This document shows positions 1-64,000 of a DNA stretch of 64,000 nucleotides, one piece after another (position 1 is the first letter of the stretch; each line of letters starts with the position of its first letter). Position numbers and translations under genes: made by a program. Source of the DNA: a bacterium (GTDB lineage: Bacteria; Desulfobacterota; Desulfocorpusculales; Desulfocorpusculum); contig JBBFLE010000015.1 in NCBI GenBank assembly GCA_037481695.1, positions 23,174 to 87,173 on the forward strand, read 5' to 3'. The notes under the pieces are model-generated. The model was not told the origin of the DNA, did no database searches, and saw only the letters and a program-made list of their open reading frames with translations.

Positions 1-847
1 CCAGGGGCTTGCCCTGAGGATCCAAGATCATGACCAGATCAAGAGGCCGGTCCTTTTCATCCAGGAGCCCCAAGACCAGGTAAATCCTGGATTGCCTGTC
101 CTGGGCCACCTCCCGCACGCCCTCCACGAACATCTCCACATGCACCGTGCTCTGGCTCCAAATGGAGAACTTCTCCTTCTGGGAGCTTTGCACCACCACC
201 GTGACATCACCTATTTTCTCGGCCCTAAGGAGCCTGTCCCCATGGAAAGAGAGGATCCCAGGCACCGAGATCCTCTCGGGATCTGCACTTCCGTCCAGAT
301 GAGCCAGCCTGACGGATCTTGCTCCCAGATTTGCCCATATTCCAGCCAGCTTTCCCTGGGACTGAACGTATATGCCTGCCACCTCCTCTGCTGAGGTGAT
401 GCCTGCTCCTTTAAGGGGCAGTACAGATAACAAGGATCCATCCTCTTTGAGGATGAAAAGGGCTTTCTTGGCCGAGTTATCCAGAAGTGCCAGTTGCCCT
501 TCTGGAAGGAGGGCCATGTCCGAAAAGACTCCTTCTGGGGGTAAGGGAATCCCCCTGATCCTGGAGCCATGCACAAAGACCTGTATTCTCCTGTTCACAT
601 GATCCAGGATATAGATCTCTTGCTTTTTCCCCAGATCGAAGCTCATGGGCCCCTCGGGGTTTGCCTCAGCAGGACTGGAGATCCCGATTTCATCCCTGGA
701 GCTACCCAGCTTCACCCTGAGCAGATCCACTCCATGCTTACAACCCCAGCTCAATGATGGACCTGCCCATGCTCTCTCAAAGCTCCACCAACCCCAGGCG
801 CCCAGAATCCAAAAGACCATGAAGCCCCAACAGATCCATGCTGCCAT
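1..847 (-). CDS. Membrane-anchored beta-propeller (NHL-like) protein, partial at C-terminus
   Basis: The reading frame is open from an ATG at 847 to the window edge, so the C-terminus is missing (about 282 codons seen). The start follows GGGGGAGG about 9 bases upstream, and an in-frame TGA lies further upstream. Residues 1-23 are very hydrophobic and Trp-rich (MAAWICWGFMVFWILGAW), a signal peptide or membrane anchor. The rest is short beta-rich units such as FDLGKKQEIYILDHVNRRIQVF, like NHL or six-bladed propeller blades (D-x-x-N-x-R-I-Q-V-F). The likely role is an extracytoplasmic binding or scaffold domain; no catalytic motif is visible. It is the last gene seen of a minus-strand group headed by the kinase-like gene at 6217. 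The fold call is by pattern only. Confidence 0.6.
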   Translation of the reverse strand, partial: MAAWICWGFMVFWILGAWGWWSFERAWAGPSLSWGCKHGVDLLRVKLGSSRDEIGISSPAEANPEGPMSFDLGKKQEIYILDHVNRRIQVFVHGSRIRGIPLPPEGVFSDMALLPEGQLALLDNSAKKALFILKEDGSLLSVLPLKGAGITSAEEVAGIYVQSQGKLAGIWANLGARSVRLAHLDGSADPERISVPGILSFHGDRLLRAEKIGDVTVVVQSSQKEKFSIWSQSTVHVEMFVEGVREVAQDRQSRIYLVLGLLDEKDRPLDLVMILDPQGKPL

Positions 848-984
848 CTGGGTTTTCCTCCCCCCGTGCAAAATGAGCTCTGGCACGGCTCAAGAAGAGC
901 TCCCCCATCCCCTTCAGCAGTGCAGGCCTCCATGGGCCTTGCCTGCCCGGCCATACATGAGATCCGGGTGAAAGGTTCTCCGGC

Positions 985-2328
985 TCACCTTGAGGATGCT
1001 ATCTCTGAGGCCACCTCTTGGGTGGCCTGGATTATCTTTTGCACATCCTCATGGGTGTGGGCCGTTGATATGGCGCCTCCTCCATGCATCACAAAGACCC
1101 CATGGTTCATCATCCTTATCCTGAACTCCTGGTCCAGGAGCTCCACATCCGTGAAGCTCTGGATATCTCCCGGGTTTCTGATGGTCATGGATGGGGCTTT
1201 GGGGAAATAAAGCCCGCAGAGAGATCCCATGCCGCTTGCCTTGGCGCAAATTCCCCTTTCCTCCAGAGCCGCCACCATGGAAGCCCTCACCCTCTGGCCT
1301 TTTTGATCTATGGCCGGGTAAATGCTGTCCTGGTTTTCCTTGAGATGTTCCACCACCCTGTAGCCCACTATCATGCTCAAGGGTGAGCATGAAAAAGTGC
1401 CGCCTCCCACCACCACGGCCTGCCCTTTGGGACGGGCTATGGTGGGATCGCACAGGGCCATCACATCTGACCTGCCCGCTATGACCCCGAGGTTGGTGCC
1501 GCCTCCCACCACCTTTCCCAGGGTGGCCAGATCAGGAACTATTCCGTAAAATCCCTGGGCGCCCTTAAGAGAAAGCCTAAAACCCGTTATGATCTCGTCA
1601 AAAATCAGTATGGCACCTCTTTTGCGGGTCTCCTCCCTGAGCATCTCCAGGTAAGGCTTCTGGGCAGCCAGGAAACCTCCGGCCCCCACCAAAGGCTCAA
1701 CTATTATGCCTGCCAGATCATCCCCCACCTCATGAATGATCCTCAGGGTCCCTTCCAAATCATTGAAAGGCACCGCCCTTACGTAGCGCTCCATTCCAGG
1801 CACCAATCCAGCACTCTCCGGGTCTTGGTAAGGAGGCTTTACGGCCCAAAGCAGCTCGCTGTTGGCTCCATGCCAACCTCCCTCCATCTTCAGGATGGTA
1901 TTCCTGCGGGTAAAACCCCTGGCCAGGCGCACAGCATACATGGTCACCTCTGTTCCCGAGACCCCGAAGACCACCTTCTCTGCGCAAGGAACGATCTGTT
2001 GAATGAGTTCTGCAAAGCGCACCTGGTGCTCATGAACTATTCCCCAGTGGATGCCTACCCTGGCTGCCTCCTCCAGAGCATCCTGGGCCACCTGGGACTT
2101 GTGTCCCAGGATCAGGGCAAAGTGCCCCATCCACAGATCCACGTATTCGTTGCCATCCACATCCCATATGCGGGATCCCCTGGCCTCCTCCACGAAAAAG
2201 GGATGTGGAGCTATGAAACGATACCTGTGGCTCACCCCCCCTGGCATGAGCCTCCTGGCCTTCTCGTAGAGCTCCCTGGAACGTCTGGTCCTCTCCAGGT
2301 ACAACTCGATGTGGTCCTGCTTTGCCAT
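985..2328 (-). CDS. Class III PLP-dependent aminotransferase, glutamate-1-semialdehyde aminomutase-like
   Basis: This 447-residue protein has the class III aminotransferase layout. SGTEV near residue 124 binds the PLP phosphate, the FDEIITGFR motif at about 243-251 supplies the Asp that pairs with the pyridine nitrogen, and LGKVVGGG places the Schiff-base lysine at about 272. The core resembles HemL (glutamate-1-semialdehyde 2,1-aminomutase), but the surroundings hold no other tetrapyrrole gene. The substrate is therefore open: a HemL paralogue or an omega-type transaminase are both possible. It is cytoplasmic with no signal peptide. It lies 41 bases after the TraB/DUF5682-like gene on the same strand, so co-transcription is likely. 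Family assignment is firm; the exact reaction is not. Confidence 0.85.
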   Translation of the reverse strand: MAKQDHIELYLERTRRSRELYEKARRLMPGGVSHRYRFIAPHPFFVEEARGSRIWDVDGNEYVDLWMGHFALILGHKSQVAQDALEEAARVGIHWGIVHEHQVRFAELIQQIVPCAEKVVFGVSGTEVTMYAVRLARGFTRRNTILKMEGGWHGANSELLWAVKPPYQDPESAGLVPGMERYVRAVPFNDLEGTLRIIHEVGDDLAGIIVEPLVGAGGFLAAQKPYLEMLREETRKRGAILIFDEIITGFRLSLKGAQGFYGIVPDLATLGKVVGGGTNLGVIAGRSDVMALCDPTIARPKGQAVVVGGGTFSCSPLSMIVGYRVVEHLKENQDSIYPAIDQKGQRVRASMVAALEERGICAKASGMGSLCGLYFPKAPSMTIRNPGDIQSFTDVELLDQEFRIRMMNHGVFVMHGGGAISTAHTHEDVQKIIQATQEVASEIASSR

Positions 2329-2369
2329 ACTTGAGTTCTCCTTTCACTTGTCTGGGCTTGAAGCTCTTT

Positions 2370-4415
2370 TCAAACTCCCAGGATATAGTCCTTGGCAATC
2401 AATCTCTTGTCCCGTCCTGAGAGCACGTGGAATCCCCTGAGCCTCTTGAGGGTTGCCGAGGAGAACTGCCCCAGGGGCAAATAGACTATCTTGAGCCCCA
2501 TGCGGGCAGCCAGGGTGTGGAACCAAAAACGGGGGGGCCTGGCAGCCACATAAACCACATAAGGCTCCAGGGTATAATCCAGGGCAGCCATCAACAGGAC
2601 CTCTGGTTTTGAGCCCAGCACCTGGTACACTGGATCCTTCCAGATGTCGCCCATGCGCCTCGGGGGATAGCTCATCACAAACCCACCGTACTCGCATCGG
2701 CTTATTCCAGGCCCCACCATCTTGAGCCCCAGGGGCGTGGCGTAGAAGGCCATGTCCGACTCCTGTTCATGCTCGCCATACCATGTCATGCAGTAGGGGT
2801 ACTTGCGGCCATCCTCGTCTGGGTCGAAAATCACCACCACTGCCCCCACGCCTCCTCTGACCCTCCTGGTTTCCCTCACATAGATCCTTCCTTCATGCCA
2901 GTTGCGAAGTGTCTCTCTGAGATCTATGCCGTCCAGCAGGGAACTGGTAAAAGGCTCCACCCTGGATCTTTCCTCAGAAAGGAGCCTCACGCCCTTTTGC
3001 CTTAGGTACCCACCGAAACGCTCCACCAACAGGTCCTCGGGTGGATAGGAGCAGAGGGCCTCTCCGTCCAAGGCCTCGGCCCACTGCCCTGGATGTGTTT
3101 CCTTTTTTCTCTGCCTCACGGGAAAGGCCTGAGGTCTTTTTTTCCTGGGCACTCTGGGCCTGATGCGAAGGCGTCTCATGCCCAACCACAGATCCTCCCC
3201 CCTTATCCTGGTGGTGGGCAGATCAGTGGAATTTTCCCCCTGCCAGGGATATGTGCGTCCCAGCTCCCATACCTCGTACGCAAAGTCCTCGTCCACGCAA
3301 GCCTTGGCCGAGGCCACCCACTGGAAGAAATCCGGCAGGAGCCTTCCCTCCAAAAGAGCGTAGTTGCGAGAGAACCTCATCAGCCCATGCACCTGCCAGG
3401 GCTGAAGGCTCTCACCGGTTCTGTAACGATACATCCTGGCCGCCCTCTGGAGCCATCTCCAAAGGAGCTTCTGACGATCCATGGGGAGCTTGTGGGCATG
3501 GGCAGGCGGCTGGGGCCCATCATCCTCCAGAAGCTCCCTCAAACCGGCCCCAGCAGCCGGGCTCTCTTGAAGATCTCTGTGGCATCGCCTGGCACACCAC
3601 TGGGCAGCATTCCAGCAGGCCCTGGCCCTGTCCTGCATCATGGAGGCTCCCCCATGCAAGAGGCGCAGCCTGCCCTGGGCAGAGCTCGGTGGCTCAAGAG
3701 CGTTGTCCTGGGGTTCTGGAGGAAGCCCCTTTCGTCTCATCTCGTAAATGGTGTGAAACAGGGGAGGCTCGGTCATTATCTCCACCATGGAGTCCGGATG
3801 CAGGTGGAAAAGCTGGACTCCCTTTCTTTGCACCCTGTCCATGGGTTCGGGCAGTTTGCTCCTTAGATCCTCCAGGATCCTTTGGGCATGAGCCATTCCG
3901 CAGACAAAAAAAACCTGCCCTCCCTGCCCAAGAAGCCTTTGAAGCCTCAAGGCCATGCCCTGCTCGCGAAGCCTATCCCAAGGGTGAAGCTCTTGGAGGC
4001 CGTGGGCCACAACAGCCTGGTAAAATTCCCTGTGTCCGAGACGAAATGCCGCATAAGAATCAGGAAGTTTTTCATGCCAGAGCATGGGAGAGTCTATGTC
4101 CACGTCCACACAACATGCTGTGCAGCCATGCTCCATGGCCCAGCGAAGGGCCTCCACCAGAGGATCAGCAGGACAAATGGGAAGATAAAGGGGCTCCCCC
4201 CTGGAGGACTCGTAAAGCAACACGCTCACCTGGGGAAGGCGCTGCACTGCTCTTAGCACATGGGATTCCAGGGAGGCTGGCAGCTCCACTGCCACGATCT
4301 GGGGGCGGATCTCCTCCAGGGCCAGTCTCACTGCCTCGGCAAACTCCAGCCGCTCATGCAGCACTGGCATGATATGGAGCCTTTCGTGCTGGAGGGTAAA
4401 CCAGAATCCATTCAT
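2370..4415 (-). CDS. TraB/DUF5682-like protein of unknown function
   Basis: This 681-residue protein has no transmembrane segment that I can see. The N-terminal 230 residues recall TraB/PrgY and DUF5682 proteins: a helix-strand unit ending EEIRPQIVAVELP, a VDVDIDSP strand, and FVCGMAHAQRILEDL, which parallels the conserved GAGH-type strand of TraB. The C-terminal half (about 420-680) is Trp-, Tyr- and Arg-rich and contains VVIFDPDEDGRKYPYC; I do not recognise it. A GTG at 4424 is an alternative start; I chose the ATG at 4415, although neither has a clear Shine-Dalgarno sequence. The MoxR ATPase gene ends 55 bases upstream. DUF5682 proteins are known to be encoded with MoxR ATPases, which supports the family guess. 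Function is unknown. Confidence 0.55.
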   Translation of the reverse strand: MNGFWFTLQHERLHIMPVLHERLEFAEAVRLALEEIRPQIVAVELPASLESHVLRAVQRLPQVSVLLYESSRGEPLYLPICPADPLVEALRWAMEHGCTACCVDVDIDSPMLWHEKLPDSYAAFRLGHREFYQAVVAHGLQELHPWDRLREQGMALRLQRLLGQGGQVFFVCGMAHAQRILEDLRSKLPEPMDRVQRKGVQLFHLHPDSMVEIMTEPPLFHTIYEMRRKGLPPEPQDNALEPPSSAQGRLRLLHGGASMMQDRARACWNAAQWCARRCHRDLQESPAAGAGLRELLEDDGPQPPAHAHKLPMDRQKLLWRWLQRAARMYRYRTGESLQPWQVHGLMRFSRNYALLEGRLLPDFFQWVASAKACVDEDFAYEVWELGRTYPWQGENSTDLPTTRIRGEDLWLGMRRLRIRPRVPRKKRPQAFPVRQRKKETHPGQWAEALDGEALCSYPPEDLLVERFGGYLRQKGVRLLSEERSRVEPFTSSLLDGIDLRETLRNWHEGRIYVRETRRVRGGVGAVVVIFDPDEDGRKYPYCMTWYGEHEQESDMAFYATPLGLKMVGPGISRCEYGGFVMSYPPRRMGDIWKDPVYQVLGSKPEVLLMAALDYTLEPYVVYVAARPPRFWFHTLAARMGLKIVYLPLGQFSSATLKRLRGFHVLSGRDKRLIAKDYILGV

Positions 4416-4470
4416 GGCGCACACTGCCGGGCTGGAGATCCCAGGAAAGCCCGGGCTTTTCTGATGAACC

Positions 4471-5316
4471 TTACAACTTCAAATACTGTGTGGCCTCATC
4501 CCCCAGGATCATGCGCATCCCCTCCACCACTGCCGAGATAGCATCCACAGAGTTGCTCTGGCGCAACAACTTCACGGCATATCTGGCCACGTTTATGCCG
4601 TCTCGCACTGTATAGCGTTCCTCTGCCTCGTGGGCCTTCTGCAAGAAATCAACCACATATCGCAGGATCTCCTCCTGGCAAAAGGGCAGGTTCTCCCTGA
4701 GTATGCGAAGCTCCTCCTCCCTCTGGGGGAAGTCCACCATTATCTGGGGTTGGAGCCTGGAATGAATGTACTCTGGGAGCTCATAGGTGCTGGCATCCTC
4801 GTTGAGGGTCGCCACAAAACGAAAATCCTTGTGAGCCCTTATCTTGAGGCCCGTGACTATGGACTCGATGTATCTTCTGTGATCCAGAAGAGGAGCCAGG
4901 GAAGCCCAGGCCTTCTCGCTCATGCGATTGCCTTCATCCAGTACGCAGACTCCGCCCCTTATCATGGCTGTCACCAGGGGACTGGCCACGTATCTGATCT
5001 TGGCCTCCGGGGATATGACAGGTGTTATGAGCAGATCTTCGGGCCGGGTGTCCATGGTGGCCTGATATATGTAAACTTCCCTTCCCAGGGAGCGGCCCGC
5101 TGCATAGGCCAGGGTGGTCTTGCCCACCCCAGGCTTTCCCACCAGCCTGGGGTTCATGGGTATGTCCTGGGGCTCCACCACGAGCCAGGCGGCCAGAAGC
5201 TGTTTCCAGCATTCTTGCTGCCCCACCCAAGCCATGGGAAGCTCGTCGGGATGCACCAGATAAAGCTCAACCCCCTCCATGAGGATCCTTCTGTCAGAGA
5301 CCTGCTTGTAAGACAT
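4471..5316 (-). CDS. MoxR-type AAA+ ATPase
   Basis: The 281-residue protein is a single AAA+ (AAA_5) domain. Walker A is GKPGVGKT at 60-67, Walker B is VCVLDE at 123-128, sensor 1 is ATLNED at about 169-174 and an arginine finger sits in HSRLQPQ near 187. MoxR ATPases act as chaperone-like remodelers that usually insert metals or activate partner proteins, commonly with a VWA-domain partner; no VWA gene is nearby. It lies between the kinase-BON gene (13 bases upstream) and the TraB/DUF5682-like gene, so those are the likely functional partners. It is cytoplasmic. The ATPase class is clear; the client is unknown. Confidence 0.88.
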   Translation of the reverse strand: MSYKQVSDRRILMEGVELYLVHPDELPMAWVGQQECWKQLLAAWLVVEPQDIPMNPRLVGKPGVGKTTLAYAAGRSLGREVYIYQATMDTRPEDLLITPVISPEAKIRYVASPLVTAMIRGGVCVLDEGNRMSEKAWASLAPLLDHRRYIESIVTGLKIRAHKDFRFVATLNEDASTYELPEYIHSRLQPQIMVDFPQREEELRILRENLPFCQEEILRYVVDFLQKAHEAEERYTVRDGINVARYAVKLLRQSNSVDAISAVVEGMRMILGDEATQYLKL

Positions 5317-5329
5317 GCTGCCCTGCCCT

Positions 5330-6217
5330 TCAGGGTCTTAGCTTGTTTACGATCCTCTGAACACCCTTGACCCTTCTCACCACGTTCTCTATGAGGGGTT
5401 TGTCCTTGGGCTCAGGAAGCTTGCCGCTTAGGGTCACCACCCCCTCTTCGTCGCATCTGATATCCACACAGCTGGGACAGGAGATCTCCGGGTGCTTGAT
5501 CAAGCTCTCCCGGATGGCCTTGACCAGGCGGTAACGCTGGAGCATCCCTCTGGCCCCCTGGGCCCGCTCGGCCCAGTTGATCTGGCGAAAAGCCTGAACC
5601 AGCATCTTGGCCGCCGTGGTTTTATCTATGACTCCGGTATTTAGCACCAGGTGGTACTGAAGGGGATCGGCCCAGTCAACTCCGAAGGCCTGCTTCACGA
5701 AAAGAGCCCTTTCCTCATCCACCTCCTGGATCCGCCTTCGGGCCTTCCTTTCCGAGTCCCCAAAGCGCTCCATTACGGCCTTTACCCTGCTTTCCACTGG
5801 AGCATCTATTCTCACATGGAAAGCACTGGAGAGATCCCTCAGGATGGCCTGCCCCCCTCTGCCCACTATGACAACGTTGTCGGCCTCGGCCGCATCGCAG
5901 ATGGCCTCACAAAGAAAACTCAAGAACTCCTTGGGCCTGTCTCTGAAAAGCACGTCGAACAAGGACAGCCCCTTCTCATCCAGGACCTCCAGCTCGGCCC
6001 TCAAGTAATTCCTCTGCCTGGCCATCCTCAAGAGCTCCTCCCGATCGAAGAAACGATACTTCAACCTCCTGGCCGCCTCTTTTCCTATGGCAGCCCCGTT
6101 GCTCCCCAGGGTCCTGGATATGGTTATTACGGCCACGGGCTCACCTCCTGGTTCTGGGTTGAGATCTTGAGGCTGGTCCTTGTAAGAAAAAGCCTCAACT
6201 TGCTCATTATAGCCCAT
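5330..6217 (-). CDS. Cytidylate-kinase-like protein fused to a BON domain
   Basis: The protein has 295 residues. Residues about 27-215 match the cytidylate-kinase-like family (ITISRTLGSNGAAIGKEAA in the P-loop position, FFDRE, VVIVGRGGQAIL, HVRIDAP, and an Arg/Lys-rich lid near 151-165). Residues about 225-295 look like a BON domain (VTLSGKLPEP, then IENVVRRVKGVQRIVNKL), usually a lipid- or envelope-associated module. The P-loop is the degenerate GSNGAAIGKE type common in this family, so CMP-kinase activity should not be assumed. There is no signal peptide, so a periplasmic site for the BON part is unlikely. It heads the minus-strand run and is divergent from the REC-GGDEF gene with a 93-base gap. 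Confidence 0.75.
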   Translation of the reverse strand: MGYNEQVEAFSYKDQPQDLNPEPGGEPVAVITISRTLGSNGAAIGKEAARRLKYRFFDREELLRMARQRNYLRAELEVLDEKGLSLFDVLFRDRPKEFLSFLCEAICDAAEADNVVIVGRGGQAILRDLSSAFHVRIDAPVESRVKAVMERFGDSERKARRRIQEVDEERALFVKQAFGVDWADPLQYHLVLNTGVIDKTTAAKMLVQAFRQINWAERAQGARGMLQRYRLVKAIRESLIKHPEISCPSCVDIRCDEEGVVTLSGKLPEPKDKPLIENVVRRVKGVQRIVNKLRP

Positions 6218-6310
6218 GGAAGGCCAAAGCTCACCCTTGCAAATGTGTTGCCCCCAGGTGGCTTTTGGGTTACCATTCTTCCACCTCTGTTTAGGGATGG
6301 GGACAGGCTC

Positions 6311-7201
6311 ATGGCAGTGCGCACCTTAGTGGTTGATGATGAGGCCACCATATTGGAGTCCCTCTCCAGGATCGTGACCCACGCAGGCTATGAATGCCTT
6401 TTGGCCAGCAGCGCGCAGGAAGCCCTTGATCTTCTGGAGCTGCACCCAGTGGACGTGGTCATCTCGGACATGCGCATGCCTTGCATGGACGGCCTGGAGC
6501 TCTTGAGCCAGATAAGGGCAAGATACAAGGAAGTGGATGTGATACTCATGACTGGCTTCGATTCCAGGGACATATTCAGCCGCGTCATCGAGGCCGGTGC
6601 AGCGGATTTCATAGCCAAACCTTTTCATCAGGACGAACTCTTGGCCAAGCTCAAGCGCATAGTCAGGGAAAGGGAACTCAAGGCCGAGCTGCTCTACCTT
6701 TCCATCCACGATGGGCTGACAGGGCTTTTCAACCGCAGGTACCTGTACCAGAAGCTCCAGGAAGAGGTGGAGAGAGCCAAGCGGCAGCGTAGGAATCTGG
6801 CTCTCATAATCCTGGATGTGGACCGTTTCAAAGACTACAACGACTCCCATGGTCATCTGGATGGGGATCAGGTCCTGGTGACCCTGGGCAGCATAATCAA
6901 CTCCTCCATCAGGCAAAACGTGGACACAGCCTATCGTTATGGAGGGGATGAGTTTGCTGTGATGCTCATAGAGACGAATCTGGAGCAGGCCTGCAAGGTG
7001 GCCGAGAGAATAAGGACTTCTTTTGAGTCCAGGCAAATAGACAACTGCACCCTGAGCCTGGGGTTGGCAGCTCTGAGTGTGGAGAAAGATAGCATGGAGG
7101 ATCTCATAAGGAAGGCCGATGAGGCCATGTACAGGGCCAAGCGGGGAGGTGGGAATCGTGTGGAAGTATTCCAGTGCGCAAAGGATCCTTCTTCCCCATG
7201 A
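6311..7201 (+). CDS. Response regulator with GGDEF domain (diguanylate cyclase)
   Basis: This 296-residue protein has an N-terminal receiver (acidic pocket VVDDE, phospho-acceptor D53 in VVISDMRMP, K103 in AKPF) followed by a GGDEF domain from about 125. The active-site loop is the intact YGGDEF at 210-215, predicting synthesis of c-di-GMP. The inhibitory RxxD site should lie nine residues before the GGDEF glycine; here that position is Gln202 (RQNVD), so product feedback may be lost. The long open frame extends upstream of 6311, but this ATG directly precedes the receiver and follows GGGGA. It overlaps the radical SAM gene by ATGA. No partner kinase is adjacent. Confidence 0.9.
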   Translation: MAVRTLVVDDEATILESLSRIVTHAGYECLLASSAQEALDLLELHPVDVVISDMRMPCMDGLELLSQIRARYKEVDVILMTGFDSRDIFSRVIEAGAADFIAKPFHQDELLAKLKRIVRERELKAELLYLSIHDGLTGLFNRRYLYQKLQEEVERAKRQRRNLALIILDVDRFKDYNDSHGHLDGDQVLVTLGSIINSSIRQNVDTAYRYGGDEFAVMLIETNLEQACKVAERIRTSFESRQIDNCTLSLGLAALSVEKDSMEDLIRKADEAMYRAKRGGGNRVEVFQCAKDPSSP

Positions 7202-8073
7202 GGTATGAGGGCCTGATAATCAGGCCGCCCAGCGAGGCGCAAAGCCTAATCCTTCAGGTCACCGTGGGCTGCTCCCACAACCGCTGCACCTTTTGCCCCA
7301 CGTACAAGAACACCAGGTTCCGCATCCGGGATATGGCAGAGGTGCGGGCCATGGTGGAGGAGGCCAGGCAATGGGCAGCGCATGCCCGCAGGATCTTTCT
7401 TTGCGACGGGGATGCCCTGGTGATTCCCCAAAGAAGGTTGCTTGCCCTCCTGGAGCTTCTCAATGAGAGTTTTCCACGCCTGGAAAGGATCGGGATCTAT
7501 GCCAATGCCAGGAGTATCCTGAACAAGTCCGTGCAGGATCTCCAAGAGCTCAGGCAAAGAAAACTGGGAATCCTTTACCTGGGGGTCGAATCAGGAGACG
7601 ACCAGGTTCTAAGCCGTGTGCGCAAGGGAGCGGATCGTCAGAAACTGCTCAGGGCTGCCCTCAGGGCAAAGGAAGCGGGCTTCATATTGTCCGTTACAGT
7701 GCTTTTGGGTTTGGGGGGTGTAGAGGAAAGCCGTCGCCATGCTTTGGAGACAGCCTCCCTCTTGAGTGAAATGGATCCCCATTATGTGGGGGCCCTCACC
7801 TTGATGGTGGTGGAGTCCACTCCTCTTTATTTGGAGATGTGCAGAGGCACCTTCAGACTCCCGGACACCTTCCAGCTCATCCAGGAGCTGGAAATCATGA
7901 TCCGGCATTCGGATTTCACAGATTGCTACTTCACCTCCAACCACGCCTCCAACTACTTGCCCATCAAGGTGAGGCTTCCAACACAGAAACAACAGGCCCT
8001 GAAGCTGATCCAGGAGGTGCTGGCCATGAGGGACAGAAGCCTGCTTAGGCCCGAGTTCTTAAGAGGCCTCTAG
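7198..8073 (+). CDS. Radical SAM protein
   Basis: This 291-residue protein starts at an ATG overlapping the stop of the GGDEF gene (ATGA), so translation is probably coupled. The cluster motif is GCSHNRCTFC at 24-33: C-x4-C-x2-C, a spacing seen in the COG1032-like radical SAM proteins rather than the textbook C-x3-C-x2-C. SAM-contact strands follow (YLGVESGDDQVL at about 130, then VTVLLGLGG). No B12-binding N-terminal domain and no extra C-terminal Fe-S domain are present. The reaction is not predictable from sequence. It is cytoplasmic and part of the plus-strand run ending in prfB. Confidence 0.8.
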   Translation: MRYEGLIIRPPSEAQSLILQVTVGCSHNRCTFCPTYKNTRFRIRDMAEVRAMVEEARQWAAHARRIFLCDGDALVIPQRRLLALLELLNESFPRLERIGIYANARSILNKSVQDLQELRQRKLGILYLGVESGDDQVLSRVRKGADRQKLLRAALRAKEAGFILSVTVLLGLGGVEESRRHALETASLLSEMDPHYVGALTLMVVESTPLYLEMCRGTFRLPDTFQLIQELEIMIRHSDFTDCYFTSNHASNYLPIKVRLPTQKQQALKLIQEVLAMRDRSLLRPEFLRGL

Positions 8074-8190
8074 CCCCTTTTTTGACCCATGGGCCAATGA
8101 TGGGCACTGCAGCATATCCTGGGATGAAATTCTTCATGCCAAGATGCAGCCTGGTTTTCTCCGTGGGCTGATGAAATGGCTTGGTGAAGG

Positions 8191-9144
8191 ATGATTAGTT
8201 TGAAGCCCAAGAGTTTCTTCTTGATGATCCTGGTGGACGGCATAGGGCTTGCCCCTAGAGGCTCTGGAGATCCTGTGAAAAGTTGTGTGCCCTGGCTTGA
8301 GGATCTGGGGCAGGAGGCAGTGGCACCTTTGCCTGCCGGAGGCTGGGCAGCCTCCACCTCGGCCCATCTGGGTGTGCAGGGGCTACCCCAAAGTGCCACG
8401 GGCCATACCACCCTCTTGACAGGGATCAACGCAGCAAGAGTCATGGGCAGACACGTGCCTGGGTTCCCAACCCCTACCCTCAGGCGCATCATCCAGGCAC
8501 ACAATCTCCTGGGAGAATTGGAGGAGCGAGGCTTCAGGGCAGAATACTTAAACGCCTTTGCTCCCATGCATCCGGCAGTTCTCAAAAGAGGGCTCAAGAG
8601 CGCTGCCTCCTTAGCCACTCTGGCCACAGGCAAGCCCCTCAGATCTGTACAGGACATCTGTGATGGAAAGGCACTCCATCACGAATTCACCAACAGGATC
8701 CTTGTCCTTAGAGGCATGAACCTACCCAGGTGGACTCCCAAGCAGGCAGGGCGTATCCTGGCCCGCACAGCCATGGAGTCAGACATGGCCTTTTTTGAGT
8801 ACTTTCTGACAGACCTGGCCGGTCATGCCAGAGACCTGCAAGAAGCCTGCTTCCAGATGAGAAGGATCAGATCTTTCCTGGAGGGAGTCCTGGAGGAGGC
8901 CCATCTGGATTCAGGACACGTGCTGGTTTGCAGCGACCACGGAAACCTGGAGGACCTCTCCGTGCGCACCCACACAAGGAATCCTGTGCCCACCATGGTG
9001 TGGGGCCCTCAGGCCCAAAGGCTGGCCCTGGAAGTAAAGAGCATAGAACAAATTGCGCCCCTTGTGATGGAGACCCTGGCAGGCAGGCAAGAGGGGGTGC
9101 CCCCAAGAGAAAGCAAAGAAAAAAAACTGGAGGCCGCAAATTGA
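8191..9144 (+). CDS. Phosphoglycerate-mutase-like metalloenzyme (alkaline phosphatase superfamily)
   Basis: The 317-residue protein has the metal-site motifs of the alkaline phosphatase/cofactor-independent phosphoglycerate mutase superfamily: LVDGIG near residue 14, TTLLTGINAA near 71 (Thr/Ser nucleophile region), CSDHGNLEDLS near 249 and THTRNPVP near 261. True iPGM is about 510 residues and carries an inserted transferase domain that is missing here, so this is a stand-alone metalloenzyme domain protein of unknown substrate. An ATG at 8224 is an alternative start. A 117-base gap separates it from the radical SAM gene; its stop overlaps the TTG start of lnt. Confidence 0.75.
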   Translation: MISLKPKSFFLMILVDGIGLAPRGSGDPVKSCVPWLEDLGQEAVAPLPAGGWAASTSAHLGVQGLPQSATGHTTLLTGINAARVMGRHVPGFPTPTLRRIIQAHNLLGELEERGFRAEYLNAFAPMHPAVLKRGLKSAASLATLATGKPLRSVQDICDGKALHHEFTNRILVLRGMNLPRWTPKQAGRILARTAMESDMAFFEYFLTDLAGHARDLQEACFQMRRIRSFLEGVLEEAHLDSGHVLVCSDHGNLEDLSVRTHTRNPVPTMVWGPQAQRLALEVKSIEQIAPLVMETLAGRQEGVPPRESKEKKLEAAN

Positions 9145-10697
9145 GGCCTGTATGTGTAGTGGTCAGCCTGCTTTCAGGGCTTCTTGCGGCCCTGGCCTTT
9201 CCAGACTGGGAACTCTGGCCTCTGGCCTGGGTAGCTCTGGTGCCTCTTTTTTGGGCCCTTGAAGCACTGGGGCCCAGACAGGCGGCCACTTTGGGCTGGA
9301 TGGCCGGTGCGCTCCACTACGGAATACTTCTTTACTGGCTGGTGGGCACCATGCAGACATACGGCAGGCTGCCACTGGTCTTGGCCGTGGCAGTTATGGT
9401 GCTCCTGGTGCTTTATCTGGCCGGGTTCTGGGCTCTCTTTTGCGGCCTGATGAGCTTTCTGGGAAAGAGCCTGGGGTTTCCGGCCATGGTCATGGCCCCT
9501 GCCCTTTGGGTGTCTCTGGAGGTTCTGAGGTCCATTTTCCTCTCTGGATTTCCCTGGGCTCTTCTGGGCTACTCCCAGTGGAATCTCAAACCCCTTGTGC
9601 AGGTGGCTGATCTAAGTGGCATATACGGGGTGAGTTTCCTGCTGGTGAGTGTTAATGTGGGGGGTTATCTTTTGCTGAGAGATCTGGCAAAGGGGCGAAG
9701 GCCTGGGCTGGGGTGCATCCTAGGCCTGGTTTTCTGCGGGGCCCTGAGCGCAGGGGCCTGGCTTTACGGGGAGCAAAGGATTTCTCTCATATCAGGGCTT
9801 TCCACCCAGGCCCAGGGCCTGAGGGTAGGGGTGGCCCAGGGCAACATGGAGCAGTCCATCAAGTGGGAGCCGGCTTTCCAGGAGGCCACCCTTTCCAGGT
9901 ATGAAGGGCTTAGCCGGCTTGTGGTGGAAAAGGGTGGGGCAGAACTGGTGGTATGGCCCGAGACAGCAGCGCCTTTTTTCTTCCAAAGGGAGGGACCCTT
10001 GAGGGAAAGGCTTCTGGGGCTGGCCTCCCAGCTCAAGGCGGACATTCTTTTCGGCTCCCCGGCCTATGGGTGGGTGGAGGAAAAAAGAGTATTTTACAAC
10101 AGGGCCTATCTGTTGGGGTCTGAGGGTGGAGTGAGGGGCTGGTATGACAAGATACACCTGGTGCCATTCGGTGAATATGTGCCCTTGCAGCAGATGCTGC
10201 CATTTGTGAGAAAGATGGTAGCAGCCATAGGGGATTTCCATCCTGGGCAGGCACCGCTTCCCCTTGTAACATCAGGAGGGGCAGCCGTGGGGGTCAGCAT
10301 CTGTTTCGAAAGCATATTCCCGGACATCTTCCGGGAGCAGGTCAGAAAAGGAGCAGACCTTCTGGCCAACTTGACCAATGACGCCTGGTTCGGGAAGACC
10401 GCCGCACCTTACCAACATCTCTCCATGCTGGCCATGAGAGCCGTGGAGACAAGGCGCTGGATAGTTAGGGCTGCCAACACCGGCATAAGCGCATTCATAG
10501 ATCCCTGCGGCAGGATCACCTCACAGACCAAGCTTTTTGAGACGGATTCCCTCGTTGACAGGGTGTCCAGACTTCAGGTACACTCTTTTTACGTGCTCCA
10601 CGGTGATCTCTTTGCCTGGGCCTGTGCACTTTGGAGCGCGATGCTTTTGTGTCTTGCCCTTTTCAGGGCCCACCGGAGAAAAGATGTTGTCGCCTGA
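9141..10697 (+). CDS. lnt: Apolipoprotein N-acyltransferase
   Basis: Lnt transfers the third acyl chain to lipoproteins at the periplasmic face of the inner membrane. I place the start at a TTG (9141) that overlaps the previous stop (TTGA) and has GGAGG seven bases upstream. This gives 518 residues, close to the E. coli length of 512. The N-terminal half is a string of membrane helices (from VVVSLLSGLLAALAF onward). The C-terminal nitrilase domain keeps the catalytic triad: Glu in VVWPETAAP, Lys in YDKIHLVPFGEYVP and Cys in SICFESIFPD. The gene overlaps prfB by 14 bases. Presence of lnt implies a Gram-negative envelope. Confidence 0.95.
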   Translation: MRPVCVVVSLLSGLLAALAFPDWELWPLAWVALVPLFWALEALGPRQAATLGWMAGALHYGILLYWLVGTMQTYGRLPLVLAVAVMVLLVLYLAGFWALFCGLMSFLGKSLGFPAMVMAPALWVSLEVLRSIFLSGFPWALLGYSQWNLKPLVQVADLSGIYGVSFLLVSVNVGGYLLLRDLAKGRRPGLGCILGLVFCGALSAGAWLYGEQRISLISGLSTQAQGLRVGVAQGNMEQSIKWEPAFQEATLSRYEGLSRLVVEKGGAELVVWPETAAPFFFQREGPLRERLLGLASQLKADILFGSPAYGWVEEKRVFYNRAYLLGSEGGVRGWYDKIHLVPFGEYVPLQQMLPFVRKMVAAIGDFHPGQAPLPLVTSGGAAVGVSICFESIFPDIFREQVRKGADLLANLTNDAWFGKTAAPYQHLSMLAMRAVETRRWIVRAANTGISAFIDPCGRITSQTKLFETDSLVDRVSRLQVHSFYVLHGDLFAWACALWSAMLLCLALFRAHRRKDVVA

Positions 10698-11782
10698 GTG
10701 GAAAGAAAAACTCCACCGCATCCGCGAAAAACTGGAACTCTTCCGAGGTCATCTTTGATCTGGAAGGCAAAGAGCGCACCCTTTCAGATCTGGACAGACA
10801 AATAGCAGACCCTCACTTCTGGGACGACCAGAACAAGGCTCGAGAGGTCAATCGCACCCGCTCCAAGATCCTCAGTGTTTTGGAGCCTTGGAAGAGGCTT
10901 AATCAGGAAGCCGAGGAAATATCCCTGCTCATAGAGCTGGTGGAGGAACAAAGCGACGCAGAGACAGAGGCTGAGATAGCCAGAAGGCTCAAGAATCTGG
11001 GCCGGGATCTTCAGGAATTGGAGTTCCGCCAGGCCATGAGTGGGGAGTATGATTCAGGCAATGCCATAGTGAGCATCCATCCGGGGGCCGGCGGCACAGA
11101 GGCCCAGGACTGGGCTGAGATGCTTCTGAGAATGTACCTGCGTTGGGCCGAGAGGAAGAATTACCAGACCGAGATATTGGATTATCTGGAGGGGGATGAG
11201 GCGGGTCTCAAGAGTGTCACCTTCATGCTGAGGGGGGATTACGCGTACGGTTACATGCGCTGTGAGGTGGGAATACACAGACTGGTGCGCATCTCTCCCT
11301 TTGATGCCAGCAAGAGGCGTCACACATCTTTTGCCTCGGTTTTCGTGTACCCTGAGGTGGAGGATGTGGAGGTGGAAGTGGATGAGAAGGACCTAAGGGT
11401 GGACACGTACAGATCCTCTGGGGCTGGCGGTCAACATGTGAACAAGACAGACTCTGCGGTTCGCATAACCCACATTCCCACAGGCATCGTGGTCCAGTGT
11501 CAAAATGAGCGCTCCCAACAGCGAAACAGAGCCATGGCCATGACCATTCTTAGGGCTCGTCTCTACGAACTCTACAGGCAAGAGCAGGCCCAAAAAATGG
11601 AAACTCTCCACCAAGGGAAAAAGGAGATAGGCTGGGGAAGCCAGATACGCTCTTATGTGCTGCAGCCTTACCGTTTGGTCAAAGACCACCGCACAGGAGT
11701 GGAAGTGGGAAACGTGGATGCTGTCTTGGACGGAGACATAGACATCTTCATAGAGCACTATCTTCTTCAGCGAGCATCCTGA
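10684..11782 (+). CDS. prfB: Peptide chain release factor 2, made by programmed +1 frameshift
   Basis: RF2 recognises UGA and UAA stop codons and releases the peptide. The first 24 codons (10684-10755) end at an in-frame TGA (10756-10758). Reading continues in the +1 frame from 10757 to 11782, for a total of 365 residues, identical to the E. coli length. The junction resembles E. coli (here FRGHL then DLEGKE). The SPF stop-codon-recognition tripeptide (RISPFDAS) and the catalytic GGQ (SSGAGGQHVNKTD) are present. The ATG has GGAG upstream and overlaps lnt by 14 bases. A gene caller that ignores the shift would report a false start in the long second frame. Confidence 0.96.
10745..10759 (+). 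promoter_or_regulatory. prfB: RF2 programmed +1 frameshift site
   Basis: The site reads GAGGT-CAT-CTT-TGA-T. The slippery CTT is followed by the TGA stop, and a Shine-Dalgarno-like GAGGT sits three bases before CTT, the same spacing as the E. coli AGGGGG element. Low RF2 lets the ribosome slip on CTT and read GAT. This is the established autoregulatory mechanism for prfB. Confidence 0.93.
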
Positions 11783-11901
11783 TGGTTCTTTTCAAGAAGG
11801 GCACCCAGGCATCCCTTCTTCTGGGCTTAGGTGTCAGAATGAGGCCTTGAATTCTATATCCGCCGGTGAAGGACTCCAGCATTGATTGCGAACTACGTTT
11901 C

Positions 11902-11948
11902 CGTTGCAAAAGAAGCCTGAGAGGTTTTGAAGTAAGCCTTTTGCAACG
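11902..11948. repeat. Perfect 11-base inverted repeat
   Basis: CGTTGCAAAAG at 11902-11912 is repeated in inverse as CTTTTGCAACG at 11938-11948, with a 25-base loop. There is no T-run, so it is not a typical terminator. It lies 24 bases beyond the hicA stop and could be a remnant end of a small mobile element or an RNA hairpin. Confidence 0.5.
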
Positions 11949-11971
11949 TGTTAGTGGAAGTTGTGGGCAAA

Positions 11972-12198
11972 TTATAAATCCTCCATAAATTCCTCTAAAG
12001 TCATTTTTACCTGTTTTAAAATACCACGCAATGTGCCGATTGCTAATTCTTTGTGCAACGGGACAACACAACCAATTTCTTCATCAGTGCTCTGCTTCTT
12101 TAGAACAACCGGCTACCCCGCTGACGGACCTGTTTGAATCCGAGCCTCTCCAATCTTCTAATTGCCTCTTCCCCAGAGATTCTCTTTAGTTTAGACAT
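11972..12198 (-). pseudogene. hicA: HicA-type mRNA interferase toxin, frameshifted
   Basis: Reading from the ATG at 12198 gives MSKLKRISGEEAIRRLERLG followed by FKQVRQRGSR and a stop within three codons. The other frame then gives KKQSTDEEIGCVVPLHKEL and IGTLRGILKQVKMTLEEF to a stop at 11972. Together these are a complete HicA. The length (227 bases) is one short of a multiple of three, consistent with loss of one G near 12103 in a GG(G) run. The active-site His normally found in the GSH motif also appears to be Arg, so the toxin would be inactive even if the shift were a sequencing error. Its ATG overlaps the hicB stop by 8 bases. Confidence 0.8.
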
Positions 12199-12403
12199 TA
12201 ACAGTTGCCTCAAATATAGTCATAAGTGGCTTCGAAATTTCCTCTAACGGAAACTCCTCAAGATATAGCTCAGTTGCTTCCTTAAGATTTGAGATGGCCT
12301 CTTCAATTGTATATCCCTGACTCACTGTGCCAACCTCTAGACACTCTGCAACATAAAGGTCGTCTTCTTTATGAAGAATAGCAGTAAAGGTTCGTATAGA
12401 TAT
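12191..12403 (-). CDS. hicB: HicB-type antitoxin with an apparent ATA start codon
   Basis: A 70-residue HicB fold protein is read from 12403: ISIRTFTAILHKEDDLYVAE, then GYTIEEAISNLKEATELYLE. HicB binds and neutralises HicA; this short form has no separate DNA-binding domain. The frame has an in-frame TGA just upstream and no ATG, GTG or TTG before Met61. The only plausible start is ATA, seven bases after a perfect GGAGG (12411-12415). Either ATA is used, or the ATG has mutated and the gene is silent. It precedes and overlaps the frameshifted hicA, the order expected when hicB is upstream. Standard gene callers would miss it. Confidence 0.72.
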   Translation of the reverse strand: MSIRTFTAILHKEDDLYVAECLEVGTVSQGYTIEEAISNLKEATELYLEEFPLEEISKPLMTIFEATVNV

Positions 12404-12536
12404 CTTTACACCTCCTCATTAATTATGATTCAATTTTAAAAGATTTTTAACACTTCTAAGTTGCTTTGAACTTGCCTATGGGTGAATTTTTCTTCCAAAT
12501 GTTTCCCACAACACCCTACCAATGAATCTTGCTATC

Positions 12537-12737
12537 TCATATTCCAAAAGCTTGACCGTTGTGCAACCATTTCTTGTTTTTCAACTTTCCCTCACAAGGA
12601 ATCCACTCATGAGCTATCAGGGGAAGATTATTTGATAGCTCCCAAACTTTAATGTTTTCTATATCTGTTACCACTTCATAAAAATTCCAAACAGGTGCTG
12701 CTATTGATACTGAAACTATATCCGTGTACTTATTCAT
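12537..12737 (-). CDS. Small hypothetical protein in AT-rich insert
   Basis: A 66-codon ORF from an ATG encodes a soluble-looking peptide (starts MNKYTDIVSVSIAAPVWNF). I recognise no family. Its AT-rich codons match the hicAB insert and not the surrounding genes. No Shine-Dalgarno sequence is evident, so it may be a truncated or decayed gene. It ends 133 bases before hicB on the same strand. Confidence 0.3.
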   Translation of the reverse strand: MNKYTDIVSVSIAAPVWNFYEVVTDIENIKVWELSNNLPLIAHEWIPCEGKLKNKKWLHNGQAFGI

Positions 12738-12776
12738 TCACTATTGGGTCAATTTATGTTTGCCTTCAATTTCCGT

Positions 12777-13217
12777 TTACTGGTGCATAATGCGGGCCAG
12801 AATTCTTTGTGCCTCGGATTCCATCAAAGCAGCCCCTTGGGGGTCATCCTCATGCTCATGGCCCAGCAGGTGCAAGATTCCATGCACCAGAAGCTCCATG
12901 AACCGCTCTTGAAATTCCATGCCTGCCTCCTGGGCCTCCCTTTGACACGTCTCTAGGGATATGACCACATCCCCCAACAGCACAGAGGGGCCTCTGGGCC
13001 CTTGCCCTTCGAGCTGGGAGAAGGCAATGACATTGGTGGGGCCCTTCCTGCCCAAAAATTTCAGGTTGAGCTTTGCCATCTCTGGGTCATCCACAAGAAG
13101 CAAGGAGAGTTCTGGCTCCTCCAGGTCCAACTCTCTCAAGACCATTGATGCCTTCTCCTGAACCTGCTCAGGAGTCATCCCTGCCCTGGTGCTTCTCAAA
13201 TCCACCCAGATCTTCAA
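12777..13217 (-). CDS. ybeY: Endoribonuclease YbeY
   Basis: YbeY is a zinc-dependent endoribonuclease for 16S rRNA maturation and ribosome quality control. The 146-residue protein carries the metal-binding H-x3-H-x5-H motif in [13 protein letters not shown] near the C-terminus and the conserved NVIAFSQ segment in the middle. It overlaps the end of phoH by 4 bases, the usual ybeZ-ybeY pairing, and is the last gene of the long minus-strand pilus transcription unit. Confidence 0.95.
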
Positions 13218-14278
13218 AGCCCATTGCCCCCATGCAATCTTGAGTCCGCCTTGTCCTGGGCGCCCCCAGAAGACTCTTCCCCTGCCTTGGTCCCTTTCCA
13301 GCTCTTTTCCGAGGAAGACCTGGCAGACCTTTCTGCCCTTTCATATGCCAGGATTATCTCCTGCACCAGGGGGTGGCGCACCACATCCTTCTCTGTGAAA
13401 AACACAAAGCGTATGCCTTCAACCCCCTTTAGTATCTGGGAGATCTCCACCAGGCCAGAGCGGCTTCCCGAGGGCAGATCGATCTGAGTCACATCCCCAG
13501 TGATGACCGCCTTGGAGCCAAAGCCAAGCCTGGTGAGAAACATCTTCATCTGCTCGGAGGTGGTGTTTTGTGCCTCGTCCAGGATCACGAAGGCATCATT
13601 TAGGGTCCGGCCTCTCATGAAGGCCAGGGGAGCCACCTCCACATCCCCCCTCTGCATGAGAGAGGCTGCTTTCTCGAAATCCATCATGTCATGGAGGGCG
13701 TCGTAAAGGGGGCGAAGATAGGGGTTGACCTTCTCTGCCAGATCCCCAGGCAAGAAGCCCAGCTTCTCTCCTGCCTCCACCGCAGGGCGCGTCAAGACTA
13801 TGCGATGCACCTCTTTTTTGAGAAGGAAGGACACGGCCATGGCCATGGCCAAGTAGGTCTTGCCTGTGCCGGCTGGACCGATCCCCACCACCATGTCATG
13901 GGTTCTGATGGCATCTATATAAGCTTTCTGGTTGGGACTCTTGGGGGTTATGAGCTTGTTCTTGGCCGAGACGAATATGGTGTCCAGAAAGATCTCCTCC
14001 AGTTTGATGTTACGGTCCTGGGCCAGAGTCCTGGCAGCATAGCTCACATCCGTCTCATAGATGGGATGCCCTTTTTGGAGGATTCCGTAGAGCTGCCTGA
14101 GCAGGTCTTGGGCCAGGGCCACCTGGGCTTCCTCTCCCTGAAGTCTCACCACATTGCCCCTGGCGTTCAGACGCACATCCAACTGCCTGGATATTATTCT
14201 CAGGTGTTCGTTGTTTCTCCCGAACAGGAGATTGGCCAGCTGATTGTCTGGAAATTCCATCTGCAAGTCTGCGCCCAT
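13214..14278 (-). CDS. ybeZ: PhoH-like ATPase (YbeZ)
   Basis: This 354-residue protein has an N-terminal KH-like region and a PhoH ATPase domain: Walker [12 protein letters not shown] near 136, Walker [11 protein letters not shown] near 235, and a [10 protein letters not shown] sensor motif. YbeZ works with YbeY in RNA metabolism. The C-terminal 35 residues are low-complexity and Ser/Lys-rich. The ATG lies 4 bases after the pilC stop, and the stop overlaps ybeY, so it is transcribed with both. Confidence 0.93.
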
Positions 14279-14282
14279 CGGC

Positions 14283-15503
14283 CTACCTGATGGCTTTGCC
14301 CAGAGTGAACACAGGCAAGTACATGGCGAAGAGGATCCCGCCTATGACACCACCCAAAAACAGTATCATCACAGGCTCCAGAAGAGACATGAACCCCTTC
14401 ACAGAGCTCTCCAATTGTTGATCATAGAAGTCCGCTGCCTTCATGAGCATGGGATGAAGCCCCCCCACTTCTTCCCCTGAGGCCAACATGGACAAAAGCA
14501 TCCTTGGGAAAAACCCAGTCTCCTGGAATGCTCCGGCAATGGGCCTTCCCCCTTCTATGGCCACAGCCGCCTGCACAAGGGCCTTCCTGGCCACTCTGTG
14601 GTCTGTGGCCTGGGTGGCCAGGTCAAGGGCCTCCCAAAAGGGTATGCCGCTTCCCACCAGTACTGCCAGGGTCCTGCACAGGCGAGCCAAGATGGACCTG
14701 AGTAACAGGGGACCCAAAACAGGCATCCTGAGCAAGACCCAGTCCTTGAAATACATTCCCCTTTCCGTGCGCATGAAAAGCCACCAGCCCAGGCCCACAC
14801 ACACCACCACCACGCATATCTCCAGCATGTGGGCCCTGAGCACCTGGCTTATATCCATGAGCACAAGGGTGGGCCCAGGGATCCTGGCCTTGAACTTGTC
14901 GTAAACCTTGGAGAAGGCAGGAATGAGCCAGATCACCAGCACCAGGAGCACCAGGAGCGAGAAGCTAAGGAGAAAAGCAGGATAAGTTAGGGCCGAGCGG
15001 ACTCTTCTTCGCAGGTCTTCCACTCGCTCCAGGTAACTGGCCAGTTGTTTTAGGGTCTCGCCTAGCTTTCCGCTGGCCTCCCCGGCCCTGGCCAGGCTCA
15101 CGAATAGGTTACCGAACACAGGGTGTGCTGCAAGGGCCTGAGACAATGAGCTTCCGGCCTCAACCCTGAGGCACACATCGGCCAGGATGCGACGCAGCCT
15201 CAGATTTTCTGTTTCCTGGGCCAAGACCTGGAGGGACCTCAGCAGAGGCAGGCCCGCATCCACCATGGCACTGAGCTGGGTGGCCAAGACCGCCAGCTCC
15301 CCTTGCCTGACCCTGGGTTCCACCAGCCTGAGGGCCACTTCCCCTGTTGTCCGACCCCGGCGGGGTTCCCTCTTCTCCAGCCCCAGGATCACCTTCCCCT
15401 GGCCGTGGAGCAATCCTATGAGGGATTCCTCGCTCTCAGCCTCCAGCCATCCGGTGGACTCCCTTCCATCAGGTTCCCTCACCCGGTAAACGAATACGGG
15501 CAC
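14283..15503 (-). CDS. pilC: Type IV pilus inner-membrane platform protein PilC (GspF family)
   Basis: PilC is the inner-membrane platform that couples the PilB motor to pilin assembly. The 406 residues hold two repeated T2SSF domains with hydrophobic helices ([21 protein letters not shown] near 160-180, [16 protein letters not shown] near 218, and a C-terminal [20 protein letters not shown]). Conserved motifs such as [16 protein letters not shown] and [18 protein letters not shown] are present. It follows pilB by 88 bases. GspF of a type II secretion system is the alternative, but the neighbours are pilus genes. Confidence 0.93.
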
Positions 15504-15591
15504 TTACTCTCAACCCCCTGCTTTCTTGAGGCCAGATCCGGCCTGAGCCCCCAGAAACCCCTCATCAACCCCTTTTCATGAAAAACCCGGC

Positions 15592-17343
15592 TCACTCTTC
15601 CTCTATACACACCCGCAGGACTTCAGAAAAGGTGGTAATGCCCGAGAGGACCTTTCTGACAGCGCACTGTCTCAAAGTCACCATTCCCTGCTCTATGGCC
15701 ATGCGGTGAATAGTCTCGGGCAGGGCTCCTTGGAGCACAAGATCCTTTATGCGCTGGTTTACCTCCAGTATCTCGAACACTCCTGTTCTTCCATAATAAC
15801 CGGTGCCCTTGCATTTGGGGCACCCCTTGCCCTGATAAAACCTTACGCTGGAGTCCCTGGGATCCAATCCCAAGCCAGCCAACATGTCCGCGCTGGGCTG
15901 TACGACCTCCTTGCAATCAGGACAGATCTTGCGCACCAGACGTTGGGCCACTGACATGGTCAAGGCTGAACACACCAGAAAGGGCTCTATGCCCATGTTG
16001 AGGAGTCGCACTATGGTGCCCACAGCATCATTGGTATGCAGAGTGCTGAAAACCAGGTGGCCGGTCAGGGCAGCCCTCACGGCCATTTCCGCGGTCTCGT
16101 AGTCCCTGATCTCTCCCACCATTATGACGTCTGGATCCTGTCTCAGGATGGCCCTGAGACCCACTGCAAAGCTCAGCCCTATGGCCGGGTTGGCCTGCAT
16201 CTGGTAGATCCCCTTGAGTTGATATTCCACAGGGTCCTCCACGGTGACTATGTTTTTTTCCGAGGAGGCTATCTGGCTCAAGGCAGCATAAAGGGTGGTG
16301 GTCTTTCCGCTGCCCGTAGGGCCTGTGAGCAAGATCAAGCCGTAAGGCCTGTGGATGTACTTCTTGAAGATCGATATGGAATCCCATTCGAACCCCAGAT
16401 CTTCCAGATTCAAGGAAAGAGGCCCCTTGCGCAAGAGCCTTATGACAATCTTCTCTCCATGGGAGGTGGGAAGAGTGGAGACCCTCAGATCCACTTCCCT
16501 GAAATCCAGCCGGATGGTGAAACGGCCGTCTTGGGGCAGACGTCTTTCGGCTATGTCCATGTCGGCCAGGATCTTGATGCGGGAGATTATGGCATTTTGC
16601 AGGTTGCTGGGCGGAGAGATCACGTGGTGGAGTATGCCGTCTATCCTGTAGCGAATGTCCAGACGATCCTCCCTGGGCTCTATGTGGATGTCGCTGGCTC
16701 TTTCCTTCACGGCATTGACTATGACGTAATCCACAAGCCTAACCACAGGGGCCTCCTCCACCTGAGCCCTTATGCGCTCCAGGTCCAGAACCTCCTCCTC
16801 TTTCTTCTGGAGCTCCACCTGGGACTGCAGAATGTCCCTCAACAGCTCCTGGCTGAGCACCCCTGTTTGATCTTCTTCTGACCTCCTGTAGAAGAGTTCT
16901 ATGGCCTCTTGTATTTCCTTTTCCGAGGCTATCAGCGGCTGAATATGAAAACCCGTGGCCACCCTCAGGTTGTCCAAAGCAGGAATGTCAAAGGGATCCA
17001 CCATGGCCACCTGCAGGACCCGCCCATGCAGGGCCAGTGGCACCATCTTGTGCTTCATGGCCATGGACTCGGGAACCTTGCTGAGTATCTCCTGGCTGGG
17101 AATAATGCCATGAGATATCTGGGCCCTTGGCACCCCCAGTTGTCTGGCCACCCCTTTTAGAAGCTCCTCCTCATCTATGGCCTTCATCTCCACCAGGATC
17201 TGACCCAGCCTGCCTCCCCTTTGCTCCTGGCGGCGAAGAGCCTCCTGAAGTTGTGTCTCGGTTATGAGCCCTTCCTGGAGAAGAAGGCTCCCCAGCCTGT
17301 TGTACCCAGCCAGGTAGCCCTTTCCCGAATGCGTTGCGCTCAT
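15592..17343 (-). CDS. pilB: Type IV pilus extension ATPase PilB
   Basis: PilB is the hexameric ATPase driving pilus extension. The 583 residues comprise an N-terminal MshEN/T2SSE_N region (LGSLLLQEGLITETQLQEAL) and the ATPase core: Walker A GPTGSGKTTTLYAAL near 345, Asp box VEDPVEYQL, Walker B DPDVIMVGEIRD, His box STLHTNDA, and a zinc-binding tetracysteine (CPDC, then CPKC) near 465-505. MshEN domains in related ATPases bind c-di-GMP; whether this one does is not shown. The start overlaps the pilQ stop (ATGA). No PilT retraction ATPase is in the window. Confidence 0.94.
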   Translation of the reverse strand: MSATHSGKGYLAGYNRLGSLLLQEGLITETQLQEALRRQEQRGGRLGQILVEMKAIDEEELLKGVARQLGVPRAQISHGIIPSQEILSKVPESMAMKHKMVPLALHGRVLQVAMVDPFDIPALDNLRVATGFHIQPLIASEKEIQEAIELFYRRSEEDQTGVLSQELLRDILQSQVELQKKEEEVLDLERIRAQVEEAPVVRLVDYVIVNAVKERASDIHIEPREDRLDIRYRIDGILHHVISPPSNLQNAIISRIKILADMDIAERRLPQDGRFTIRLDFREVDLRVSTLPTSHGEKIVIRLLRKGPLSLNLEDLGFEWDSISIFKKYIHRPYGLILLTGPTGSGKTTTLYAALSQIASSEKNIVTVEDPVEYQLKGIYQMQANPAIGLSFAVGLRAILRQDPDVIMVGEIRDYETAEMAVRAALTGHLVFSTLHTNDAVGTIVRLLNMGIEPFLVCSALTMSVAQRLVRKICPDCKEVVQPSADMLAGLGLDPRDSSVRFYQGKGCPKCKGTGYYGRTGVFEILEVNQRIKDLVLQGALPETIHRMAIEQGMVTLRQCAVRKVLSGITTFSEVLRVCIEEE

Positions 17344-18767
17344 GCCCCCTCCTGGTTTATGACCCTGGGGGTTATGAAAATAAGCAGTTCCCTGGACTCC
17401 TGGCTCTGAAAATCGCTCCTGAAAAGCCAGCTCAGCAAGGGCACATCCTGCAGAAAAGGCACCCCTCTTTCCCTCTTTCTCTTCTCCTGCCGAATTATTC
17501 CTCCCAGAACCATGGTGTCGCCGTCTTTCATCAGGGCCCTAGTCTGGGCCTCCTGCCTTGCAATGATGGGAAAAACAGAGCCCTCGGCCACCACCACGTC
17601 TCCGGTGCGTGCATCATTGTTTATGGAAACCTCCACTGCTATTCTTTCTTCCCCTATGAGGTGGGGCCGCACCTTGAGCTGCAACTTGGCTTCCTTGAAT
17701 TGCACATCTGGGACTTCGTTGGACTGCCGCCTCAAAACATATGGGATGTCTTCCCCCCTCTTTATGACTGCCTCCTGGTTATCCATGGTGACTATTTTGG
17801 GCCTTGAAAGTATCTGGGCCTTGCCCTGGCTCTCCAGAGCCGTCAGTTGCACATCCAACACCAGCCCCTCCAGGAGCTTGCCAAAGGTCATTCCCAATCC
17901 CAATACAGGGTTTGCGGCTGGCAGGTTCACCGCAAAGGCCCTGCCTGCGATCTCGGTTATGTTGGTGGCAGATGTGGAGCTTGGGGAGAATCCCCTGGCC
18001 CCTCCTATGGCATTGGTATCCCCTCCTGAGGTGGAGCTGTACTGCCCGCCCCATTGAATACCCAAGTCTTTGACAGCCTCGCTGTTTACCTCCACGATCC
18101 TGGCCTCTATGAGAATCTGAGGTATGGGCCTGTCCAGACGGCTCATCAAGGAGGAGATTTCATCCAGAACCTCGGGCAGATCCCTCACCACCAGCATGTT
18201 GGCAAACTCGTTCACCTCTATGCTGCCCCTTGGCTGGCCCTTGCTGTCACGGCTGAGGTGCGGAAGAAGATTCTTTTGGAGCTCGGCTGCCTTGGCGTAC
18301 CTGACCCCAAAGGTGCGGGTCTCAAGGGGCCTGGCCATCTCCTCCTCTTCTCGCATCCTGCTCATTATTTCCCTGGCCTTTTGTCTGGCCTCCAGTTCCC
18401 GCCTCTCTTCCAACCGAAGCAGTTCCCTTCGATCCAGCTCCCGCTTCAGCCCCTCTGTGGTAAAGACATGAAGCACATTGCCCACCTGACGCTTAACCAG
18501 GTCCCTGCTTCTGAGGATCTCGTCCAAGGCCTGGTCCCAAGGCACATTGACCAGGTGGACGTCCACCTTTCCCCTCACGTCATCACCCACCACCAGGTTG
18601 AGCCCTGCTTCCTCTGCCAGCACATGAAGCACGGTCACCACATCCGCCTCCCTGAGATTGAGGGACACGGGAAAGCCCTTGTATTCCTGGTGCTGAGCAA
18701 AGCTCACCCCGCTGTGGCCTCCAAGGGCCAGGAGCACGGCCGTCACCAAAGCCAGCTTCGTTTTCAT
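17340..18767 (-). CDS. pilQ: Type IV pilus secretin PilQ
   Basis: PilQ forms the outer-membrane pore for the pilus. I start it at the ATG giving MKTKLALVTAVLLALGG, a clear signal peptide with GGAG six bases upstream; the open frame extends 22 codons further. The order is STN-like domain (FPVSLNLREADVVTVLHVLA), a charged Arg/Glu-rich linker at about 110-150, one N1/secretin-N domain and the secretin barrel (RPKIVTMDNQEAVIKRGEDI, ending LLIFITPRVI). At 475 residues it is short, with no AMIN domains. It lies 131 bases after the pilO-pilP gene. Confidence 0.93.
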   Translation of the reverse strand: MKTKLALVTAVLLALGGHSGVSFAQHQEYKGFPVSLNLREADVVTVLHVLAEEAGLNLVVGDDVRGKVDVHLVNVPWDQALDEILRSRDLVKRQVGNVLHVFTTEGLKRELDRRELLRLEERRELEARQKAREIMSRMREEEEMARPLETRTFGVRYAKAAELQKNLLPHLSRDSKGQPRGSIEVNEFANMLVVRDLPEVLDEISSLMSRLDRPIPQILIEARIVEVNSEAVKDLGIQWGGQYSSTSGGDTNAIGGARGFSPSSTSATNITEIAGRAFAVNLPAANPVLGLGMTFGKLLEGLVLDVQLTALESQGKAQILSRPKIVTMDNQEAVIKRGEDIPYVLRRQSNEVPDVQFKEAKLQLKVRPHLIGEERIAVEVSINNDARTGDVVVAEGSVFPIIARQEAQTRALMKDGDTMVLGGIIRQEKRKRERGVPFLQDVPLLSWLFRSDFQSQESRELLIFITPRVINQEGA

Positions 18768-18898
18768 GTTTTTCTCCATGGGGCCTGAGGCTTGGCAGAG
18801 GCCCAGGGATCCTCTGAGATCACAACTTCCCATTCTTATTTCTGGAAATTAGCCCTTTGCAACTCACCATACCCAGGAGCAAGAATCATGCATGAGTT

Positions 18899-19735
18899 CT
18901 AACCTGGTCCCACTTTCTTAAGTGGTCTTGTTATCCTCAGGGGTTTTGGATCCCCTTCCAGGAAGACCTCTTCCTGGGAGATGGAGAGGATCCTTTTGCC
19001 TGCCACCACATCCCCTGCAGAATACGCCTTACCGTCTATGATGGCCTTGGCCTTGCCGCCCACCATGAGAATGCCTGTGAGCACCAGCTCTCGGCCCCTG
19101 GGACGCTCCCCTTGAGCCCCTGAGCCTGATGGAACAAAAGGATCCCTCTCCAGGGAGAAAGACATAAGCCTTTTTTCATCCTTTGACCCGGCTCTTGGAA
19201 CAAGCTTTTGTCCCAGCCACTCGTGGGCGTTGAGCCTCAAAGATGCCCGAAGGCCCTCGGCCCCTTTGGCAGAGGCCTCGATGGTGAAAAGGCTTGGAAC
19301 CAGTGACAACTCCCTCTCCACCCCCTGCAAGAAAGCACATATCTGCTGGAAACCCCCTCTGACCTCCACCAGGAAAGGATAAGCCGCAAAGGGCCCTCTT
19401 TGCTCAGCAGGCTGGGGCTCCAAGCGGGCCAGACTGACTCCGCTGGAGCGCACCAGACGGTCCACCCCGGCTATGATCTCTCGGGTTTGTTCCTTGAATC
19501 CGTCAGCAGAGCGAGGATAAACAAAGAGGCCTGTCTCGAAGGCCTCCTCCAAGGCATGCCTCAGGGTCTCGACTTCCCTCTGCAAGAGACTGTTGGCCTC
19601 TTGCAGTTCCCTGGTCTCTCTCATCAAGGCAGTGCTCTTCTTGGATTTCTGGGGCTGGATCACCAGGGCGTAAACCACCACCATCAAGCCTGCTGCCACA
19701 ACCCCAGCCAGAAGTATGAGACGGTTGCTACTCAT
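18899..19735 (-). CDS. PilO-PilP fusion, pilus alignment subcomplex
   Basis: One transmembrane helix (LILLAGVVAAGLMVVVYALVI), a coiled coil at about 37-65 and a ferredoxin-like PilO domain to about 170 are followed by a C-terminal PilP-like segment (RDPFVPSGSG, LVLTGILMVGGKAKAIIDGK, VVAGKRILSISQEEVFLEGD). PilP is normally a separate lipoprotein linking PilN/PilO to the secretin. Here the two functions seem joined in 278 residues, and no separate pilP gene exists between pilO and pilQ. The fusion call rests on pattern recognition of the C-terminal part. Confidence 0.82.
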   Translation of the reverse strand: MSSNRLILLAGVVAAGLMVVVYALVIQPQKSKKSTALMRETRELQEANSLLQREVETLRHALEEAFETGLFVYPRSADGFKEQTREIIAGVDRLVRSSGVSLARLEPQPAEQRGPFAAYPFLVEVRGGFQQICAFLQGVERELSLVPSLFTIEASAKGAEGLRASLRLNAHEWLGQKLVPRAGSKDEKRLMSFSLERDPFVPSGSGAQGERPRGRELVLTGILMVGGKAKAIIDGKAYSAGDVVAGKRILSISQEEVFLEGDPKPLRITRPLKKVGPG

Positions 19736-19793
19736 GAGCCTTGCTCTTTTTCCTTTTAGGGCTTCATCACCCCGCCCAAGAAGACCTGGCTCC

Positions 19794-20543
19794 TCATGGA
19801 GCCTTCCCCCCGACCCCCATATTCTTGGGTGAAGAGGCCCCTGAGAGGATCTGCCGGAGTCTGTCCTCGGGCTTGCCTTTAAGAGTCTCTGGAGTCCAGA
19901 TCCCTTTTAGCTCGAAGCTGACCCAAGAGGGGTCTTCCTTGCTCACCTGGGTTGAGGCTAGCTCCAGATGGGACACAACCGAGCCAAAACCTGGCTCTGC
20001 CTTCAGTTCCCTCAACATCATGGAAATGGGCTCCAGGGCCGAGGAGAACCTGCGAACATCAACCTTTCCCTCCACCACCACCCATAATCTGGACTCCTTG
20101 GCCTGGGTTTGGCCTGGGGTGGATCCTTTACGCCCCTTGGAGGTCTTGTCCTCTTCCAGAGAAACCCTGGAGAGCCACACACCATCGGGCGTCCTTCGGG
20201 CCAAAACCCCAAGCACTGCAGCCCACCCAGGGCTTTCAGCCTCCAATGAGGCCAGGGCCCTGGCCTCCTGGAGCAAGAGTTCCTTTTCTTGGGCCAAGGC
20301 CGTCTGTTGCTGCCTGAGGGCCTTGAGATGCTCGCGCTGAGCCGATTCGCTCTTGAAAAGGGGTTGGGCCACCATCAAATACCCGGCTGCCAAAAGTACA
20401 AGCAGTGAAAGCCCGGCCAGCAGGTACGTGGATGTGAGGATTTCCAATATGCTGGGATAAAAATTTGACCAGTTCCTCCCTGCAGAGACTCCTTCCCTGA
20501 GGTCAACCCCAAACCAGTTCCTCCTGCCTCCAGAGCCTTTCAT
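19794..20543 (-). CDS. pilN: Type IV pilus assembly protein PilN
   Basis: The 249-residue protein has a cytoplasmic N-terminus, one membrane helix (TYLLAGLSLLVLLAAGYLMVA at about 38-58), a coiled coil (SAQREHLKALRQQQTALAQE) and a periplasmic ferredoxin-like domain with the PilN signature DGVWLSRVSLEED. It pairs with PilO and recruits PilM. The usual INLLP motif that contacts PilM is not obvious at the N-terminus, where FGVDLREG stands instead. It lies between pilM and pilO-pilP; the identity is supported mainly by that position and topology. Confidence 0.85.
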   Translation of the reverse strand: MKGSGGRRNWFGVDLREGVSAGRNWSNFYPSILEILTSTYLLAGLSLLVLLAAGYLMVAQPLFKSESAQREHLKALRQQQTALAQEKELLLQEARALASLEAESPGWAAVLGVLARRTPDGVWLSRVSLEEDKTSKGRKGSTPGQTQAKESRLWVVVEGKVDVRRFSSALEPISMMLRELKAEPGFGSVVSHLELASTQVSKEDPSWVSFELKGIWTPETLKGKPEDRLRQILSGASSPKNMGVGGKAP

Positions 20544-20582
20544 GCCCTCAAGTCCCTTGGGAAAACTTTGCCCATGAGTCCT

Positions 20583-21689
20583 TCAATGGCCCAGGGTTGA
20601 ACCCAGAGCCAGTGCCCAGAGGGGAGCGCTTTGAACCACCCAATGCTGGGAAGACCCGGCTTGCTGCCAATGAAGGCCAGGCATGGGGTTCAAGGGTTCC
20701 ACCGGAAGACCCAGTTTCTCCTGTAGCAAAGGACCCACACCTGGCACCATGGCACCGCCTCCTGCCAACATCACCCTGGAAAAACCCATTCTGCCCGTCA
20801 CATTGTCATAGTAGGCAAGGGAACGGCGGATCTCCACCAGCAATTCCTCCAGGCTGGCCTCTTCTATTTTTTGGTCCTCTCTGCCCTGTGGCCCCAGGCT
20901 AAGGGGTATGTATCTGGAAAAAAACATGCCCTCATTTCGGTGCACTGTGATGAGGGTTTCACAGGTGCCCATGTCCATCACCACCTTGGTCTCCTGGGGC
21001 TGCTGGGAGGCCAAAAGCGAAGCATTGGCAAGGGCCAGGGGAGCCACCTCTATGGCGTGGGGCTCCAGTCCCAGGCGTTTCAGCAAGGCCTGGTGCTCTC
21101 TTAGGGCCTCTCTGGCCACTGCCACCAACAATATCTGGAATGTGGAGTTCTTCTTGTCCTCTGAGAGCACCTGATGGCGCAACAGCATCTTGCCCGGATC
21201 ATAGGGCATGTGTTTTCGAGCCTCGAACTCCATGGCCTGGGCCAGCTGGCGAGGAGGCATCCTGGGGAAACTTATCTGTCTCACGAGCGTGTCCGCATCC
21301 CCAAGACATGTCACCACAGGGCTGCCCTTTAGGTCCTTGAGCAAGGCGGCCGCTGCCTCCACCCGTTCCGAGCTGTCCCCGCTGGAGGATTTCACACAGG
21401 CCATTCCAACCTGAAGCAGGCGCACGCTTCTGGGAGTGCGCTCCAGCCTGACCATCTTGACCAGACTGCGGCCTATGTCCAGACCCACCCTGATTCCAGT
21501 TCGGAACTTGGAGCGGGAAGGCTCAAGGGAACTAAGGAGAACCTCCCCTGGTTCCAAAACCCCAGAGCCTTGCTCCTGCATTGATTCAGGAGGGCTTTGG
21601 CCCTGGGCAGAATTGTACGGGGACACGGGTTTCCCGCGAATCACCTCCAGAAGCCTTTGAGTGGCTAGGGGTTCAGGATCCTTTCTCAA
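20583..21689 (-). CDS. pilM: Type IV pilus assembly protein PilM
   Basis: PilM is the actin-like cytoplasmic protein that binds PilN. The phosphate-1 motif is VGLDIGRSLVKMVRLE, and further actin-fold motifs are VVMDMGTCETLITV and VMLAGGGAMVPG. The frame starts at a TTG (21689) overlapping the previous stop, giving 368 residues and about 65 extra residues before the PilM core. A later start is possible (ATG at about 21581), as typical PilM proteins begin just before the first motif. It is translationally coupled to the ExeA-like gene. Confidence 0.9.
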   Translation of the reverse strand: MRKDPEPLATQRLLEVIRGKPVSPYNSAQGQSPPESMQEQGSGVLEPGEVLLSSLEPSRSKFRTGIRVGLDIGRSLVKMVRLERTPRSVRLLQVGMACVKSSSGDSSERVEAAAALLKDLKGSPVVTCLGDADTLVRQISFPRMPPRQLAQAMEFEARKHMPYDPGKMLLRHQVLSEDKKNSTFQILLVAVAREALREHQALLKRLGLEPHAIEVAPLALANASLLASQQPQETKVVMDMGTCETLITVHRNEGMFFSRYIPLSLGPQGREDQKIEEASLEELLVEIRRSLAYYDNVTGRMGFSRVMLAGGGAMVPGVGPLLQEKLGLPVEPLNPMPGLHWQQAGSSQHWVVQSAPLWALALGSTLGH

Positions 21690-23317
21690 GGCTCCACTCT
21701 TTCTGCCTGAGAACTCATGGTCAACACCTGCAGGATCTCCCCAATTCCTATTTTACCAGGCGAAATCCCCTCCAGGTCGCTCCCATGGCCTGCCGTAGAT
21801 CTGAATATGCCGTAGCCCCAGAAACCTTCTCTTTGCTCCCTGGCCAAGATCAAGGTCCCCTCCCCCAGCCTCTGCAGCTCCTGGCGCGCCCATGCCTCTG
21901 CCTTTTCCCTCCAGGGAAACCAGGCCAGCAATTGGGCCTGTACCTCTTGTGCAGGCTCCCTTTGAACAGGTAAGATCAAGCTGTCCCCGGGTTGTAGGCG
22001 GTCCGGGTTGGCTATTGCTGGGTTGGCCCTCCTGAACCTGCGCATCCACTCGGATTCAGGATCCAGAACCATGCCCAGGTTCCTCTCTACCAGGGCAGAG
22101 AGGGTGTCGCCTTTTCTTACCACGACTCTGACACCCGAATCAAGCCGGCCTGAGTCTCCAAGCTTTTCCAGCCATTGCTGAGGGGAGAGTACCAGAGGTT
22201 GCGGCTGTAAAACCGCTTTTTCGGGCTGGGGGGGCTCGGTGGGGACAGAGGATTCCTGGGTTTCAAAAGAGCCTCTAAGCCCCTCCTGTACCATCTCATG
22301 CTCTTGGATACGGGCAACAAAGCCCTGGGAAGCAGCCTCCGGCTGGGGTTCAGGCAGAGGACTTGGGGGCCCAGACATGAGGCCCGCAGCCCCCAGAAGG
22401 GCCAGGAGAATGGCTCCGGCCGCAAGGCTAGAGCCCAGGGCCAAATCCCGGACCCGGATTCTTTTGCTGGTCTTGCCTTCTGGTTTTCTTATTAGGATCC
22501 CCTTTATTTCCGAGTAAGCGCCCTTGACCGAGTCCACATCCACCTGCTGTGCCTGGGCCATCATGGCTTTTAGCATTGAATGATGGCACAGGTTTATGAT
22601 CTTTCTAGGATGGCCCTGAGAGAGCTTGTGGATCAGGCCAACCGCCCTGGGGGTGAAGAGCTGTTTGTGGGGAGCCATACCGCATTGGCTCAGCCTGTGG
22701 TGCACCATGGCCCTGGTTTCGTGAAGATTCATGGGCTTGAGCCAAACCATCAGGTTCACCCGATCCAAGAGATTGGGCATTTCCTGCAAACGCTCCCAAA
22801 GCTCTTTCTGAGCAAACACAACCATCTGGAGGAGCTTACAGTTGTTGCTTTCGAAATTGAGCAGCTCCCTCAGTGTCTCCAGGCTGGAACAAGAGAGCTT
22901 CTGCCCCTCGTCTATGAACAAGACCACCACCCTATTCTTCTCCAGGGTCTCCCTCAGCAATATGTGCTGAAGGTTATCCATGAGAGCCATCCGACTTTCC
23001 TTGCCAGAAGGCTCTCCCCCTAGAAGTCTCAGGAGGTGGGCCAGCATTTCCTGGTCAGAGGGGAAGCCCGGATCCAACAAAAGGTGAACGCTGAAGCGCT
23101 CCCTTTCTGCCTCGAAACACCTGAGCAGCACCCTGCTCATGGTGGTCTTGCCTGTGCCCACCTCCCCCAGCACCAGGTTGAGGCCACGGCGCAACCTTAT
23201 GGCTATTTCCAGCTTCTGGAGTGCCTGAAGGTAATCCTTGGTGGGATAGAAAAGCTCCGGGTCCGGAGAGTTGGAGAAAGGCTCACGAGTCAGCTTGAGA
23301 AGCTCGAAGTACTCCAT
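21686..23317 (-). CDS. ExeA/GspA-like AAA ATPase with C-terminal LysM domain
   Basis: I start at the ATG giving MEYFELLKLTREPFSNSPDP because it matches the usual ExeA start and lies one base after the previous stop (TGAGATG). The 543 residues hold an AAA domain (Walker A GEVGTGKTTMSRVLL, Walker B VVLFIDEGQKL), a membrane helix (SLAAGAILLALLGAAGLM) and a periplasmic LysM domain (VVVRKGDTLSALV, ending LQPGDSLILPV). ExeA-type proteins open peptidoglycan for secretin assembly in type II secretion. Its place between minor pilins and pilM suggests the same task for PilQ. ATG 23335 is an alternative start. Confidence 0.85.
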   Translation of the reverse strand: MEYFELLKLTREPFSNSPDPELFYPTKDYLQALQKLEIAIRLRRGLNLVLGEVGTGKTTMSRVLLRCFEAERERFSVHLLLDPGFPSDQEMLAHLLRLLGGEPSGKESRMALMDNLQHILLRETLEKNRVVVLFIDEGQKLSCSSLETLRELLNFESNNCKLLQMVVFAQKELWERLQEMPNLLDRVNLMVWLKPMNLHETRAMVHHRLSQCGMAPHKQLFTPRAVGLIHKLSQGHPRKIINLCHHSMLKAMMAQAQQVDVDSVKGAYSEIKGILIRKPEGKTSKRIRVRDLALGSSLAAGAILLALLGAAGLMSGPPSPLPEPQPEAASQGFVARIQEHEMVQEGLRGSFETQESSVPTEPPQPEKAVLQPQPLVLSPQQWLEKLGDSGRLDSGVRVVVRKGDTLSALVERNLGMVLDPESEWMRRFRRANPAIANPDRLQPGDSLILPVQREPAQEVQAQLLAWFPWREKAEAWARQELQRLGEGTLILAREQREGFWGYGIFRSTAGHGSDLEGISPGKIGIGEILQVLTMSSQAERVEP

Positions 23318-23318
23318 C

Positions 23319-25610
23319 TCAGGGTTCCAGTTCATCCTCTGCCAGTTCTCGCCAGAACCTGGGCTCCAGGCAAAAGGCAGCGCTGAGTCCATGGTTCATC
23401 ATGGTGGCCCCTGGCAGCTCCAGACGGTCCAGGCGTATGGTGAGGCCCAGATCAGCCTCCTGCAGGGGTTCCACCTCCCAGCAATCACCAGAGGCCACAC
23501 AGGGCACATCCATGCTCTGCCCAGAAGAGGGGTCGTCCCAGCGAACAATGCCTCCAGGCCCCAAGAATGTGGGTGAAGGCTCCATGGGGCCTGGCCCGTC
23601 AGGGTCGAAAATCACTCTATTGCCAGAGACCCTAAGCTCCCTCTGGGAGCTGCCAGCGCCATCCCAATGCACCCAGGTGATTTTCCAATCCTCCAGTCTA
23701 AGGGCCAACTCACGCAGCCTCTGGAAGTCAAAACCTGCCTTGTCCCCATCCATGGAAGAGAAGCTTATTCTCAGGCGTTTCCATTGGGGAAGAACCCCCT
23801 GTTGGTAATCATCCAGGGCCGGATCTGGATCCGAAACATCTGAGCCTTCCAATTTGTACCCCCTTTTACCCCACATGTCAGAGAGGTACCTGTCTGATTC
23901 TGCCAAGTCCTCCTGGTTCAATCCATAGGATAGCTCCCTGGCCTCTGAGTCCCTCAAGAAAAGTCTGAATCTGGCCTCCCGCTGGGTGGTGAGGGTGACA
24001 CCCTCGGAGATCTGCTGGATCTTCTTGTAGTTATCCATTGCCATGAACAGATCCAGGTGAGTATATGACCTCCAGTCCTGAACACAACCAGCGCATCTGT
24101 CCAGGGCCAGCCTGGCTTCCAGGCCGAGGTTTGCATCAGCCACCTGGGGTCTCAGGCTGTACCTGAGCACATGGGCCAGCCCTTGGTGCCCAGTGTCCCC
24201 GGAGTCCCCGGCTCTGTGAGCTATCTCGTCAGCAAGATAGACTCCCTGGGCCAGCTCACCTCCTGTGTTGTCCCACCATTGCCCCAGGCCATCCTGTTCA
24301 AAGCGATCCAGCAGAACCGGTGGAGGGCTCCAGCCCATGATGCCGTTTAGCACCATGGGATCAAAGACCAGGGCCCACCCCTGGGAGAGAAGCTTTAGAT
24401 CCCCTCCTGTCACAATACTTCCCAGCATGTATTTGGCGGAGCAGGGCGTGCTTCCCGAGCAGTCCACCCCGGCGGGTGTGCCCAGGGAGCCCAGGACCAC
24501 CTGCGTGCTGGCCACAAAAATGCCATTTAGCCACTCGCCGGTTCTACCCATTACTTCTATTTCCCTTGCCAGGCCCACAAGCCTCCCACCCCATCCACAG
24601 TGGACTCCATGCAGGCTCAGCTTACCAGATGCCACCAGGATCAGATCTTTCTTGAGCCAGTCTCTCTCCAGATCCACATCCTCGATGAGTATGTCCCCCT
24701 GGACCCATATCACCCCACCTTGGGGCAGATCCAAGGTGGGATCAGAGCCCTTTGTGAATATTTGGGAAGCTTCAAACTCCTTGAGGGGAATTCCCTGGAA
24801 ATAGCTTTTCATGGGTGTACCCTGAGAATCGAAGAGTTCTCCAGGTAACACGGGCGAGCCCAGGCTCACCTGCCCCACCATCAGGGTATTGAAAGAGGTG
24901 GGGCCCGAAGCTACATCATAAAGAAATCCCTGGGATCTTATTGCCTTTGCCAAGAGCAAAGAGCCCGATCCTGCCTGAAGGCTGATCTCATCTCCGCCAG
25001 AGCCCGCAACCCGCCTGGCGGCCAGAACAAGGTCCTCTCCCAAGGAGCCAGGCAGTCCCAGATAGGTCTCCAAGAAGTAATTGCTGTCTGCAGGGTCTGC
25101 ATCCTGGAGATCCGGGTACCCGTCATTGTCCTTGTCCGAGAGGCCCGCCCAGCCGTTTCCGTTCAAGTCCACGGACCCCAGAACCCTGAGCCTCACCTTG
25201 GTGTTTGACCCTCGCACGTCCCCCAGAAGGTAGTAAGGCCTGCCAGGGCCGGGTGAAAAAGGCTGCGCAGGGCCCTGGGTGGCCAGCTGAAGGAAATCAA
25301 CGTCCTTGGAAGGATACCCGGGAGATCCGTACCACTTCCAGTGGAAGGGATTGGGGCTAGTGCTCACCCCGAGGCAAGCAAGCCTTCGCAAGAGCCAGGC
25401 CGCCCTGCTCACCCCTGCCTGGGCTGCCTGACGGGCCTGTTCCTGCCTCAGGGCCTCTTGACTCAGGTGTGTTTCCAGCTCTTTGAGTTTCAGAAACTCA
25501 AGGCCTACCAGGGAGATTATTAAGACCAAAATCAAGACCGCCAGATATGCAGCGCCATGACTTGGGCGGTCTGTAATCACATCAGCCTCTCTGTCTGACC
25601 AGTATCTCAA
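23319..25610 (-). CDS. PilX-like pilus assembly protein with large C-terminal domain
   Basis: This 763-residue protein begins with a PilX-type N-terminus: charged leader, then hydrophobic AAYLAVLILVLIISLVGLEF and an amphipathic helix (LRQEQARQAAQAGVSRAAWL). Canonical PilX is under 250 residues. Here a long beta-rich region follows, with Asp/Asn-rich loops at about 148-175 (DLNGNGWAG, DKDNDGYPD) resembling calcium-binding thrombospondin-type-3 loops. A pilus-tip adhesin or PilY1-like role is possible, since no pilY1 is seen, but this is inference. The start overlaps the pilW end by 29 bases. Confidence 0.7.
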   Translation of the reverse strand: MRYWSDREADVITDRPSHGAAYLAVLILVLIISLVGLEFLKLKELETHLSQEALRQEQARQAAQAGVSRAAWLLRRLACLGVSTSPNPFHWKWYGSPGYPSKDVDFLQLATQGPAQPFSPGPGRPYYLLGDVRGSNTKVRLRVLGSVDLNGNGWAGLSDKDNDGYPDLQDADPADSNYFLETYLGLPGSLGEDLVLAARRVAGSGGDEISLQAGSGSLLLAKAIRSQGFLYDVASGPTSFNTLMVGQVSLGSPVLPGELFDSQGTPMKSYFQGIPLKEFEASQIFTKGSDPTLDLPQGGVIWVQGDILIEDVDLERDWLKKDLILVASGKLSLHGVHCGWGGRLVGLAREIEVMGRTGEWLNGIFVASTQVVLGSLGTPAGVDCSGSTPCSAKYMLGSIVTGGDLKLLSQGWALVFDPMVLNGIMGWSPPPVLLDRFEQDGLGQWWDNTGGELAQGVYLADEIAHRAGDSGDTGHQGLAHVLRYSLRPQVADANLGLEARLALDRCAGCVQDWRSYTHLDLFMAMDNYKKIQQISEGVTLTTQREARFRLFLRDSEARELSYGLNQEDLAESDRYLSDMWGKRGYKLEGSDVSDPDPALDDYQQGVLPQWKRLRISFSSMDGDKAGFDFQRLRELALRLEDWKITWVHWDGAGSSQRELRVSGNRVIFDPDGPGPMEPSPTFLGPGGIVRWDDPSSGQSMDVPCVASGDCWEVEPLQEADLGLTIRLDRLELPGATMMNHGLSAAFCLEPRFWRELAEDELEP

Positions 25611-26265
25611 AACTTCTTCTCAGATGCTTGGCAGATTCAGTGGGAGTTCCCAGGTCGTCTTTAATCACCGCTCTCATGAGCCAAAGTTTGGGATCAGAGC
25701 TCTGGGGCCGGATGATCTGAAATCTCTCCACTTTGACGCTGGATAGGCCCGGCTGCCCGTACCTGTTCTCCAGAAACTCCCTCCACTCTCCCTCACCCTC
25801 TCGCACCTCCAGCACCTCTGCCCTGAGCCTGAAGGACACGGCAGGATATGGATCCGCATCCCAGGTGTTGTTCCTGTTAAGATCCTGGAAACACTCCCTG
25901 GGTGCACAGGGGCCGGTGGCACCGCTGGAGTCCCAAAGCCCGTTTCGGTTTTCATCTTGGAAAGGCTCGGGAGGGAAAAGGGCCGTGAAACTGCTTTCCC
26001 CTTCAGACTCCCCCAGGGCAGGAACCCTTATCTCCCCCGCGGCTTCCACTGTCCTGCGAAGGGCTTCTGACAGCAGCCACACGTTTCTTTGGAGCTCTGC
26101 CCTGGCCTCTGCCTCAGCGCTTCGCTCCACGGCAAAGACCAGAAACATTCCCATGGCCAAGGCCACTAGGCCCAAGACCATCCCTGCTGCCAGGAGCTCC
26201 ACAAGGGTAAAGCCTCTGGCGTGCATGACCGGCGACTTGGGCCCCAATTCCAGCCTTTTTCCCAT
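25582..26265 (-). CDS. PilW-like minor pilin
   Basis: The prepilin cleavage site is ARG/FTLVELLAAGMVLG with Glu at +5. I chose the ATG at 26265, giving an 18-residue basic leader and GGGAAG upstream; 26328 (overlapping the previous stop as TGATG) and 26226 are alternatives. The mature protein has about 209 residues and contains two Asp/Asn loops, DENRNGLWD at about 104-112 and DLNRNNTWD at about 128-136, separated by a Cys pair (CAPREC). These look like EF-hand-type calcium loops. It is co-transcribed with the PilV- and PilX-like genes. Confidence 0.8.
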   Translation of the reverse strand: MGKRLELGPKSPVMHARGFTLVELLAAGMVLGLVALAMGMFLVFAVERSAEAEARAELQRNVWLLSEALRRTVEAAGEIRVPALGESEGESSFTALFPPEPFQDENRNGLWDSSGATGPCAPRECFQDLNRNNTWDADPYPAVSFRLRAEVLEVREGEGEWREFLENRYGQPGLSSVKVERFQIIRPQSSDPKLWLMRAVIKDDLGTPTESAKHLRRSFEILVRQRG

Positions 26266-26327
26266 GCGGTCTTCCCAAAACCAGAGAGAGTCTTGGGGCG
26301 CCCAGGCCCTGGCCTCAGAAGACCCCA

Positions 26328-26963
26328 TCAACGGGCAAGAAAAGTCTCCAATGCCACATGGGGAGATGAGGGTGAGAAATCAGAATCCTGGCTGACCTCC
26401 ACCCTCACCAAGAGATAATCCTCCCCCGGTCCGTTTATGGGATCATCCACCAAAATCACATTCCATCTCAGATAACCCTTCAGGTCGTCCGAGGGCTCAG
26501 CCGTAGCCCTTTGCTCCAGGATCACGGGATTGGAGGAATCCAAATGTTCTTTTCCAGGCTCAGGCTCCCCCAACAGGGAAGCATGTGTCAGAGGCAGGCT
26601 CCTTAGCTCCTCCAGCTTCTGTTGAGCCTTCTGGAGGGCTGCCCTCAGCCATTCCTCCTGTTCCATCCCGCTTTGGCCAGCCACGAACAAATAGCCTGTT
26701 GCTATGACCGCCACGGCCAGGAGGGTTGCAGCCACAAGCACCTCCAAGAGGCTGAATCCCTTGGGATCCCTCCTTTTTTTTCTTTGGAAAGAGTTTGACT
26801 CAAGGCAGCCGGCCCGCTCTGCCTGGGCATGCTCGGGCCTGGCTCCATTGCCAAGATCCAAGCTCCTGGGGCCCCAAGCCCCAAAGATTTCAAGAAGGCT
26901 CAATAAAAAGCCTCCCAACACAAACCCGTACTTTTCCCGAACACCTGTTTCCTTGGGGGCCAC
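26328..26963 (-). CDS. PilV-like minor pilin
   Basis: The prepilin motif is DPKG/FSLLEVLVAATLLAVAVI at about residue 68-85 of the frame, with Glu at +5. The frame is open from a GTG at 26963, which would give an unusually long leader of about 68 residues containing a second hydrophobic stretch (FVLGGFLLSLLEIFGAW). The true start is uncertain, and no closer ATG exists. The mature part (about 140 residues) has the PilV-like N-terminal helix and ends VALETFLAR. Its TGA overlaps the first ATG of pilW (TGATG). Confidence 0.72.
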   Translation of the reverse strand: MAPKETGVREKYGFVLGGFLLSLLEIFGAWGPRSLDLGNGARPEHAQAERAGCLESNSFQRKKRRDPKGFSLLEVLVAATLLAVAVIATGYLFVAGQSGMEQEEWLRAALQKAQQKLEELRSLPLTHASLLGEPEPGKEHLDSSNPVILEQRATAEPSDDLKGYLRWNVILVDDPINGPGEDYLLVRVEVSQDSDFSPSSPHVALETFLAR

Positions 26964-27091
26964 ACCCCCAGGGCATACCTACTCATTTCCACTGCCAAAG
27001 GGAAGATGAGGCTCCATCCCGGCATGAATGGGCTTGTCCCTGGATATGCTTGAGTCAGCCAGCCTTATCCACCCATGGTTTATGATGGAGG

Positions 27092-27526
27092 CTAATCCAG
27101 TTGCTCTTCCCATCTTCCCCTGGGAGTTGAGTTGATGTTATAGACGTACCTGAGGAATCCCGAGGCCGGAAGTCCCTCTTTCACACCCTGGGAATTCACC
27201 CAGGCCGTAACCGTGAAGCTCTCCTTTCCGGAGACCATGGAAACCTCGTAATCAAAAAGCTCCGACTCCTTGACATCCACCCTAAGTCTTTCCAAGAAAT
27301 CCTGATAACTGTTCCTGGAGACAGCCAGAAAAACTCCGTTTCTCTCTGCATAGGCCTTCTCGGCTGCCACTATGGCCCCGATCATGGAGCGGGCTTCAGA
27401 GGCCTTGGTCTGTTTGATATATCTCTGGTATATGGGCATTGCTATGACAGCCAGGACCCCCACCAGCAAGATTACCACCATCATCTCTGTGAGAGTAAAG
27501 CCCCGGCCCGTGCTTCTCCAAAGCAT
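27092..27526 (-). CDS. Type IV pilin-like protein
   Basis: The ATG at 27526 gives a short leader MLWRSTGRG followed by FTLTEMMVVILLVGVLAVIA with Glu at +5, and GGAG lies ten bases upstream. At 144 residues it resembles the major pilin at 27868 in size and plan (KASEARSMIGAIVAAEKAYA matches the PilA helix region), so it is a PilE-like or secondary pilin. No Cys pair is present at its C-terminus, unlike PilA. It lies 342 bases after pilA on the same strand. Confidence 0.85.
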   Translation of the reverse strand: MLWRSTGRGFTLTEMMVVILLVGVLAVIAMPIYQRYIKQTKASEARSMIGAIVAAEKAYAERNGVFLAVSRNSYQDFLERLRVDVKESELFDYEVSMVSGKESFTVTAWVNSQGVKEGLPASGFLRYVYNINSTPRGRWEEQLD

Positions 27527-27867
27527 CTCAGGGCAACTCCGCCATGGGCCGGGGGGTTTTGAAGGGCAAAAAAACAAGACACGGATCATATAAAAGGACA
27601 CCAGGCTTCTCCGGATCCTGCCTGTTTCCAGGACCGGCCTTTACCAACATCTCTCATGGGCTTGCCTCTGTGGCCCAAGAAATTCTTCCCAGCCCCGGTC
27701 AAGCCTTAAGGTACACGGGCTAGGGGCTAAAAAGTCAAATCCTGCTTTGGCTCAATCCCCTGCACTATCTCCAATGTAAAACTCTAAAGGTATGTGCTCG
27801 TCTACCGGCTTACCCAAGTATCTGCTGAACCCTTAAAGCATTGTCCGGCTTTGCCAAACAGTGTCTC

Positions 27868-28350
27868 TTAGCTTCCTGATGCCGGGATCATGTCATCCGT
27901 TATGCATTCCTTGTCACTGCTCCATTTTCCCACAGGAGTGGTTGCTGGGTCATAGGTGTACTTTATCCAGCACTTGGAGTAGTCACTTCTGTATTGGGCG
28001 GTGGCAGTGGCTGTGACCTCGAATTTGGTGTTGGGAGGTCCTCCTGAGGCCGTGACAGAGTAAGTGAAATACTTGGTATCCGATAGGTCTAAGCCTTTGG
28101 CCTTGAAGTCCTCGGGCTTATCTGCACTGTAAAACCCCTGGGCCGGCACTCTTTGCATCTCCAGTTTCTCAGAGGTGATGATGGCGCCGATTATGCTTGT
28201 GGCCTCTGTGATCTTGGATTTCTCCACATATCCTGTGTAAAGAGGCACCGCCACCGCAGCCAATATTCCAACTATGATGATGACCACCATCATCTCCACC
28301 AGAGTAAAACCCCGTTGCTTCTCTTTTTCCTTGTCTTTGTTGCCTCTCAT
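27868..28350 (-). CDS. pilA: Major type IV pilin PilA
   Basis: I start at the ATG 28350 (leader MRGNKDKEKEKQRG), not the TTG five codons upstream. Cleavage before FTLVEMMVVIIIVGILAAVA leaves a mature pilin of about 146 residues with Glu5. The C-terminal region has two cysteines (KCWIKY and DKECIT) that can form the usual disulfide loop. A strong sigma-54 promoter lies 48 bases upstream, and pilS-pilR lie just beyond, so expression is expected to depend on PilR. This is the only one of the pilin genes with its own evident promoter. Confidence 0.92.
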   Translation of the reverse strand: MRGNKDKEKEKQRGFTLVEMMVVIIIVGILAAVAVPLYTGYVEKSKITEATSIIGAIITSEKLEMQRVPAQGFYSADKPEDFKAKGLDLSDTKYFTYSVTASGGPPNTKFEVTATATAQYRSDYSKCWIKYTYDPATTPVGKWSSDKECITDDMIPASGS

Positions 28351-28397
28351 ATCCCCTCTCCGCAAGAATGCTTGAATGAACTCCTGCCAGGCCTAGT

Positions 28398-28413
28398 AGC
28401 AATCCCCGTGCCA
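28398..28413 (-). promoter_or_regulatory. Sigma-54 promoter of pilA
   Basis: On the minus strand the sequence is TGGCAC-GGGGA-TTGCT, a full match to the -24/-12 consensus TGGCAC-N5-TTGCW. The GC of the -12 element lies about 50 bases before the pilA ATG. The adjacent PilR has the GAFTGA loop needed to activate sigma-54 polymerase. Confidence 0.9.
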
Positions 28414-28575
28414 GGTTGCATGCTAAACGAGATCAAATTTTTTAGATCTATAACTAGTTGAATCTTTTCGAATTTTCTGGATCAGGCCGAGAGCTTCCAT
28501 CATCGGGGCACAAAGTGGGGGCAATTCCTTGGGCCATCTAGTAAATCTTTCTTGACGTCATATGTAAAAATATAT

Positions 28576-29961
28576 TTACGAGGAGTTCTCAGATGCCAGG
28601 CCATAGCGCATCATCTTGTTGTGCAAGGTCTGGCGCGTGATACCCAGTAGCTGTGCTGTTTCCTGCCTCCTCCAGCCTGTCTTGGCCAGGGCCTGGGATA
28701 TGAGTTCCCTCTCTAGCCTCTCCATCTGCGAATTCAAATCCAGGCCCGGCTCCAGGTTAACATTGTACTTGGGCTCCAGCTCGGCTTGTCCCCTCATGGA
28801 CTCAGGGAGCAGCTCCGGGGTGATGACCCCCTTCTTGCACAGCACCACGGCCCTCTGGAGGGTGTTCTCCAGTTCTCTTACGTTTCCAGGCCATCTGTAA
28901 TTCAGGAGCACCTCCATGGCTTCCTTGGAAAGGCTCACCTCCTTGTTGAAGGCACGATTGTACATGTCCAGAAAATGCTCGGCCAGGAGGGGAATGTCCT
29001 GGGTTCTCTCCCTGAGGGGGGGCACCCTGAGGCTCACCACATTGAGCCTGTAGTAAAGATCTTCCCTGAATCTGCCCTGCCTGACCAGCTCAGGCAGGTC
29101 CTGGTTTGTGGCAGCCATCACCCGCACGTCCACAGGAATGCTGGAGACACCTCCCAGTCTCTCCAGGGCATGTTCCTGGAGAAAACGAAGCAGCTTGGCC
29201 TGAATGGCCAGTCCCATATCCCCTATCTCATCCAGTAGCACACTGCCGCCATTGGCCCTTTCAAACCTGCCCAGTTTTCTCTCAGTGGCACCCGTGAAAG
29301 CCCCCTTCTCATGGCCGAAAAGCTCGCTTTCCAGCAGTGTGTCTGGGATGGCCACGCAGTTTATCTTTACAAAGGGCTTTTCCCTCCTTGGCCCCAGGAA
29401 GTGGATGGCTTCGGCCACCAGCTCTTTGCCTGTGCCGCTTTCCCCTGTGATGAGAACCGTCACAGGTACATCCAAAATCATCTCCAACTGCTCGTAAAGA
29501 GCCTGCATGGCCGCAGATTGCCCAATGAGTCCCCCGAAGCGCTGCCTGAGCTGTCTTTGGGCTTTGAGCCTCAGGTTTTCTTCTTCCAGGGCCTTGTACA
29601 TGGCGGCCCTCTTCACCACTATGCGCACCTCGTCCTTGTCCAAGGGTTTGGGAAAATAATCAAAGGCGCCCAGCCGTATGGCTTCCACGCCTATTTCACG
29701 GCTGTCAAAGGCGGTTATCACTATGAACTGGGTCCTCAAGCCCTCTCCCCTGGCACGCCTGAGCACCTCCAGGCCGTCCAGCCCCGGCATCTTCACATCC
29801 AAAAGAGCCACATCCGGAGCCTCCCTGAGGGCCATCTCAAGAGCCTGGAGGCCGTCATAGGCGCAAAGCACCTGGTGCCCTTCGGATTTCATCAGTTCAC
29901 TGAGGAAAAAAGACATGGAATGGTCGTCGTCGGCCACAAGAACCCTGAGCTGAGATTTCAT
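28576..29961 (-). CDS. pilR: Sigma-54-dependent response regulator PilR
   Basis: The 461-residue NtrC-family regulator has a receiver (VADDD, D55 in VALLDVKMPG, K in YFPKPLDKD), a sigma-54 AAA+ domain (Walker A GESGTGKELVAEAIH, the sigma-54 contact loop GAFTGATE, Walker B GGSVLLDEIGDM) and a C-terminal Fis-type helix-turn-helix (ETAQLLGITRQTLHNKM). It overlaps the pilS stop by 4 bases. With PilS it should activate the sigma-54 promoter found immediately downstream, upstream of pilA. Confidence 0.93.
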   Translation of the reverse strand: MKSQLRVLVADDDHSMSFFLSELMKSEGHQVLCAYDGLQALEMALREAPDVALLDVKMPGLDGLEVLRRARGEGLRTQFIVITAFDSREIGVEAIRLGAFDYFPKPLDKDEVRIVVKRAAMYKALEEENLRLKAQRQLRQRFGGLIGQSAAMQALYEQLEMILDVPVTVLITGESGTGKELVAEAIHFLGPRREKPFVKINCVAIPDTLLESELFGHEKGAFTGATERKLGRFERANGGSVLLDEIGDMGLAIQAKLLRFLQEHALERLGGVSSIPVDVRVMAATNQDLPELVRQGRFREDLYYRLNVVSLRVPPLRERTQDIPLLAEHFLDMYNRAFNKEVSLSKEAMEVLLNYRWPGNVRELENTLQRAVVLCKKGVITPELLPESMRGQAELEPKYNVNLEPGLDLNSQMERLERELISQALAKTGWRRQETAQLLGITRQTLHNKMMRYGLASENSS

Positions 29962-31439
29962 GGCTGGGCCCTTCTTCCTTTGCTTACTCCTGGAGGCTGC
30001 ACATCCATCTGCAGGAGGGGCTTTTCCCCTCTGTGGACCGGGAATCTCATCCTGACCAGGATCCGACCCTCTAGAGGCCCCTCCAGCTCCAATCTGCCTC
30101 CATGATACTGCAGGATCTGCTCTGTTATGAGTAGTCCAAGGCCGCTGCCCTTGACCCTCGCGGCCGAACTCACCGTAGCTTCCCTCTCCAGATTCTCATG
30201 CGAGGGCTCAGGGGCCGGATTGTCCACCCAGATGACAGCCCAGGAAGATTCTCTTTTGACCCCGTACCTCACAAGACCCCCCCTTGGAGTGGCTTGTAAT
30301 GCGTTTTTCATGACATTTATGAGAGCCTGTCTGAGCCTCTCTGGATCCCCCATGACCTGCAGCCCCCCTTGGCACTCGACCCTTTGCAGGCCGATCCCCC
30401 TGTGGGAAGCCTCCCCTTCCATGAGGATGCCCACCTCCGTGCACAGGGACTCCAACTCCACGGGCTGCCTCTGCCACCTTGTGGGGGAGGATATGTCCAG
30501 CAACCTCCTCATGATTGTATCCAGTCGGGCCACCTCCTCCAGAATGGTCTCCACGTACTTTCTTTTCTGGTGGCCCTGGGGGAACTCCTCTTCAAGCAAT
30601 TGCAGAAGGCCCTTTATGGAGCCAAGAGGGTTCTTGATCTCGTGGGCCAGGCCGCTTACCAGCAGTCCCAGATTGGAGAGCTTCTCCGCCCTCTCGAACT
30701 CAGCACGTATCCTCACCCACTCTCCTTCATCAAAGACCCCGGCCACGATTCCCATGAGATGATCCTGCTCAGCCCCCAGCTCGAAGACTCCCATTCTCAC
30801 AGGGATCCAATCTCCTGTCTTGGTCAGAACCGCTCCCAAAGAAGGCTTGCGGGAAACCTGGGTCTCCTCCTTTGCGATAAGCCATCTATAAAGATCCTTG
30901 TTCTCCCCGTGTTCTGGAAAAAGCAGCCGTATGGATTTTCCCTTTACTTCCTCGGAGCGGTAGCCTACGAGCAGCTCCGCCTTGCTGTTGAGGCTGTGAA
31001 TACGCAGATCATCTTCAAACAGTATTATGGCATCGGTAACACTGCTATGGAAAAATTTCCCCACGGACTCTGCCAGTTCCCGGATGGCCTTGTTCAGGGG
31101 CACGAACTCCTGGCTGAGGTCCTCTGGAAGAGCCGGGGCCACCACTCCTTGGGAGATGCGCTGCACCTGCTCCACTGCGCTTTTGAGCTCCCGCCTGAGG
31201 GTAAGGGTGAGGGCCAGCCCGGAAAGAAATGCCACCAGTGCCACAACCAGGACCTCGGTTCTTATGTTCAACAGCACCATCTTGATCTGATACGGGGTTA
31301 CGGGCCTTGGGGAAAGGGTAAGCTCCCTCAGGTTCCTCTCTATTACGAAATAGCCCACAACCAAGATCAGCAAAGTAGTAAAGACCTGGATGGCTATTCC
31401 CAGGCGCACCCCGGCTATTCTTTTGAGGGCTTTGGTCAT
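29958..31439 (-). CDS. pilS: Sensor histidine kinase PilS
   Basis: The ATG at 31439 has GAGG seven bases upstream; the frame extends eight codons further. The 493 residues hold two membrane helices (IAIQVFTTLLILVVGYFVI; VLVVALVAFLSGLALTLTL), a PAS domain (DAIILFEDDLRIHSLNSKAE), the HisKA H-box GLAHEIKNPLGSIKGLLQLL and an HATPase domain (N-box MKNALQATPRGG, G-box GSGLGLLITEQIL). Canonical PilS has six helices, so this is a two-helix variant. It is coupled to pilR by a 4-base overlap. Confidence 0.9.
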   Translation of the reverse strand: MTKALKRIAGVRLGIAIQVFTTLLILVVGYFVIERNLRELTLSPRPVTPYQIKMVLLNIRTEVLVVALVAFLSGLALTLTLRRELKSAVEQVQRISQGVVAPALPEDLSQEFVPLNKAIRELAESVGKFFHSSVTDAIILFEDDLRIHSLNSKAELLVGYRSEEVKGKSIRLLFPEHGENKDLYRWLIAKEETQVSRKPSLGAVLTKTGDWIPVRMGVFELGAEQDHLMGIVAGVFDEGEWVRIRAEFERAEKLSNLGLLVSGLAHEIKNPLGSIKGLLQLLEEEFPQGHQKRKYVETILEEVARLDTIMRRLLDISSPTRWQRQPVELESLCTEVGILMEGEASHRGIGLQRVECQGGLQVMGDPERLRQALINVMKNALQATPRGGLVRYGVKRESSWAVIWVDNPAPEPSHENLEREATVSSAARVKGSGLGLLITEQILQYHGGRLELEGPLEGRILVRMRFPVHRGEKPLLQMDVQPPGVSKGRRAQP

Positions 31440-31776
31440 GCTTTGACCTCGCAATATCCCCAAGGGCCCATGTCAGGAGGCCTCCGGGATTTCTCAAGGA
31501 CCCCCCAAGCTAAACCCCTAGAGGAAGCTGCCTGCCCCACAGAAGACTCAGGCTCCATGGAGCAAACCAAAACAGCTCCCTGAAGTCAAGAGATGATCTG
31601 CTTCAAGGCTGGAAAATATGGACTCATGGAGCTTGCCAAGCCATTACAGCCATTCCCACAAGAAGCTCAGGCAAGCTTGGGCCAGTGGTCATGGAGATGT
31701 TAGAATAAAAGAGCTTTTCAGAGGAAGGATTTCCCGCGATTCTCAGCCCCCCAATGGAAAGGAAGCCTGATCTTCC
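31440..31776. other. Divergent intergenic region pilS / MFS gene
   Basis: These 337 bases carry no convincing gene. A possible sigma-70-type promoter for the MFS gene reads TTGGGC at 31677 and TAGAAT at 31701 with an 18-base spacer. I see no clear pilS promoter and no hairpin terminator. Confidence 0.4.
31677..31706 (+). promoter_or_regulatory. Possible sigma-70-like promoter of the MFS gene
   Basis: TTGGGC and TAGAAT are separated by 18 bases, about 70 bases before the start codon. The match to consensus is moderate (four of six and five of six). Confidence 0.35.
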
Positions 31777-33024
31777 ATGACATACAATCAACAGCCCTCT
31801 TCCAGAAACAGGTGGCTTCTTCTGGGAAGCGCCTTTTGCGTCATGATGGTCATAAGCATTTACCAGTATTCCTGGTTTCTCTTTGCAGACAGGATCCAGA
31901 AGGAACTTAACTGGAGCATGGCTTCTCTGGGACTGGTTTACACCATCTTTCACTATACCTCCACCTTGATACTGCCCTTCTCTGGGTTCATAGCGGATAC
32001 CTACGGGCCTGTGCGAGTTGCCTTGGCAGCATCTTCTATGGTAGGGGCCGGCTTCATTCTTTGCGCCTTTTTCCCTGATCCTTGGAGCTTTCGCATCTTT
32101 TACGGCTTGGGGGGAATAGGCGGAGGGATTCTGTACGGTCTTTCCACAGCCACTGCCATCAAGTGGTTCCCGGATAGGAGGGGCTTTGCCTCAGGCCTCG
32201 TTGTGTTCGGCTTCGGGGCAGGCACGGCCATCTTCAACCTGGTGATAGAATGGCTTCTGGAACACCGGGGGTTGTCCCTCACCATGCTTTGGCTTGGCAT
32301 GGGCATGCTGGCCACACTCATACCTCTTTCAGTTCTGTACCGATATCCCAAGTCTTCTCCTCGAGTCGTTTCCCCTCAGGAGGCAGCCCCGGCTTTGCCT
32401 AGAAGCTACAGACCACTGGAGATGCTCAAGACCTACCAGTGGTATGTGATCTATTTCTCCTTCAGCCTCACGGTCTCTGTGGTGCTCATGTTCGGGGCAC
32501 AGCTGAAGACCATGGCCCGGGATTACCAACTGCCTGATTCTTATTTCCACGCCCTCTTGGTGCTCTTTCCTTTGGCCAATGGCCTGAGCAGAGTCCTGGC
32601 CGGAGCGGTTTCGGACAGGCTTGGCAGGGAAAAAAGCATGGCTTTGTTCTACCTTCTCTTGGGAGGAAGCGTATGGGCCCTGCTGGGCTTGGGGAACATT
32701 CCACCGCTGTTTGTGACCTTTGTATTGCTGGCTTCCCTGATGGGAGGAGCTCCCTTTGCCCTTTATCCGGCCACCATAGGAGACTATTATGGGACCAAAT
32801 ATGCCACTGCCAACTACGGCCTCACCTATACTGCCAAGGCCTGGGCCGGGCTCATCTCAGGGTGGCTAAGTGGATACCTCTTCAGCAGGTTGGGCTCCTA
32901 TGAAGTGCCTCTTCTGACAGTGGCAGCAGGCAGCTTCCTGGCCGCCTTGCTCTCCAGTCCCCTCATACTCAAGCCTCCGAGCAGAAAGGTTTGCTCCAGC
33001 CCCCGCGGCGAAGAAGTGGGCTGA
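31777..33024 (+). CDS. MFS transporter, oxalate/formate antiporter (OFA) type
   Basis: The 415-residue protein has about twelve hydrophobic helices and the OFA-like N-terminus (WLLLGSAFCVMMVISIYQYS, then NWSMASLGLVYTIFHYTSTL). The MFS loop motif between helices 2 and 3 is GFIADTYGPVRV, and the matching loop in the second half is GAVSDRLGREKSM. Substrates of this family include small mono- and dicarboxylates; which one applies here cannot be told. The 3' end overlaps the convergent leuD gene by 56 bases, so the C-terminal tail ([15 protein letters not shown]) shares DNA with the leuD C-terminus. Confidence 0.85.
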   Translation: MTYNQQPSSRNRWLLLGSAFCVMMVISIYQYSWFLFADRIQKELNWSMASLGLVYTIFHYTSTLILPFSGFIADTYGPVRVALAASSMVGAGFILCAFFPDPWSFRIFYGLGGIGGGILYGLSTATAIKWFPDRRGFASGLVVFGFGAGTAIFNLVIEWLLEHRGLSLTMLWLGMGMLATLIPLSVLYRYPKSSPRVVSPQEAAPALPRSYRPLEMLKTYQWYVIYFSFSLTVSVVLMFGAQLKTMARDYQLPDSYFHALLVLFPLANGLSRVLAGAVSDRLGREKSMALFYLLLGGSVWALLGLGNIPPLFVTFVLLASLMGGAPFALYPATIGDYYGTKYATANYGLTYTAKAWAGLISGWLSGYLFSRLGSYEVPLLTVAAGSFLAALLSSPLILKPPSRKVCSSPRGEEVG

Positions 33025-33484
33025 GGCCTCCTGCCTCCACCAGCTCCATCATGAACCTGGGAAGGGGCTTGAAATTGTACGCTTCGCCTGTGCGCAGGTT
33101 TAACAAGAAACCCCGATCCAGCTCCAGACGAACTGGATCTCCCCTCTGAATTCTCTGGGCAGCTTCTGGGCATTCCAAGAGGGGAAGCCCCAGGTTGAAG
33201 CCGTTTCTGTAAAATATCCTGGCAAAGCTCTGGGCCACCACAGCTGCTACCCCGAGGGCCTTGAGCACCCCGGGGGCATGTTCCCTGGATGAACCACAGC
33301 CAAAGTTCCTGCCTGCCACCACCAGATCCCCAGGCCTCACAGATCTGGCGAATTCAGGATCCAGGTCCTCCAGACAGTGAGGCGCCAGGAGACTCAAGTC
33401 TGCAGTGGTGAGATATCTGGCAGGTATGATCTGATCTGTGTCCACATCGTCTCCAAAGACCCAAGCCTTTCCTTCGTATTTCAC
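32969..33484 (-). CDS. leuD: 3-isopropylmalate dehydratase small subunit
   Basis: LeuD forms the swivel domain of isopropylmalate isomerase with LeuC. The 171-residue protein has the family motifs [14 protein letters not shown] near the N-terminus and [21 protein letters not shown] at about 60-80. The short, archaeal-type length fits the homoaconitase/IPMI-like class also seen in its LeuC. It is the last gene of the leu operon, 38 bases after leuC. Its 3' end overlaps the convergent MFS gene. Confidence 0.95.
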
Positions 33485-33522
33485 CTTTTCACCTCCAAGG
33501 GCTGTTATGTTCCTTGCTCTGC

Positions 33523-34800
33523 TCAGGAGACCACCTCACCAGGGTGGGCTATTCTGCCTGCCACGGCAGATGCGGCTGCCACAGCCGGGCTGGCCAGATA
33601 CACCTCACTGTCAGGGTGACCCATTCTGCCCAAGAAGTTCCTGTTGGTGGTGGAAACACATCTCTCCCCCTTGGCCAGTATGCCCAGGTGCCCTCCCAGA
33701 CAAGGACCGCAGGAAGGAGGACATACCACAGCGCCTGCCTCCAGGAAGACCTGCAGAAGACCCTCCTTGAGGGCCTGGGCATAGATTCCCCTTGTGGCCG
33801 GGATCACAAGGAGCCTGGTGGTTTCTGCCACCTTCTTGCCCGCCAGGACATGGGCGGCTGTCCTGAGGTCCTCCATGCGGCCGTTGGTGCAGGAGCCTAT
33901 GACAACCTGCTGGATCTCCACCCTGTGGAATTCCTCAACGGGCCTCACATGGGAAGGAGAGTGAGGAGCTGCCACAACAGGTACCATGCCTGAGGTGTCA
34001 TATTCCCTCACCTGTGTGTATTCAGCCCCGGGGTCAGCAGATAAGATCTCCCACTTGCCTGCCACGGCGTTGCCCAGGTAATCCAGGGTGATACGGTCCA
34101 CATGGAAAAGACCTGCCTTTGCCCCTGCCTCTATGGCCATGTTGGCCATGGTGAAGCGGGCCTCCATGGAAAGGCTCTCCAAGGCCTCCCCATGGAACTC
34201 CAGGGCCATGTAATTGGCCCCGTCCACCCCCAGATCAGCTATGGTATTCAAGATGATATCCTTTCCTGTGACCCAGGGGCCCGGTTTCCCATGGTATTGC
34301 AGCCTTATGGTGCCAGGCACCCTCAGCCAGGCCATGCCCGAGATCCAGGCAGCTGCTATGTCCGTGCTTCCCACCCCAGAGGCAAAGGCTCCCAAGGCCC
34401 CGTACGTGCAGGTGTGGCTGTCGGCTCCCAGCACCAGTTGACCGGGGCCCACCAAGGCCCTCTCGGGCAGCAAAGCATGGGCTATGCCGTCGGTCTCGAA
34501 ATAGAGCTTGATGCCTTGCTCTCTGGCAAAATCACGGCTTTCTCTCACCTGCTCTGCAGAGGCGATGTCTTTATTGGGTGTGAAATGGTCCATCACAAGG
34601 GCTATTCTCTCGGGCCTGCAGACTCTGGTACCACCGGCCTCTTTGAATGCTCTTATGGCAAGGGGAGCGGTGATGTCGTTAGCCATGGTCAGATCCACTT
34701 GGGCTAGGATCAGCTCCCCAGGCTCCAGCTTCTGATCCCCTGCGTGGCGGGAAAGAATTTTTTCCGCCAGGGTCATTCCCGTTGGTTTTCTCCTGTGCAT
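33523..34800 (-). CDS. leuC: 3-isopropylmalate dehydratase large subunit
   Basis: LeuC carries the [4Fe-4S] cluster that converts 2- to 3-isopropylmalate. The ligand cysteines lie in GSCTNGRMEDL and CPPSCGPCLGGHLG; substrate motifs include GADSHTCTYGALG. I start at the ATG 34800, which has GGGGA upstream and lies 14 bases after the leuA stop; GTG 34818 and ATG 34776 are alternatives. At 425 residues it belongs to the shorter class paired with small LeuD proteins. Confidence 0.95.
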   Translation of the reverse strand: MHRRKPTGMTLAEKILSRHAGDQKLEPGELILAQVDLTMANDITAPLAIRAFKEAGGTRVCRPERIALVMDHFTPNKDIASAEQVRESRDFAREQGIKLYFETDGIAHALLPERALVGPGQLVLGADSHTCTYGALGAFASGVGSTDIAAAWISGMAWLRVPGTIRLQYHGKPGPWVTGKDIILNTIADLGVDGANYMALEFHGEALESLSMEARFTMANMAIEAGAKAGLFHVDRITLDYLGNAVAGKWEILSADPGAEYTQVREYDTSGMVPVVAAPHSPSHVRPVEEFHRVEIQQVVIGSCTNGRMEDLRTAAHVLAGKKVAETTRLLVIPATRGIYAQALKEGLLQVFLEAGAVVCPPSCGPCLGGHLGILAKGERCVSTTNRNFLGRMGHPDSEVYLASPAVAAASAVAGRIAHPGEVVS

Positions 34801-34814
34801 TCCAACTTCCCCTT

Positions 34815-36353
34815 TCACATGTCTTCCTTTATCTTCACCGGGTAACGCTTCCTGTACTCCAGGCGGTTGAGAGCATTGACGTATGCTCTGGCACTGGCCA
34901 CGATCACGTCAGGATGGGTGCCTTGGCCCACCACCTCATGACCATTGGCCTCCAGCCTCACGGTCACCTCACCCTGGGCATCAGATCCCCCGGTTATGGC
35001 GTTTATGGCAAAACGCTTCAGCCTCGCCTTTGCCCCAGCTATGCGCGCTATGGTCTGGAAGGTGGCATCCACCGGGCCAATGCCGAAGCCTGCCCCGGCG
35101 TGCTCCACTCCGTCTATCTCCAGCTTGACGCTGGCGGTGGGCACGGTGACGCTTCCGCTTGTGACATGGAGATAGTTCAATTTGTACCTGGCCGGCATTC
35201 TCAAGACCTCGTCTTCCACCAGGGCTTCCAGGTCCTCGTCGTAAACATCCTTGTTTCGGTCAGCCAGGGCCTTGAAACGTTGGAAAACCCGGTCCAGGTC
35301 TTCGGGGGTGAGTTCATAACCCAGCTTTTCCAGCCTGTCCTTGAGGGCATGGCGGCCAGAGTGCTTTCCCAAGACCAGAGAGGTCTGGCCCCATCCCACG
35401 CTCTCGGGTCTCATGATCTCGTACGTGCTCTTTTCTTTGAGGATTCCGTCCTGATGGATTCCCGATTCATGGGAGAAGGCATTGGCCCCTACTATGGCCT
35501 TGTTGGGCTGGACCGGTATGCCGGTGATGCGCGAGACCATGCGGCTTGTGGGATAAAGGTATTCTGTACGCACCCTGCTTTGCACTCCAAAGTGGTCAGA
35601 CCTGGTCTTAAGGGCCATTACCACCTCTTCCAGAGCTGCATTTCCCGCCCTTTCCCCTATTCCGTTGATGGTGCACTCCACCTGTCTTGCTCCTGCCCTA
35701 ACTGCTGCCAGGGAATTGGCCACAGCCAGCCCCAGGTCATTGTGGCAATGCACGCTCAATACCACCCGATCTATACCCCTTACCCTGGAGCGTATCTGGC
35801 GGATGAGTCCTGCGAACTCATCCGGCGTGGCATACCCCACTGTGTCTGGTATGTTCACGGTGGTGGCTCCGGCCTCAATGGCAGCCTCCAGAACCAGGAA
35901 AAGGAATTCCGGTTCAGTTCTAGAAGCATCCATGGGAGAAAATTCCACATCAGAACACATGCTTCTGGCCAGGCGCACCATCTCAGTGGCCCATTGAAGC
36001 ACTTCCTGCCTTTCTTTCTTGAGCTGGTGACGAAGGTGTATGTCCGAGGTGGAAAGAAATACGTGAAGCCCTGGCCGTCTGGCCTTCTTCACAGCCTCCC
36101 AGGCCCTTTCTATGTCTGCCCTTTCACAGCGGGCCAGGGCCACCACCTTGGCTTCCTGAAGCCTTTCGGCTATTCTTCGCACAGCCTCAAAATCCCCTTC
36201 TGAGGCTATGGGAAAGCCGGCCTCCACAGAATCCACTCCCAGCTTTTCCAGCTGCAGGGCCACCTGAATCTTTTCCTCGATGTTCATGGTGGCACCCGGA
36301 GATTGCTCTCCGTCCCTGAGAGTCGTGTCGAATATGCGTACATGCTCTTCCAT
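34815..36353 (-). CDS. leuA: 2-isopropylmalate synthase
   Basis: LeuA condenses acetyl-CoA with 2-oxoisovalerate, the committed step to leucine. The 512-residue protein begins with the DRE-TIM signature DTTLRDGEQSPGATMN, has the metal-binding HCHNDLGLAVANSLAA motif near 205 and the second signature NGIGERAGNAALEEVVMAL. The C-terminal LeuA_dimer domain (from about 385), which binds leucine for feedback inhibition, is intact. It lies 11 bases after leuB and 14 before leuC. Confidence 0.96.
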   Translation of the reverse strand: MEEHVRIFDTTLRDGEQSPGATMNIEEKIQVALQLEKLGVDSVEAGFPIASEGDFEAVRRIAERLQEAKVVALARCERADIERAWEAVKKARRPGLHVFLSTSDIHLRHQLKKERQEVLQWATEMVRLARSMCSDVEFSPMDASRTEPEFLFLVLEAAIEAGATTVNIPDTVGYATPDEFAGLIRQIRSRVRGIDRVVLSVHCHNDLGLAVANSLAAVRAGARQVECTINGIGERAGNAALEEVVMALKTRSDHFGVQSRVRTEYLYPTSRMVSRITGIPVQPNKAIVGANAFSHESGIHQDGILKEKSTYEIMRPESVGWGQTSLVLGKHSGRHALKDRLEKLGYELTPEDLDRVFQRFKALADRNKDVYDEDLEALVEDEVLRMPARYKLNYLHVTSGSVTVPTASVKLEIDGVEHAGAGFGIGPVDATFQTIARIAGAKARLKRFAINAITGGSDAQGEVTVRLEANGHEVVGQGTHPDVIVASARAYVNALNRLEYRKRYPVKIKEDM

Positions 36354-36364
36354 GCCCCACCCTC

Positions 36365-37438
36365 CTATCCTCGATCAACTTTTTCCAGCAGCTCACAGAC
36401 TCGGCTGCCCACCTCAGAGGTGGACATCCCCATCTGTCCTGCACCCATTCCCTTGAGTTCTTTGACAACTGCCCTTACTGCTGCCTGGATTCTTCGGGCT
36501 GCGGCCTGCTCCCCCAGCTCTTCCAACATCATGGCCGCTGCCTGGATGGCAGCCAGGGGATTTATGACGCCCTTCCCAGCGTGTCTTGGGGAAGAGCCGT
36601 GAATAGGCTCGAACATGGAAACACCGCCCGGGTGTATGTTGCCAGAGGCTGCTATTCCGAGCCCTCCCTGTATGGCTGCACCCAGATCAGTGATGATGTC
36701 CCCAAACATGTTGTCTGTGACGATCACGTCAAACTGCTCAGGGTTCTTGACCATCCACATGCAGGTGGCATCCACGTGGGCGTACTCGGTCTCCACGTCT
36801 GGATACTCGCTGGCCAGCTGATGAAACACCCGGTCCCAGAGATCAAAGGTATAGGTGAGCACGTTCTTCTTGCCGCAGAGGGTAAGCTTTTTTTTCTTGT
36901 TGCGCTTCCTGCTCAGTTCAAAAGCATAGCGCAAACAGCGCTCCACGCCCCTTCTGGTCTGGATGGACTCCTGTATCGCCACTTCAAAAGGAGTCCCTCT
37001 TGCCATCACCCCACCGGCCCCGGTGTAAAGGCCCTCGGTGTTTTCCCTCACAACCACGAAATCGATGTCTTGAGGTGTCTTGTCCTTGAGGGGAGTCTCC
37101 ACCCCAGGCAGCAGTTCCACAGGACGCAGGTTTATGTAAAGATCCAACTCAAATCTGATCCTAAGTAGAATCTCCTTCTCCAGAAGACCTGGTTTCACAT
37201 CCGGGTGCCCTATGGCTCCCAGGTAGATGGCATGCATCTCTTTCATCTTTTCCAGAGCCTCCCCGGCAAGGGTGACACCGGTGCGAAGGTAATGCTCCCC
37301 CCCAAAAGGAAACTCCGTTGTAAAGAGTCTAAAACCCTCCAGCCTCGATACTCTGGCCAGGACCTTCAGGCCCTCCTGCACCACCTCTGGTCCCACACCA
37401 TCTCCTGGAATCACAGCCACTTTATAGGATCTTTCCAT
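36365..37438 (-). CDS. leuB: 3-isopropylmalate dehydrogenase
   Basis: LeuB oxidises and decarboxylates 3-isopropylmalate with NAD. The 357-residue protein shows [12 protein letters not shown] at the N-terminus, [13 protein letters not shown], the catalytic Lys region [12 protein letters not shown] and the signature [19 protein letters not shown]. It belongs to the decarboxylating dehydrogenase family with some isocitrate/tartrate-type features, but the leu operon context fixes the role. The ATG follows GGGGGAAAGAG and sits 43 bases after the second attenuator hairpin. Confidence 0.94.
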
Positions 37439-37480
37439 CTCTTTCCCCCAGCCCTTCGTTTTTTAAGGCTTCATCTTCCC

Positions 37481-37513
37481 CAAAAATCAAAAGCCGTCGG
37501 TTGCCCGACGGCT
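37481..37513 (-). terminator. Second (distal) leu attenuator hairpin
   Basis: On the minus strand AGCCGTCGG pairs with CCGACGGCT around a 4-base loop (9 base pairs) and is followed by TTTGATTTTT. It lies between the first attenuator hairpin and leuB, giving a tandem terminator. Confidence 0.8.
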
Positions 37514-37520
37514 CTTTCCC

Positions 37521-37556
37521 AAAAGAAAAGCCGCGGGCAAGCCCTTTGCCCGCGGC
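37521..37556 (-). terminator. First (proximal) leu attenuator terminator
   Basis: A perfect 11-base-pair GC-rich stem, GCCGCGGGCAA with TTGCCCGCGGC, has a 5-base loop and is followed on the minus strand by TTTTCTTTT. It begins 24 bases after the leader-peptide stop codon. Confidence 0.88.
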
Positions 37557-37605
37557 CCTGATTTTTTTTAGCTATTTTCTTACTTCACACCATGGGGCTG
37601 CGGGC
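37548..37605 (-). promoter_or_regulatory. Antiterminator pairing segments of the leu attenuator
   Basis: The leader RNA segment GCCCGCAGCCC (37595-37605, inside the end of the leader ORF) can pair with GGGCCGCGGGC (37548-37558), which is the 5' arm of the first terminator: 10 of 11 positions match. Pairing would prevent the terminator, the classical 2:3 versus 3:4 switch. GGGC runs in the Leu-codon region can pair with segment 2 and act as segment 1. Confidence 0.75.
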
Positions 37606-37684
37606 TGTTGGTAAGGCTAAGGCCCAAAAGGAGCCCAAGCTCCTGTCCCAAAATGAGTCCCAACAACCTTTGGCCCTTTTTCAT
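37580..37684 (-). CDS. leuL: leu operon leader peptide
   Basis: A 34-residue ORF from an ATG with a strong GGAAGGAAG upstream encodes 10 leucines, concentrated at residues 7-24 (RLLGLILGQELGLLLGLSL). It lies between a sigma-70-like promoter and tandem terminators just upstream of leuB. This is the plan of an amino-acid attenuator: when charged tRNA-Leu is scarce the ribosome stalls on the Leu codons and the antiterminator forms. The codons used are TTG, CTC and CTT, not only rare ones. Known leu leaders (for example E. coli leuL) share the design but not the sequence. Confidence 0.88.
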   Translation of the reverse strand: MKKGQRLLGLILGQELGLLLGLSLTNSPQPHGVK

Positions 37685-37713
37685 TTCTTCCTTCCAATAC
37701 CCAGCCTGAGAAC

Positions 37714-37743
37714 ATCATAAGAGATGGCACGGCCCCGAGTCAA
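37714..37743 (-). promoter_or_regulatory. Sigma-70-like promoter of the leu operon
   Basis: On the minus strand TTGACT and TATGAT are separated by 18 bases. The expected transcription start is near 37707, about 23 bases before the leader ATG. It lies just after the mtaB stop codon. Confidence 0.8.
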
Positions 37744-37754
37744 GCCAGGAAATT

Positions 37755-39077
37755 TTACTTTGCAACCACCCCTGTCAGAAGACCCTCCCATGTGCCGGTG
37801 ACCCGCACCTTCTGAATAGTATTACGAAGCTCTCCACCTCCTTGAACCACCACTCTGAAATAGTTATGACTCAGGCCCTCCATCCACCCGGGCCTGCCTT
37901 TGGAAGGTCTTTCCAGGAGAACAGAGATGCTCTTGCCTACCCATGAAACCATGGCCTGGTGCCTCCTTGCCCTGGATAGGTCTCTGAGCACTGCTGCCCT
38001 TGTTTTCATCTCCCCTGGGGCCAGCTTGGGACCCATGGCATGGGCTGGTGTCCCAGGACGGGGGGAAAAGGGAAAGACATGGAGATACGTCCATGGCATG
38101 GATTCCAAGAAATTCAAGGTTTCCTGGAAGTGTTCCTCCTTCTCGCCTGGAAAACCTACCATCACGTCTGCACCCAGGCTCAGATGGGGCACTGTCTCCA
38201 CAGCCTCCAGGATCCTGGATTCATAATGGGCCTTTGTGTAAGGCCTTTTCATGAGTTTCAGCACCTCCCCGGAGCCGCTTTGGAGGGGCACATGGAGATG
38301 AGGACATACCCTCTTGTTCTGGGCCATGAGCTGCAATAGCCCCTTTTCCAACTCCTGGGGCTCTATGGAACTCAGTCTTATGCGGGGGATGGTGCACTCC
38401 TGGAGAACCTGCTCCAGCAGTCTCAGCAAAGAGGTGGGAGGCTCAAGATCTCTACCATAGGAGCCCAGATGGATCCCTGTGAGCACCACTTCCTGGATGC
38501 CTGCTTTTTCCATGAGCTTGAGGGCCCTGGAGATGGAAGCCGGGGATCTGGAGCGGCTGCGCCCCCTGGCCTTGGGCACTATGCAGTAAGAACAGGCTCC
38601 ATTGCATCCATCCTGCACCTTGAGAAATGCTCTTGTTCTGCCTGGAATCCCTGCCAGCCTCTCCCCCCAGAGCAGCTCCTCCCGGCAGACTCCAGTTCCC
38701 TCCATGCCCAATCTGGCCAGTATTTGATCCACCAGGGAGTCCTTGTTTTGGTTTCCCCAAACCAGATCCACCTCAGGCATGGCCTCCAGGCTCTGTGCGA
38801 AGACCTCTGCCTGGCAGCCTGTGGCAACGATTAGAGCCTGGGGGTGCCTGGCCTTGAGGCTTCGGATCAACTGCCTGTTTTGCTTGTCCGTGGCAGATGT
38901 GACTGTGCAGGTCTGCACCAGGATCAAAGAAGGATTCAGGCCCTCTTTTGTCCTCTCCAGGCCTGAGTCCTCCAAGGCTCGGGCCAGAGATGCTGCATCG
39001 AACTGATTCACCTTGCAGCCAAGGGTCTTGATCAGAAATCCGGGCCTTTGTCCCACAGCCCCTCCGGATTTGTGCAA
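37755..39077 (-). CDS. mtaB: tRNA t6A37 methylthiotransferase MtaB
   Basis: MtaB adds the 2-methylthio group to t6A37 of tRNA. The N-terminal UPF0004 domain has KTLGCKVNQFD and VQTCTVTSATDKQ (the MtaB version), the radical SAM motif is QDGCNGACSYCIVPKARG (C-x3-C-x2-C), and a C-terminal TRAM-like domain ends the 440 residues. The start is a TTG with AGAGGTG eight bases upstream. It lies 50 bases after mnmA, forming a tRNA-thiolation operon. Confidence 0.93.
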   Translation of the reverse strand: MHKSGGAVGQRPGFLIKTLGCKVNQFDAASLARALEDSGLERTKEGLNPSLILVQTCTVTSATDKQNRQLIRSLKARHPQALIVATGCQAEVFAQSLEAMPEVDLVWGNQNKDSLVDQILARLGMEGTGVCREELLWGERLAGIPGRTRAFLKVQDGCNGACSYCIVPKARGRSRSRSPASISRALKLMEKAGIQEVVLTGIHLGSYGRDLEPPTSLLRLLEQVLQECTIPRIRLSSIEPQELEKGLLQLMAQNKRVCPHLHVPLQSGSGEVLKLMKRPYTKAHYESRILEAVETVPHLSLGADVMVGFPGEKEEHFQETLNFLESMPWTYLHVFPFSPRPGTPAHAMGPKLAPGEMKTRAAVLRDLSRARRHQAMVSWVGKSISVLLERPSKGRPGWMEGLSHNYFRVVVQGGGELRNTIQKVRVTGTWEGLLTGVVAK

Positions 39078-39127
39078 AAACTTTTCACCTCTGCTCCACC
39101 TGACTCCAAAAGCCCCACCGAGTCATC

Positions 39128-40228
39128 TCAGTCTCTAAGCACTTCCTCTATCCAGCCTCCGCCCAGGACCTCCTCTCCCTCATAAAGCACAGCCGCCTGC
39201 CCGGGGGTGATGGAGGATTGAGGTCTGAAAAATGTGACCCGGAAACGGTTTTTTCCAAGGGGATCAACTCGAGCTTCAGCTGCCTTGTGCCGGTAGCGGA
39301 TCTGAACCTGGCAGTAAAACTCTCTGGCAGGCGCAACACCTCCTACCCAGGTTGCCTGTCCTGCCACCAGCCCTCTGGAAAGGGTGCTTTTCCTCGGTCC
39401 CACCACTATCCTGGCCTCCTGGGGCAGAACTCTTAGAACATAGAGGGGTTCTCGCCAGGGAATTCCCAGCCCCCTTCTCTGCCCCACTGTAAATCTGGAT
39501 ACCCCTTGGTGAGTGCCCAACTCTACACCTTTTTCGTCTGTTATTTTTCCAGGAGAGTCCTCGGCAGAGCCCAGATAATCTTTGAGGAACTCTCTATAGT
39601 CTCCCCCTGCCAGAAAACAGACTTCCTGGCTCTCCCTTTTTCGGGCCACTGGAAGCCCCCAGTTGGAAGCAAGTTCTCTGACCTGGGCCTTGCTCATCTC
39701 CCCCAGAGGCCAAATGACCCTCTTTAGCTGTTCCTGGCCCAAAGGGAACAGGAAATAACTTTGATCCTTGGATTTGTCTGAGCCCCGCAACAACCTCAAA
39801 GGTTCGCCGGCAGCACCCCTCAGGAGCCTGGCATAATGGCCTGTGGCCAGTCCTTGAGCCCCGTTTTGGACAGCCATCTCCAAGAGCGCCCCATATTTTA
39901 TCCATTGATTGCAACGGATGCAGGGGTTGGGGGTCCTGCCTGTCAAGTAAGAGCCCACAAATTCCCCTATTACCTTTTCCCGGAAGGCCTCTCTCAGGTT
40001 CACGGTCCTGAAGGCCACTCCCAGATGCTCAGCCACGCGCCGGGCATCGGCCATGTCCCCAGGAGAACAGCAGGTAGCCCTCTGACCGCGTGGGACAAGC
40101 CCGCAATCCCAAAGCTCCATGAACACGGCTTCGACCCGCAGGCCTTGGCGCACCAACAAAGCGGCGGCCGTAGCACTGTCAACGCCGCCGCTCAAGGCCG
40201 CCCATACAGCTTTGCCCCAAGAGCCCAT
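39128..40228 (-). CDS. mnmA: tRNA-specific 2-thiouridylase MnmA
   Basis: MnmA makes 2-thiouridine at the wobble base of Lys, Glu and Gln tRNAs. The PP-loop is AALSGGVDSATAAALL, the nucleophile Cys lies in PNPCIRCNQWIKYG and the second catalytic Cys in SQEVCFLAGGDY. The C-terminal beta-barrel domains follow to residue 366. I chose the ATG 40228 (GGTGG upstream); a GTG at 40240 is possible. The C-x2-C (CIRC) near the nucleophile marks the class that may bind an Fe-S cluster. The ferredoxin gene ends 18 bases upstream. Confidence 0.94.
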   Translation of the reverse strand: MGSWGKAVWAALSGGVDSATAAALLVRQGLRVEAVFMELWDCGLVPRGQRATCCSPGDMADARRVAEHLGVAFRTVNLREAFREKVIGEFVGSYLTGRTPNPCIRCNQWIKYGALLEMAVQNGAQGLATGHYARLLRGAAGEPLRLLRGSDKSKDQSYFLFPLGQEQLKRVIWPLGEMSKAQVRELASNWGLPVARKRESQEVCFLAGGDYREFLKDYLGSAEDSPGKITDEKGVELGTHQGVSRFTVGQRRGLGIPWREPLYVLRVLPQEARIVVGPRKSTLSRGLVAGQATWVGGVAPAREFYCQVQIRYRHKAAEARVDPLGKNRFRVTFFRPQSSITPGQAAVLYEGEEVLGGGWIEEVLRD

Positions 40229-40246
40229 GAACCAAGCCACCGCAAG

Positions 40247-40666
40247 TCAAAGCATGGCGGTTTGCATGGCACGGCTGGGGCATACAGGCATGCAAAGACC
40301 GCAGCCGCTGCAAAGTTTGTTGTCGAAACGAACTTCCATGCTAGGAGGATCCATATGAAGGGCATTGGTGGGGCAAATGGCCGTGCAAGCCCCACAGTGA
40401 TAGCACAGCTCTTCGTCCCTCTGAACATCCCTTTCCACGGGCTTGACCGTGATCCCGCAATCTTTGAGGTACTTGACCCCCCGGCGGTAATTGGCCTGCG
40501 GACCTCTCAACTCCATGACCATGTAGCTTTCCTGCCTGGGCAACACCTCTGCCTTCAGGATGTTGAAGACCAGGTCATAGTCTTTCACCAGCCTGTAAAC
40601 AATGGGTTTATCCCAGGTGGACTTGGAAAAATAGAGGACGATTTTCTTGGAAACTTCCTTGGTCAT
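40247..40666 (-). CDS. NIL-domain ferredoxin (2 x [4Fe-4S])
   Basis: The 139-residue protein has an N-terminal NIL domain (KKIVLYFSKSTWDKPIVYRL), also found in methionine transport ATPases, and two ferredoxin motifs: CYHCGACTAICPTNAL and CSGCGLCMPVCPSRAM, each C-x2-C-x2-C-x3-C-P. NIL-ferredoxins are linked to sulfur assimilation to homocysteine in methanogens and sulfate reducers. Here it lies directly upstream of mnmA, so supply of sulfur or electrons for tRNA thiolation is an attractive but unproven role. The start ATG follows a GGGGG run and skips a 20-codon upstream extension. Confidence 0.9.
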   Translation of the reverse strand: MTKEVSKKIVLYFSKSTWDKPIVYRLVKDYDLVFNILKAEVLPRQESYMVMELRGPQANYRRGVKYLKDCGITVKPVERDVQRDEELCYHCGACTAICPTNALHMDPPSMEVRFDNKLCSGCGLCMPVCPSRAMQTAML

Positions 40667-40840
40667 GGCTTGCCCCCGAGTATCATGAGTGGATGATACA
40701 CTACCTGTCTTGTATGATAAGCCCAATCCCTGGAGGCTTTCAAGCTGGCCTTGCTCTGGGAAACACTATGTGATATCAAGATATATGATCTTGTGGAAGG
40801 AAGCAGGGGCTGCCTCAGGGCAGCTTCTGGATCTTGTTTT

Positions 40841-42184
40841 ATGGCCAGAATCGCTCCTTTTTGCGCGTGGCGCTACAATCCCCAAAAGATCTCCGAGCTT
40901 TCCAGGGTAACCTCACCCCCTTATGATGTCATTGACCGAAAGCAGCAACAGGAACTCCACAGGCGACACGCCTTCAATGTCATCAGGCTGGAGCTGGGCC
41001 AGGAGCTCCCAGGGGACAACGAGAAGGAAAACAAGTACAGCAGGGCTGCCAGATTCTTGAAACAGTGGCAGGAGTCAGGAGTGCTCCTCAGGGATCCCAG
41101 GCCCTCTATATATTTGTACCATCACCGGTTCCAGGGCCTCAACGGAGACAAGATCATCAGAAGGGGACTGGTGGTCTTGCTTTACCTGGAGCCACTGGGA
41201 GGAGGAGTTGTTTTCCCCCACGAGGAGACCTTCCCGAAACATAAGAAAGATCGTCTGGCTCTTCTAAGGGCTTGCAGGGCCCAGTTCAACCCGGTTTTCT
41301 CCATTTTCCCTGATCCTGGAGCAGAGGTAAGGAAGCTCTTGGAGCCGCCCCCAAGGAATCCGGACATGCTGGTTTGCGACGACTCGGGAGTGGATCACCT
41401 GGTCTGGGTTCTGGATGATCCCAGGTTGGTAAGAGAATTGACTCAGGCCATGGCCCCAAGGCCCATCTTCATAGCTGACGGCCATCACAGGTATGAAACC
41501 TCTCTTCGCTTCCAGTCTGAAGAGAAACAGAGCCATGATCCTCTGGCCCCCAGTAACTGGACCCTGATGTACCTGGCCCCCATGGAAGACCCCGGGCTGA
41601 TAGTGTTTCCCACCCACAAGCTAGTGAGAGGCTTGAGCAACTTCAGCCAGCAAGAGTTTCTTGAAGGTCTCAAGAGAGATTTTTGCCTGGATGAGCTTCC
41701 CTTTTCAGGGGGAGGCGAGCTTCAGGCCCGCAAGGAACTCTCGGCCAGAATGAGAAGATCCCTTCCAGAGAGCCTCTCCATTGGTTTGGCCCTGCCAGGC
41801 ATGGAATCTTACTGGCTCATGCGCCCCAAGAGTCTATCTTGGGTGGAGGATTCTTTGAGTCACCTGCCCCAGCCCCTCAGAAGGCTGGATGTGACCCTGT
41901 TGCACGAGCTCATACTAAAAGAAAAAATGGGGATCGACATAGCAACGCAGGGGCAGGCGCACCTTCTTTTCTCCCACAATCTGGGAGAAGCCTTGGAGAC
42001 GGCATCCAAGAAAAAGGTACAGGCAGCTTTTCTCATGAACCCTATCCCCATAGAGGCTTTGAAGAAAGTGGCTGCAGCAGGATGCAAGATGCCTCAGAAG
42101 GCAACCTATTTTTACCCCAAGTTGCTCTCCGGGCTCCTGATTCGTACGCTGGATACACAAGACGGTCTTACCCAGGGTTTCTAG
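40841..42184 (+). CDS. DUF1015 family protein
   Basis: The 447-residue protein carries the DUF1015 signatures: VTSPPYDVIDRKQQQEL at the N-terminus (residues about 24-40), NVIRLELG, and the central FIADGHHRYETSL. Function is unknown; the family is common in anaerobes, often near serine or phosphoglycerate genes. The ATG directly before ARIAPFCAWRYN fits the family start; the open frame extends 30 codons upstream. It is cytoplasmic and appears to be a single-gene unit. Confidence 0.88.
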   Translation: MARIAPFCAWRYNPQKISELSRVTSPPYDVIDRKQQQELHRRHAFNVIRLELGQELPGDNEKENKYSRAARFLKQWQESGVLLRDPRPSIYLYHHRFQGLNGDKIIRRGLVVLLYLEPLGGGVVFPHEETFPKHKKDRLALLRACRAQFNPVFSIFPDPGAEVRKLLEPPPRNPDMLVCDDSGVDHLVWVLDDPRLVRELTQAMAPRPIFIADGHHRYETSLRFQSEEKQSHDPLAPSNWTLMYLAPMEDPGLIVFPTHKLVRGLSNFSQQEFLEGLKRDFCLDELPFSGGGELQARKELSARMRRSLPESLSIGLALPGMESYWLMRPKSLSWVEDSLSHLPQPLRRLDVTLLHELILKEKMGIDIATQGQAHLLFSHNLGEALETASKKKVQAAFLMNPIPIEALKKVAAAGCKMPQKATYFYPKLLSGLLIRTLDTQDGLTQGF

Positions 42185-42447
42185 CCCGGATTCTTCTCAA
42201 GGTTCGGTAATGCTGGAGGCTAAGCCCCCACCGCTACATCCACACAAGATGTTAAAGGGGCAGTGCCTGATGGAAGAGATCAAGCTGTATCTGAGCATAG
42301 GTCAGTTAATGGGATGGCTTGCAGATGACCCCCATTGTTTACCAATCATGAAAGATGCAAGCTTCTTTGGCCTGTCTTCCGAGGGCCTACAACAAGGGCA
42401 AGGCATAAGTAAAAAGAACCTCTCTTTGCACCAGACAGGAGGCTAGA

Positions 42448-43194
42448 GTGGATCCAGCCCTGTGTCCCAGAGAAGATGAGACCTTGGATGGGCTCTTCCA
42501 GGGCAGACTCAAGATTCTTCAGAAGAAGGCGGGGTACCGCTTTTCCATGGATCCAGTGCTCCTGGTTTATTTTGCCGGGAATCTCCGAGGCGGCCGAGTC
42601 TTGGATCTGGGAACAGGCTGCGGGTTGATCCCCTTGATCTTGGCCCGCAGGGGAGATGTGCGAGAGGCCTTTGGTATAGAGTTGCAAGAAGAACTTGTGG
42701 AAATGGCAGGCAGGTCTGTACTCATCAATGGGCTTGAAGACAGGGTCAGAATCCTCCAGGGTGACTTCAGACGCCTAAAGGAGATCTTCCCGCCCCAGTG
42801 TTTTGATCATGTGCTGAGCAATCCCCCTTATCATGACCCCAGGGAAGGCAGGAAGAGCCCCAGCAATGAAAAGGCCCTTTCGCGCCACGAGCAGGAGGGC
42901 TCCATCGAGGAGCTGGTTCAGGCAGCCAGATATGTTCTTGGCACCAAGGGAAGGCTCTGGCTGACTTATTGTCCTTCCCACATTGGAAAACTTTTCAAGG
43001 CCCTGGAGGCTGGCGGATTTGCCCCACGCACCATAAGGTTCGTGCACGGCAGGGTGGAGTTGCCAGCCAGCATGACTCTGGTAGAGGCCGTAAGGGGAGG
43101 CAAGGGCGCTTTGCGGGTACAGGCCCCTCTCATACTTTACGAACAAGACAAGAATTACACAGAAGAACTCCAACGGGTGTACGAAATGATCTAG
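42448..43194 (+). CDS. TrmN6-like tRNA/DNA adenine N6-methyltransferase
   Basis: The GTG start has AGGAGG five bases upstream. The 248 residues form one Rossmann methyltransferase domain: SAM motif I VLDLGTGCGLIPLILARR, acidic motif AFGIELQEELVEMA, and catalytic NPPY in HVLSNPPYHDPREGRKS. The pattern is that of YfiC/TrmN6, which modifies A37 of tRNA1(Val), but the substrate in this lineage is unproven. It lies 263 bases after the DUF1015 gene; the intervening 78-codon ORF is not convincing. Confidence 0.85.
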   Translation: MDPALCPREDETLDGLFQGRLKILQKKAGYRFSMDPVLLVYFAGNLRGGRVLDLGTGCGLIPLILARRGDVREAFGIELQEELVEMAGRSVLINGLEDRVRILQGDFRRLKEIFPPQCFDHVLSNPPYHDPREGRKSPSNEKALSRHEQEGSIEELVQAARYVLGTKGRLWLTYCPSHIGKLFKALEAGGFAPRTIRFVHGRVELPASMTLVEAVRGGKGALRVQAPLILYEQDKNYTEELQRVYEMI

Positions 43195-43447
43195 CCAAAA
43201 GTATTCTCCAGGATCAATGATATCCCAGGCATGTCCTCAAAAACCCTTGGCACTCAACCATCTCTAGGCTGGATCAAAGAAGTTTCCCATAAAGAAAATC
43301 AGGCTTTGTTTTGGCAAAAATCAGCTAATCCCTGGATCTCGTAAAGCCAGCCCAGGCAGGAAAGCGCCCTGGGAAACACTCTATCTGGCATTTTTCCCTG
43401 GACCAGGAGAATTGTGTGGATCCGGGTCATGCTTTGGCTTTGGGAGC

Positions 43448-43972
43448 TCACCTTCTTTGCCTGGCCTTGAGGTGATGCTCCAAAATACGCTTGAGCCTGG
43501 CCTTCAAGGCCGGATCTTGGATTTCCTCAACGGTATTTTCCACCCATTGCCTCTGCTCGTGGCTCAAGGATATTTCCAGGGGCTCTTGAGCTGAGGCCAT
43601 GGCCCTTCTGGATGCAGAGCTCCTTACGCCTCGCAGTGTAAAGCGGATATCCACTATCTGATCCCCACCTGCCAGCTCAGCCACCCTTTCCAGGAGATCC
43701 CTCTTTTGAAACTGAAGTTCCTGCATCCAGAGGGGCCCTGCCACCCTCACCAGGAGCACTCCTTTTTTCACAGACACGGGCCAGCACCTGCGAGCCAACA
43801 AAGGGCCTACCACACGGGGCCAGCTGCGAAACAAGGTTTCATGTTTGAGCCTTCCCTCCAGTCCCCCCTCTCCCATGACCCTGGCCAGGATTTCCCCAAG
43901 ACTCTCCATGTGTTTGTAACTCTCCTGCTCGAGTAAGGACTCCCTTAAATAGCATTGCTCGGCCGTAGCCAT
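43448..43972 (-). CDS. DUF721 (DciA-like) protein
   Basis: The 174-residue protein has the DUF721 core: LGEILARVMGEGGLEGRLKH, WPRVVGPLLARRCWPVSVKK and LLVRVAGPLWMQELQFQKRD. Some members (DciA) load or regulate the replicative helicase; it is not shown that this one does. The C-terminal 50 residues are an Arg/Lys-rich helix. It is convergent with the TrmN6-like gene (253-base gap holding no gene) and 228 bases after the histidine kinase gene. Confidence 0.82.
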   Translation of the reverse strand: MATAEQCYLRESLLEQESYKHMESLGEILARVMGEGGLEGRLKHETLFRSWPRVVGPLLARRCWPVSVKKGVLLVRVAGPLWMQELQFQKRDLLERVAELAGGDQIVDIRFTLRGVRSSASRRAMASAQEPLEISLSHEQRQWVENTVEEIQDPALKARLKRILEHHLKARQRR

Positions 43973-44200
43973 TTACCTGGAGCCCAAGGGAGCCCACCAG
44001 ATTATACCTTTGATCTGTCTAACAAAAAACACAATCCGCCCCATTTTATCCATCAAGATCCAAGAGTTTAAGGGGCCTGACCATTTACATCAAACAGAGA
44101 TCTTGAGCACACCTTCAAATCCAAGGGCTCTTGGCCAACAATACCGCTGTACAATACACAAGTTGCTCAGCCCCTTGGAAACAGCAGGCCCAAGAAGGAC

Positions 44201-46030
44201 CTATGACTGCGGGCCTTGAAGAATGGTGGGTATCAGGCAGGTAAAGGTAGTCCCCTGCCCTTGCCTGCTCATCACCTGGATGGATCCCCGCATGCGGTTC
44301 AAGGCCTCTTTGGCAATGACGAGCCCAAGGCCCGTTCCATGCTCTTCCAGGGCCTTGGCGTTGGAAGCCCTGAAGAATTCTGTGAAAAGCTGTGGCAGTT
44401 CCTCCTTGGGAATGCCTATGCCGGTGTCAGATACCTCCAGCTTGAGCCATGCCCTTCCCTGCCTGGCAAGGCTGATCTTCACCACACCCCCTGAAGGAGT
44501 ATATTTGATGGCGTTGGAGATGAGATTGCTCAGAAGCTCATCCACCAATCCCTCCTCGGCCAGCACATCTGGGATGGGTTCTCTGATGTCCACCTCCAGC
44601 GAAATCTTTTTTCTCCTGGCCTGTTCTGCGTAAAGAGATGAAACCTGCCTTACGCTCTCCCCCAGGTTCGTGGGTTTTAGGGTCTTGTAAGAGGTCTCGG
44701 ACCTTCTTTGCCCGAGCAGCAGGAGATCCTCTATGAGTTCTCCCATGACACGAAGTCTGCTCTGGCAGCGCAACAGTGCCTCTTGCTGTTTCTGGTTTAA
44801 TTCCCCCAGGTATCCATCCTGAAGAACCTTTAACATGCTAAGCAGCGCATGCAGAGGAGAGCGAAGCTGATGGGCCGCCTTGTGGAAAAACCAGGTCTTG
44901 GTAAGCTCGCTTCTTAGCCTCTCTATGGCCAGGGCGGTCAGGTCTGTCATGAGGGAGAAAAAGGAGGTGTCCTGCTCTGCGAAATGATAGCTCTCATCGC
45001 TGTAAACGCAAAAGACCCCCAGGATCCTCTTTTCCACCTTCAAGGGCAGGCAGAGCATGGAGACAATGCCTTCCTTCTGGATATCCTCAGGGTACTGGAA
45101 ATAGTCCTTCTCCTTTATGCTGCCTATGGAATAGAAGGCGCCCTCTATGATTCTTTGATTTATGGGGCTCTTGGCCACCTCTATGGCCCCCTTGGAGAGG
45201 TAATCCTGGCTGAGCCCGTAGGTGGAGGCAAATCTTAGGTACTTCTGCTCCTCGTCCAGCAGTTTTATGGAGCAGGCCTTCACCCCCATTATGGTGGCGG
45301 CCAAACGGGTGGCCGAATCCATGAGGCTCTGAAGATCCTTCTCCCCACCCATCTGTTTGACCATCTCGTAAAGGGCCTTGAGCCTTGAACTGGTGGAGTT
45401 CAGCTCTGCCGAGACCCTCAGGAGCTCCCTGCCCTTGAGCCTGAGGGAATGCACCACCTGGGTGATGAGAAAAGCACCTGCCAAGAGTGTGGCTCCCAGG
45501 GCCCCGAGCCTGGCCCAAACAGCCATTTCCCAGCCCAGAAGGGGCCTCAAACGCGCCAGAATTCCTGCCTCCTCCAGCCATATCATGCTGGCCAGAGCCA
45601 CAATCACAGCTCCCGCATAGATGAAACAGCTTGTTCTGGAAAGCAAAATCCCGGCCAGGACAACATGCAAGATTACAAAGACCACAAGGGGACTGCCAGA
45701 GCCTCCTGTGAAGTATAGGATCAAGAACAGGCCCAGCAGATCCAGACAGATCTGCGCATGGGCTACCAAAGCGAAGGCTGCTACCTCCCGGGTGTCTTTT
45801 TGCATCCGTCTTCCCAAGAGGAAAAAGATCATGTTGTAACAAGCAATGCCTCCCAAGACAGCCACCAGGGCATGAAAATCCAAAGCCTCTCCTGCCAGGA
45901 AAGCCATCCAACAGCCCAGCAGCCCCAGGCCCACGGCCGCCCATCTCAGTTGCACGAACCAAAAAACCCTCTCCATGAGTTCCCTGCGAAACAATATCTG
46001 ATCGCGGATGAGCTGGTAGGCCATTGTCAT
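44201..46030 (-). CDS. Sensor histidine kinase with GAF domain
   Basis: The 609-residue protein has about six N-terminal membrane helices (residues 25-200), a short coiled coil, a GAF domain at about 225-370 (SATRLAATIMGVKACSIKLL), an H-box with AAHQLRSPLHALLSML and an HATPase domain (N-box NLISNAIKYTP, DTGIGIP, GTGLGLVIAKEAL). The signal is unknown. The receiver gene 332 bases upstream on the same strand could be its partner. The frame starts ATGACAATG, so the second ATG is equally possible. Confidence 0.88.
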   Translation of the reverse strand: MTMAYQLIRDQILFRRELMERVFWFVQLRWAAVGLGLLGCWMAFLAGEALDFHALVAVLGGIACYNMIFFLLGRRMQKDTREVAAFALVAHAQICLDLLGLFLILYFTGGSGSPLVVFVILHVVLAGILLSRTSCFIYAGAVIVALASMIWLEEAGILARLRPLLGWEMAVWARLGALGATLLAGAFLITQVVHSLRLKGRELLRVSAELNSTSSRLKALYEMVKQMGGEKDLQSLMDSATRLAATIMGVKACSIKLLDEEQKYLRFASTYGLSQDYLSKGAIEVAKSPINQRIIEGAFYSIGSIKEKDYFQYPEDIQKEGIVSMLCLPLKVEKRILGVFCVYSDESYHFAEQDTSFFSLMTDLTALAIERLRSELTKTWFFHKAAHQLRSPLHALLSMLKVLQDGYLGELNQKQQEALLRCQSRLRVMGELIEDLLLLGQRRSETSYKTLKPTNLGESVRQVSSLYAEQARRKKISLEVDIREPIPDVLAEEGLVDELLSNLISNAIKYTPSGGVVKISLARQGRAWLKLEVSDTGIGIPKEELPQLFTEFFRASNAKALEEHGTGLGLVIAKEALNRMRGSIQVMSRQGQGTTFTCLIPTILQGPQS

Positions 46031-46362
46031 GGGTTGGGTGCTCCTGTGTCATGTGCTGGCCCGGGGCCTGCCCCATTGTCCTGGGTCTTCCCGGCTGCCT
46101 TTACGCCTTGATTCCACAGGGCCTCATGCTTGACCCCAACTGGGGCTTTGGAGCTCCATGAATGAAATCCCAGACTGCATGAGATCATTTCAAGAGGCAC
46201 CGTGACCCAGCCCCTGGCTTTGGAGACGGCCTCCAAAGAGTAGCATGAGTACAAAGCCTGTAGAGTTGCCCCAGGCCTTGTGCCTCTAATAGGCATTTCC
46301 ATTGAAGATCGATTCTCTTTTGCCCAAAGACAGATTGCCCGTCAAGGGGCAGCCACAAACCT
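46031..46362. other. Intergenic region between receiver and kinase genes
   Basis: These 332 bases hold a 91-codon minus-strand ORF (46302-46027) whose stop overlaps the kinase ATG, but its residue pattern resembles no protein and it has no ribosome-binding site. I see no promoter or hairpin here. Confidence 0.4.
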
Positions 46363-46776
46363 TCAGAGTTTTCCAGCCTCTTTGAGAAAGGCTTCCACAG
46401 CTGCCAGCAGCTCTTCGGGCTCGATGGGTTTTTCCAAAAGATGGGCCACCGGCCACTCCATGCCCAGAATATGCTGGAAGCTCTCGGGGCCTTGTTCAGC
46501 CATCTTCTGGGGGAATCCTGTGGTCATGATAATGGGGATTGCTGCGAATCGGGCATCCCCCTTGAGACGAGCAGCCAGGTCGAAACCCTCGGTGTCTGTA
46601 TTCATCATAACATCCAGAAGAATCAAGTCAGGCGGTTTTTCCAGGATGCGGCTGTAGCCCTCCTTTCCATCATGTGCGGTGCGCACCTTGAAGCCTCTGC
46701 TCTCCAGGATTATCTTCATGGAAGCCACCAGATCCCTGTCATCGTCTATGATAAGGATATCTCCACCTGGACTCAT
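46363..46776 (-). CDS. Single-domain response regulator
   Basis: The ATG 46776 has AAGGAGG upstream; the frame extends 24 codons further without support. The 137-residue protein is one receiver domain: IIDDDRD acidic pocket, phospho-acceptor Asp in LILLDVMMNTDTEGF, Thr/Ser switch in IIMTTGF and Lys in LLEKPIEPEEL. No output domain is present, so it may act by protein contact like CheY or relay receivers. It lies upstream of the GAF kinase on the same strand. Confidence 0.88.
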   Translation of the reverse strand: MSPGGDILIIDDDRDLVASMKIILESRGFKVRTAHDGKEGYSRILEKPPDLILLDVMMNTDTEGFDLAARLKGDARFAAIPIIMTTGFPQKMAEQGPESFQHILGMEWPVAHLLEKPIEPEELLAAVEAFLKEAGKL

Positions 46777-47120
46777 GAGGACCTCCTTGACCCGAATTAT
46801 TGGCCAGGATGGGTGAGGTCGGGTCAGTGCCCACAAAGCCCATCCCAAAATAAGCCCTTCTCAGCCTCAAGGCACGAGCAGATCCCAAATGCAAGATCAG
46901 GCCTCACTTTGCCATGAATCAGTTCCTCTCAAGATCCCCTAACCTTAGTCCCCACTGTCCCCTTTTCGGGAATTATTTGGGTTAGAAAGGCTCTCATGGC
47001 CTTGGGCCTCTGCCCCAGCAAGGCCCTTGGGCTGACATCAATGGAAAGCAAAAAGCCACTAAGGAAAAAACCACCATATCCTGCACTTATTCTAGATCCC
47101 CTGGAAGACTTGGGCATTTC
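46777..47120. other. Intergenic region after the hydrogenase operon
   Basis: No gene is supported in these 344 bases. One copy of GTCCCCACTGTCCCC lies at 46948-46962, a near-palindromic motif of a kind that can be repetitive in genomes, but only one copy was noticed here. No clear terminator for the hydrogenase operon was found. Confidence 0.4.
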
Positions 47121-47657
47121 TCATTCTCCCTGAAGGAGTTCATTCAGCATGGCCCCAGATACCCCGAGGCCAGAAGCTTTCAATTCCCAAGAAGTTCTGT
47201 CTCTTGGGACAATCCGGCTCAGGAAGGCCTCTATCTCCCTTTGGGCGCGTAAAGCAAGGCAAAGGGTCATGGAACTCATTTCTTGGCCCTGTGCAAAGTT
47301 TTCCCCTCTTATGGACACCAGCCAGGTTTCTGGACATGAACCTCTGGCAAGTCTAAGGAGCCACAGCAGAGTGGCCGGATCCATATGATGGCTGAAGGCT
47401 GAAGGGGTGGGCCTGGGCTCCAGTTTCCTCCATTGCACGCCATGGCAGGTGTCCTCTGCAGAGGCATCCACCAAAATAAGCATGGAGGCGTCCCCCAGAT
47501 TCTCCAGAAGCCCCTCTTCCAGCTGGTGGTAAAGGAAAAAACGCAGCCACGGTTTGGGACCCAGAGAAGACCTCAGACGTTGCACCACCAGGGGCCCCAC
47601 CCCGTCGTCCCCTCTTTGGGTGTTTCCGTATCCAACTATGTGGACCCTGCCCTCCAT
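47121..47657 (-). CDS. [NiFe] hydrogenase maturation protease
   Basis: This endopeptidase removes the C-terminal tail of the [NiFe] large subunit after nickel insertion. The 178 residues begin with the family motif IVGYGNTQRGDDGVGPLVVQ, where the Asp is a nickel-sensing ligand, followed by LILVDAS (second ligand Asp) and SHHMDPATLL (ligand His). It lies 13 bases after the large-subunit gene and is last in the hydrogenase operon. It is slightly longer than HycI/HyaD at its C-terminus. Confidence 0.92.
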   Translation of the reverse strand: MEGRVHIVGYGNTQRGDDGVGPLVVQRLRSSLGPKPWLRFFLYHQLEEGLLENLGDASMLILVDASAEDTCHGVQWRKLEPRPTPSAFSHHMDPATLLWLLRLARGSCPETWLVSIRGENFAQGQEMSSMTLCLALRAQREIEAFLSRIVPRDRTSWELKASGLGVSGAMLNELLQGE

Positions 47658-47670
47658 GGCCTGTTCGCCC

Positions 47671-49107
47671 TCATGAATTCCGCCTCAGTTCCAAGACCCG
47701 GTCTCCCTGGGGGTTTATCAGCTCTATGAGCAAAGGCATCTGGCCCAAGGCATGGGTGGAGCAGGAAAGACAGGGGTCATAGCAACGTATGGCGCCCTCC
47801 ACTCGGTTCAGAATCCCCTCCTTTACAATGCCTCCATGAATGTAAGTGCGGGCCACTGAGGTTATGGCACGGTTCATGGCCAGGTTGTTGTGACCTGTGG
47901 CCACAATGAGATTCACATCTTCAATGACCCCATGGGAATCCACCCTGTAGTGGTGTATGAGGGTGCCTCTGGGCGCCTCCACCACTCCCACCCCCTCTTC
48001 TTGGGCTGGTCTGGGCACTGTGATCCTGACATCCTTGGAGCAAATCACCTCTGTCTGGAGCAACTCTTCTGCCTTTTCCAGAGCGTAGAGAAGCTCCACC
48101 AGCCTGGCGTGATGGTAATACAGGGAACCCTGGGGCAGACCGCAGCCTGCTGAAGCACGAAAAGTCTCAAGAGCTTTCTGTGCTCTGGGGGTGGTAATAC
48201 CGCTGGCTGTGTTGAGCCTGGCCAGAGGCCCCACCCTGTAAGAACCCTCAGGATACCCATCGGGTTTGAAGTAAGGAAACTTCAGGTACGACCACGGCTC
48301 CACCTTTTCTCCTATGTATTCCAGGTAATCCCTTGGGGCAAAACGGGCCTTGGGTTCTCCTGCCGGACCCGAAATCTTGATTTCACCGTCGTATAAAGCC
48401 AGATTGCCATTCTCGTCCACAAGACCCGCATAATTGGAGGGAAAGGATGCGAATCCAACTGCCTCATCCTTGTTTTTCTCCCACCAGTTCTGGAAAATCT
48501 CCATGGCGCAGGAAAAGGCCCTGTACATCTCTGGGAAGCCCTCAAGGAGTTGATCCCTGTCCTGGGGACTCAGGGCATCGCTTACTCCCCCTGGCACGGC
48601 GAATACCGGATGGATCTTCTTGCCCCCCAATCGCCGGATTATCTCCTGCCCGAAGCTCCGCAGGCGGATGCCTTGGATAGCTGCTTCCGGAAACTCCTGG
48701 AGCACCCCCACCACATTTCGCTTGGCTGGGTGCGCATCCCAGCCCAGCAGGAGGTCCGGGCTAGCCAGATAGAAAAAATGAAGAGCATGGGACTGGATGT
48801 ACTGGCCCATGTGGAGCAGCTCCCTCAGGAGAATGGCAGCCCTGGGGATCTCCACGCCCAGAATGGCGTCGCATGCTTTGGCCGATCCCAGCTGGTGGCT
48901 CACCGGGCAGATGCCGCATATGCGCTGGGTTATTGCTCCCATCTCTTCCATGGGCCTGCCCTTGCAGAACCGCTCGTAACCCCTGAACTGGGTCACATGA
49001 AACCTGGCCTCGAGCACCTCTCCTTGCCCGTCCAGGTGAATGGTCACCTTGCCATGACCCTCCAGCCTGGTTACAGGATCTATGGTTATTTTTCTGAGCT
49101 GGGCCAT
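47671..49107 (-). CDS. [NiFe] hydrogenase large subunit (HoxH/HydL type)
   Basis: The large subunit holds the NiFe(CN)2CO centre. The N-terminal L1 motif is RICGICPVSHQLGSAKACD and the C-terminal L2 motif is DPCLSCSTHALGQMPL, giving the four Cys ligands. The protein (478 residues) continues 25 or so residues past the L2 His, a tail for the maturation protease encoded next. The motif variants fit group 3 cytoplasmic hydrogenases (HoxH, HydL), not membrane uptake enzymes. It lies 12 bases after the small-subunit gene. Confidence 0.93.
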   Translation of the reverse strand: MAQLRKITIDPVTRLEGHGKVTIHLDGQGEVLEARFHVTQFRGYERFCKGRPMEEMGAITQRICGICPVSHQLGSAKACDAILGVEIPRAAILLRELLHMGQYIQSHALHFFYLASPDLLLGWDAHPAKRNVVGVLQEFPEAAIQGIRLRSFGQEIIRRLGGKKIHPVFAVPGGVSDALSPQDRDQLLEGFPEMYRAFSCAMEIFQNWWEKNKDEAVGFASFPSNYAGLVDENGNLALYDGEIKISGPAGEPKARFAPRDYLEYIGEKVEPWSYLKFPYFKPDGYPEGSYRVGPLARLNTASGITTPRAQKALETFRASAGCGLPQGSLYYHHARLVELLYALEKAEELLQTEVICSKDVRITVPRPAQEEGVGVVEAPRGTLIHHYRVDSHGVIEDVNLIVATGHNNLAMNRAITSVARTYIHGGIVKEGILNRVEGAIRCYDPCLSCSTHALGQMPLLIELINPQGDRVLELRRNS

Positions 49108-49119
49108 GTCTTGACCTCC

Positions 49120-49662
49120 TCAATCGAAATGGAGCAAGGCCGCAGGCAGGGCCTCTGGCCGCCCCTGGAGGATTCCTTTCAGGCACTGAGCTATGGCCTC
49201 GGGTGAGGGTGGACACCCCGGCACATAGAGATCCACCTGGACCACCTGATTGGCCGGAAGCACCTTGTCCAGGAGCTCCGGAAGATCCGGGTCAGAGGGA
49301 ATCATTCCTCCCACGGTGGAAAGGGTTTCCACATAGCCGTGTCTGAGCACTTCTTGTTTGGGGATCCAGTTGCGCATGGTGTTTATGCCGCCGAACACAG
49401 CGCAGTCCCCCCAGGCCACCAGCAAGCCGCAGCTTTTCCTTAGCTTCTTGAGGATTTCCTCCTGCTCAAGGGTGCCCACCCCACCCTCCACTATACCCAC
49501 AGCCAGCTGCGGGAACTCATATTCCTTGAAATCCGTGATGGGAGACACGGTTAGTTCCACTTCCTGGAGCACCTCCAAGAGCTTCTCATCCAGATCCAGG
49601 AAGGACATGTGACAGCCAGCACATCCCTCCAGCCAGACAGTTGCTATCTTGGGCTTATCCAT
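49120..49662 (-). CDS. [NiFe] hydrogenase small subunit (HoxY/HydS type)
   Basis: The 180-residue protein has the short group 3 form without Tat signal, so the enzyme is cytoplasmic. Cysteines in EGCAGCHMSFLDLDEKLL, WGDCAVFGG and VPGCPPSPEAI provide the proximal [4Fe-4S] cluster that takes electrons from the NiFe centre. It sits between the NuoG-like gene and the large subunit, with a 47-base gap to the former. Confidence 0.93.
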   Translation of the reverse strand: MDKPKIATVWLEGCAGCHMSFLDLDEKLLEVLQEVELTVSPITDFKEYEFPQLAVGIVEGGVGTLEQEEILKKLRKSCGLLVAWGDCAVFGGINTMRNWIPKQEVLRHGYVETLSTVGGMIPSDPDLPELLDKVLPANQVVQVDLYVPGCPPSPEAIAQCLKGILQGRPEALPAALLHFD

Positions 49663-49709
49663 GGCACGGCCTCCGATTCCCCTTTGATGGGCCTTTGCTC
49701 AACTTCTTT

Positions 49710-51770
49710 TCAGGACAGGTTCATGGCTGCCATCGTTCTTGCTCTGAGGCTCTCCATTGTTGATGGAAGAGCTCTCACGCCGGTTCTGCCAGCCAAAGCC
49801 AAAAGTGTCTCCCAGCTGCGACGAACCCCCGGCGGCGGGCTCAACACCTCAGAAACATGCCCCATTTCATGTCCGTCCAGGGAAAGGTAACTGCCTTCCT
49901 GCTCCAGCCAAAGCGGCCTTGGCAAGATCACATGGGCCTTGTTCAACAGCTCTTCAGGGACATGGGATCCAATAACGCCTAGAAAATCGGCCCTGGGCAC
50001 AACCCCGCCCAAACCATGGTTTTGTCCTCCCCCAAGCAGCAATAGACAAGCCCCTGCCCCGCGGGCCTCACTTTCCTCAGGAATGCCAAGGCAGTTGAGC
50101 CGTAGCGCACAAGCAGGGTTTCCACCAGGTTTCAAAAGAATGAGCCTTAGCCCATTTTGGGGCAGAAGACCCTTTAGAAGGGCCAGGAACATGACATGTT
50201 GCAATGCTGAATATTCCCCTTTCCCACTCAGCTCGGGGCCGGCCACAATCAAGGGATGAAGGGAGTTCATGAAGCCACTGGCAATTTGCTCCACCACCTC
50301 CCTGAGCTGCAGGGGAAGTTCCTTCAGGGAGTCTTTTGATCTGATAGGCTCCACCTCCGAGAGGATCCTCCTCCACCTGGTGATGGGGTTGAAGCTGCCT
50401 GAGCCTTCGAGGGCCCTGGCCAGCAGAAACCTCACGGCCTCGGCAAGCTCATGGGAGGCAATCTCCGCATGTAGGGTTCTGAAAGCAGAGGAAACCCCAG
50501 AACCACCCATGGAGGCCACCCAAGCCCCCCTCTCCATGGACGCTCTTCTGATCATGGAGACCAGAAGAGGATGTGACTCCTCTGGATGGCCCCCCACCAA
50601 CAATATGAAGTCCGCCTCGGACAGATGCACCCAGGAGCATTCCCTGAGTCCCAGGAAGGTTCTCTCCATTTCTTTAAGGGCGCCTTGAATGGGCAAGAGG
50701 GCCTCTCTTTCCAGCAGGCCTGCATGCCCCCCCATCCCCTCTTCCAGCATCTCTTTAAAAAGCCAAATCTCCTCGCAGGAGCAGTCTGCAGAGACCAGAC
50801 CCAGCAACCCGGCTTTTCTTTGCCTTCCTTGCATCATGCCTGCAGCTAGCCTCTCCAAGGCATCCTCCCAGGTGGTGGGATGCAGTTCATGGTCTTTTCC
50901 CCTCACCATGGGCTCAAGTATCCTACCTCCCTTGTTCACCAAAGGCTCGAAACGCCCCTTGCGGCAAAGCTGACCCCTGTCTGGTCTTTGGGTGGAGAGA
51001 AGACCGTCTATGCGCATGAGATTTCCATCCCGAACACTGTATTGGCCCTGGCACAGGAGCCCGCACACAGCACATCTGGTTTGAACCACCCGCACAGGCC
51101 CTCTCTTGCCCAGCACTGCTTGGTGCGGCCTCAGTCTTTGATACATGGCTCCTGTTGGGCAAACCTGGAGGCACACACCCGAGGAATCGCAGCTGGAGTC
51201 CTCCGTGAGATCATTCAAGTCCTTACATATGAGGGTGCGCGCCCCCCTGTTCTGGTAATTGAGCACAGAATTGCCGGCCAGCTCCTTGCAGGCCCTGACA
51301 CACCTCCCGCACAGGATGCAGCGGTTATGGTCCAGGGCCATGTAAGGGTTTGTGGCATCAATTGGGAACTCCTTGAAAGATGGTGGCACGGTCAGGTGGT
51401 CCATACCCAGCTCATAGGCCAGGCTCTGGAGTTCGCAGTCGCCGCTTTGGGCACAGAACATGCAGTAATGGTTGCGCTCTGCAAAAAGGAATTCCAGGAT
51501 GGTTCTTCGGCTCTCCAAGATGCGCTCATTGCTGGTGACGACCTCCATGCCCTCCCTTACAGGCATGACGCAACTGGCCACAAGCCTTGGAGCCTTGTCC
51601 ACCTCCACCACGCATATACGACAGCCTCCCCAGTTGGAAAGGGCGGGGTGATGGCACAGGGTGGGGATCCGGATCCCGTTTTCCCGTGCTGCCTCCAGGA
51701 TAGTCATGTTCTGGGCAACAGTTATCTCCTTATTGTCTATGGTCAATCGCACCGTGGCTTTCTGGTCCAT
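49710..51770 (-). CDS. NuoG/HoxU-like iron-sulfur subunit of hydrogenase (HydA type)
   Basis: The 686-residue electron-transfer subunit has a plant-type [2Fe-2S] domain (C39, C50, C53, C67), a HoxU-type His-Cys [4Fe-4S] site (H101, C103, C106, C112), a ferredoxin pair beginning CILCGRCVRAC (151-161) and a molybdopterin-oxidoreductase-type cluster (C233, C236, C240, C269). In the second ferredoxin motif, C194-DSSGV-C200-LQV-C204-P, the expected second Cys is Ser197. The last 400 residues are a degenerate molybdopterin fold with no visible Mo ligand. It lies 18 bases after the NuoF-like gene. Confidence 0.88.
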   Translation of the reverse strand: MDQKATVRLTIDNKEITVAQNMTILEAARENGIRIPTLCHHPALSNWGGCRICVVEVDKAPRLVASCVMPVREGMEVVTSNERILESRRTILEFLFAERNHYCMFCAQSGDCELQSLAYELGMDHLTVPPSFKEFPIDATNPYMALDHNRCILCGRCVRACKELAGNSVLNYQNRGARTLICKDLNDLTEDSSCDSSGVCLQVCPTGAMYQRLRPHQAVLGKRGPVRVVQTRCAVCGLLCQGQYSVRDGNLMRIDGLLSTQRPDRGQLCRKGRFEPLVNKGGRILEPMVRGKDHELHPTTWEDALERLAAGMMQGRQRKAGLLGLVSADCSCEEIWLFKEMLEEGMGGHAGLLEREALLPIQGALKEMERTFLGLRECSWVHLSEADFILLVGGHPEESHPLLVSMIRRASMERGAWVASMGGSGVSSAFRTLHAEIASHELAEAVRFLLARALEGSGSFNPITRWRRILSEVEPIRSKDSLKELPLQLREVVEQIASGFMNSLHPLIVAGPELSGKGEYSALQHVMFLALLKGLLPQNGLRLILLKPGGNPACALRLNCLGIPEESEARGAGACLLLLGGGQNHGLGGVVPRADFLGVIGSHVPEELLNKAHVILPRPLWLEQEGSYLSLDGHEMGHVSEVLSPPPGVRRSWETLLALAGRTGVRALPSTMESLRARTMAAMNLS

Positions 51771-51788
51771 GGATCCGCCTCCTGCCCA

Positions 51789-54700
51789 TCAGGCAACCTG
51801 GATGTCACAGCGCATGCAGCGGGAAGCCTCCGCCACAATAATCTGTTCGGGAAGCCCCATTTCCACCTCGGTGAAATCCCGGATGCGTCCCACGGGGTCT
51901 TTCTCTGGCATGGCCGCCCTGGGGCCCTGGGGCGTCTCAACCACTTCCATGGGAATCTCTATGTCAAGCTCAAGGGGCTCTGGGAAAGGAGCTTCATTGT
52001 TCTTGCTCCTTATGGCAGAGTCGATTTCCCTCGCGGCTGTTTTGCCGGCTGCTATGGCCTTGATCACGGTGTCTGGCCCACTTACAGCATCCCCACCGGC
52101 AAAAATCATGGACTCGCTCACACGGGTCTTGCTGCCGGCCAGGGTCTGTATGAGACCTCCTCGGCTAACCTTTATCTCCTCCAAATCAGCTGGGAAAGGT
52201 AAGACAGGCACCTGGCCTATGGCCACCAGGACCGAATCCACATCAAGGCTGAACTCCTGTCCCTGCAACGGCACAGGCCTCCTGCGGCCGCTTCCATCGA
52301 AATCCCCCAGGGTCATCTTTTGGCAGATAATTCCCCTGAGCCTGGAGTTCTCCCCCAAGAACTTGATGGGTGCTGCCAAGTAGATTATCTTTACCCCTTC
52401 TTCTTCTGCTGCTCGGATCTCCTCCTCCTGGGCTGGCATGTCCTGGCGAAGCCTTCTGTAAAGGATAGTCACCTGCCCTGCTCCCAAACGCACGGCACAG
52501 CGGGCTGCATCAATGGCAGAGTTACCACCTCCTATGACCGCCACCTTCTCTCCCAGGGCAGGGGGATCCCCAAGGTTTAGCCTTCTGAGGAATTCAACTG
52601 CACCGTAGACGCCCTCCAGTTCCTCCCCCTCCACCCCGAGCTTGGTGCTCCTATGGGCGCCCACGGCCACATAAACAGCCTGGAACTCCCTCTTTAGATC
52701 ATCCCAGGAAACCTCTCTGCCCACCTTGGTGTTGCAACGTAGCTCCACCCCCAGATCCAGGATGGCCTGGATCTCTTTTCTGAGAACCTCCCTGGGAAGG
52801 CGATACGCGGGAATTCCCCAAAGCAGCATTCCCCCTGGCTCAGGAAGTTCCTCGAACACGGTCACAGGATAACCCCTGAGGGCCAGCTCCCTGGCAGCAG
52901 AAAGCCCTGAAGGTCCCGCCCCCACCACGGCTATGCGTTCCTTTCGGATGGGAAACACAGGCTCCTGCTTGGGCATGGGTGCATGATCTGTGATATAGCG
53001 TTTTATGGCCTTTATGTGAACGGGCTCATCCAGAGTGCCCCTGCGACACTTGAGCTCGCATTTGTGGTCGCAGACTCTCCCGCACACGCTGGGGAAGGGA
53101 TTGGAGCTCAGAAGCACTCTGTAAGCTTCCTCCAGACGGCCCAGACGGGCCAGGGTTACATAAGATGGTATGTCCATCTCCACCGGACAGGTGTGAATGC
53201 AGGGGGCTTTGAAAAGAGCCGAGCACACCACGGCAGGGCATCTTTTCTCCCTTATGTGTGCCTCGTACTCGTGGCGGAAATACCTGAGAGTGGAAAGCAC
53301 GGGATTGGGGGCGGTCTGCCCCAGACCGCAAAGGGACGTGTTCTGTATGATGGAAGCCCATCTCTCCAGGGTCTCTATGTCGCCTTCCTTTCCCTTTCCC
53401 TGACATATGCGGGTCAAGATCTCCAACATCTTCTGGGTGCCTACTCTGCAGGGGGTGCACTTTCCACATGACTCGTCCTGGCAGAACTCCATGAAGAACC
53501 TGGCCACATCCACCATGCACTTGTCTTCGTCCATCACGATCATGCCGCCGGAACCCATTATGGCTCCTAGCTGAGTGATGGACTCGTAGTCAACGGGTGC
53601 GTTGAGATGCTGGGCAGGTATACAACCTCCAGAGGGTCCCCCCAACTGAGCAGCCTTGAAACGCTTGCCTTTTCGGATGCCTCCTGTGATGTCATAGATT
53701 ATGTTTCCCAAAGGGGTGCCCATGGGTACTTCCACGAGCCCTACGTTCACTATGTCACCGGTCAGGGCAAAGATCTTGGTCCCCTTGCTCCTGAGAGTAC
53801 CCAAGGAGTTGTACCACTTGGCCCCTTGCAAGATGATCTGGGGGACGCTGGCCAGAGTCTCCACGTTGTTTAACACTGTGGGCTTGCGCCAAAGCCCTTC
53901 CAGGGCAGGGAAAGGAGGTCTGGGTCTGGGCATGCCGCGCTTCCCTTCTATGGAGGTCATGAGAGCCGTCTCCTCTCCGCATACAAAGGCTCCTGCCCCT
54001 CTGTAGATCTCCAGGTCAAAATCAAAGCCAGAACCAAGGATGTCTTTTCCCAGAAGCCCGTATTTTCTGGCCTGGTCTATGGCCAATCCAAGCCTTTTTA
54101 CGGCTAGGGGGTATTCGGCCCTGCAATAGATGTAGCCTTGGTGGGCCCCGATGGCCTTGGCCGCTACTATCATCCCTTCCAGCACAGCATGTGGGTCGGC
54201 CTCCAGAACGCTTCTGTCCATGAAGGCCCCGGGATCTCCCTCGTCAGCATTGCATAGCACATACTTGACACTGGCCCTGGAGCGGGAGGCGAATTCCCAC
54301 TTCATTCCTGTGGGAAAGCCTGCACCGCCTCTGCCTCTCAGACCCGAGTCTTTAATTTCCCTGATTATCTGATCGGGAGTCATCTCCCATAGAGCCTTGC
54401 AGGCCGCCTGGTAGCCCTGCCGCCCTATGTACTCCTCTATGCTCTCTGCTGCTATGAGTCCTCTGTTTCGAAGCACCCTGGGCTCCTGGTGCCCGAAAAA
54501 GGGAATGTCTTTCATGCGATATATGGGTTTACCCGTGGCGGGGTCGTGGTACATCAGTCGCTCCACGGGCCGACCCTTGAGCACGTGCTCATCTATGATT
54601 TCCACAGCGTCTTCGGGCTTCAGGTACTGGTAAAAGATGCCTCCGGGATAAACGGTCATGACAGGACCTTGAGCGCAGAAGCCGTTACATCCTGTCTCTA

Positions 54701-54923
54701 TCACCAGAGCCTTTTCCTGGAGGCCTCTGGCCTCTATCTCCGCCTTGAGCCTGGCCATGACTTCCAGGCTTCTGGTGGCATGGCATCCTGTGCCCCCGCA
54801 AACCAGCAGGTGACAGGGGTACTCGGGCTGCCCCGCAGTGAAATCATGTTTCAACCTGGGGGCGAGAAAAGAGGCCATCTCTTCGCACAGCTGTTTGAGG
54901 CTTTCGGGTGAGAGTCTGCTCAT
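51789..54923 (-). CDS. NuoF/HoxF-like FMN subunit fused to a GltD/NfnB-like FAD module
   Basis: The 1044-residue protein starts at ATG 54923. Modules in order: thioredoxin-like [2Fe-2S] domain (CGGTGC, GCNGFC; about 37-120); NuoF domain with GRGGAGFPTGMKW and YVLCNADEGDPGAFMD for NADH and FMN; SLBB; [4Fe-4S] motif ESCGKCTPCR with a distal Cys near 532; then a GltD-type part with Cys groups CIHTCP and CGRVCDHKCELKC (about 575-626), FAD site VVGAGPSGLSAA, NAD(P)H site VIGGGNSAIDAA with YRRLRQDMPA, and a final AGGDAVSGPDTVIKAIAAGK. RR residues after the second nucleotide site favour NADPH. It ends CMRC. This fusion gives two pyridine-nucleotide sites on one subunit. Confidence 0.9.
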   Translation of the reverse strand: MSRLSPESLKQLCEEMASFLAPRLKHDFTAGQPEYPCHLLVCGGTGCHATRSLEVMARLKAEIEARGLQEKALVIETGCNGFCAQGPVMTVYPGGIFYQYLKPEDAVEIIDEHVLKGRPVERLMYHDPATGKPIYRMKDIPFFGHQEPRVLRNRGLIAAESIEEYIGRQGYQAACKALWEMTPDQIIREIKDSGLRGRGGAGFPTGMKWEFASRSRASVKYVLCNADEGDPGAFMDRSVLEADPHAVLEGMIVAAKAIGAHQGYIYCRAEYPLAVKRLGLAIDQARKYGLLGKDILGSGFDFDLEIYRGAGAFVCGEETALMTSIEGKRGMPRPRPPFPALEGLWRKPTVLNNVETLASVPQIILQGAKWYNSLGTLRSKGTKIFALTGDIVNVGLVEVPMGTPLGNIIYDITGGIRKGKRFKAAQLGGPSGGCIPAQHLNAPVDYESITQLGAIMGSGGMIVMDEDKCMVDVARFFMEFCQDESCGKCTPCRVGTQKMLEILTRICQGKGKEGDIETLERWASIIQNTSLCGLGQTAPNPVLSTLRYFRHEYEAHIREKRCPAVVCSALFKAPCIHTCPVEMDIPSYVTLARLGRLEEAYRVLLSSNPFPSVCGRVCDHKCELKCRRGTLDEPVHIKAIKRYITDHAPMPKQEPVFPIRKERIAVVGAGPSGLSAARELALRGYPVTVFEELPEPGGMLLWGIPAYRLPREVLRKEIQAILDLGVELRCNTKVGREVSWDDLKREFQAVYVAVGAHRSTKLGVEGEELEGVYGAVEFLRRLNLGDPPALGEKVAVIGGGNSAIDAARCAVRLGAGQVTILYRRLRQDMPAQEEEIRAAEEEGVKIIYLAAPIKFLGENSRLRGIICQKMTLGDFDGSGRRRPVPLQGQEFSLDVDSVLVAIGQVPVLPFPADLEEIKVSRGGLIQTLAGSKTRVSESMIFAGGDAVSGPDTVIKAIAAGKTAAREIDSAIRSKNNEAPFPEPLELDIEIPMEVVETPQGPRAAMPEKDPVGRIRDFTEVEMGLPEQIIVAEASRCMRCDIQVA

Positions 54924-54965
54924 GGCCGTTCTTTCTCCTTTTGGCAACAGCCTTCAAGATGGGGC

Positions 54966-55568
54966 TCAATCGTACTGCTGAAGAATCCCCTCCAGGTGTG
55001 CAGGCTTGACCTGGGCAAAGGTCTCATCATCCACCACCATGGCCGGGGCAAGCCCACACGCTCCCAGACATCGCACCGTCTCCAGAGAGAAGCGGCGGTC
55101 AGAGGTGGTCTCTCCGGGATGGACTCCCAGCTTGTTGCACAGTTCAGAAAGGGTGTTTCTGCTGCCCCTGACATAACAGGCAGTGCCCAGGCAGACCCTC
55201 ACCGTGTGCCTGCCCCTGGGCACCATGGTGAAAAAGGAGTAGAAGGTAACCACGCCATAGACCTCGCTCAATGGCAGGCCCAGACCCTCAGCAACCCTCC
55301 TCTGGATGGACTTGGGCAGGTATCCCAGCCTCTCCTGAATTTCTTCAAGCACGGGGATCAGGGAGCCAGGAATACCTTTGTGGCGGGAAATAATGGTGTC
55401 CACGGCCGCAAGTTCTTCTTGATTGAACTCATCCTCCAGCGCTCTCTGAGGTGATTTTTCCTGCTGCACGGGATTACCTCCTTGAGAAGACTTTCTTTGC
55501 AAGACCATGGGCCGCCAGGGACCTTTCTCGGAAAGCCCCGAGATTTCTTTGAGCAACCCTTGTGCCAT
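54966..55568 (-). CDS. NuoE/HoxE-like [2Fe-2S] subunit (HydC type)
   Basis: This thioredoxin-like subunit passes electrons near the FMN of the NuoF-like partner. The [2Fe-2S] ligands lie in VCLGTACYVRG and VRCLGACGLAP; GYLPKSIQRRVAEGLGLP and VYGVVTFYSFF are NuoE signatures. At 200 residues it has about 45 extra N-terminal residues (Gln/Ser/Lys-rich); an ATG at 55508 is an alternative start and neither start has a good ribosome-binding site. It is first in the operon, 42 bases before the NuoF-like gene. Confidence 0.92.
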   Translation of the reverse strand: MAQGLLKEISGLSEKGPWRPMVLQRKSSQGGNPVQQEKSPQRALEDEFNQEELAAVDTIISRHKGIPGSLIPVLEEIQERLGYLPKSIQRRVAEGLGLPLSEVYGVVTFYSFFTMVPRGRHTVRVCLGTACYVRGSRNTLSELCNKLGVHPGETTSDRRFSLETVRCLGACGLAPAMVVDDETFAQVKPAHLEGILQQYD

Positions 55569-56104
55569 GGGGCAGGGGAACTCTTTGCAGATCTAAGTGC
55601 TGGAATATTCGAGGAGACAGCCCCTTTGGCCAGCTTGGAGGCAGATGGGCTTGTGTGCCAGGTTTCTTTACACCCTGTCAAACAGTAAGAGAATCCAGGG
55701 CTTGACTAATGAAAAGACAGGCATATGATAAGCCCAGGCAAAGGGAGCTTGCAGATGCTGGTTTACGGAATCAGATGGGGATGGGGAAGCCTCTTGGGTT
55801 TTGCCATGGGGGGGATCCAGTGGAAAGGAGCCCCATCCACTAGCCCAGAGATGCCCAACCGGGATGCGAGGGCTGGAGTGCTGGCGCAAAACCCCTTGGG
55901 TAAAGGCATGTGTGCAAGAAGCTCTCAAGAACATTGCAAACAGATTCTACCCCCCGAGAAGGCTCAGGAAGCCTCTCAAGATGTTTACGACTTCAGGGGT
56001 CGGGCAGGCCCGCTCTTTTTTGAACCCAGAGGTCTGCTGGTGGATATCAGAATCTGATCCCTCGCTCGGTGGCAATCGCTGCATATCAGAAAGGCGTCTG
56101 TAAA
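55569..56104. other. Divergent region upstream of the hydrogenase operon
   Basis: This stretch separates hydC (minus) from ghrA (plus) and must hold the hydrogenase promoter. I find no -35/-10 or -24/-12 pair that I would defend. The only possible gene is the small plus-strand ORF at 55755-56057. Confidence 0.4.
55755..56057 (+). CDS. Possible small membrane or secreted protein
   Basis: A 100-codon ORF from an ATG with GGGAG seven bases upstream has a hydrophobic, Trp/Gly-rich start (MLVYGIRWGWGSLLGFAMGG) and a polar remainder with two Cys. I recognise no family. It ends 47 bases before ghrA on the same strand. The ribosome-binding site and one plausible membrane helix support it; codon pattern alone does not prove it. 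Confidence 0.35.
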   Translation: MLVYGIRWGWGSLLGFAMGGIQWKGAPSTSPEMPNRDARAGVLAQNPLGKGMCARSSQEHCKQILPPEKAQEASQDVYDFRGRAGPLFFEPRGLLVDIRI

Positions 56105-57034
56105 TTGGCCATCTTGATTCTTTGTACAGGCGAAGACCCCAAGCCGTGGGTTTCCAGCTTCACCCAACTGGATCCAGAGTGTGACATTAGGGTATGGCCT
56201 GATGTGGGCAACCCAGGCCAGGTGATTCTGGCTCTGGTCTGGAATCACCCCAAAGCAGAGCTGGCCAGATTTCCCAACCTGAGGTGCATTGCATCCATGG
56301 GAGCCGGGGTGGACCATATTCTGTGCGACCCTGCTTTGCCCAAACATGTACCCATCACCAAGGTGGTGCATGAGAGTCTTACCCTTTCCATGGTGGAGTA
56401 CGTCTTGCTCTCTGTGCTGGATTTCACCAGGGACATGGAGAAATACAGGGGGGATCAGAGAGAAAAACGCTGGGCTCCTCGTTTCCCGAGGCATAGGGGG
56501 GACCTTTGTGTGGGAATAATGGGTCTTGGGGAACTGGGGAGAGCCTGCGCAGTGCAATTGAGGCAACTGGGGTACAAGGTAAGGGGCTGGAGAAGGACGG
56601 ACGGTTCGGTGCAGGGGGTAGACACCTTTTGGGGAGAGGCCCAATTAGGAGATTTCCTCTGCGGCACGGATGTGCTGGTGTGCCTTTTGCCCCTGACCCC
56701 CCAGACCGAGGGGATCCTCAACAGAGAGATCTTCTCCAGGCTCAGGCCCGGAGCCTTTCTCATCAATGTGGCTCGAGGGAGACATCTGGTAGAAGAGGAC
56801 CTCTTGGAGGCTCTTGAAAAAGGTCAGCTTTCAGGAGCACGCCTGGATGTTTTCCGTCAGGAGCCTCTGCCTGCGGATCATCCTTTCTGGACCCACCCCA
56901 GGATCCAGATCACCCCTCACATCTCAAGCCTCACGGAACCCAAGGCAGTGGCCCCTCAAATCCTTGAGAACTATCGAAGGGTTTGTAATGGCCTGGAGCC
57001 CCTAAACACGGTGGATCCAGAAAGGGGGTACTGA
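56105..57034 (+). CDS. ghrA: Glyoxylate/hydroxypyruvate reductase A-like 2-hydroxyacid dehydrogenase
   Basis: The protein is a D-2-hydroxyacid dehydrogenase of the GhrA branch: FPNLRCIASMGAGVDHIL substrate loop, nucleotide-binding GIMGLGELGRACA, catalytic Arg in NVARGRHLVEEDLL, Glu in RQEPLP and His in QITPHISSLT. GhrA reduces glyoxylate and hydroxypyruvate with NADPH. No ATG is available; I chose TTG 56105 (AAAGG ten bases upstream, 309 residues), with GTG 56069 possible. It is convergent with the ABM gene by only 6 bases. Confidence 0.85.
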   Translation: MAILILCTGEDPKPWVSSFTQLDPECDIRVWPDVGNPGQVILALVWNHPKAELARFPNLRCIASMGAGVDHILCDPALPKHVPITKVVHESLTLSMVEYVLLSVLDFTRDMEKYRGDQREKRWAPRFPRHRGDLCVGIMGLGELGRACAVQLRQLGYKVRGWRRTDGSVQGVDTFWGEAQLGDFLCGTDVLVCLLPLTPQTEGILNREIFSRLRPGAFLINVARGRHLVEEDLLEALEKGQLSGARLDVFRQEPLPADHPFWTHPRIQITPHISSLTEPKAVAPQILENYRRVCNGLEPLNTVDPERGY

Positions 57035-57040
57035 GAAGTC

Positions 57041-57349
57041 TCAGGCTGGGCTTAAGACCTGTATTTTCACCCCGGCCACAAAGGGCTTGGCCTTTTCCCT
57101 GTAGGCCAGCATGTGCGGGGTCTGAAAGTGGGCGGTAAGTGCCTCCAGGTCCTTCCAGGCCTCTACTATTGTCACCACGTTTTCCCGGATCTGGCCCTGC
57201 ATGGGACTCCCGGAGGGCACATCCACCGTTGGTTCATACATGATGCAGCCGGGCTCTTTCTTTACATGGGGGACATTGGCCCTGAGTACCTCCAGATAGG
57301 AATCCCTGGAGCCCTCCTTGCACTCAACCGTGGCTATGACATAAATCAT
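57041..57349 (-). CDS. ABM-domain monooxygenase-like protein
   Basis: The 102-residue protein has the antibiotic-biosynthesis monooxygenase (ABM) fold pattern: MIYVIATVECKEGSRDSYLE, EPGCIMYEPTVD, and IVEAWKDLEALTAHFQTPHM. Such small dimeric proteins (YgiN-like) act on quinols or simply bind small ligands. Cytoplasmic. No functional link to neighbours is evident. Confidence 0.85.
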   Translation of the reverse strand: MIYVIATVECKEGSRDSYLEVLRANVPHVKKEPGCIMYEPTVDVPSGSPMQGQIRENVVTIVEAWKDLEALTAHFQTPHMLAYREKAKPFVAGVKIQVLSPA

Positions 57350-57398
57350 CTCTGCCTCCTTCCATGGGCCCCAATGTTACTTCTGTCTTGGGCCCTCC

Positions 57399-57427
57399 TT
57401 GACACAGACAACACCTTATCGCAATAT
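57399..57427 (+). promoter_or_regulatory. Probable promoter of tRNA-Arg
   Basis: A perfect TTGACA (57399-57404) is followed after 17 bases by CAATAT, 28 bases before the tRNA gene. The -10 match is weak, but the spacing and position fit. Confidence 0.5.
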
Positions 57428-57454
57428 AAGGCTCGTTGGGAAGAAGGTAAAAAG

Positions 57455-57531
57455 GCGCCCATAGCTCAGCTGGATAGAGCGTCGGACTACGAATCCGCAG
57501 GTCGGGTGTTCGAATCACCCTGGGCGCGCCA
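57455..57531 (+). tRNA. tRNA-Arg (ACG anticodon)
   Basis: The 77-base cloverleaf has a perfect 7-base-pair acceptor stem (GCGCCCA with TGGGCGC), TA at 8-9, D-stem GCTC/GAGC, anticodon loop CTACGAA giving ACG (read as ICG), T-stem GGGTG/CACCC with loop TTCGAAT, discriminator G and encoded CCA. Confidence 0.97.
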
Positions 57532-57542
57532 ACGAAATCAAC

Positions 57543-57573
57543 GGGTTGGAACTCAAGGCTCCAACCCTTTTTT
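57543..57573 (+). terminator. Rho-independent terminator of tRNA-Arg
   Basis: GGGTTGGA pairs with TCCAACCC (8 base pairs, 9-base loop) and is followed by TTTTTT. It starts 12 bases after the tRNA CCA end. Confidence 0.92.
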
Positions 57574-57651
57574 ATTTTTGCCTCTGGTTGGAATAAACCT
57601 CATCTGCAACCTGGTCCGTCCTCTAGATCGGCTTCCCGAAAGCCTCAGGAG

Positions 57652-57835
57652 CTAGATGCCCATGGGTGTCGGCAATAGTGGATGTCTTGGTGTAATGCAG
57701 AAGCTTGCTCACCATTGCGGGTGTGTTTCCAATTCTCCATTGCTCCTGGTCTGGATCCAAAGGGTTCCAACTCAGCCCCGAGAGGCTTCCTTCTCGCATT
57801 CTGGTCGTCGGGGTCAGGGTGACATAGAGCCGGGC
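57652..57835 (-). pseudogene. Tyrosine recombinase (phage/island integrase) remnant
   Basis: On the minus strand a short frame reads LYVTLTPTTRMREGSLSGLSW and, after a gap, GNTPAMVSKLLHYTKTSTIA and DTHGHLAPEAFGKPI before a TAG. The first part resembles the Arg-I box of tyrosine recombinases (TGMRRGELLGLRW) and the last the C-terminal box (VSKLLGHSSITTTEIYAHLAPE). The roughly 100 residues normally between them, including the HxxR box, are missing. The catalytic Tyr position is His. A stop codon bounds the 5' side. Its C-terminal end points at the tRNA-Arg 121 bases away, the usual layout of an integrated element. Confidence 0.55.
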
Positions 57836-57965
57836 CTAGCTGCTCGATTCTCCAGAGTCGAAAAATATTCTGAGAAACCCAGCTCAACATCATTATTCTG
57901 GTTCTTCCCCCATGGCATCCTGAATGACGCGGGAGGGCAAAGCCGCTGGCCCAGGGGCTCCTCGC

Positions 57966-60965
57966 TCAACATGACTTCTCCGACTTCAAGCATTCGTTCA
58001 AGGTCTCAAAAAGGATAGCCATGTTGAATGGTTTCTTCAAGACGGCCCTCAGCCTGGAGGCCGGCTCCGGATCGGGGATCGCCATGTCCGTCCGGCCCGT
58101 GGCTATGAGGATCCGGGCCCCGGGATCCGCCTCGAGTATCTTCATCGAGGCCCAGATCCCGTCCCTCACGGGCATGGAAAGGTCCATTATCACGGCGTCG
58201 AAGGGTCTTCCCTCGTTGAAGGCCCTGAGGTAACTCATCACGGCCTCGTATCCGTTCTGGGCAGTCTCGACCCGGTATCCCTGCCTCCGGAGGGCGTTCT
58301 CGAGAATGTTGCGGATCGCAGGCTCGTCGTCCGCGGCCAGGATCCTTTCTCCCCTGCCCCGGGGAGCATTCACCGGCTCGGGCTCGGCAGTCCCCCGGTG
58401 TTCCCCTTCGGTCTCCACCGGTGGCAGGAACACCCTGAGAATGGAGCCCCTCGCCCTTCCCCGGGGAGGACTCTCGGCCGTTATGAAACCCCCGTGATTC
58501 TTCACTATGGAATAGGATACCGACAGCCCCAGCCCCGTGCCCTTGCCGGGCTCCTTCGTGGTGAAGAAGGGATCGAAGATCCTCTCGCGGATCTCGGCGG
58601 GTATGCCCGCCCCATCATCCATCACGTAGACCTCCACGTAGGTGCCGGGAACCACGTAGCTGTGCTCCCGGCAGAACTCGGCGTCAAGCTCGGAGAGCTT
58701 GGTGCCCATGATGATGACCCCGCCCTCCTCGCCCATGGCGTCCCTGGCATTGAGTCCGAGGTTCAGGAGCACCTGCTCCAGCTGGGTCGGATCCGCCTCC
58801 ACGAAGGGCAGTCCGCCCATGAGGTCCGTCTTCACGGTGATGATGGGTGGAAGCGTCCTGGAGAGCATCTCCCGGGTCTTATCCACGACGTGATTGACCT
58901 TGAGGATCACCCGGTCGGAGTCGTCGGCCCTTGCAAAGGTCAGCATCTTGTGGGTCAGGCTTGCAGCCCTCTCGCAGCATGAGACGATCTCCTGCACGTT
59001 GGAGGTGTCTTCCCCCCGGGCCTCGAGGGTGTATCCCATTAGCTGGGCGAACCCCTGTATGGCGGCCAGTATGTTGTTGAACTCGTGGGCAACCCCGGAT
59101 GCCAGGGTGCCCAGGGCCTGTATCCTCTGGGAATGCTGGAGCTGCCTCTCGAGAAGCTCGTGCTCCGTCACATCCCTCACCATGGCCTGGATGGCATCCC
59201 TGCCCTGGTGGCGCACCCTTGCAAAGCGCACCTCCACGGTCAAGGCCGACCCGTCCTTGCGCAATGCCCTGAAGGAGAAGGGCGTCTCGGGGATGGGATG
59301 TCCCTCAGAGACCTTCTTGAGAAGATGTCTTGCCCTCGGCACCTCCTCCTCGACAAGCACATCCCACGGCTTCATCGAAAGGGTCTCCTCGGGGCCGTAG
59401 CCGAACATGTCGCAGATGGCCCTGTTCACGAACCTGATACGCCCCTCCGGGAGCTCTGCTATGTAGATGCCGTCGGGGGAGTTCTCCACCAGGGTCCTGT
59501 AACGCTCCTCGCTCTCCTTGAGGGCCTCTTGCCTCTTGATTCTCTCGGTCACGTCGGTCAGGAAGCACAGGCCTGCATGTCTGCCCTCCCAGGTCACCGG
59601 TATGATCTTGATCTCCGCGACGCGCACCTCCTCGTCGGGGCCTCTCAATACCCTGAAAGTGTAATGCCGGGGGGCCGGCTCCCCCCTCATGCGCCTGGCA
59701 TGGTAATCCATGACCATCTGCCTGTCGTCGGGATGGACGAACTCGGAAAAAGGTCTCGATACCAGCTCTTCCCTGGATCTGCCGCTGAAATCCGATGCCA
59801 TCCTGTTCACGAACCTTATGAAGCCGTCCTGCACCACGAGGATCATGTCCGTGGAGTTTTCAACGACCAGCCTGTAGCGCTCCTCGGAGATCCTGAGGGC
59901 CTCCTCCCTGGCCCTCACCTGTGTCGCCATCTGATCGAAACTCCTGATCATCACCTCGAATTCCCTGAAAGAGCTCCCGGGCAGGTCTTCAGGACGCTCA
60001 CCTCGACCGAACCCCTCGAAGGCCCTCACCAGCCGCTCGATGGGCCTTCTCAGGGAACAGGAAGCAGGATATGCCACAGCGACGGCAACCAGAACCGCAA
60101 GAGCCAGGACGACCAGGAGCCCTTCGAGAAGCTGTCTGGACAGCTCCAGGGCCCTGGATTCCGGCCCAGCAACCACCACGGGCCAGCCCAGATCGGGAAC
60201 CCCGGATGCAGCCGCCGCCCATCTCTCACCCCCGTGCTCGTACCTCAAGACTGTCCTTCCTTCATCGAGTGCGGAGGAAACGGGGGGCAGGTCTCTCAGA
60301 TTGAGCGCCCGCACCACGACCGTGGGATCCGGATGGGAGACGGGGTTGCCTTCTCGATCAGTCACCAGGAGAGTCATTCCCGCCGCAACCGGAATCGCCT
60401 GGAGTCTTGCGCTGAGCGGTCCCACGGGGATGAAGCCCACCACGATCGTCGGCCCCGTGGGGACGGCCAGCCTGACCACCGGTTCGCGAAATTCCCGATG
60501 GAGAACTACGGGTGAATAACAGGGAAGCCCCGTTCTCGCAGCGGTCTTGACCTCCGGCAAGGATGAGAACTTCAGTTTCTCCAGGCCCGATCCAGGCGGC
60601 ATGACGGCCTTGAGGGTTCCCTCTCTTGCCAGCAGCGCGCAGGCCTCCATGTTTACGCCCTGGGCGGAAAATGCCTCCAGATGATCCCTGAAAAAGGGAA
60701 TGAAATGGACGGAGTCCAGTAACTCCTCCATCCTTTGCGAGATGCTTCCCGCGTGAAGAAGTGCTGTCTCGTGAACCTTCAGGATCTCCCTCACCTGAAG
60801 GGCGAGGTATGCCGCAAGCGACAGTTGGCGGTGCTCCAGATCTGCAAGGGTCCTTTCCCGCACGAGCCGAAGGATCTCGGCACCGCCGAGCAAAAGAGGC
60901 ACAAGGCCGACCAGAACAAAAAGGAGGGTCATCCTTTGAAAAAGGCTCGGCGTTCGTCCTCTCAT
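57966..60965 (-). CDS. Hybrid sensor histidine kinase (Cache-HAMP-PAS-PAS-HK-REC)
   Basis: The 999-residue protein has a first membrane helix ([19 protein letters not shown]), a periplasmic Cache-like domain to about 280, a second helix ([20 protein letters not shown]), HAMP, two PAS domains ([38 protein letters not shown]), H-box [20 protein letters not shown], HATPase ([22 protein letters not shown]) and a C-terminal receiver (AADDE, Asp in AVIMDLSMP, Lys in LKKPFN). No HPt or output partner is adjacent. The gene is clearly more GC-rich than those left of the tRNA, supporting an acquired origin. It lies 143 bases after the chemotaxis receptor gene. Confidence 0.9.
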
Positions 60966-61108
60966 CCCGGGACCTCCGATATGGCCGCATCTGAAAGTCG
61001 GCTGGAAGGAAGTTGGGATCGGGGCGGCCTCTCCATGAACCGGGGACTCAGCGGTGCTCCCGGTGCCCCAGCATGGGACAGGGCGGAGGAGGCCGCCTTG
61101 GGTCTCGA

Positions 61109-63082
61109 TCAGAATTCACAATATCGCTTTTCGTCCTCGTCGAGGGGTATCACCTCCTGAGGTCTCTTCCTGGGAGGCTGGGGTCTCGCCCTCCCGTTGC
61201 CTTTCTCGGAAGGCCTCGTCTGTTCGAGAGAAGCTCCTTCTGCGCTTTTCTTGTTTTCAGATTGCGCTGCGGCCGAGGCCCTTCCGCCTTCCACCAGCGC
61301 CACCAGTTCTCCTACCAGTTCTTTCATGGCCTGTGCCTGTGCCTGGAGCTCCTCTGAGGCAGAGGCGCTTTCCTCTGCATTGGCTGCCGTGGCCTGAACC
61401 ACCTTGTCCATCTGGGCCACGGCCTGGCTTATCTGCTCTATGCCCCTGGCCTGCTCCTGGGATGCTGCTGCTATCTCCTCCACGAGCTGGGATACCTTGC
61501 CCGCTATCTCCACGTTTTCCTGAAAGGCCTCCTGGGTGTTTGTGGTAAGCTCCCTGCCTTGCCTTACGGCCTGAATGGTGGCCTCTATGAGGTTGGAGGT
61601 GTTCTTGGCAGCCTCGGCAGCCCTCTGGGCCAGGTTTCTTACCTCGTCGGCCACAACCGCAAAGCCCGCTCCCGCCTCCCCTGCACGGGCAGCCTCCACG
61701 GCTGCATTGAGAGCCAGAAGATTGGTCTGGAAGGCTATCTCGTCTATGGTCTTTATGATCTTGGAGGTCTCTTCACTTTGCCTTGTTATCTCCCCTATGG
61801 CCCTTGCCATGTCCTCCATGTGTTTTCCCACCTTCTCCACTATCTGGTAGGCCTCTGTCATCATGGCCTTGGCCTGGTTGGCGTTGTCGGCATTTTGCCT
61901 GGTCATGGAGGCCATCTCCTCCAGCGAAGATGATGTCTCCTCCAGGGAGGCAGCCTGCTCAGAGGCCCCCTCGGCCAGGGACTGGCTGGATGAGGAGACC
62001 TGGGTGGCTGCGGAGGCGGTCTCTTCGGTCGCCCCTGCAAGGGTCGAGGCGACCCTGGTGATCGGTCGTGCAATGGAGCGGGCCACAAAGAAGCCGCACA
62101 GTCCCACCAGCAAGGCCGCCAGGGCCACGCTCAAAAGTGTCACGTTCCTCATCTCTCCCAGGGCGGCCATGGCTGCCTTGGCCTCCTGCTCGGCCAGAAG
62201 TCCGTACAGGTTATCCCCTATCTTGACCACTGAGTAACTGGTCAGCATCTCCCTGCCCTGCCTGTCGGGGGCCACAACGTTGCCCATGTGATCGGCCTTT
62301 TTCGGGGCCAGGCCTTTCTCCACCACTTCCTTGACAGCAGCCGTCTCCACCCTGGTCTTGAGCACCTCGTCGGCGGAAAATTTCCTGGAAGGGGTGACCA
62401 GAACTCCTTCATGATTCACCAGGTAGGTGTCCCCGCCTTCCCCGAGTCTCTCCGCCCCCTGCAAAATCAGATCCGACAGGGGCCTGGTCGGCAATGTGAC
62501 CACCAGCACTCCAAGCAGATCCCCCTTGTCTCCCTCCTGATATATGGGCCCTGCCAGGACCATGACGGGCTCGTTGATTATGGGGGAATGGAATATCGGA
62601 CTTACGGCCGGTTTGCCTGCAACGGCCTCCTTGAAGTAGGCCCTGTCCGAGATGTTCTGGCCCTCCCCCGAGCGTTCCTTCTGATTGGTGTCGAAAATGA
62701 CCAGTCCGTCCTTTCTCGCCACCGCGGCGTTGCCGAATCCCTTGTCCTTGACGAACTTGTCCATGAGCTTGGCCACGGCAAGGTACTTCATGGTAAACAC
62801 CGGATCCGACATGTCGGGCTTCAGAAGGGTCATGCTGTACACGTTCTCGTACAGTCCCGGAACGGCCAGCATGCCTGTTACCTCGGAGAGTTTCTGGTTC
62901 ACCCAGAACTCCACCATCCTGGCCTTCTGCTCCACGTAAAGCCTGTTCTGGTCGAAGATCATTTCCTTGAAGGAAGACTGGGTCCTGAGATAACTGTAAA
63001 GCCCTGTGCCGAGCATGGGCATCAGGCCCGCCGCCAGGAAGATCAGAACAAGCTTCGTGCTGAGTTTGAATCTCTTTTTCAT
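61109..63082 (-). CDS. Methyl-accepting chemotaxis protein
   Basis: The ATG 63082 follows GGAGGAGAAAAGAGG; the frame extends 21 codons upstream. The 657 residues contain a membrane helix ([20 protein letters not shown]), a large periplasmic Cache-type domain, a second helix ([20 protein letters not shown]), HAMP, and the signalling domain with the conserved hairpin tip [20 protein letters not shown]. The C-terminal five residues RYCEF follow a flexible linker and fit the x-[HFYW]-x2-[HFYW] pattern of CheR-binding pentapeptides. No che genes are in the window, so it must feed a system elsewhere. Confidence 0.93.
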
Positions 63083-63235
63083 CCTCTTTTCTCCTCCTCT
63101 GGTGGATCGGTATACCGCCGCCAAGTCCGGTCTGTGCTTGGACACGGTATCTTGTGCGATTCCATGCCCAGGAAAACCATCGGCTTTTGGCCTCCTAACT
63201 GTGGAAGTCCTTTGGGGAGTTACTTTTCAACCCTA

Positions 63236-63262
63236 ATATCGGAGCTTGAATGAGAAACTTTA
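63236..63262 (-). promoter_or_regulatory. Sigma-28 (flagellar) promoter of the chemotaxis receptor
   Basis: On the minus strand TAAAGTTT and TCCGATAT are separated by 11 bases, against the consensus TAAAGTTT-N11-GCCGATAA (8/8 and 6/8). The expected start is about 150 bases before the receptor ATG. Confidence 0.75.
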
Positions 63263-63670
63263 ATGGGAAAGGAATTCCTTTTTACGGCATGGCGTCCTGA
63301 GCAAAGTGTGTTCAGACTGCCCCAAAGCTGGATAGCTATTCCCTCGGTGAACCCTTCCTTCCCCTGCCCTGGGGCTTGGTACTGCGCTGCTGCAGCTCCC
63401 GGCCGTAGAATGGCTCAACTATCAGAAGACGGGCGTCAGAGACATCATCTAGACCTGAGAGCCAGACTCGGAAAGAAGACTCTTTTATGTGCTCAGGAAG
63501 CATCGTTTTGTTTGGTTTTCAGTCCTGGAACTCCAGATCCAATTGGGTCCTCAGCCTGCGTACTTGATGGAGACAGACAGCTCAGACAGTGACATCTAAC
63601 CCTACTTTGTCACTTACCGCCTTAACTTACTGTAATCATTGGGTTCAGTTTTGCGTTTCGTAGCTACAGG
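63263..63670. other. Region without a recognised gene
   Basis: No ORF here resembles a known protein. A 55-codon minus-strand ORF (63503-63336) includes DARLLIVEPFYG, reminiscent of the start of a glycosyltransferase, but it ends quickly. Decayed sequence is the likeliest reading. Confidence 0.3.
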
Positions 63671-63898
63671 CTATGTAAGTAGCTGAGATGTAATGATTTT
63701 CTCCGGTTTCGGTATACTGGCCGCCTTGAGTATCTGGTTCGTGCGCTCATGGATTGCCGTTGTGGCTATAACGGACTGGGTACCGAGGCCATGGTGTATG
63801 GCATACTTCACCAAGAGATCTATAGCCATGAGCACATGGAGGTACTTGACCTGATCCTCCTTTGGCTCGTGGATATAAACCTTTGACAGCCACCTCAT
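63671..63898 (-). CDS. Unidentified small ORF, possible mobile-element remnant
   Basis: A 75-codon ORF from an ATG (frame open 14 codons further upstream, to a TGA) starts MRWLSKVYIHEPKEDQVKYL. It is mostly helical and basic. I cannot assign it; its place in a decayed, gene-poor stretch at the island edge suggests a fragment. A 9-base inverted repeat (CTCAGCTTT at 63902-63910, AAAGCTGAG at 63950-63958) lies just upstream of it. Confidence 0.3.
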   Translation of the reverse strand: MRWLSKVYIHEPKEDQVKYLHVLMAIDLLVKYAIHHGLGTQSVIATTAIHERTNQILKAASIPKPEKIITSQLLT

Positions 63899-64000
63899 TA
63901 CCTCAGCTTTGCTCAGAGGATCGCTGATCCCGCATCACCCACCAAGAGGAAAGCTGAGCAACCAACCTCATGATATGCCTTCATAAAATGGTTCATACAT

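Follow-up and report, generated by a model that had tools for sequence, protein, structure and literature searches.

Hox enzymes are the group 3d NAD-reducing [NiFe] hydrogenases, with a HoxU of about 240 aa and a tail-less HoxF. The HydABCSL (NiFe-Bfu) hydrogenase of Acetomicrobium mobile (PDB 7t2r) is described in PMC8880783 as bifurcating to NAD and ferredoxin, and its B subunit ends in a ferredoxin domain with B3 and B4. According to PMC9304861, the survey that defines the Bfu enzymes, this ferredoxin domain (IPR017896) with B3 and B4 is required in BfuB. In 2024, a DPD_II plus FAD/NAD(P)-binding domain in place of B3/B4 was described on the BfuB of sub-type I [FeFe] BfuABC of Hydrogenedentota (PMC11406978), in a paper that makes the case that bifurcation requires B3 and B4. 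Furthermore, the Stn/Nfn-Bfu transhydrogenase (8oh5, 9bov; PMC10482914) is presented as a Bfu core joined by a permuted, Lys-marked, NADPH-binding GltD module, which serves as third-substrate port in the NuoG-like subunit of a complex that keeps B3/B4 on B and has no hydrogenase. In NfnAB, too, FAD and NADP sites are combined with two [4Fe-4S] clusters in a GltD-type module.

A HydABCSL-type operon with an altered B subunit

The locus lies on the minus strand of the window (the whole stretch of 64,000 nucleotides that was analysed), in the order C (NuoE), B (NuoF-GltD), A (NuoG-like), S, L and protease (Table 1). The original prediction had delimited a hydrogenase operon at 49710..55568. This span holds three minus-strand ORFs of 200, 1052 (51789-54947) and 686 aa, that is C, B and A, whereas S, L and the protease lie outside it (47121-49662). 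The bifurcating [NiFe] HydABCSL structure 7t2r was the top match among PDB sequences for each of B, A, S and L, and subunit C (Cys 126, 131, 167 and 171) matched 7q4v_C and 7t2r_C best. The motifs of the NiFe site are intact in L, and none of the six operon proteins matched PF02906, the [FeFe] H-cluster subunit, the catalytic subunits being S and L. No gene for a partner ferredoxin was seen in the operon among ORFs of at least 80 aa. A receiver protein and a histidine kinase form a conserved two-component pair nearby (44201-46848).

Table 1 Features of the hydrogenase locus and its neighbours, in window positions
Feature	Position	Strand	Basis
Subunit C, NuoE/HydC-like, thioredoxin-like [2Fe-2S]	54966..55568	-	PF01257, E 3e-50
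Fused subunit B-GltD, read from ATG 54923 (1044 aa)	51789..54923	-	ORF, profiles, many homologs of similar length
BfuB/NuoF core (residues 1-573 of 1044): FMN/NADH site, B1, hinge/B2 ligands	53205..54923	-	7t2r_B alignment
Permuted GltD/NfnB-like module (residues 574-1044), replacing the ferredoxin tail	51789..53204	-	Profiles, motif alignment
Subunit A, NuoG-like electron-transfer, 686 aa	49710..51770	-	Best PDB match 7t2r_A, E 1.7e-85; cluster Cys
[NiFe] hydrogenase small subunit S	49120..49662	-	Best PDB match 7t2r_E, E 6e-63
[NiFe] hydrogenase large subunit L	47671..49107	-	Best PDB match 7t2r_D, E 6e-174; RICGIC and DPCLSCSTH motifs
Hydrogenase maturation protease	47121..47657	-	TIGR00072, 61.1 bits against a cut-off of 47.45
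Receiver-domain protein, conserved neighbour	46363..46848	-	PF00072
GAF sensor histidine kinase, conserved neighbour	44201..46030	-	Profile and neighbourhood comparison

The gene order had been said to match both Hox and HydABCSL; the HydABCSL type is the one supported. Although the subunits of Hox are akin to those found here, in most Hox systems a U subunit of roughly 240-270 aa stands in place of the 686-aa A, and their B carries neither tail; subunit A and the tail of B thus rule out both Hox and a complex I remnant as identity. All five subunits, the NiFe motifs, the FMN core and the hinge/B2 ligands are shared with the Acetomicrobium mobile enzyme as described. Among the features of NiFe-Bfu (type 3) enzymes, we found the BfuB FMN domain, B1, the hinge/B2 ligands and the B5 domain, BfuC with C1, BfuA with A1-A3, and the NiFe S and L subunits. 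IPR017896 with B3/B4 was not found in the window's B, where Fer4_20 and Pyr_redox_2 stand instead, and the enzyme is filed as a Bfu derivative rather than a member for that reason. Subunit A has Ser at the presumed A4 Cys position, which is Cys in the other 17 aligned rows (some of them doubled, because a few inspected loci lie on the same contigs as loci of the GTDB scan: L063/L010 and L065/L012).

The fusion and its junction

Translation of B from TTG at 54947 gives 1052 aa, and from ATG at 54923, which has AGGAG upstream, 1044 aa; a protein 99% identical to the fusion (P0001) also has 1044 aa. Profile search of the longer ORF placed a thioredoxin-like [2Fe-2S] domain at 40-120, the Nuo51 FMN domain at 198-369, NADH_4Fe-4S at 480-564, DPD domain II/Fer4_20 at 566-656 and Pyr_redox_2 at 671-968 (E 4e-7 to 3e-47), which bears out the predicted fusion of a NuoF subunit to a GltD/NfnB-like module. 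The junction region (430-740) is covered to 99-100% by 120 relatives among the matches listed (at least 8000 scored), 95 of these 120 being 1000-1080 aa long. As these relatives span the junction and the operon recurs, a read-through or an assembly chimera is ruled out; because the module lies within the reading frame of B, so is a part of a glutamate synthase. An AF2 model of the fusion, covering both halves, reached a pLDDT of 91.4 and a pTM of 0.88. VIA-align rows barely cover the GltD half of B, and families missing there carry no information.

Residues 43-580 of B (1052 numbering) align without gaps to residues 4-541 of the 597 of 7t2r_B, and the GltD module begins at the point where the last 56 residues of 7t2r_B, its ferredoxin domain, begin. 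At this same point, the four unfused B proteins of the genome carry 2x[4Fe-4S] tails of 59-83 aa. Some PDB B chains align on through the first ~65 GltD residues (9n5v_B, 34-638, 559 aligned; 8oh5_B, 37-640, 542 aligned).

Cofactor and nucleotide sites

The GltD module of the window has complete motifs for two [4Fe-4S] sites, FAD and NADP, and the two pyridine-nucleotide sites proposed for a single polypeptide (in the FMN domain and at the NADP motif) are present at motif level. The module is circularly permuted, its N-terminal CxxC piece having shifted to the C-terminus. Conservation was assessed in an alignment of 86 of 110 representative fusions. The five hinge/B2 ligands are kept in the window's B immediately before the GltD module, and hinge ligand C567 is 8 residues away from GltD ligand C575. 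C469, H556, C562 and C567 are present in all 86 fusions, B1 and hinge ligands are complete in 84, and the GltD cluster Cys in 85. The N-terminal B5 [2Fe-2S] domain has C42, C47, C79 and C83 in the window, and all four columns are Cys in 64/86 fusions; the ferredoxin motif CxxCxxCxxxC is absent from the window's B and from the 86 aligned fusions. The hinge was abandoned as a marker of bifurcation, since its H-C-C motif also persists in most of the phylum's tail-less, Hox-like B proteins (17 of 23) and alone proves no bifurcation.

At the site of StnC K170, a ligand position of the FAD-proximal cluster, Lys occurs in 86/86 fusions (66/66 in the tree set). Among 13 other GltD proteins, four have Glu there, and these four are 469-492 aa long. 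The site of NfnB R201 is Arg (R708) in every aligned fusion. The Arg residues held to be typical of NADPH binding recur as a YRR motif at the GltD nucleotide site in 82/86 fusions. Judging from motifs and kinship, the GltD site is likely to prefer NADP over NAD; some glutamate synthases of the GltD fold are described as using NADH (PMC8097209).

Compared with the related systems, the window's B shares the GltD-like tail of the sub-type I [FeFe] BfuB as described, although that enzyme has an H-cluster catalytic subunit where the window has [NiFe] S and L. The GltD module is on B rather than on the NuoG-like subunit as in Stn, and GltD domains were absent from subunit A in the profile scan. NfnAB differs in having Glu at the FAD-proximal cluster and an NfnA partner; here the residue is Lys, the CxxC piece is C-terminal, and the profile scan of the six operon proteins revealed nothing resembling an NfnA domain.

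Distribution and exchange of B tails

The architecture is no peculiarity of this locus: it was found in at least 93 of 395 genomes of the phylum among the matches listed, a lower bound because at most two candidates per genome were scored, and it had been published for [FeFe] enzymes in PMC11406978. We inspected 60 fusion loci, hand-picked from 118 listed matches reaching past residue 660, some of them sharing one genome; by BLAST, 7 have S and L, 30 have FDH and 23 have neither. No description of a [NiFe] or FDH enzyme with a B-GltD fusion was found in the passages and listings searched from open-licence papers, and the main text of PMC11406978 does not contain the word NADPH. With respect to these texts, the new elements are the occurrence with [NiFe] and FDH partners and the interpretation of the tail as an NADP port, the swap itself being already published for [FeFe]. 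In a survey of large subunits (35 contexts inspected of 58 matches in the phylum), 23 of the 35 were of Hox-like make. When 10 proteins encoded next to other loci were scanned, a Glu_synthase domain turned up in one of them, beside L119.

A tree of B cores with 109 rows was built after dropping three B proteins with no recognisable hinge, 11 near-copies and one truncated row; for the careful tree, 33 of these 109 rows were further removed (12 long-branched or partial, 21 near-copies). The careful tree has 11 changes of tail type, and its well-supported branches force at least nine changes of GltD state and at least seven of ferredoxin state. Constraining the fusions to one clade was rejected (p-AU 0.0024), which rules out a single ancient fusion inherited as a clade for the B cores. 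The GltD modules are nearly one group (a quick tree shows three changes, of which at least one is forced); the module may thus have been transferred in one piece, and B may have recombined internally. In one pair of FDH operons from a single family, with opposite tails (L082, GltD; L131, ferredoxin), FDH is 77%, C 70% and B 70% identical. Given the repeated tail changes and this pair, the tail of B is, on phylogenetic grounds, an exchangeable port on a shared core; the exchange indicates that the site accepts both modules, not that electron flow is equal.

Proposed reaction and alternative explanations

Because GltD sits exactly at the ferredoxin-tail site of its kin, a ferredoxin-free H2-NADH-NADPH enzyme is the best fit. 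We give roughly even chances to a HydABCSL-type [NiFe] hydrogenase that has GltD for its ferredoxin tail and would split the electrons of H2 between NAD+ at the FMN and NADP+ at the GltD FAD. Electrons would pass from H2 through the NiFe site, S and the A clusters to B1 and the FMN, where one pair would exit as NADH; the low-potential pair would travel from C1 through the hinge and the two GltD clusters to the FAD and leave as NADPH. The GltD FAD would then act as a two-electron/one-electron gate and not as bifurcation site, and in the reverse direction H2 would be formed from NADH and NADPH. Since the content of the hinge is disputed ([2Fe-2S] in 7t2r versus Zn in TmHydABC, as reported in PMC9499530), the path from C1 to GltD stays tentative. 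As counterpoints, NfnB, a relative of the GltD module, itself reduces ferredoxin, and B3 and B4, on which bifurcation depends according to the argument of PMC11406978, are both replaced in the window's B.

GltD might instead be a plain second outlet. The enzyme would then be an H2:NAD(P) oxidoreductase or a transhydrogenase that brings both nucleotides into equilibrium with H2, without coupling them energetically. In favour of this, a Syntrophomonas wolfei relative without B3/B4 did not bifurcate, as told in PMC11406978; moreover, B carries neither tail in 23 of the 31 B-bearing large-subunit contexts (window included), and the hinge motif kept by most of these shows that a hinge needs no bifurcating arm. 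We nonetheless consider this rather unlikely, as the B tree places the fusions among ferredoxin-tailed cores of bifurcating type, with tails exchanged between the two, and the FMN core and the C subunit would be superfluous for a simple path from H2 to NADP.

A second bifurcating flavin in the form of the GltD FAD, with ferredoxin reduced at the GltD clusters by a four-substrate H2/NAD/NADP/ferredoxin enzyme, seems improbable. The module is kin to NfnB, whose FAD bifurcates, and shares R708 with it, and a second bifurcating FAD has been suggested for the sub-type I [FeFe] enzymes (PMC11406978); yet the same Arg occurs in StnC, whose FAD is reported not to bifurcate (PMC10482914), the FAD-proximal ligand is the Lys of StnC rather than the Glu of NfnB, and an NfnA-like domain is missing from the operon proteins scanned. 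If the enzyme bifurcates at all, the FMN/Fe-S core is a more likely place for it than the FAD of the GltD module. A reversed flow, in which NADPH at GltD and NADH at the FMN would be joint donors and the enzyme would mainly evolve H2 to dispose of reductant, appears very improbable, even though Bfu reactions are called reversible in PMC9304861 and this direction is calculated to be downhill at H2 below ~146 Pa. The dsrA profile score of the genome is above the cut-off, the host is likely a sulfate reducer, and no second [NiFe] large subunit was detected elsewhere in the genome; the dsrA score and the single large subunit fit H2 uptake equally.

With E' values from PMC9304861, H2 is calculated to drive the reduction of NAD plus NADP down to ~146 Pa; the corresponding limit is 15.6 kPa when NAD and ferredoxin are the acceptors and 3 Pa when NAD is the sole acceptor. 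If the proposed splitting to NAD+ and NADP+ is true, this hydrogenase would yield NADH and NADPH from low-pressure H2 without ferredoxin, which would bear on syntrophy and sulfate reduction and on biocatalysts for cofactor supply. More tentatively, and with somewhat less than even confidence, Thermodesulfobacteriota may hold a class of ferredoxin-free bifurcating enzymes in which the low-potential Bfu port is swapped between ferredoxin and NADP(H), such that [NiFe] and [FeFe] hydrogenases and FDHs would split electrons of H2 or formate to NAD+ and NADP+, at an H2 pressure about a hundredfold lower than the ferredoxin version. A GltD-tailed enzyme beside close ferredoxin-tailed kin amounts to a natural domain-swap experiment on HydABC-type bifurcation, separating bifurcation in the core, where both tails would work, from bifurcation in B3/B4, where the fusion could not bifurcate. 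Two loci that are close kin of the operon (L028 and L029) carry a third kind of tail.

A [NiFe] hydrogenase operon with a GltD-tailed B subunit

The operon runs on the minus strand in the order C, B-GltD, A, S, L and maturation protease, followed by genes for a receiver protein and a GAF sensor kinase; of the 12 NiFe-linked fusion loci in the GTDB scan, 10 likewise have homologs of both close to the operon. L carries both NiFe-binding motifs, RICGIC and DPCLSCSTH.

Coordinates of the hydrogenase operon and its downstream genes
Feature	Position	Strand	Basis or remark
C, NuoE-like	54966-55568	-	ORF and domain search
B-GltD fusion	51789-54923	-	from ATG with AGGAG upstream; longer reading from TTG 54947
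A, NuoG-like	49710-51770	-	ORF and domain search
S, [NiFe] small subunit	49120-49662	-	ORF and domain search
L, [NiFe] large subunit	47671-49107	-	RICGIC and DPCLSCSTH motifs
Maturation protease	47121-47657	-	ORF and domain search
Receiver protein	46363-46848	-	downstream of operon, same strand
GAF sensor kinase	44201-46030	-	downstream of operon, same strand

In comparisons with PDB sequences, the best match for each of B, A, S and L was a chain of 7t2r, the bifurcating HydABCSL from A. mobile, and C matched 7q4v_C slightly above 7t2r_C. Residues 4-541 (of 597) of 7t2r_B, for which a ferredoxin-like C-terminal domain is reported (PMC8880783), aligned ungapped with residues 43-580 of the window's B (numbered from TTG, 1052 residues). 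After the same point, the four unfused B proteins of this genome, G000 (L003-L006), continue for 59-83 aa as a 2x[4Fe-4S] ferredoxin tail, and domain search placed the GltD module there instead in the window's B. The best PDB match of this module was the GltD part of 9bov_A, the A subunit of Caldicellulosiruptor Nfn-Bfu.

G000 (4.10 Mb, 52 contigs, estimated 100% complete) encodes one [FeFe]-hydrogenase-like protein; a search for a second [NiFe] large subunit found none there, and one for RnfC gave nothing above the cut-off. Its dsrA match exceeded the cut-off and contains one in-frame TAG. Residue 197 of A (51180-51182) is Ser, in a column where a Cys of the presumed A4 cluster stands in the remaining 17 A subunits of the alignment, some of them duplicate records.

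Joint between the B core and the GltD module

We aligned 86 fusion proteins, from 110 representatives (numbering from ATG, 1044 residues). All 86 retained the hinge ligands C469, H556, C562 and C567, the GltD cysteines 575, 579, 618, 622 and 626, and the FAD glycines 668, 670 and 673; Cys 1036 and 1039 occurred in 85, GGG(N) 798-801 in 81-86 and YRR 822-824 in 82, while position 507 was C in 44, T in 35 and otherwise in 7. Assignment of the GltD cysteines to clusters is assumed here from homology with Stn/NfnB. Since the RCMRC piece at the C-terminus of the fusion aligns with the N-terminus of NfnB (4ylf_B), the module is circularly permuted, and thus begins right at a cluster ligand, with hinge C567 and GltD C575 lying 8 residues apart.

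Positions 469, 507, 556, 562 and 567 correspond, with an offset of 31, to the five B2 ligands named in PMC9304861 (C438, C476, H525, C531 and C536), a site modelled as Zn in PMC9499530. The hinge should not be over-read, since H-C-C also ends 17 of 23 Hox-like B proteins from the phylum that lack a tail; the His is said in PMC9304861 to be absent from non-bifurcating homologs.

An AlphaFold2 model built on this alignment (1044 residues) reached a mean pLDDT of 91.4 and a pTM of 0.88, which points to a defined arrangement of both halves. It matched solved B subunits (Foldseek, VIA-align). For some chains the alignment extended past residue 571 (8oh5_B, 37-640, 542 aligned; 9n5v_B, 34-638, 559 aligned), and for the 527-residue entry 9bov_B it ended at 571 (524 aligned). 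These ranges, involving few residues, faintly suggest that the two GltD clusters may occupy the place of B3 and B4.

A putative NADP port

According to published models of the core (PMC9304861, PMC10482914, PMC9499530), low-potential electrons exit B via its C-terminal domain. With GltD at this end in place of the ferredoxin domain, the low-potential acceptor would be NADP+. With the E' values printed in PMC9304861 (NAD -280, NADP -380 and ferredoxin -500 mV), the computed limit at 25 °C to which H2 drives reduction is 146 Pa for NAD plus NADP, and only 15.6 kPa for NAD plus ferredoxin. We propose that the physiological sense of an NADP port would be reduction of NAD and NADP at lower H2.

The FAD of the GltD module could itself be bifurcating, as PMC11406978 suggests for [FeFe] enzymes, or could serve as an NADP(H) gate. 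In StnC, whose GltD FAD is described as non-bifurcating, K170 binds the proximal cluster, and NfnB has Glu at that site (PMC10482914). Lys occupied it in all 86 fusions and, in a separate set, in 66/66, with Glu in 4 of 13 other GltD proteins, all four of NfnB size (469-492 aa). Arg at the StnC R239/NfnB R201 site, also present in 86/86 fusions, does not discriminate between the two kinds of FAD. Because the residue is Lys as in StnC, and not the Glu of NfnB, the gate appears more likely on sequence grounds, a reading that runs against the suggestion in PMC11406978.

Exchange of tails on B cores

Different tails have been exchanged at this port of B. With the tails left out, a quick tree of B cores (109 rows: 82 GltD, 24 ferredoxin and 3 other) needed 13 tail changes, and a careful tree with 76 rows (51 GltD, 23 ferredoxin and 2 other) needed 11; in the latter, well-supported branches forced at least 9 changes for the GltD state and at least 7 for the ferredoxin state. 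Constraining the 51 GltD-tailed cores together cost 862 log-likelihood units, and a single GltD-tailed group was rejected (p-AU 0.0024). Within one family, L082 and L131 share the FDH-C-B set but differ in tail, GltD in the former and ferredoxin in the latter; their identities are 77% (FDH), 70% (C) and 70% (B). In L083, of the same family, B is 79% identical to that of L131 (612 columns); its FDH lies on the opposite strand and is only 47% identical. In G000 itself, ferredoxin-tailed L003 is adjoined by a two-ORF formate dehydrogenase, and its B core shares 71-73% identity with that of the window.

In sub-type I [FeFe] BfuB, DPD_II and an FAD/NAD(P) domain are described as replacing B3/B4, with homologs named in other phyla including Thermodesulfobacteriota (PMC11406978). 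The survey of PMC9304861 required a ferredoxin domain, and its stated InterPro criteria would thus have left out GltD-tailed B. Searches of open-licence PMC text turned up no published [NiFe] or FDH enzyme with a GltD-fused B. The tail swap itself was thus already known in [FeFe] enzymes (PMC11406978), and the [NiFe] and FDH versions appear to be new here.

Partners of the fusions

Among 19 fusion loci of the GTDB scan, S and L were within reach in 12 and neither in 7 (contig ends included); by BLAST, the 60 loci of the phylum sample comprised 7 with S and L, 30 with formate dehydrogenase and 23 with neither. A large-subunit search (E 1e-120) matched 58 of 395 genomes. In the 35 contexts examined, the window included, B had a GltD tail in 8, a ferredoxin tail in 0 and neither in 23, with no B in view in 4; all five large subunits at least 61% identical and with B in view accompanied GltD-tailed B.

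A Pfam run on ten proteins from fusion loci identified [FeFe] hydrogenase in L064, L085 and L080 and, next to the L119 fusion, a glutamate-synthase-like protein; two genes after the L104 fusion had methylene-THF reductase domains, L098 and L105 gave NuoG-like or flavin proteins, and L070 and L086 unrelated neighbours. In L119 (5594-11024), the genes after the fusion encode a short NuoG-like protein and the Glu_synthase-domain protein. L105 (1599-11254) is another hydrogenase design: the protein adjoining the fusion (1115 aa) has [2Fe-2S], FAD and 4Fe-4S domains, and S and L are only distantly related (35% and 44%).

Two close GTDB-scan loci (L028:7980-17042, L029:8007-17123) have the same hydrogenase operon (S 67-68%, L 65% identical); their B tail is a second NuoF-type cluster domain, not GltD, and their A gene is preceded by an inserted one for an FDH-like alpha subunit (891/909 aa), which may make this a joint formate/H2 enzyme. 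The second fusion of G000 (L122, G000:C2:55585-74665), to which L104 is related, lies downstream of FDH and NuoE and is itself followed by homologs of the receiver and kinase. In L143 (G000:C10), a ferredoxin-tailed B stands beside a formate dehydrogenase split into ORFs of 353 and 539 aa, possibly by an in-frame Sec codon; L066, L069, L073 and L074 show similar splits. In L082, two further genes come after FDH-C-fusion on the same strand, one of 276 aa and one for a GltD of 469 aa that has the Glu typical of NfnB; the two are perhaps an NfnAB pair.
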